Shown here piece by piece: positions 1 to 23,075 of a DNA stretch of 23,075 bases; position 1 is the first letter of the stretch, and the number at the start of each line of letters is the position of its first letter. The notes under the pieces were generated by a model, which saw only the letters and a program-made list of their open reading frames with translations, had not been told where the DNA came from and ran no database searches. The position numbers were made by a program, and so were the translations under genes. Source of the stretch: a virus; IMG/VR virus record IMGVR_UViG_3300008050_000336, positions 1 through 23,075 of that record, one strand, 5' to 3'.

Positions 1-102
1 CATGTAGGGGAGTTTGAAGATAGAGATGAATTTGACCCAGATTTCACAGATAAGTACACTTCAAGTAATTGGTGGAAATATATAAGGAATGGCGTATGGT
101 GA
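1..102 (+). CDS. C-terminal end of an upstream gene (partial)
   Basis: Frame 1 is open from the window edge to a TGA at 100-102 and encodes 33 residues that are acidic and aromatic, ending SSNWWKYIRNGVW. The start lies outside the window, so product and length are unknown. The stop overlaps the preferred start of the next gene in ATGGTGA, a typical arrangement for coupled genes in this cluster. That arrangement and the lack of another explanation for the first 95 bases are the reasons for calling it. It could still be chance open sequence. Confidence 0.5.
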   Translation, partial: HVGEFEDRDEFDPDFTDKYTSSNWWKYIRNGVW

Positions 103-734
103 AGCCAATGGCAAATATAAAGGAATTTACTAGCGATAGTGCGGTTCAAGAGTTCTTTTGGGAATCTTGGGGTGATATTGCGGGGCAGTATGGTATGACT
201 CCCCCCCAATTGTGGCCTACAAGGGCTGAAAGAGGTGGGCCTCCAACGCTATTAGTTTCTTTATTTGGGAAGGGAAGCACTGTTTACCATGTTAAAACTG
301 TAAAGGGGCTTCCTGTTGCTTCACAAGGTATTACAGATTATGGTGAATTTTACGGTGGTGCAGGTTCTAGAAGTTTAATTGCTTTAATAAATCTAATTGG
401 GACTAAAACTGGAAATAAACCTAAGGAATTAAAAGGTGTTCCTGTGATTAAGCAATGGAGTAAGTTTGGCCCTAATATTATAGAAAAATATATTGATAAA
501 CCATTGATATTTAATGCTAAAAATAAGAAACTACATTCAATTTGGAAGAATTTAAGGTTTACTAATTTTACAGGCGGTGAATCTTACTTATCAAATGAAT
601 TACTAAGTGCGCTTTCTAAAAATAAAGAGTATATTATGACTAGACCAGCAGGTTCGGGTGATTCAATTAAAAATGCATTTGCTTCTATATGGGCTAGGCA
701 TATTTCCACAAATATAGAACCTGATGATTATTGA
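96..734 (+). CDS. Unknown protein upstream of the large terminase
   Basis: A 212-residue protein that I do not recognise. It is moderately basic, with no clear signal peptide, membrane segment or metal motif; a Gly-rich stretch (YGGAGSRS) lies near the first third. I chose ATG 96 because AAGGA at 84-88 is correctly spaced and the start overlaps the upstream stop. ATG 108 is possible, and a TTG at 69 extends the frame but lacks a good ribosome site. The gene directly precedes the large terminase, where tailed viruses often keep the small terminase subunit, but it has no visible helix-turn-helix or coiled coil to support that role. Function is therefore left open. Confidence 0.75.
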   Translation: MVKPMANIKEFTSDSAVQEFFWESWGDIAGQYGMTPPQLWPTRAERGGPPTLLVSLFGKGSTVYHVKTVKGLPVASQGITDYGEFYGGAGSRSLIALINLIGTKTGNKPKELKGVPVIKQWSKFGPNIIEKYIDKPLIFNAKNKKLHSIWKNLRFTNFTGGESYLSNELLSALSKNKEYIMTRPAGSGDSIKNAFASIWARHISTNIEPDDY

Positions 735-745
735 GGTGAAATAAT

Positions 746-2191
746 ATGGAACTAGAAGAGTTAGACTTTACTATGGAAATGGATATGGAAATATCTAAAA
801 CTTCTTTTCCATATTTTTTCCAACATATATTAGGGTTTGATTTTACTAAGTTTCATGATGAATGGTTAGAATTAATGCATAATTCAAATCGCACAGTAAT
901 TATTTGTTCAAGGGACCACGGTAAATCTGTATTTATGCATTCATGGGCAGTATGGAAATTATGTTTCCAACCTCCACCATTTCAAATGTTATACATATCT
1001 TCTAACCATAAACAGACTATGGTTCATATGAGAGACATTGATAAATTATTCAACAAGCCTGCACTTAAAAAGTTTAGACCAAGTAGAGGATGGGCTCTAG
1101 GTAATATTCAATTAACAAATGGTAATTCAATATTAGAGCGTTCAATTGGTTCTCAGATTCGTGGACTCCACCCACAAGAAATAATCATTGACGACCCCTT
1201 AAAAGAATTTAATCTTAGTGCTATTAGAAAAGTTACTGATTGGTTCTTTGGTGATATGATTCCAACACTTCATCATACTGCTGATTTAAGAATGATAGGT
1301 ACTCCATTTACTTACACTGATATTTTTACAGAATTAGAAGAAAATGATGCTTATACTGTTAGAAAATATCCATGTTTAAATCAATTAAATGAACCGCTTT
1401 GGCCTGAAAGATGGGGATATGACGCATTAATGCAAAGGAAATCTGAAGTAGGTTCTTTGAAGTTTACAAGAGAGTATATGGTAATACCAATTTCTACTGG
1501 TACATCATTATTTAATCCTGAACACCTTACTGCTTGTAAAGATTTAGGTAAAAAAGAAATATTAAGAATGCGACAAAGAAAGAATAAAGGTTATACTTAT
1601 TATGTTGGTGTTGACCCTGCTATATCTACTGATGGAGACTATAATGTAATAATAGTATTAGAAGTAGATGAAAATAGGAATAAGCAAATTGTCTTTGTTG
1701 ACAGGCAGAAAAATGTTGAGTTTAGAGAAAATATTAATAAGTTAAAATTAATTGGGCAACTGTTTCAACCTGAAAGTATATATTTAGAAACAAATACATT
1801 TGCAAAATCATTTACTCAAGAATTGCGAGATATTACAGATTTAAATGTTCATGACTTTACTACTACTAGAAAGAAAAAGCAGGAAATTATATTAAACCTT
1901 CAAATGAATGTTGAGAACCATAAAATCATTTTCCCAAGAGGGAATGAGGAAAGTAGAAGAATGACAGATTTGGTTATAGAAGAGTTATCAATGTTTTCTA
2001 TCACCGATTCAGGAAAGTTTGAAGGGGTGGGCGCACACGACGATTTAGTGATGGGTTTAGCGTTAGCCAATGCTGCTACTCAGGCAAATGTTGAAACTTT
2101 TGTATTATTAGATGATTTGGAGTTATTCAAACAAGAAGCACCTAAATCTCCAATGCAACAATTAACTGGTGTAATGGGATTAAATTTTTGA
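746..2191 (+). CDS. terL: Large terminase subunit (packaging ATPase and nuclease)
   Basis: This 481-residue protein is the DNA-packaging motor that docks on the portal, translocates DNA into the prohead with ATP and cuts the concatemer. The ATPase half shows a Walker A of the terminase type, SRDHGKS (residues 55-61), a Walker B IIIDD (146-150) and a coupling motif IGTPF (from 185). The C-terminal half has the RNase H-like nuclease pattern: acidic residues at D290 (VGVDPA), E348 (YLETN) and D432/D433 (AHDDLVMG). Length is normal for the family. The start has AGGTGA six bases upstream, overlapping the previous stop. It is uninterrupted, with no intein, although a LAGLIDADG protein follows directly. 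The next gene begins nine bases downstream with its own AGGTGATG site. Confidence 0.95.
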   Translation: MELEELDFTMEMDMEISKTSFPYFFQHILGFDFTKFHDEWLELMHNSNRTVIICSRDHGKSVFMHSWAVWKLCFQPPPFQMLYISSNHKQTMVHMRDIDKLFNKPALKKFRPSRGWALGNIQLTNGNSILERSIGSQIRGLHPQEIIIDDPLKEFNLSAIRKVTDWFFGDMIPTLHHTADLRMIGTPFTYTDIFTELEENDAYTVRKYPCLNQLNEPLWPERWGYDALMQRKSEVGSLKFTREYMVIPISTGTSLFNPEHLTACKDLGKKEILRMRQRKNKGYTYYVGVDPAISTDGDYNVIIVLEVDENRNKQIVFVDRQKNVEFRENINKLKLIGQLFQPESIYLETNTFAKSFTQELRDITDLNVHDFTTTRKKKQEIILNLQMNVENHKIIFPRGNEESRRMTDLVIEELSMFSITDSGKFEGVGAHDDLVMGLALANAATQANVETFVLLDDLELFKQEAPKSPMQQLTGVMGLNF

Positions 2192-2200
2192 GGTGATGTT

Positions 2201-3559
2201 ATGAGTAAAATAGCAGAATTGGAAGAGGCGAAAAATACTGCTGATGAATTAATTGATTTAGAAAGGCAAAAAGAAGAGGCCAAAGAAGAATTAGAAACAA
2301 CCACAGGAATTAAACTTAATAAGTGGTTAAATTCGCAAAGCATAGATGATGAACATACAGTATTAAAGAACCTAAGTATTGAATATAATATGAATCTTTC
2401 TGATGCTAAGAAATCATTAGAGTCTTTCCCTACAGAATATATAGTACAAGATAAGACTGTTCCTGACATAGTTAAAGATTTAAGAAAATATAAGCGTACA
2501 TTAAAAGGTGAAAATAAATACTCTTTAAATAAAAGTATAGAGTCATTAGTATTTGCTTATTCAGACCACTTAGAAAAATGCATTGATTCTATATATTGGT
2601 TAAATAAATATAAAATCCCATTAAAAAATATGTCTTTTACCGAAATGGATTTAAAGAAAATACATTCTGTTAAAGATAAAGAATCTAGAAGAAACATTAT
2701 AGATATGTTATGTAAATATTGGGAAGTTAGTTTAGATTCACAAGATTTACCATATAATACAGAGTACGCTCAATTACAAAAACAAATGAGATTACATAAA
2801 AAGGATTTCCGAAAATGTATTAAAGAAATAAACCATCAGGTTATTAGAAAGAATCTAAATAGGCAATTAAAAGATACTATACTTAAAAGCGTTTGTTCAA
2901 ATCCTGGAATTTCAGCAAGGGAAATACATGAGCAATTAGATAATAAATTATACCAAAGGTCTTCTCCTAATATGATTTCTAAATTAATTAAAGGATTAGG
3001 AATAACAAATGTAGATGGAGCCTATTATAAATTTGATGATAGTATTAGGAAAAGTTTACCTGCTTATACCGCAGCATTTATTGATTCAGATGGGTATATC
3101 ACTTTAGATTCTAATTACAATCCTAGAGTTGGTTTAGTAGCGACTGGTGATAGGGGTAAAGCATTTATGATTGAAATGCAAAAAAGTCTTGGGTATGGTA
3201 AATTACACCTTGACCAAAAATCTCCACAAAATACTAGGCCAGTAAATAGATTAAATTTCTATTCACAAGATGATGTTCGTAAATTATTAACTGATTGTAG
3301 GCCACATTTTAGATTAAAGGGTCCACAAGCAGATATTCTTCTAGAATTAATTCGTATTAAGAAAGGGTTTAAAAAACAAGATTGGGCAAAAGATAGGTAT
3401 GTCGAATTGTATAAATTAATGAAGTGGAATAATCATCAAGATAATGCTAGATATGATTGGCAGAAATATAATATAGATATTGAAAATATTTCTAAATATG
3501 AGGAGAATAATAAAATGGAAATTATGAATGATATAGAATCTATAGTAAAGGAGGCATAA
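2201..3559 (+). CDS. Winged-helix plus LAGLIDADG-domain protein
   Basis: This 452-residue protein lies between terminase and portal. Residues 1-215 are charged and helical and not recognised. Residues 222-280 look like a winged helix: a helix ending in an N-P-G-I-S-A-R-E-I-H turn, a second helix and a wing with AYYKF. Residues 288-390 carry one LAGLIDADG-like motif, YTAAFIDSDGYI (289-300; acidic residues D295 and D297), followed by alternating strands and helices. LAGLIDADG proteins with a single motif usually act as dimers and cut long DNA sites. The same fold plus a helix-turn-helix also makes transcription factors such as WhiA. It may be a free-standing homing endonuclease, a DNA-binding protein, or a packaging cofactor in place of a small terminase. 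The domain call is fairly sure; the role is not. Confidence 0.8.
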   Translation: MSKIAELEEAKNTADELIDLERQKEEAKEELETTTGIKLNKWLNSQSIDDEHTVLKNLSIEYNMNLSDAKKSLESFPTEYIVQDKTVPDIVKDLRKYKRTLKGENKYSLNKSIESLVFAYSDHLEKCIDSIYWLNKYKIPLKNMSFTEMDLKKIHSVKDKESRRNIIDMLCKYWEVSLDSQDLPYNTEYAQLQKQMRLHKKDFRKCIKEINHQVIRKNLNRQLKDTILKSVCSNPGISAREIHEQLDNKLYQRSSPNMISKLIKGLGITNVDGAYYKFDDSIRKSLPAYTAAFIDSDGYITLDSNYNPRVGLVATGDRGKAFMIEMQKSLGYGKLHLDQKSPQNTRPVNRLNFYSQDDVRKLLTDCRPHFRLKGPQADILLELIRIKKGFKKQDWAKDRYVELYKLMKWNNHQDNARYDWQKYNIDIENISKYEENNKMEIMNDIESIVKEA

Positions 3560-3563
3560 GATT

Positions 3564-5204
3564 ATGGCAGAAAAGAAGCGATTTTCAGTTAAGAATTTTT
3601 TTAGAGCAAAGACTCCGCCTCCTGCTGATAGGCAAGTATGGCAAATGGGGATTCAAGAAAGGTCTGATTCTATATTTATGACTACTCCTATATTGTATAG
3701 TGTAGCCAATTCATCAGTAATAGTTAGGACTTGTACTACTCAATTAAAAAATGAAATATTTAGAAGAGGGTATGAATGGCATTCTAAATTTGCAGTTAAA
3801 TGTGAAGAATGTGGCAAAGAGCACTCCAATACTGTTGATGAATGTGCAGAGTGTAAAGGCCATAATTTAAGAAAGCCTGATAGAAAACAATTAGAATATG
3901 CAGAAAATATGTTTGATGGTTATGTTAATTCTTCTGAACAATTACTTATTGATGTATTAAGAGAATTAGAAGATGATTTAAATATATTAGATGATGCATA
4001 TATTGTATTAGTTAAGGAATATTTTTTAGATGGTAATGGAGATATTAAATTACATAGAATAAAGGAGATTTATCGTGGCGACCCTGTATCAATGAATATT
4101 TATGCCGATGAATATGGTGAAAGAGGCATTAAAGGTTTCACATCTTTAACAGATAGGGCATTTATTTCAGAAGATGTTAATGAATGTCATCCTGAAACTA
4201 GTGAAACATTACATCCTGTTCATTATGTAAATAGAGTACATGGAGAGGAGCAATATTTTGTAAAAGGAGAAGTATTACATTTTAGTAAATATTCACCATC
4301 TAGATTATATGGGCAATCACCAGTAGTGACTCTATTTAGCCATATTACTACTTTACTTGCTATGGAAGCCTATGTTAATACTTCTTATACAAAAAGCAGA
4401 ATGCCAAGAGGATTATTAGCAGTACAGACTAGAAATATGGATTCAATGAGAACCTTTTGGAGGGCTGTTAAAGAGAAGATGGAAGAAGACCCACATTTTA
4501 TTCCAATAATGGGAATAGAAGCAGATAATGGTAAAGGCTCTGTTGAGTGGATTAAATTCATGGATAGCCTTAAAGAGATGGATTATGTATCTGTGAAAGA
4601 AGATTTAAGGGATAGGATTGGTGCGTTCTATGGAGTATCTAAGATATTTATGGCTGATTCTTCAACAAGTGGTGGATTAAATAATGAAGGTATGCAAATA
4701 CTAGTAACTAATCGTGCAGTTGAAATGGCTCAAAATGTTTATAATCACTATATGTTCCCGTGGTTAGTGGGTGAATTTGGAATTACTGATTGGAAATTAG
4801 TATTACCTCCTTCAGAAGAAGAAGACGAAATTGCTAAATTGCGAAAGAGAGAAATAGAAGTTAATATCGCTGCTTCTGTTAAGAATCTAGGATTTGAGGT
4901 TGATATGGATGATGAAGGTGAATTTGTGTTTAGTAAGCCATTACCATCTCCAGAAGCAAAACCGAAAGAAGGAGAAAAAGGTACTGAAAAAGACCCGTAT
5001 GCAGGTACAGATATAGATGCTAGTCAATTAGGGCAATTACAAGAACAAGCATTAACGGGAGGAAATAATCAACCGCAAGAAGGTGGTGGAGCCACAAGGA
5101 ATAAACCCTCAATGAGCGTAGGACCGGACAATAGGCAATCAGGATTACCCAAAGAGGCCGGAAATCAAAATGTTGATAAAAGAACAGAAAGAAAGGTTGG
5201 ATGA
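3564..5204 (+). CDS. Portal protein with inserted zinc ribbon
   Basis: A 546-residue protein in the normal portal position after the terminase. The portal forms the dodecameric ring at the capsid vertex through which DNA passes. Supporting features are the segment YGQSPVVTLFSHITTLL followed by a helix and a MPRGLLAV strand, then an AFYGVSKIFM segment and a long helix rich in N, E and M, which is the usual portal core and stem pattern. Near the N-terminus, residues 80-97 form CxxC-x10-CxxC (C80, C83, C94, C97), a zinc-ribbon knuckle not usual in portals. From about residue 460 the tail is disordered, rich in G, P, Q, N and E. GGAGG at 3549-3553 is the likely ribosome site. Portal call strong by pattern and position. 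Confidence 0.88.
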   Translation: MAEKKRFSVKNFFRAKTPPPADRQVWQMGIQERSDSIFMTTPILYSVANSSVIVRTCTTQLKNEIFRRGYEWHSKFAVKCEECGKEHSNTVDECAECKGHNLRKPDRKQLEYAENMFDGYVNSSEQLLIDVLRELEDDLNILDDAYIVLVKEYFLDGNGDIKLHRIKEIYRGDPVSMNIYADEYGERGIKGFTSLTDRAFISEDVNECHPETSETLHPVHYVNRVHGEEQYFVKGEVLHFSKYSPSRLYGQSPVVTLFSHITTLLAMEAYVNTSYTKSRMPRGLLAVQTRNMDSMRTFWRAVKEKMEEDPHFIPIMGIEADNGKGSVEWIKFMDSLKEMDYVSVKEDLRDRIGAFYGVSKIFMADSSTSGGLNNEGMQILVTNRAVEMAQNVYNHYMFPWLVGEFGITDWKLVLPPSEEEDEIAKLRKREIEVNIAASVKNLGFEVDMDDEGEFVFSKPLPSPEAKPKEGEKGTEKDPYAGTDIDASQLGQLQEQALTGGNNQPQEGGGATRNKPSMSVGPDNRQSGLPKEAGNQNVDKRTERKVG

Positions 5205-5206
5205 TT

Positions 5207-5443
5207 ATGGCATGGAAAAATATAGTTAAAAAAGATGAAGATAAAGCATATCAACAAAGATTGAAAAATATGCTTGAAGAAACTGGTCAAACAGGAATGG
5301 GCTTAAATAAATTTAATAAAGCAGTTGATGAAGTCTATACTATCATTAATCATTTTGTAGAGAAAGGAGATTTAGACTATGATAAACATTTAATGGAATT
5401 TACAAAGATTATAGATTCTATTGCGAAGAAATTAGGTGATTAA
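5207..5443 (+). CDS. Small protein of the M-x-W-x-x-x-[LV]-K family (member 1)
   Basis: A 78-residue charged, largely helical protein starting MAWKNIVKKDEDK. I recognise no known family, but its N-terminus matches three other small proteins in this window (starts 8434, 8760 and 9083). ATG 5201 overlaps the portal stop and is an alternative. I prefer ATG 5207 because it places the shared motif at the very N-terminus and the GGATGATT before it resembles the local ribosome site. The last codons, GGT GAT TAA, double as the ribosome binding site of the next gene. A structural or scaffold-helper role is only an inference from location. Confidence 0.8.
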   Translation: MAWKNIVKKDEDKAYQQRLKNMLEETGQTGMGLNKFNKAVDEVYTIINHFVEKGDLDYDKHLMEFTKIIDSIAKKLGD

Positions 5444-5444
5444 A

Positions 5445-5651
5445 ATGAAAAGAGAAGAAATAGCAAAGGTAAGAAAAGAATTGCAAAAGGTAGAAAGAGC
5501 ATTAGAATATTCAGAAAATAAAACAGAAGTAAATAAGAACTTATCTCCTGTTGCATTACCTGATAATCCTAGACCTACTCCACCTTCAAGTAGACTTGAT
5601 GGTGTTGTTCAATTACCTCCAAAACAAAAAAGAACTGAGAATAAGTGGTAA
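5445..5651 (+). CDS. Small unknown protein, helical head and proline-rich tail
   Basis: A 68-residue protein: a basic and acidic helix for the first 35 residues, then a proline-rich tail (PVALPDNPRPTPPSSR, then QLPPKQKR). Start ATG 5445 is set by AGGTGAT at 5434-5440; the GTG inside that site is not a start. No homologue is recognised. It sits between two proteins likely to be virion associated, so a minor structural or assembly role is plausible but unproven. Confidence 0.7.
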   Translation: MKREEIAKVRKELQKVERALEYSENKTEVNKNLSPVALPDNPRPTPPSSRLDGVVQLPPKQKRTENKW

Positions 5652-5653
5652 AT

Positions 5654-8437
5654 ATGACACTACTTAAAGCCTATCTTATTGGGTCCAATGACCCATTTTT
5701 ATTGGCTAGAGTATATCATGATGAATATATTTTGAAAGATTCATATTATATTAAGGATTATATTGATGAGCAGATGAAAGTATATGAAGTTGAATTAAAT
5801 GCACAGGGGCTACATTTACAAGATATGAAGCGTAATTTAGAAATTTCTTGGAGAAATATTAAAGAAATAATACGAGATTACGAATTAAATATTTGGGCAG
5901 AGGAAACTAAAAGAGAGAAAATTTATGAGCAAGCAGGGAAAACATTTGATTCTACGAAAGTAAAAGATGATGATGCTCAATTTAAAGTGATTTATGAAAA
6001 GCATAGGAAAGTACTTAGAGAAAATAGAGATAGGTATTTTAAATTAAAAAAAGAAATCACTAAGCAAAAGAAAGTAGTTAAAAAATTACTTGGGGAATTT
6101 AAAAAGGCAGAACATGAATTATATATTAAATATGCCAAAACTGATAAAACCGATTATGAAAAAAATATGTTTGTGTTAAAATTTGAAAAATTAGGTTTAA
6201 AATTAATAAAGGAACAATTAGAATTAACTAAAAAAATGGCTAAGGAGACAGTTGATGAAAAGGGCGTATCAGTATTACAAATACCTGATTCTAAAACAGT
6301 TATAAATACTAATAAGAAATATAAAAAGGAATTAGATAAATTATATGCGGAGAAGAAAAAGAGAGCAGACAATCCAGACCTTCCCATTATTGTTGAATGG
6401 AGTAAAACATTTCTTGAATTAATGGGAAAGTGGGGCAAACAATTAGAAAAAGATATGGAACTTGATGAAAGTGGAATGCAATATTTTAAGAAATATTATA
6501 CTGATAAAATTAAGTTTTATGAACAGAGAATAAAAAGGTCGGAAAAGAAAATAAAAGCATTAAAAAGTGGTAAGTCATTAAGTGAAACTCAAAAACTCAT
6601 TGCTGGTAGTCAATTAGCAAGAACTAAACCTCGTGGGACACGAAGAAAATTATCACATAAAGGAAAGAAGACCTTTACAGATATAGAAGTTATAGATGGT
6701 TTAATGGAGACATTCCCTAAAACAACACGGCAAACATTTTATAATCAATTATCTACTTGGATAGAAGAAGAACCTGAATTATTTAATATTTCGGTTATTG
6801 CTGGTTATAAGAAAGAAAAGAGAGGTAAAACCCATACATTAGTAGAAGAGGGTGTAGATAGTGCTAGAAATAGGAACCTTTTGCAATTAAAAAAAGTTTT
6901 TGAATCAATAGCAGAGATGCAAGCCAAGGAAGAAAAAGGTGCGCCTGAAAGAGATGTTAATGCTATTTTATTAGTTATAAATAATGAATTGGATAGAGTT
7001 AAAGAAGCCCCTGTATCTGCAAAGGAAGGAAAAACAAAAGAGCAGCACACTTCTATATTAGATTGGTATAAAAATTTAGATACGAAGTTAACTAAATTAA
7101 AAAATCAATTAATTAAAATTAAAGGTAAAGTAATTCCCCAAGTAGTTAAAGGTAAAATAAGAGCAATATTAAAATTAAATTTTAAATCAGTAGGGAAAAA
7201 TAAAGGTAAAACTCCTGTTAAAAAAGTATTATTAACAATTGGAAGTCGCTCAATAAGAAATGCAATTTATGAATTACACCCTATTATAACAAAAAGACCT
7301 GAAGGACAAGTTGAGGGTGATACTACATATTCTGTAGGAAAAGGAGCATTTATTAGTGATTTAAAAAAAGTATATGAATCAATAAAAACTACATTAAATC
7401 ATAAAGTAGGAGATGATGTTGTTCTTGAATACATTATTAATACTCAAATTAAAAGAAAAGTTCCACAGTTTATTACGGAAACCGAAGAGGATGTTAAATC
7501 GTTAGAAGATGTTAAAACATTTTTACAGAATAATAATATAAAAAGTTTAAATGAAGAAGATGAAGATACATTAGAAGATATTTTAAAGGAATTAGTAGTA
7601 AGTTATAATAGGTTAATTAAGGATGAAAATTTATCCAATTTAGACAAAGAAGGAAAAACATTTAAAGAAATCCTATCTGTCCAAATACCAAAAGCACGAG
7701 AGTTAATTGGAAAAATGCCTAAGCAACATGAAAAGAAAAAGGAATTAATTGAAGCATTTCAAAATTTAAATAAAGTATATGGGGCGACTAGATTAGAAGT
7801 TAGTGAGATTACTTTAACTAAAAAAGAAAAACTTATTCAACTGAATGAAAGGATAGTTACTGCTTATCATAATCAATTAAAACGTGCTGATTTAAGTGAA
7901 GATGAACAAAGGAAATTTCTTAAGGCTATGATGCCATATAAAAGTAAAGCAAGAAAAAATAGAATTGCAAATGCAATAATGCGTTCTGAAAACGCAACTA
8001 GTAGTTTAATGCAAGAATTGGAAGCATTAGGTAAATTAGAATTAGGTGCATTTGCAGAACCAAAGAAAGCAGGAAAGGGTTTCTTAGATGTTAGCGAACT
8101 TTCTGAAGACCAATTGAATAGATTAGAAGAACAACAAGCAAGAGAAGCCAGCACAACTCAACCTAAACAATTTACTGAAGTTGGTGGTGATTATACTTAT
8201 GAAGGTGAATCTGCTAAAGACGCCGATAAAGAACTTGAAGATGCAAGAATAAGAGAAGAAGAATATGAACAAGCACAAGAAGATGCTAAAATTAGGGAAG
8301 AGGAAAGGCAACAAGGGAAATATGTTGAAGAACCTGAAGAAGAACAACCTGATTATGAAGTTAATGAAGAAGAATATGGTGCAGGAGATTTAACTGAAGA
8401 ATATGAACAAAAGCCATTTGAGGATGATGAATCATGA
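5654..8437 (+). CDS. Large charged coiled-coil protein, unknown function
   Basis: At 927 residues this is the largest protein in the window. It is dominated by Lys/Glu-rich helices with predicted coiled-coil character. Basic segments lie in the middle, and the last 70 residues are strongly acidic (ending KPFEDDES). Near the C-terminus a 14-residue unit beginning EDA[RK]IREEE is repeated twice in tandem (8237-8320). No enzymatic motif, signal peptide or membrane span was seen. The start is ATG 5654, two bases after the upstream stop; the ribosome site is weak (AGTGGT), suggesting translational coupling. Portal-proximal positions often hold minor head or internal virion proteins, and an elongated protein packaged with the DNA would fit, but this is inference. 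Confidence 0.85.
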   Translation: MTLLKAYLIGSNDPFLLARVYHDEYILKDSYYIKDYIDEQMKVYEVELNAQGLHLQDMKRNLEISWRNIKEIIRDYELNIWAEETKREKIYEQAGKTFDSTKVKDDDAQFKVIYEKHRKVLRENRDRYFKLKKEITKQKKVVKKLLGEFKKAEHELYIKYAKTDKTDYEKNMFVLKFEKLGLKLIKEQLELTKKMAKETVDEKGVSVLQIPDSKTVINTNKKYKKELDKLYAEKKKRADNPDLPIIVEWSKTFLELMGKWGKQLEKDMELDESGMQYFKKYYTDKIKFYEQRIKRSEKKIKALKSGKSLSETQKLIAGSQLARTKPRGTRRKLSHKGKKTFTDIEVIDGLMETFPKTTRQTFYNQLSTWIEEEPELFNISVIAGYKKEKRGKTHTLVEEGVDSARNRNLLQLKKVFESIAEMQAKEEKGAPERDVNAILLVINNELDRVKEAPVSAKEGKTKEQHTSILDWYKNLDTKLTKLKNQLIKIKGKVIPQVVKGKIRAILKLNFKSVGKNKGKTPVKKVLLTIGSRSIRNAIYELHPIITKRPEGQVEGDTTYSVGKGAFISDLKKVYESIKTTLNHKVGDDVVLEYIINTQIKRKVPQFITETEEDVKSLEDVKTFLQNNNIKSLNEEDEDTLEDILKELVVSYNRLIKDENLSNLDKEGKTFKEILSVQIPKARELIGKMPKQHEKKKELIEAFQNLNKVYGATRLEVSEITLTKKEKLIQLNERIVTAYHNQLKRADLSEDEQRKFLKAMMPYKSKARKNRIANAIMRSENATSSLMQELEALGKLELGAFAEPKKAGKGFLDVSELSEDQLNRLEEQQAREASTTQPKQFTEVGGDYTYEGESAKDADKELEDARIREEEYEQAQEDAKIREEERQQGKYVEEPEEEQPDYEVNEEEYGAGDLTEEYEQKPFEDDES
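8237..8320 (+). repeat. Tandem repeat, two 42-base (14-residue) units
   Basis: Two consecutive units, 8237-8278 and 8279-8320, lie in the 3' part of the 927-residue gene. They encode EDARIREEEYEQAQ and EDAKIREEERQQGK. The DNA copies have diverged at synonymous positions, so the duplication is not recent. The repeat extends an acidic, probably helical tail. Confidence 0.7.
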
Positions 8438-8757
8438 CTTGGCAAAATGTGTTAAAACGTGATACTGGGTTATTAGCCAGCATATCAGATAAGGAGAAAA
8501 AGAAGTTAAAGAAGACTTTACAATCTGCTGAACCTTCTGAATTTTTTGGGAAAGATTTTACTCATTTAGGGAGTTTAGTAGAAATGTTAGAAGATATGGA
8601 TTTGATAAAGGGTGATAAGAAAATGCAGAAGAAAATGAAAGCATACGGTGAAAGAAATTTAGACATTGTTGCTACTGCTGCTAAATTAAGAAAAGATTAT
8701 GAATTATTATATTTTCAATTAAGAGGAATGGTATATCCAAAAAAGAAAGGTGATTAA
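8434..8757 (+). CDS. Small protein of the M-x-W-x-x-x-[LV]-K family (member 2)
   Basis: A 107-residue, Lys-rich helical protein starting MTWQNVLKRDTG. The start overlaps the preceding stop in ATGA (8434-8437), indicating translational coupling. It shares only the first ~9 residues with the other members; the remainder is unlike them. The final codons GGT GAT TAA provide the ribosome site of the next gene. Function unknown; coiled-coil content and the run of similar genes suggest a role in head assembly. Confidence 0.8.
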   Translation: MTWQNVLKRDTGLLASISDKEKKKLKKTLQSAEPSEFFGKDFTHLGSLVEMLEDMDLIKGDKKMQKKMKAYGERNLDIVATAAKLRKDYELLYFQLRGMVYPKKKGD

Positions 8758-8759
8758 AT

Positions 8760-9077
8760 ATGAGTTGGAAAAATAAATTAAAGAAAAATGAAGAAATGTT
8801 TGGATGGGGCCAAGAAGACGGTTCTGAAACTGATTATTCAGAAGAAAGAGAAGCGATGCAAGCATCCCATGATAAAAGTCATTCAGAATTAAAACAAGTT
8901 CTTAATGAAAGTATGGATGACCTCAAAGGAGAATTTAATAAGTTATTAAAACTTATTGTTGAATTCAATATACATGGTGGATTTATAGAAGATAAATTAT
9001 GGGAAGATATGGATGATATAACAAGTTATATTAGTAAATTAAATCGTGGTATAGAAAAAACATATTTAAGTAGGTGA
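8760..9077 (+). CDS. Small protein of the M-x-W-x-x-x-[LV]-K family (member 3)
   Basis: A 105-residue acidic helical protein starting MSWKNKLKKNEEMFG. A disordered acidic stretch at residues ~15-35 is followed by two amphipathic helices. AGGTGATTAAAT gives the start an ideal ribosome site made from the previous gene's last codons. No known family is recognised. The C-terminal helix (DMDDITSYISKLNRGI) faintly resembles the scaffold C-terminal motif described for the genes at 9083, 9382 and 12779, but too weakly to rely on. Confidence 0.8.
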   Translation: MSWKNKLKKNEEMFGWGQEDGSETDYSEEREAMQASHDKSHSELKQVLNESMDDLKGEFNKLLKLIVEFNIHGGFIEDKLWEDMDDITSYISKLNRGIEKTYLSR

Positions 9078-9082
9078 TTAAG

Positions 9083-9376
9083 ATGAGTTGGCAAGAAATA
9101 TTAAAAGAAGAAGATAAATGGAAGCCTGAAAGAGAAACAGGTTGGAAAAAAGAACCAAGAGGAACCCCTGTTAAAAGGGTTGGGTCAGAATTACAATGGG
9201 GAATGGATGAGAATGTACCTATTCCTGAAGATACATCAGATATAGATACTCTTGCTGAACAAACTAGGGAAGATATAATGGATATGGTTATGGATAAAAT
9301 TGGGCAAATGTCTAAGAAAGAATTAATTGATTTATTAATTGAAACGAAAGGAAAATTAGAAGAAATTAAGGTGTGA
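9083..9376 (+). CDS. Small protein of the M-x-W-x-x-x-[LV]-K family (member 4)
   Basis: A 97-residue protein starting MSWQEILKEEDKW; the start is ATG 9083, set by AGGTGATTAAG just upstream (the GTG within that site is not the start). A Pro, Gly and Trp rich middle without regular structure is followed by a C-terminal helix. That helix (DKIGQMSKKELIDLL, then a Gly six residues on) aligns with the scaffold C-terminal motif in spacing of its Asp, Ile, Met and Gly. It may therefore carry both the shared N-terminal tag and a capsid-docking tail. Function remains inferred. Confidence 0.8.
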   Translation: MSWQEILKEEDKWKPERETGWKKEPRGTPVKRVGSELQWGMDENVPIPEDTSDIDTLAEQTREDIMDMVMDKIGQMSKKELIDLLIETKGKLEEIKV

Positions 9377-9381
9377 TTAAA

Positions 9382-9618
9382 ATGACAGACGAAAACCAAA
9401 CATTAGAAATATTAAAACTATTAGTAGAAAAAATAAGCAAATTAGAACAGACTGTGTATAATCAAGATAATGTCTTGATGAAATCAGGATTGGTGAAAGC
9501 AGAAACGCCTACACCTAAGATTAGTAATAATTCTGATATGCCTGATGCCGATACAATTTCAAAAATGAGTTGGGACCAAATTAACAACATGGTATCACAA
9601 ATGGAGGGTTCAATATGA
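9382..9618 (+). CDS. Small coiled-coil protein with scaffold-like C-terminus
   Basis: A 78-residue protein. Residues 5-30 form a heptad-like helix (LEILKLLVEKISKLEQTV), residues 40-55 are a Pro/Asn linker, and residues 57-78 match the C-terminal 22 residues of the protease-scaffold protein (shared core D-x-I-x-K-M-x-W-x-x-I). Start ATG 9382 follows GGTGTGATTAAA. In tailed phages the scaffold C-terminus binds the capsid protein. The shared tail therefore suggests that this protein docks on the inside of the shell or co-assembles with the scaffold. The final bases overlap the next start in ATGA. Confidence 0.8.
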   Translation: MTDENQTLEILKLLVEKISKLEQTVYNQDNVLMKSGLVKAETPTPKISNNSDMPDADTISKMSWDQINNMVSQMEGSI

Positions 9619-10187
9619 ATGTAGAAGAAGTAATGAAAAAATTAGAAGAAATAAAAGTCGAATTATATAATAATGTGACTAGTAGCGAAGATAAAAGTCC
9701 TGTTCAAGTAGAAACACAGGATAGATTACCAATTGATGAAGATTTGGCTGGTGAAGAAGTTAAGATTAAAAGGACTAAGGGTGAAAAAGTTAAAGATAGA
9801 GGTAATATGAGTAGGTCAAGTTCTCAAGATGGAAGTAAAAATCCTGATAAAGATTATGTTTTTGGAAAGAATGCTCCTAGTGTTGATGAATTACAGAATC
9901 AATTAGATGGGCTATTTAGAAAATATGAAGTTGCTGATTTGTGTGATGATTTAAAAGATGTCATTGATGCTATTGAGAACTTTAAACCACCTGAGGATGG
10001 TTCTTTGCATCATAATATTGATGGAATACTTGCAGATTTCCAATCAGCAGGAGATATTATAACTGATATTGAAGATAATATAAAATGGATGGGAAATGAA
10101 TTAAATTTATATCGTGGTAGTTATGGCAGGTGGGAAATTTCCCCTTTATATGAAGATAAAAAAGATATTGAGGCTGTGAAAGAATAA
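9615..10187 (+). CDS. Unknown 190-residue protein
   Basis: Begins with a helix (MNVEEVMKKLEEIKVELYN), then a basic, Ser-rich disordered stretch to about residue 85, and a C-terminal half of acidic helices (DLCDDLKDVIDAIENF). ATG 9615 overlaps the preceding stop (ATGA), so translation is probably coupled. No family is recognised. It ends the run of small charged genes before the ligase; a 38-base gap with no clear structure other than the next ribosome site follows. Confidence 0.78.
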   Translation: MNVEEVMKKLEEIKVELYNNVTSSEDKSPVQVETQDRLPIDEDLAGEEVKIKRTKGEKVKDRGNMSRSSSQDGSKNPDKDYVFGKNAPSVDELQNQLDGLFRKYEVADLCDDLKDVIDAIENFKPPEDGSLHHNIDGILADFQSAGDIITDIEDNIKWMGNELNLYRGSYGRWEISPLYEDKKDIEAVKE

Positions 10188-10225
10188 GATGAGGGTGCAG
10201 GGAAACCGTCAAAATAGGTGATTAA

Positions 10226-12739
10226 ATGCCATTAACCGGCCTCAAATTTAAAAAGGAAGCAGATGTGCTTTCTGACCAATTATATAGGTTATTTGAGAAC
10301 ATAAGAGTCGCTTATTTATCTGCAAAGCAAGACCCTAAATCTTATACAAAGATGTGGCATAAAGCATTAAGTAAATTAACTTCTCAATATAATGACATTG
10401 ATGACTTAGGCCGTGTATTACAACAAGCAATTACAGAAAAAGAAATAGAACACAATGAAGCCAAAAACCCTGAATCTGCTCATGCTAGAAATATATATGA
10501 TGCCATTAAGGAATTACGTTATGCTTCTAAACATATAAAAGACCCCTTCATTAAGAAATATGGTGATAAAACATTAGAAACTTTATTAGAAGATAAAGTA
10601 GTCTTTGCTATGTTTATTCATTGGGCCATGCGGTCTAGTGAGAATGCCTTATCTAATGATTATTGGCAAGAATTTACTAAAGATGGGGATTTAATTACGG
10701 ATGGGTATAAAGGTTTAGATATAACCATTAAAGATATACCTAGTTTTGTTATAGAACATTATGGTGATGATAAAAATACTCAATCAGTAAAAACAAAATT
10801 TGATGGTGCTCTATCATTATTAAAGAAAGTATTTACTTCTTTATCAGATGAAGATGATTGGGAACATTTAGTAGGTATAGAAATATCTAAAGCAGAAAAA
10901 GAAGATATAGATTTTTTAGTACCAAATAAACCTATGTATAGAATATTTGATGTTAAAGATATAGAAGAATTACAAGGTTTTAGTGGTGATTGGTTAGTCC
11001 AAGAAAAATATGATGGAATGCGAATTCAAATTCATAAAATAGATAATAAAATAAAAATGTATTCTTATAATAAAAAGGATATTACTGATAATTGTAAAGA
11101 GATAATAGAAAAATTGCGCCCAAAGAAATTTGGTGATTGTATTTTAGATGCTGAATTAATGATGTTTAATAAAGATAAACCATTAAGAAGGGCAGCAGTT
11201 ATTTCTAAGGTATTTAAAAAGTCAAAAGACGAAGGAGAATTAAGAGCGCACGTTTTTGATATAATGAGACATAATGATAGGGATTTAACAGATGTAGATT
11301 TAAAGGAAAGAATGCAAATCTTACATCAAAATTATGCTCCACATTCTCATGAATTATTAGCATTCCCATCTAAAAAAGATAGTAGAATAGCGGATTCATT
11401 AACAGAAATTGAATCATATGCTAAAGAAATTATGAAGATACCTACATCAGAAGGTGTAGTTATTAAAGATTTAACTTCTACTTATTTTAAAGGCACAAAG
11501 AAAAACCCTAAATGGATTAAATGGAAAAAGTTTGTAGACTTAGATTTAATAGTATTAGAGAAAAAATCCACTAAGTCTAAATTATTTTCATATACTTTAG
11601 GGGCCGGCCCTCTATTATTAGAAGAGGCTAGAAAATTAGATTCGGTCAAACATGATGATAGGCATTATTTAAATGTAGGAAAAGCATTGAATACTAAAGT
11701 AGATGTTGAAATTGGTAGTATTGTTAGGGTTAAAGTTGATGAAGTTAAGATGAATAAAAAGGGAGAAATAAGAGTATTTTCTGCTAAAGTAGTAGAGATT
11801 CCTGAAGTAGAATTACCTGATAAAATTATTACATTAAAATTATTAGCAGGAGATTCTGATTCCTCAAGTTATAAAGCAAAGGCATTAGAAAAATCAATAA
11901 TAATTACAGATGGTATTCATGGAGAAGCAGAGGTAATTTTAAAATCTGATATGAATGGCTTTACTATATATGGATTTAATGGTGATACATTAATGACTAA
12001 AAATGCTATTGCTGATTTAGATGTAGTTAAAGAAGAAATAACTACTTTAATGAAAGAAAAGAAGGGTTTCTTTAGAGTAGGCATTAAGAATTTTATACAG
12101 GCTAGGGATTCACAAAAGGCTACATTAAAAGAAATAGAAGAACATATTGCTAAACATTCTAAATTGAAGAAATTATATGCAGAAATTTGGGATAATGATT
12201 CTAAGAAATTAAGTAATTATCTAAAAAATAATGCAGAAGAAATATTATTTGAAGGTAATAGTACTTTTACAGTAGATGTAGATATAATAGAAAAAAAGTA
12301 TAAAACGCCTGAAGAATACAGAAAGGGTCAATTTAAAATATATAGTAGACAAGATAACAATTTATCCTTAACATTTTTATTAGGTGATGAGAAAATAGGT
12401 TGGGAAATTAAAATAAAAGAAGATGATGATATTTTTGATTTATTTGGCAAAACTAAGAAATTTCCAGCAAAGGTTCAAGAAACAGTTTCTAAGGAAAAAT
12501 TGATTGATTCTGGAGAAGTAGAATTAGGTGTTCAAAGACATGGTTATCATGAATATATATTAAATGGGGAGAAATTTCAAACTAAGATTCATGTTAGAGT
12601 AGTACCATTAGAAGGAGAAAAACGCTGGATTATCTTTAGTAGCAAAGAACAAGAACCAGTGGATTCAGATACAGATGATGGAATATGGGATATTAGGGAA
12701 GATAAGAATAAAGATTTGTCCTTTGAAGGGCTGGCATAG
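10226..12739 (+). CDS. ATP-dependent DNA ligase with a long C-terminal extension
   Basis: An 837-residue protein. Residues ~250-530 form an ATP-dependent ligase core: motif I KYDGMR (261-266) with the adenylated Lys at K261, LDAE (307-310), FDIM (344-347), motif IV EGVVIK (409-414) and motif V WIKWKKF (430-436), then an OB-fold-like region. It would seal nicks in DNA using ATP. The N-terminal 240 residues are helical and occupy the place of the DNA-binding domain in archaeal ligases, without obvious sequence match. Residues ~540-837 are an unassigned extension; part of it (744-805) is strand-rich with KFPAKVQ and HGYHEYILNG. Start ATG 10226 has AGGTGATT. A ligase within the head module, next to the protease, is unusual. 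Ligase identity is strong; the biological role is open. Confidence 0.9.
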   Translation: MPLTGLKFKKEADVLSDQLYRLFENIRVAYLSAKQDPKSYTKMWHKALSKLTSQYNDIDDLGRVLQQAITEKEIEHNEAKNPESAHARNIYDAIKELRYASKHIKDPFIKKYGDKTLETLLEDKVVFAMFIHWAMRSSENALSNDYWQEFTKDGDLITDGYKGLDITIKDIPSFVIEHYGDDKNTQSVKTKFDGALSLLKKVFTSLSDEDDWEHLVGIEISKAEKEDIDFLVPNKPMYRIFDVKDIEELQGFSGDWLVQEKYDGMRIQIHKIDNKIKMYSYNKKDITDNCKEIIEKLRPKKFGDCILDAELMMFNKDKPLRRAAVISKVFKKSKDEGELRAHVFDIMRHNDRDLTDVDLKERMQILHQNYAPHSHELLAFPSKKDSRIADSLTEIESYAKEIMKIPTSEGVVIKDLTSTYFKGTKKNPKWIKWKKFVDLDLIVLEKKSTKSKLFSYTLGAGPLLLEEARKLDSVKHDDRHYLNVGKALNTKVDVEIGSIVRVKVDEVKMNKKGEIRVFSAKVVEIPEVELPDKIITLKLLAGDSDSSSYKAKALEKSIIITDGIHGEAEVILKSDMNGFTIYGFNGDTLMTKNAIADLDVVKEEITTLMKEKKGFFRVGIKNFIQARDSQKATLKEIEEHIAKHSKLKKLYAEIWDNDSKKLSNYLKNNAEEILFEGNSTFTVDVDIIEKKYKTPEEYRKGQFKIYSRQDNNLSLTFLLGDEKIGWEIKIKEDDDIFDLFGKTKKFPAKVQETVSKEKLIDSGEVELGVQRHGYHEYILNGEKFQTKIHVRVVPLEGEKRWIIFSSKEQEPVDSDTDDGIWDIREDKNKDLSFEGLA

Positions 12740-12744
12740 GTTTC

Positions 12745-12754
12745 CTATTATATA
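12745..12754 (+). promoter_or_regulatory. Possible TATA-like element before the protease-scaffold gene
   Basis: The sequence CTATTATATA lies in the 39-base gap between the ligase and protease-scaffold genes. It is one of the few places in this packed region with room for a promoter. It resembles an archaeal TATA box, but in such AT-rich DNA similar strings occur by chance, and the distance to the start codon (about 25 bases) would leave almost no leader. Weak call. Confidence 0.2.
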
Positions 12755-12778
12755 GTGGTTAGAACGTGAGGTGATTAG

Positions 12779-14197
12779 ATGACAAGTGCATCGGCATATG
12801 TTTCAGGAATAGAACATAACTTTAGTATATTAAAATCAAATGACTTACATATTGCGGGATATGCTTCAATAGAAATGGTTGACAAACAAAATGATTTAAT
12901 CACATTAGAAGCATTAAATGAAGCCGTTAAAAAATACATGAAAGATACAAAATATAGAAATGTAATGTCAAATCATTCAAATGTTCAAGTTGGAGAAGTC
13001 GTTAAAGAGTACCGAGATAATAATGGTAGATTATGGAAAACAGATGTTGATGATGTTGGGTTTTTTGTAGTAATAAAAATGAGAAGTGATATTGAGAAAG
13101 CAAAAGAAATTGCAAGAGAAATTCGTACAGGTAATTTACGTTCATTTAGTATTGGAGGACAGGCATTAGAAAAGAAATCAAAAACTAATGTTGAGTTAGG
13201 AGAATATAACGAAATAAGTAAATTAGATTTACATGAAGTAACAATTTGTGAAAAAGGAATAAATCCAGAAGCAAAATTTGATATTTTGAAACAAGAAAAA
13301 GGTGAAAATATGACAGATATAGCAAGCGCATTAAAGGAACTAAATACAGTATTAAAGGGAATGGATGACATAGAAAAATTTGGTACATCTGCCCCAACAG
13401 CATTAAAAGCAATTAGAGATGGAAAAAATAATGCAGAGGTTAAATCTGCTTTTGAAACTGATATGACTAATATGAATGGAAATGAAGTTGCTTGGAGTAG
13501 AATTGAAAAAGTAGCAGACCATTTAGGAATGGATAGAAAACAAACTCAAACATTAATAGCAAGTGTAAATAAAGACTTAATAGTAAAACAAGGTGAGAAC
13601 ATGAAAAAAGAAGAATATTTAGATGATGAATCTGAAATTGAAGCGCAAGATGATGAAGAAGATATTGAAATGGCATCATCTGAAGAAACAAATGAAATGC
13701 CTGATATTGAAGCAGCAGAAAAAGCAGACTTAGCATATGGAAGTGATGTTCAAGGTTCTTATGCTGGAAAAGAAGTTGTTTCCGGTGGAAAAGCAAAAGC
13801 CCGTGATTCAGTTCACAAAGAGGTTTATGACGGTGTATCAACACTTGATTTAAGTCATGAGAATCTTGAGAAGGCTTATGAGCAATTCAAGGCAGAACAA
13901 TTAGAGAAGATGGCTTATGATGACATTAAGAATACATTTGAGTCAAGATTCCAAACAGAAGTATCAGTTAAGAAGTCTGAAATTGAGAAGACTAATTATG
14001 ATGCAAAGTCTGAAGTAGATGCACTTAAGAATCAATTCGGTGATTTACTAAAGTCATTGAAGAATGAGCAAGAAACAGTTATCCGCAAGCAAGAAGAGGT
14101 TGTTGCAAACTTAAATATCCCAACATCTGATGAAATTGCAAAGATGGATTGGAATGAAATACATTTGGTGGCCCAAAGATTAAACGGGGAACTTTGA
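12779..14197 (+). CDS. Prohead protease fused to scaffold protein
   Basis: A 472-residue protein. Residues 20-170 resemble phage prohead serine proteases of the XkdF/S78 type: AGYASIEMVDKQND, then NVMSNHSNVQVGEVV with candidate catalytic H66, RSFSIGG with candidate S122 or S124, and LHEVTICEKGINPEAKF with H152. From about residue 178 it is a helical, acidic and coiled-coil rich scaffold, ending in a capsid-docking-like tail D-E-I-A-K-M-D-W-N-E-I. This fits a protease that removes the scaffold and matures the shell of the capsid protein encoded next. Two in-frame internal starts with good ribosome sites (13310 and 13601) probably yield scaffold alone. Lysine codon use switches sharply to AAG in the last third. 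AGGTGATT precedes the ATG. Confidence 0.88.
   Translation: MTSASAYVSGIEHNFSILKSNDLHIAGYASIEMVDKQNDLITLEALNEAVKKYMKDTKYRNVMSNHSNVQVGEVVKEYRDNNGRLWKTDVDDVGFFVVIKMRSDIEKAKEIAREIRTGNLRSFSIGGQALEKKSKTNVELGEYNEISKLDLHEVTICEKGINPEAKFDILKQEKGENMTDIASALKELNTVLKGMDDIEKFGTSAPTALKAIRDGKNNAEVKSAFETDMTNMNGNEVAWSRIEKVADHLGMDRKQTQTLIASVNKDLIVKQGENMKKEEYLDDESEIEAQDDEEDIEMASSEETNEMPDIEAAEKADLAYGSDVQGSYAGKEVVSGGKAKARDSVHKEVYDGVSTLDLSHENLEKAYEQFKAEQLEKMAYDDIKNTFESRFQTEVSVKKSEIEKTNYDAKSEVDALKNQFGDLLKSLKNEQETVIRKQEEVVANLNIPTSDEIAKMDWNEIHLVAQRLNGEL
13300..13312 (+). promoter_or_regulatory. Internal ribosome binding site and start (scaffold, 295 residues)
   Basis: AGGTGAAAATATG lies in frame inside the protease-scaffold gene. 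The AGGTGA and its four-base spacing match the ribosome sites of the independent genes here. Starting at ATG 13310 (residue 178) would make a 295-residue product lacking the protease domain and beginning MTDIASALKELN, exactly at the domain boundary. This parallels the nested scaffold (Nu3 within C) of phage lambda. Confidence 0.55.
13591..13603 (+). promoter_or_regulatory. Second internal ribosome binding site and start (198 residues)
   Basis: AGGTGAGAACATG, also in frame, would start at ATG 13601 (residue 275) and give a 198-residue product beginning MKKEEYLDDESE. Both internal sites encode the same local peptide, GEN, just before the Met, because the ribosome site is read as codons GGT GAR AAY. 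The product would contain only the acidic linker, coiled coil and C-terminal docking motif. Confidence 0.42.
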
Positions 14198-14229
14198 ATA
14201 GGATTTAAAAATGAAAAAGGTGATTTAAA

Positions 14230-15576
14230 ATGGTAAAATATATTAACACAGTAAGAGACTTAGAAATGGCAACGTATGGAATGGGTGCAGGTGGCGCAAA
14301 TAATTCTATATTGAAATCGGGCGGTATTGTCGGTGGTTTAGGCAGTATGCACGATACAGGTGCAGCACAAGGAATGAATGGAACAGCAGCATTAACAATG
14401 ACTAACTTGTATAATGTTATTTATGGACAAAAAGTTTGGTCTATGCTAAATCAAGAAGTAAATCCTTTGAGCATTTTGCCCAAAAGACCCTATACAAGTA
14501 GTGGATGGCGTGTTCAGACAAAAAGACCTGCTGGTGGTTCAGGGGCAGCATTTGGATTAGGAACAACATCTTATTCTGCTGGTGGAGCATTAGACGCTCC
14601 TAATGCTGATGAAATTGGTGGTGTGCAAGAAAATGCAGAATTGGCCGCTACAGGATTACAGGCATTAGCACCCGAATATGATGTACTCTATATGAGTCCA
14701 AAAACAATTGCTCATATGTTTGATTATTCAGAATTAGCAGCAGAAATGGCAAAGATTGATGATGGCGTTGGTGATTTAAGAGCCATTATTCGTGAAGATA
14801 TGGGTAAATTCCATGCTGAAACACAATCAGTAATGTTATGTATGCCTCTTGAACATTGGGATAGTGCTAGTTATGCCTTAATTGAGAATAACTATACTTC
14901 TTTAATGAAGGTTGTCACAAATAACGCTGAATTAGAAGAAATGGCTACTGAAAATATAATTGCTTCAGCAGGAAGTGGAACATTTGCTGCTCAAATTGGT
15001 GGTATTTATGGTAATTCTACAAAAAGACCTGCTGGAACATCTTTCCTAGATTCAGTGGTTGATTATGGTTCAGGATATGCTGTAGCAGATATGCGTACAT
15101 TAACTTTAACTCTATTAAATAATATGATTCGCAACTTGAGAACTAATGGTGGAACACCACAAGTAATTTTGACTGGTTATGATACTATTCAGACAATTGC
15201 TGATTTACTACAAAGTCAAGAAAGGTTTATGGATGGAAAAGAAATTATTCCAACCCATAATGGTGTAAAAGGTGTAAAAGGACAAGAAGTGGGATTCCGT
15301 GTAGCAACATATTACGATATTCCAATGATTCCAGCCAAAGATATGCCATCAACCGGACAAGGTGCAACAGCCTCGCAAATCAGTGATATGCTGTTCCTTG
15401 ATACAAATCATTTATGGTTATCAGTTATGAAACCAACTCAATACTTTGAGGATGGTATTAATCATGGAAATCCATTTGGTGTCGGTGTTCTCGGAAATCG
15501 AGGACTTTACCGAACAATGGGAGAAGTCGGCTGTTCATTCTTCAAGGGGCAAGGTAAAATTACTAACCTCTCTTGA
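14230..15576 (+). CDS. Major capsid protein, HK97 fold
   Basis: A 448-residue protein directly after the protease-scaffold, the standard position for the shell protein. The N-terminal ~60 residues are Gly, Ala and Asn rich and flexible. The body has a strand followed by a long helix region (DLRAIIREDMGKFHAETQ). A segment RTLTLTLLNNMIRNLRTNGG then PQVILTGYDTIQTIADLL looks like the P-domain helix and A-domain strand typical of HK97-type shells. The C-terminus (LFLDTNHLWLSVMKPTQYF, then NRGLYRTMGEVGCSFFKGQG) is characteristic of the fold. AGGTGATTTAAA precedes the ATG. The peptide TKRPAG occurs twice (residues 97-102 and 264-269). Whether a delta domain is cleaved is not clear; no long N-terminal coiled coil is present, consistent with a separate scaffold. 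Confidence 0.9.
   Translation: MVKYINTVRDLEMATYGMGAGGANNSILKSGGIVGGLGSMHDTGAAQGMNGTAALTMTNLYNVIYGQKVWSMLNQEVNPLSILPKRPYTSSGWRVQTKRPAGGSGAAFGLGTTSYSAGGALDAPNADEIGGVQENAELAATGLQALAPEYDVLYMSPKTIAHMFDYSELAAEMAKIDDGVGDLRAIIREDMGKFHAETQSVMLCMPLEHWDSASYALIENNYTSLMKVVTNNAELEEMATENIIASAGSGTFAAQIGGIYGNSTKRPAGTSFLDSVVDYGSGYAVADMRTLTLTLLNNMIRNLRTNGGTPQVILTGYDTIQTIADLLQSQERFMDGKEIIPTHNGVKGVKGQEVGFRVATYYDIPMIPAKDMPSTGQGATASQISDMLFLDTNHLWLSVMKPTQYFEDGINHGNPFGVGVLGNRGLYRTMGEVGCSFFKGQGKITNLS
14518..14534 (+). repeat. 17-base direct repeat in the capsid gene, copy 1
   Basis: ACAAAAAGACCTGCTGG is found here and, identically and in the same codon phase, at 15019-15035. It encodes TKRPAG. An exact in-phase copy 501 bases away in AT-rich DNA may reflect a repeated loop or gene conversion. 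Confidence 0.6.
15019..15035 (+). repeat. 17-base direct repeat in the capsid gene, copy 2
   Basis: Second exact copy of the 17-base sequence at 14518-14534. The neighbouring codons differ on both sides, so the identity is confined to the TKRPAG codons. Confidence 0.6.
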
Positions 15577-15608
15577 GGTATTTTAAGTAATTAAATGGAG
15601 GATTTAAA

Positions 15609-15953
15609 ATGGCACATACGGTAACAATTTTATCAGACCATAAAGGAATAGCAAGACCTAGTGTAGCAGGTGATGAATATGTTGTAGATGGCTTTATTGA
15701 CACTACTTCATATACTGCTGGTGGAGAAGTTATTTCTGCATCATCATTTGGATTAACTACAATTACTGCTGTTGTAATTACGGGCATGTCAAATGCGGCT
15801 GTTTCAGCCGGATATGCAGCATTACCGTTCTTTCCCGAAATAGATACATCGGGTGAATATGCAAGCAGTTCTACATTTCAACTTGTAGTTCTATCAGCAA
15901 GTAATACAGACCCCGTAGGCGATATTAGAGTAAGAATTTGGGGCCAAATTTGA
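15609..15953 (+). CDS. Probable capsid accessory or decoration protein
   Basis: A 114-residue protein rich in Ala, Ser, Thr and Val, with alternating strands (VDGFIDTTSYTAGGEVISAS, then TITAVVITG) ending in FQLVVLSAS and IRVRIWGQI. Small beta-rich proteins encoded right after the major capsid protein in tailed phages are commonly shell-decorating or minor head proteins; that is the basis of the call, together with the GGEVISASSFGL segment, which is of a kind seen in such proteins. GGAGGATTT precedes the ATG. No strong family assignment. Confidence 0.72.
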   Translation: MAHTVTILSDHKGIARPSVAGDEYVVDGFIDTTSYTAGGEVISASSFGLTTITAVVITGMSNAAVSAGYAALPFFPEIDTSGEYASSSTFQLVVLSASNTDPVGDIRVRIWGQI

Positions 15954-15962
15954 GGTGATTAA

Positions 15963-16328
15963 TTGGTTAAAGTTACTTTAACTCAAAAGGGTTTCCCTCA
16001 AGGGAGAACAAAGGTTGCAGGTATTCTTTTTAAACGAGGTGAAACCCAAGAATTAGATATTAAAGATACATGGATGATGATTGGTGCGCCTTATTTAAAC
16101 ATTGAAGTAGAAAGGAAAGAATTAGATACATTAAATGATAGGCAAGTAAAGACTCTTGAAAGAATATTAAAATTAGAAGGGTTAGATAACATTAAAAATG
16201 AATTATGCCCTAAATCAAGTGTTGCCTCTAAAGTAAAGGAAACCGTATCTAAAGTATTACCTTCAACGCCTAAAGATGATAAAAGTGAATCTTCAGAAGA
16301 AACCGAAGAATCATCAGAATCAGAATGA
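15963..16328 (+). CDS. Unknown small protein with TTG start
   Basis: A 121-residue protein starting with TTG at 15963, fixed by an ideal AGGTGATT four to five bases upstream; no ATG fits. Residues 1-60 form a compact strand-rich part (KVTLTQKGFPQGRTKVAGILFKRG in two strands, then a helix). Residues 60-80 form a helix, and residues 85-121 a disordered tail ending in an acidic Ser/Glu run (SESSEETEESSESE). It lies among capsid-associated genes and may be a minor head protein. No family recognised. Confidence 0.72.
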   Translation: MVKVTLTQKGFPQGRTKVAGILFKRGETQELDIKDTWMMIGAPYLNIEVERKELDTLNDRQVKTLERILKLEGLDNIKNELCPKSSVASKVKETVSKVLPSTPKDDKSESSEETEESSESE

Positions 16329-16342
16329 TTAGCACAATCATT
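16324..16342 (+). other. Perfect 7-base inverted repeat across a stop codon
   Basis: AATGATT and AATCATT are separated by AGCAC, so the transcript could fold a 7-base-pair hairpin that includes the TGA stop of the preceding gene. It opens the widest gap (75 bases) in the window. It is AU-rich and lacks a clear T-tract, so it is not a convincing terminator; an RNA processing site or chance are alternatives. Confidence 0.3.
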
Positions 16343-16348
16343 ATAGGG

Positions 16349-16366
16349 GGTGGCTTCCCTGCTACC
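16349..16366 (+). other. GC-rich small hairpin in the 16329-16403 gap
   Basis: GGTGGC and GCTACC around a TTCCCT loop could form six pairs, one of them G-U, right after the AU-rich hairpin. GC-rich stems are rare in this DNA. No T-tract follows directly. It may affect translation or stability of the downstream transcript; function unknown. Confidence 0.3.
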
Positions 16367-16403
16367 AATAAGGGTATTATCTTACTGTAAAGGGGGTAAA
16401 TTA

Positions 16404-16751
16404 ATGAGTCAAACAAGTAGAAGTAGTGGGGAATTAACTGAAAGTAGTGGAGCAAGTGGTTCTGTTGCAGTAGCAACAGGTCCGGTTAAATTGAATAGTG
16501 TGCATGGATATGTTGTATCTGGTACTAGTACACAATGCGTTATTTATGATAATACTGCTGCTTCAGGAACAATTGTAGCAAGAATGCTTATAGATTCTTC
16601 AGATATTGATGGTGTTGGCCCGATTGCTGCTATAACTGGCAAATCAATGGAATTTGATATGCATGGTGTTTATTGTAAAAAAGGTATTTTTGCAGTAATA
16701 ACTACTCCTACGGGAAGTGGTAATCATGGTTTCACAATAGAATATGAGTGA
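16404..16751 (+). CDS. Small beta-rich protein, possible capsid or tail accessory
   Basis: A 115-residue protein starting MSQTSRSSGELTESSG. A disordered Ser/Gly/Thr leader of ~20 residues is followed by strands (GPVKLNSVHGYVVSG, CVIYDNTAASGTIVARM, MEFDMHGVYCKKGIFAVITT). The alternation of small residues and the ending GFTIEYE fit a compact beta sandwich. ATG 16404 has GGGGGT nine bases upstream; a GTG at 16350 also lies in frame but within a hairpin region and without a ribosome site. Location suggests a virion surface or head-associated protein; no family was recognised. Confidence 0.75.
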   Translation: MSQTSRSSGELTESSGASGSVAVATGPVKLNSVHGYVVSGTSTQCVIYDNTAASGTIVARMLIDSSDIDGVGPIAAITGKSMEFDMHGVYCKKGIFAVITTPTGSGNHGFTIEYE

Positions 16752-16761
16752 GGTGAATTAA

Positions 16762-17145
16762 ATGGCAGCAATAGATAGAGACACAAGATTAGTAATGACG
16801 ATTTTATTCGTTGGAGCAGTTAGTGGAATGAATGTATATTTTTATGCAAATTATGGTGCAGAATTACCGTGGACACCATTCGCTCATGCAATATTATTTT
16901 CATTAATGACGATTGGGGCAGTTATGGGAATTAAAGCCTTAATGGATTTAGCAATGAATGATAGGATTGAGTTATGGTTATTAGATAGAAAGATTAGAGT
17001 ATATTGGGAAAAGAAGCAACGAGAAGATACTCAAAGGTCTAAAATTGCTGATAATATGAGGCAATATAATTATCAAGTACCAATGGTGCAACAACCATCT
17101 TATGACGAAGTATCACAACAATTTTTGGCTGAAATAGAGGCATGA
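16762..17145 (+). CDS. Small membrane protein with two transmembrane segments
   Basis: A 127-residue protein with hydrophobic helices at about residues 10-29 (LVMTILFVGAVSGMNVYFY) and 40-64 (FAHAILFSLMTIGAVMGIKAL), followed by a basic then hydrophilic tail (LDRKIRVYWEKKQRED; the end is rich in Gln). The hairpin probably places both termini on the same side; the charged C-terminal half would be cytoplasmic by the positive-inside rule. AGGTGAATTAA precedes the ATG. Together with the next gene it forms a small membrane pair just before a GTPase. Membrane proteins are unusual in a head module. Function unknown. Confidence 0.8.
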   Translation: MAAIDRDTRLVMTILFVGAVSGMNVYFYANYGAELPWTPFAHAILFSLMTIGAVMGIKALMDLAMNDRIELWLLDRKIRVYWEKKQREDTQRSKIADNMRQYNYQVPMVQQPSYDEVSQQFLAEIEA

Positions 17146-17360
17146 ATATGGGGATTATTCCTAATATATTAGGTGTTGATGAACAAGGATTAGCATATGA
17201 TATTACAAGGGCTCATTCTGCTGATATATGGTTTTTAAAAATGAGAGCATGGTTTTGGGGTATTAGTACGGCAATATTTATGTTATTATTAGGAAATATA
17301 GTTGGTTCTTTAGGTTTTAATTTTTTTAGTGAAACATTTGCATTATTTGAAAATTGGTGA
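17142..17360 (+). CDS. Small membrane protein with one transmembrane segment
   Basis: A 72-residue protein with one clear hydrophobic helix at about residues 36-59 (FWGISTAIFMLLLGNIVGSLGF), preceded by a soluble N-terminal part and ending with an aromatic tail (FFSETFALFENW). The ATG overlaps the preceding stop (ATGA), which suggests coupled synthesis with the two-helix protein; ATG 17148 is a possible alternative. No family recognised. Its stop overlaps the ribosome site of the GTPase gene, implying joint expression of all three. Confidence 0.75.
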   Translation: MNMGIIPNILGVDEQGLAYDITRAHSADIWFLKMRAWFWGISTAIFMLLLGNIVGSLGFNFFSETFALFENW

Positions 17361-17366
17361 TTTCAT

Positions 17367-18038
17367 GTGTCTCTTATGGCGGGATTTGCAGTAGTAGTTG
17401 CTGAAGCAGGATTAAATATTTATAATAGATTTCATTGTCAAAATTTTGGTATTTATGGTGCAGAAAAAGTAGGAAAAACTACATTACATAGACAATTAAG
17501 AACAAGGGGCGAAGTATCTGAAATAAAAGAAAGAACTCCAGGATTACAAAGAGCATCAAGAAAGTTAGTTAAAATTGATGGGGATATTAGAACGATAAAG
17601 GCCGCAGATGTTGGAGGACAAAGCCAATTTTGGCATGAATGGGCAAAAGATATGAGAAAAAGAAAAGTACAATATATTATATTTCTTATTGATTCTAAAC
17701 ATATAGATGAAACATTTAATTTACAAAACCAATTAGCATGGCAATTTTTAATAGATATTATTTTAGATACACATTGGAGAACAGGGCGTAAACATAAGAA
17801 AAAGAAACATCATGATTATCCAACAGCAATAGGTTTATGGGCGAATAAATATGACGAATGGGGAAACAAATATGAATACGACGGGCCACCCGACAAACAC
17901 CCTATATTTGAACCTTTCAAATTGGGAATACAGAGACTTAATGAGATTGGTATACCGACACACAAATACATCATAAGTGCAAAAACAGATTCAGAAATGG
18001 TATATAGGGGAGTTATGACCATGATTAAGGATTATTGA
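17367..18038 (+). CDS. Arf/Ras-like small GTPase
   Basis: A 223-residue protein with every signature of a small GTPase. It has a P-loop GAEKVGKT (31-38), a candidate G2 threonine at T57 (ERTPG), G3 DVGGQ (81-85), the form typical of Arf and G-alpha proteins, G4 NKYD (160-163) and G5 SAK (204-206). Strand YIIFLIDS (103-110) precedes the G4 region. It should bind and hydrolyse GTP and switch conformation. The N-terminal 18 residues are hydrophobic or amphipathic, a possible membrane-association helix as in Arf. A Lys/His-rich loop (GRKHKKKKHHD, 140-150) lies before the G4 strand. The start is GTG 17367, six bases after GGTGA; ATG 17376 is less well placed. It lies just after two membrane proteins. 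The GTPase call is strong, its role in a virus unknown. Confidence 0.88.
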   Translation: MSLMAGFAVVVAEAGLNIYNRFHCQNFGIYGAEKVGKTTLHRQLRTRGEVSEIKERTPGLQRASRKLVKIDGDIRTIKAADVGGQSQFWHEWAKDMRKRKVQYIIFLIDSKHIDETFNLQNQLAWQFLIDIILDTHWRTGRKHKKKKHHDYPTAIGLWANKYDEWGNKYEYDGPPDKHPIFEPFKLGIQRLNEIGIPTHKYIISAKTDSEMVYRGVMTMIKDY

Positions 18039-18047
18039 GGTGATTAA

Positions 18048-18704
18048 ATGGCAATGATTTTTAATCCGGGTTTAATTCCTACAAGTACTCTATCTAGTAA
18101 TAGTATAAACAATCCATATAATTATACTGATTTGCATTCTGCAAGAGGTATGGGGCCAATTACTCCTTATCAGTATAAATCATTGAAAACTAAGAAGCAA
18201 CTAAAAGAACTTAAAGCAGTTCTATTGCCTCAAAAGAAAAAATTCCTTTTCTTAAAATACAGTTTTTCCTTCAATATTAAGGAAAGATGTGTAATTTGTG
18301 GAGTACAACATAATTGGGATATTAGTGATGAATTAAGACCACCTATTCCTTTATCTCATGTTGAAAAAGGCAGACCGTTGAAAGGTACTTATTGTCCTAA
18401 ACATGCTTCAATGTATAAACAATTAGAAATGTTAGAACAACAAATTTTAGCGGAGAAACATGGTTTAGAATTTAAAAAATATATTCCTAAACCTAAGATG
18501 CCTACCTTAAATAGAGGCCCAATGAAAGATTTACGGCCTCAAGATATAACTTCTCTTATTGCAGTAGGTTGGGAAATAAAGCCACCCCAAGGGACTAAAG
18601 AAACGCCTGTTGAACAATATAGTAGGTTAATGTTTGAAATTCAAGGTAAATTAAATCAAATTCAAAAAATAATACCTATAATGGAGGTCGAGGAAAATGG
18701 TTAG
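18048..18704 (+). CDS. Unknown protein with a C2CH zinc-binding motif
   Basis: A 218-residue protein. The core has CVIC (C81, C84) and, after about 30 residues, CPKH (C116, H119), which together could hold one zinc ion. The N-terminal 45 residues are Asn/Ser/Pro-rich and probably disordered. A basic segment follows (LPQKKKFLFLK). After the zinc module come a helix (MYKQLEMLEQQILAEKHG) and a Pro-rich part ending in a helix. AGGTGATTAA precedes the ATG. It follows the GTPase by nine bases, so it could belong to that cassette, or be a minor head protein. Not recognised as any known family. Confidence 0.78.
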   Translation: MAMIFNPGLIPTSTLSSNSINNPYNYTDLHSARGMGPITPYQYKSLKTKKQLKELKAVLLPQKKKFLFLKYSFSFNIKERCVICGVQHNWDISDELRPPIPLSHVEKGRPLKGTYCPKHASMYKQLEMLEQQILAEKHGLEFKKYIPKPKMPTLNRGPMKDLRPQDITSLIAVGWEIKPPQGTKETPVEQYSRLMFEIQGKLNQIQKIIPIMEVEENG

Positions 18705-19377
18705 AAATAGTACATTAAATACCGCTTTACAAACACAACAGCAGAGTAATTTTAAGACAGTGAATAATTTATTAACATTACAAGATAACCATGTTGAAGA
18801 ATTTTTTCAATATCACGGTGAAGAATTTTTTGTCGCATTTGATAATATGATAGAAGATATTATTCAAAGAGTAGTTAGTAATATGCTTTCTAAATTAGAA
18901 TTTATATTAGACCCTACGACAAATCATATGGTTTTACAATCTGATTGCTTAAGTGAATACCAAAAAATTACGCAAGAAAATATCCAATTAGACATTCAAA
19001 CATTATTGGGTACAGCAGTTAATTCAGAAGTGATAATGCAGCGAAAACTTGCTAAACAATCATATTTAGAAGCACAAGGTTTTACTCCACCAGCAAACAC
19101 TCAGAATGCACCTATGGGAGCCGTTGGCGGTACACCAATGATGGGAGTAGGAGCGGGAATGCAAATGTCTCAGGGAGGCTACACACAGGGCATACAGGGT
19201 ATGAATACAGCACAGCAAACAGGTTATCCTGTTGCACCTGTGGGATATGATAATTCAGGAAATGCCTATTGGATTGATGAACAAACCGGACAAATGACAT
19301 ATACTCCCCCTAATGGTGGATTAGGTTTAATGAAGTCAGCCACTAAAATAGCAGCATGGGCGAAATGGTTGGCTTGA
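18697..19377 (+). CDS. Unknown protein with Gly/Met/Gln-rich middle
   Basis: A 226-residue protein. The N-terminal ~125 residues are helical with aromatic clusters (VEEFFQYHGEEFFVAF). Residues ~130-180 are a low-complexity Gly/Met/Gln/Ala linker (GVGAGMQMSQGG and similar). A small unit with two tryptophans or tyrosines (GNAYWIDEQTGQMTYTPP) and a short hydrophobic end (KIAAWAKWLA) follow. The start overlaps the previous stop and has a strong GGAGGTCGAGGA site. Such an arrangement (helical anchor, flexible linker, binding tip) occurs in minor virion proteins, but no family is assigned. Confidence 0.75.
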   Translation: MVRNSTLNTALQTQQQSNFKTVNNLLTLQDNHVEEFFQYHGEEFFVAFDNMIEDIIQRVVSNMLSKLEFILDPTTNHMVLQSDCLSEYQKITQENIQLDIQTLLGTAVNSEVIMQRKLAKQSYLEAQGFTPPANTQNAPMGAVGGTPMMGVGAGMQMSQGGYTQGIQGMNTAQQTGYPVAPVGYDNSGNAYWIDEQTGQMTYTPPNGGLGLMKSATKIAAWAKWLA

Positions 19378-19386
19378 GTGATTTAA

Positions 19387-20961
19387 ATGGTTAATACCGA
19401 ATTTGCCCTTATTGGGAATAAGGTTGAAGAATTAAGTGAAAGTAAAATAAAAGAATATTTTGCTAAGTTTATTCTTGAACCCACGAATCGGAAAGATATT
19501 GATACATTAGATGATAATTTAAATGATATAGAAAGAAAAACTAGGATGCTTTTAGAAGCACAAGGTTATGTAAATGAAGTTGATATTTGGGGTTCAGATA
19601 AAAGGGATTATCTTAAAAGAGTTAGTACAAGTGCATTAAAAGAATTAAAAGAATCTAATTTAGTAAAATTATTAGAAAATCCTAAATATCTAAGTCCTGA
19701 TAATACTTACTTAATACTTAATTTAAATATAGATTTACTTAAAAAGGAAAATTGGAAATTAAAGGATTTATCAAATGATTCTAAGCGTCAACAATTTAAC
19801 CAATATCCATTTAAATTAGGTTCTATGGATTTACAAGAAGGTCAACAAAAATTAATTGATGCTTATTCGAATAAAATAGAAGGGAGATTTTTAAAAAGGA
19901 ATGAATTTTTTAATAAAAAGGCAATTAATGTAATACAAGTAAAAAATATTAAAGTTAATAAAAAGAGTAGTAAGTTAACTATTCCATTTAAAATTATTAT
20001 CAATCATACTAATAGTGGAGTATGTGAAAAAATATTTAAAGATGCTGGAGTGAAAACAGTTATTAAAGATGACCCTGCTAAAATTTTAGCAAGACAAGGT
20101 ACTGAACGCACTGTTCATAAAGACCCAATTCAAGAAAAAAGATTTTTACAACAAAAACCCCTTGATGAACCTAAACATCGAGCAGGTGTTGGTATTCCTC
20201 AAAAAACCTTTACACCTAAAAAATTACAAAATATGTTTGGTGAAGATAGACCCGGAATAAAAAGAAGAACTGATACTGAAATGGGTGCAACTGCAACATT
20301 ACCAAAAGGTCAATTTGGCCCATTTCAACCTTCAGGTAAAAAGACTAAAGAGGGTGAAGATATAATAGAAGCAATTGGTGAAGATATTCAAGATTGGTTA
20401 ACAGAACAGCAACATGTTGATAAAGAAAAACATACTTTTGATTTAAATGAAAATCAAATTAAAACCTTAAGTTCTATTCGACGGAATGTACTTAATGAGG
20501 GGCTATATATGCACAATGCCAAAGCATTTCTTAAAACTAAATTTATGACTAATGGTATATTATGGGAAATGATTGAAGATGATTGGTATTTATTAAATCC
20601 TTGGACATTAGGAGAATATACATTTGAAGGCTCTATAATATATACAAGTGGTGCAAAAATATTAATAGATTTAAAAATTCGTTCCCAACCTGAAAAAATA
20701 ATTAGTCCTGAATGGTTAATTGCTCCTGCTGGAAGGTCATTTCCTGTAGAATATTCTCAAAAAGGGCAAGATGAAAGAGCAAGTGCTTCTAAAATAAGAT
20801 ACGCTGGTTATGACCCCAATTTAGGGGAAAAAGAAAAAGGAAAACCATTATCTGAAGATGACCCAAGAACACAAGGATATAATGAAGCAAGGGATTGGTA
20901 TGCTAATTTTATTTCTAGGAGATTAAAAACCTTAGAAAAGGCTGTGGAGGCAGTAGCATGA
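19387..20961 (+). CDS. Unknown 524-residue protein, probable minor head protein
   Basis: A mixed alpha/beta protein with no recognised family. Residues 1-160 are helical and charged. Residues 165-220 contain strands (NVIQVKNIKVNKKSSKLTI, then IPFKIIINHT), residues 230-330 form a basic, Pro/Gly-rich, probably flexible stretch, and residues 340-480 are mixed helices and strands with aromatics (ILWEMIEDDWYLLNPW). The C-terminus is a helix (RLKTLEKAVEAVA). The ribosome site is weak (GAGTGATTT). The gene precedes the adaptor and overlaps its start by four bases (ATGA), so a role at the portal-proximal vertex or inside the head is plausible. No motif for an enzyme was seen. Confidence 0.78.
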   Translation: MVNTEFALIGNKVEELSESKIKEYFAKFILEPTNRKDIDTLDDNLNDIERKTRMLLEAQGYVNEVDIWGSDKRDYLKRVSTSALKELKESNLVKLLENPKYLSPDNTYLILNLNIDLLKKENWKLKDLSNDSKRQQFNQYPFKLGSMDLQEGQQKLIDAYSNKIEGRFLKRNEFFNKKAINVIQVKNIKVNKKSSKLTIPFKIIINHTNSGVCEKIFKDAGVKTVIKDDPAKILARQGTERTVHKDPIQEKRFLQQKPLDEPKHRAGVGIPQKTFTPKKLQNMFGEDRPGIKRRTDTEMGATATLPKGQFGPFQPSGKKTKEGEDIIEAIGEDIQDWLTEQQHVDKEKHTFDLNENQIKTLSSIRRNVLNEGLYMHNAKAFLKTKFMTNGILWEMIEDDWYLLNPWTLGEYTFEGSIIYTSGAKILIDLKIRSQPEKIISPEWLIAPAGRSFPVEYSQKGQDERASASKIRYAGYDPNLGEKEKGKPLSEDDPRTQGYNEARDWYANFISRRLKTLEKAVEAVA

Positions 20962-22034
20962 CCAAATATTACTCTCCTTCAGATTATACTGCAATTAATC
21001 CTAATTACAGTACAGGAGAAGGATATTATACAAATGTTGGGTTAATTTCTTCTTTACTACAAATACCAGAATTTACTGGTTCTACCAATCCTACTGAAGC
21101 ACAGGTTGGTAATTATATTAAAAGGATAGAAGATTATGTTGATACTAAAACTGGTATATCATATAGGCCAATTACATATGTAGATGAATACCATAATTTT
21201 AGATTTGCAGGAAGACCATACAGTAATCATAGATATTACTTTGATTATGTTGGTTTTTGTCAATTAGAAAATAGGCACATTAGAAAAATATTAAGATTAG
21301 AAGTATGGAAAGGTAATTCTTGGGATGAATTGGCTTCTGCTATTGCTAGTGTTAGTGTGGCTTCTACTAATAAAGGGGTAAGTAGTAGTATTACTTTAAC
21401 TTTACCCAATAGTACAACAATTACATTAAATAGTGGAACTGATGCTAATTCATTTAATAATACAATGGGTCAAAAAACTACTGCACAAGAAATAGCGTAT
21501 TTAATTAATGAAACTTTTCCTGCAAAAACATCATCTATTACTGGTGCTGTTGCTGCTAAATCTGATTCTGATAGTCCGGCTAATTATTTTTATGCAACTG
21601 TTGATTCTGAAGACCAAACAAAGGTTATAATATCTTCATTATTACCAAGTGATGATGGTTCAGGTTGTACTATTGCTGTTTCAGGAACAGGTCTTAGTAA
21701 ATCAGATTTTACAGATGAAGAAAGTATGAAAAGAATGGGTGATTGGTGGGATATAGATGCTGAAGGTAGAATATTTTTTAGAACCAATTTTCCTTATATG
21801 GAAAACAATACTATTAGAGTTTCATATATTGCAGGACATCCTAGAGTTCCAGGAATTATTACTGATGCTGCAACAAAATTAGTGGCTTGTGAAATATTAA
21901 GGCATGATGACCAAACAGTATTAATTGCAGAATCAGGTGCTTCAATTGATATTAAAGGTAAATATGATACTATGAAAGAAGAGGCTGCTGATTTATTGAA
22001 TATGAGTAAAGAAACCATTTTCTTCCTTGAGTGA
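20958..22034 (+). CDS. Head-tail adaptor protein with inserted beta domain
   Basis: A 358-residue protein. The ends resemble head-tail connector adaptors of the HK97 gp6 type: an N-terminal helical pair (VGLISSLLQIPEFTG, then EAQVGNYIKRIEDYVDTKTG) and a C-terminal part with NNTIRVSYIAGHPRVPGII, a helix (DAATKLVACEILRH) and a last helix (TMKEEAADLLNMS). In that family the protein forms a ring under the portal. Residues ~127-258 are an insertion rich in Ser, Thr, Asn and Asp with strands (SSSITLTLPNSTTITLNSG), then a helix and more strands, resembling modules found in surface or tail proteins. Start ATG 20958 overlaps the previous stop. The adaptor call rests on fold-like pattern and position. 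Confidence 0.72.
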   Translation: MTKYYSPSDYTAINPNYSTGEGYYTNVGLISSLLQIPEFTGSTNPTEAQVGNYIKRIEDYVDTKTGISYRPITYVDEYHNFRFAGRPYSNHRYYFDYVGFCQLENRHIRKILRLEVWKGNSWDELASAIASVSVASTNKGVSSSITLTLPNSTTITLNSGTDANSFNNTMGQKTTAQEIAYLINETFPAKTSSITGAVAAKSDSDSPANYFYATVDSEDQTKVIISSLLPSDDGSGCTIAVSGTGLSKSDFTDEESMKRMGDWWDIDAEGRIFFRTNFPYMENNTIRVSYIAGHPRVPGIITDAATKLVACEILRHDDQTVLIAESGASIDIKGKYDTMKEEAADLLNMSKETIFFLE

Positions 22035-22039
22035 TATTT

Positions 22040-22261
22040 ATGAAAGATATAATAAAGTATCTTACTGATAAGAGAAATATTTTAGAAAGACTTCAGCAAT
22101 TAAAGGAAGAAGAACAAGAAATTATAGATAAATTTCCAGCATTTGGTATAATAAAATCTGATGACGATTACCTTAAAGAAATTGAATCAGAAATGGCTAA
22201 AAAAGTAGAAAAAATGGTAGCAGAAAAATTAGAAAAACAATTGGGTGAGACATTTGGATGA
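22040..22261 (+). CDS. Small coiled-coil protein
   Basis: A 73-residue protein made almost entirely of Lys/Glu helices, with heptad-like repeats (KRNILERLQQLKEEEQEI, then SEMAKKVEKMVAEKLEKQL). The start is ATG 22040; the GTG at 22031 lies in the GAGTGAT ribosome site. The end overlaps the next gene's start region. Function unknown; its place between adaptor and terminator suggests a connector helper. Confidence 0.72.
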   Translation: MKDIIKYLTDKRNILERLQQLKEEEQEIIDKFPAFGIIKSDDDYLKEIESEMAKKVEKMVAEKLEKQLGETFG

Positions 22262-22838
22262 AGTTACATTTTTAGTTGAATTACTAAAAGGTGGTAATAT
22301 TACTTCTACATTACCTACTGAATTTACTGATTATAACACAAGTTATGACCCTGATATTACAGATAATTGGGCCGGTTCAGCAGAAATTGTATTTGGTCAA
22401 GGCAATGGTGCAACAAAGGCTCCAACTCCTAATGTAGTAGATATAAGAAATTTAACTAGGAATACTGCAAAAAGGTATGATTTATCATCAGGAGACTTAA
22501 TAGTAGTATTTGAAGATTCACAGAATGTTGAATATCCTACTACTGATTATTCTGTTAGAAATGAAACTTATACATTAACAATGCATATAAGAACATTAAC
22601 AGATGAAAGAGATTCGGGGGATGGAAACTTTGGTAGGGATAGACTTCGCAATCTATATAAAGTCGTGCGACATCGTATTGAAACACATAGGCGTGGAGCA
22701 ACAATAACTGACGTAGAAGCATTAACTATGAATCAAATGTTTCTTGGTTCTCGTTCTGAATCCAATGATAAAGCAAAGAGGTTATATGGATATAAAGTAA
22801 GTGTCGAGATAAAAAAATTCGCAATAGCGATACCTTAG
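22254..22838 (+). CDS. Probable tail terminator or neck protein, TTG start
   Basis: A 194-residue protein. An N-terminal helix (EVTFLVELLKGG) is followed by a strand VDIRNLT, another DLIVVFEDS, a strand pair (ETYTLTMHIRTLTD) and a helix (RDRLRNLYKVVRHRIETHR), ending in YGYKVSVEIKKFAI. This order of strands and helix is that of tail-terminator and neck-type proteins that cap the tail and join it to the head. I place the start at TTG 22254 because GGTGAG at 22244-22249 lies five bases before it; GTG 22245 lies inside that site and ATG 22258 is out of frame. It overlaps the previous gene by eight bases. Assignment is by pattern and position, not strong sequence identity. Confidence 0.72.
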   Translation: MDEVTFLVELLKGGNITSTLPTEFTDYNTSYDPDITDNWAGSAEIVFGQGNGATKAPTPNVVDIRNLTRNTAKRYDLSSGDLIVVFEDSQNVEYPTTDYSVRNETYTLTMHIRTLTDERDSGDGNFGRDRLRNLYKVVRHRIETHRRGATITDVEALTMNQMFLGSRSESNDKAKRLYGYKVSVEIKKFAIAIP

Positions 22839-22874
22839 TATGTAAGTAAAGGTAAAATTAAAAAAGGTGAAAAA

Positions 22875-23075
22875 ATGGCAATAAACGAAGAAATATTTTT
22901 AGGAAGTGGAGCGAGTTTAACATTTGTTCCTGAAATTGACTTACATTTTAGAGTCTTGCATTCTCAAACTGGTGATGGTTATGATTCGGGAACTGTAAAA
23001 ACGAAATTAAAAGCACATTCATATTTTTCTGGTAGATATAAAATGGTAGATAATATTTATGTTGGTTGTATATTA
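22875..23075 (+). CDS. Start of a probable tail tube protein (partial)
   Basis: The frame opens at ATG 22875 after AGGTGAAAAA and runs to the window edge with no stop, giving 67 residues beginning MAINEEIFLGSGASLTFVPE. Strand-forming segments follow. This N-terminus and its place after the terminator-like gene are typical of a major tail (tube) protein, but only part is visible, so the product is provisional. Confidence 0.62.
   Translation, partial: MAINEEIFLGSGASLTFVPEIDLHFRVLHSQTGDGYDSGTVKTKLKAHSYFSGRYKMVDNIYVGCIL

Follow-up and report, generated by a model that had tools for sequence, protein, structure and literature searches.

The release of tailed archaeal viruses from their hosts is poorly understood, and in the surface ocean the relatives of the magroviruses belong to the common viruses of archaea. 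The Magrovirales are tailed viruses that are linked to the Poseidoniales and that are recognised by a DNA polymerase B split in two genes, a GroEL, a genome of about 90-100 kb and two opposed gene clusters (PMC12999244, PMC10768690). Since the related families Apasviridae and Aoguangviridae have no integrase and were inferred to be lytic (PMC12999244, PMC10768690), some module acting on the host envelope is to be expected. A GTPase acting on an archaeal membrane has been described in Haloferax, where ArvA functions in vesicle budding together with the partners encoded in its operon (PMC10927574).

Here, we analysed a stretch of viral DNA of 23,075 nucleotides (IMG/VR record IMGVR_UViG_3300008050_000336, positions 1 to 23,075; hereafter the window), a 23-kb fragment which carries the head module only. 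The capsid protein, protease and adaptor of the window are collinear with those of the head modules of Magrovirales and Druskaviridae, and a gene for a small GTPase is located among them.

Results

Affiliation of the virus

The capsid protein of the window matches the Haloarcula viruses HVTV-1 and HCTV-1. DNA polymerase B was found in 16/16 long relatives, with two matches (a split gene) in 14 of them, GroEL-like ORFs are present in the genomes G001 and G016, and the genes of G001 are arranged in two opposed clusters. From these sequence marks of the long relatives we conclude that the virus belongs with the magroviruses. As the window holds only the head module, a Poseidoniales host is assigned by kinship.

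The GTPase gene is intact and conserved

The gene is located on the plus strand (17367-18038) and encodes a protein of 223 amino acids starting with GTG. This start was accepted because a Shine-Dalgarno sequence, GGTGAT, is located 5 nt upstream (17356-17361, plus strand) and because the [M/V]S N-terminus is kept across the family, residue 2 being a serine; the GGTGAT core recurs ahead of further genes in this operon. In IMG/VR, a pattern-seeded scan yielded 386 relatives, and 110 sequences, the window included, were aligned. The initial annotation, which was made from the sequence of the window, had proposed a small GTPase with five visible motifs in a viral head module. Indeed, the open frame is intact, the Pfam cut-offs are passed and all five motifs are present on the plus strand, i.e. 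G1 or P-loop GAEKVGKT (residues 31-38, 17457-17480), a candidate G2 threonine in switch I (Thr57 of RTxG, 17535-17543), G3 DVGGQ in switch II (residues 81-85, 17607-17621), G4 NKYD (residues 160-163, 17844-17855) and G5 SAK (residues 204-206, 17976-17984). Apart from residue 85 the motifs are fixed, with no variation at G31, G36, K37, T38, T39, T57, G59, D81, G83, G84, N160, K161, D163, S204, A205 and K206 in 110/110 homologues, so that none of the 110 lacks these residues of G3 and G4.

The exception concerns the catalytic-type glutamine, which had been part of the original description of the G3 motif: DxGG is fixed, but residue 85 is glutamine in 54 and glutamate in 56 of the 110 homologues and thus not a family-wide glutamine. 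Both residues alternate on a tree of 68 rows, on which roughly five changes can be placed, and starred branches force at least two of them. Because glutamate at the catalytic position is compatible with hydrolysis in Ras (Q61E), Glu85 does not in itself represent a loss of function.

The gene is under strong purifying selection, with a median pairwise dN/dS of 0.04 (282 pairs) at a median dS of 1.2, which is near saturation. In a comparison of six proteins by mean identity, the GTPase ranks first with 0.69, while the capsid protein reaches 0.66.

The protein is a divergent Ras-superfamily GTPase

The best Pfam match of the window GTPase is Arf with 24.5 bits (cut-off 22.3), and MMR_HSR1 scores 22.6 bits (cut-off 21.9). 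Among 21 members of the family, MMR_HSR1 and Roc were matched by 21/21 each, Ras by 18/21 and Arf by 9/21. A profile search against the PDB gave partial matches covering residues about 26-120, with a best E-value of 8e-4. AlphaFold2 models were built from 21 sequences (pLDDT 68) and from 55 sequences (pLDDT 78), and both predict a helix at residues 2-22 followed by the strand and helix order of a G domain. In Foldseek searches against the PDB, Rab1, Gz, Rab33 and Ras lead the matches of the pLDDT-78 model, with Arf ranking lower (Rab1, Rab33 and Ras: E 3e-8 to 6e-7, TM by target 0.5-0.7), while Galpha, Rab33 and Arl13B come first for the shallower model of pLDDT 68. The predicted structure is thus that of a Ras-superfamily G domain and not of another P-loop fold.

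Membership of the Arf family, which the initial annotation had read from the DVGGQ motif, is too specific and was rejected, since MMR_HSR1 and Roc are matched by all 21 members and Arf by only nine, the nearest folds are Rab1, Gz and Rab33, and the glutamine of G3 is often a glutamate. Compared with the WDxGGQ of Arf, switch II has alanine or serine in place of the tryptophan, then the fixed DxGG and then Q or E, and the Gly2 myristoylation site of the Arf family is not present, residue 2 being the serine mentioned above. The safe name, judged from sequence and models, would be a divergent small GTPase of the Ras superfamily, without specific reference to Arf.

The predicted N-terminal helix (17370-17432, plus strand), located directly before beta-1, is hydrophobic or amphipathic in character. 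Its family means are 0.39 for hydrophobicity and 0.30 for the moment, compared to 0.15 and 0.27 for the ARF1 helix.

The GTPase belongs to a cassette of five genes

Two genes of the membrane type by hydropathy are located directly upstream of the GTPase on the plus strand, as had been noted from the start. TM1 (16762-17145; 127 aa) contains a pair of hydrophobic helices and ends in a basic tail, and TM2 (17142-17360; 72 aa) has an invariant RAHSAD before a single transmembrane segment; judged from the positive charges, the basic tail of TM1 and the RAHSAD of TM2 are probably on the cytoplasmic side, on which the GTPase would also be located. Two further plus-strand genes follow downstream. The product of g18048 (18048-18704; 218 aa) contains an invariant C81-x2-C84 and C116-x2-H119, likely to form a zinc site as judged by this pattern, and was without a match in Pfam (21 members) or in the PDB profile search. 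That of g18697 (18697-19377; 226 aa) has a conserved YWxDxxxGQ and a KWLA C-terminus and was without a match in the PDB profile search.

The five genes, TM1, TM2, GTPase, g18048 and g18697, form a cassette of fixed order. Together with the preceding gene, the full series g16350-TM1-TM2-GTPase-g18048-g18697 is present in 96 of 110 loci, and contig ends account for most of the incomplete ones. When loci were sampled by TM2, TM1 adjoined TM2 in 76/76 testable cases and the GTPase was located downstream in 71/71, directly adjoining in 67. The proposed tie of the GTPase to its two membrane neighbours thus holds both physically and evolutionarily, and the three-gene block is conserved.

Evolutionary distances of the GTPase correlate with those of the maturation protease (r 0.94) and of the adaptor (r 0.93). 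When the protease distances were controlled for, the partial correlation with the GTPase was 0.51 for TM2, 0.47 for g18048, 0.41 for the adaptor, 0.35 for TM1 and 0.34 for g18697. Since the adaptor itself reaches 0.41, this measure is too unspecific, and co-evolution was discarded as proof of an interaction of the GTPase with TM1 and TM2.

We also compared the proteins with predicted membrane segments in four divergent genomes (G001, G008, G016 and G007). Those found in all four are TM1, TM2, a long tape-measure-like protein and the GTPase, whose N-terminal helix is near the cut-off for membrane segments and whose row was not flagged in each of the four genomes; other proteins with membrane segments each occur in one or two. 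The cassette is therefore the sole universally conserved membrane module in these four genomes besides the tape-measure-like protein. An alternative small membrane-acting candidate is a peptide of 51-52 amino acids with a single transmembrane segment, which is encoded in two of the four genomes at the junction of the opposite-strand cluster and the late operon (G001:C1:48302-48460 and G016:C1:47618-47773, both minus strand).

Distribution of the cassette

When loci were sampled by the capsid gene and had at least 4 kb of downstream sequence, TM1, TM2, GTPase and g18048 were found in 47/47. A wider scan with the capsid protein revealed a sister marine clade (L213-L216 and L219), in which the ligase, protease, capsid protein, g15609 and adaptor are kept, together with a g16350-like protein (E 2.6e-5). 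Unlike in the window, the cassette genes are missing from this site in the sister clade, where a protein of 599-885 amino acids follows directly, and in HVTV-1, the region from the capsid gene to the adaptor (E 1.3e-18) contains no GTPase. A search of 11 cassette-less records with the GTPase profile gave no match, the longest sister record being 64 kb, and in a control the GTPase as a single-protein query did match the window. The absence of the cassette from this site of the head operon is thus clear for the sister clade and HVTV-1, while a genome-wide absence is not proven for the sister records of up to 64 kb. The cassette behaves as one unit, the gain or loss of which took place between g16350 and the gene product preceding the adaptor.

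No relatives of the GTPase were detected among 50,697 INPHARED phage records and 72,556 PLSDB plasmid records, and in PHROGs the GTPase, TM1, TM2 and g18048 are all without a family. In cellular genomes, relatives were restricted to two contigs (L036 and L037) of one Maricaulis-labelled MAG, which are probably misbinned virus contigs.

Further features of the head operon and its relatives

Many otherwise unrelated small late proteins share a short N-terminal tag with the consensus M-[ST]-W-[EQK]-D-I-L-K, which is present in the window at 5201-5443, 8434-8757, 8760-9077 and 9074-9376 and also in L263-L282 (genomes G001, G008, G016 and G007). In these four genomes, 32 of 510 ORFs carry the tag, compared to 0.11 in shuffles; they belong to 29 body families, and 31 of the 32 are encoded on the late strand. 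The tag is likely to be a capsid-targeting or packaging peptide. A related pattern, KM[SD]W[DN]xI, is located at the C-termini of a small protein (9373-9618) and of the maturation protease/scaffold (12779-14197) (SKMSWDQINNMV, AKMDWNEIHLVA) and may either dock with the N-terminal tag or mimic it. Small or coiled ORFs, several of them with the W-D-I-L-K tag, are inserted between TM2 and the GTPase in L283 (6221-7834), L286, L297 and L316.

An ATP-dependent DNA ligase with an intact KYDGMR (10226-12739) is encoded in the head operon immediately ahead of the protease. A second ligase of the relatives is located in the opposite-strand cluster, and the distant relatives L208, L212, L217 and L218 have a tandem pair of ligase-like genes at the ligase site. 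Between terminase and portal, the gene at 2201-3559 is HNH/homing-endonuclease-like in residues 288-415 (phrog_5046, E 7.5e-6) and is likely to be a mobile insertion.

Discussion

We infer membrane binding, GTPase activity, physical interaction and an egress role for the cassette, and our tentative reading, which we hold with somewhat less than even confidence, is that the GTPase acts late as a GTP switch which is anchored to the membrane and serves egress or membrane remodelling. The GTPase would be expressed alongside the late (virion) genes of magrovirus-type viruses, and its N-terminal helix together with the obligate partners TM1 and TM2 would place it at the cytoplasmic membrane of the host. 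In the GTP state it may gather TM1 and TM2, and perhaps the products of g18048 and g18697, at the membrane, where the gathered TM1 and TM2 could deform or open the membrane once virions are ready and thereby permit egress. Hydrolysis of GTP, which may be possible with glutamine or glutamate at residue 85, would set the timing or allow recycling. Since the cassette is the membrane module shared by the four genomes besides the tape-measure-like protein, and since the related families lack an integrase, this late, conserved module with its GTP switch is the best candidate for an action on the host membrane. Several observations argue against an egress switch: the cassette is located among the head genes, whereas lysis genes are often found where a late operon ends, and this position suits a role in assembly or in the virion equally well; the sister clade and HVTV-1 manage without the cassette, so that tailed archaeal viruses in general do not require it; membrane proteins of single lineages could be the lysis genes; and the partial correlation with TM2 is only slightly above that with the adaptor, TM1 falling below both.

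A rather unlikely alternative, which suits the gene position equally well, is that proheads or necks are assembled at the membrane with TM1 and TM2 as anchors, and that the GTPase controls the recruitment or release of the assembling head. The cassette is located between g16350, a probable decoration protein, and the head-tail adaptor g20958, collinear with the head genes, and the distances of the GTPase follow those of protease and adaptor; the corresponding location in HVTV-1 is occupied by gp124, likewise a small protein with a single hydrophobic segment. However, the sister clade has the same head genes and no cassette, and assembly at a membrane is not general in tailed viruses.

It is improbable that the GTPase serves a take-over of the host, mimicking or sequestering a small GTPase of the host or its regulators in vesiculation, polarity or motility, a role that the initial annotation had also considered. 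Throughout the Euryarchaeota, small GTPases are common and vesiculation is under their control (PMC10927574), and Rab/Ras GTPases are present in eukaryotic giant viruses, but the constant tie to two viral membrane proteins and an identity above that of the capsid protein suggest viral partners, and a late operon would be an odd location for an early take-over gene. We therefore favour a membrane role over host-GTPase mimicry by the GTPase acting alone, based on the invariant partnership with TM1 and TM2 and on the late operon.

TM1 and TM2 might also be carried in the head or neck of the virion and, with the GTPase bound to them, form a channel at the membrane of the next host or dock one there. 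This would fit the location in the head-neck module and the strictly joint inheritance with structural genes; in a particle without GTP supply, an enzyme that looks soluble and has a conserved GTP site would be unusual, and we consider this role quite improbable. That the ORF is a degenerate or chance P-loop frame without GTPase function is hardly conceivable, since, in spite of partial and weak profile matches, G1-G5 are fixed in 110 homologues save residue 85, dN/dS is 0.04 and the fold is matched by Foldseek.

The universally conserved and cleanly insertable cassette, combining a GTP switch with two membrane proteins, provides a concrete candidate for the exit step of an archaeal virus. The wider notion that a prokaryotic tailed virus has its own GTPase-driven membrane machine, consisting of the GTPase, two membrane proteins and a zinc-type protein, for remodelling or opening the archaeal membrane during egress, is doubtful; if true, it would represent a virus-encoded release unlike holin-endolysin lysis, ESCRT-type budding and virus-associated pyramids.

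Among cellular systems, the vesiculating ArvA-ArvB-ArvC of Haloferax resembles the viral cassette in combining an archaeal-type GTPase with operon partners, a proposed N-terminal membrane helix and a zinc-type partner (PMC10927574), while the partners in the viral cassette are membrane proteins and the genes are viral and located inside a head operon. Membership of ArvABC was rejected: ArvB/OapB (PF09846) was found in 0/15 long relatives, with a control search matching in Haloferax volcanii, and g18048, the adjacent protein searched in 21 members, matched neither the ArvC zinc-ribbon DUF2072 nor any other Pfam family. Since the ArvB partner is missing, ArvA vesiculation may serve as a precedent by analogy only.

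Our full-text literature search, which covered magrovirus papers other than Philosof 2017 and Prabhu 2025, revealed no report of a magrovirus GTPase. The protein represents a new family of a known kind of enzyme in a new setting. It shares G1-G5, the predicted G-domain fold and the size with Ras, Rab, Arf and SR-beta (TRAFAC), and has a predicted helix before beta-1 as do Arf, where it is amphipathic, and SR-beta, where it is transmembrane. The identity to these proteins is only about 15-20% with no clear subfamily, the catalytic position is glutamine or glutamate, and, unlike them, the viral GTPase has two inserts, one Lys-rich and preceding beta-5 (residues about 139-148), the other between G4 and alpha4. 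In a search of viral structures, Rab/Ras GTPases of giant viruses lead the matches, and the sole phage entry among the best 50 is an adenylate kinase at rank 49 (TM 0.3). Klosneuvirus, Pithovirus and Tupanvirus likewise encode a small GTPase fold, but they infect eukaryotes, and their GTPases are, by database names, eukaryotic Rab/Ras paralogues. While the structure search showed viral GTPases of this kind only in eukaryotic giant viruses, at the locus described here a prokaryotic virus encodes a small Ras-superfamily GTPase within its cluster of virion genes.
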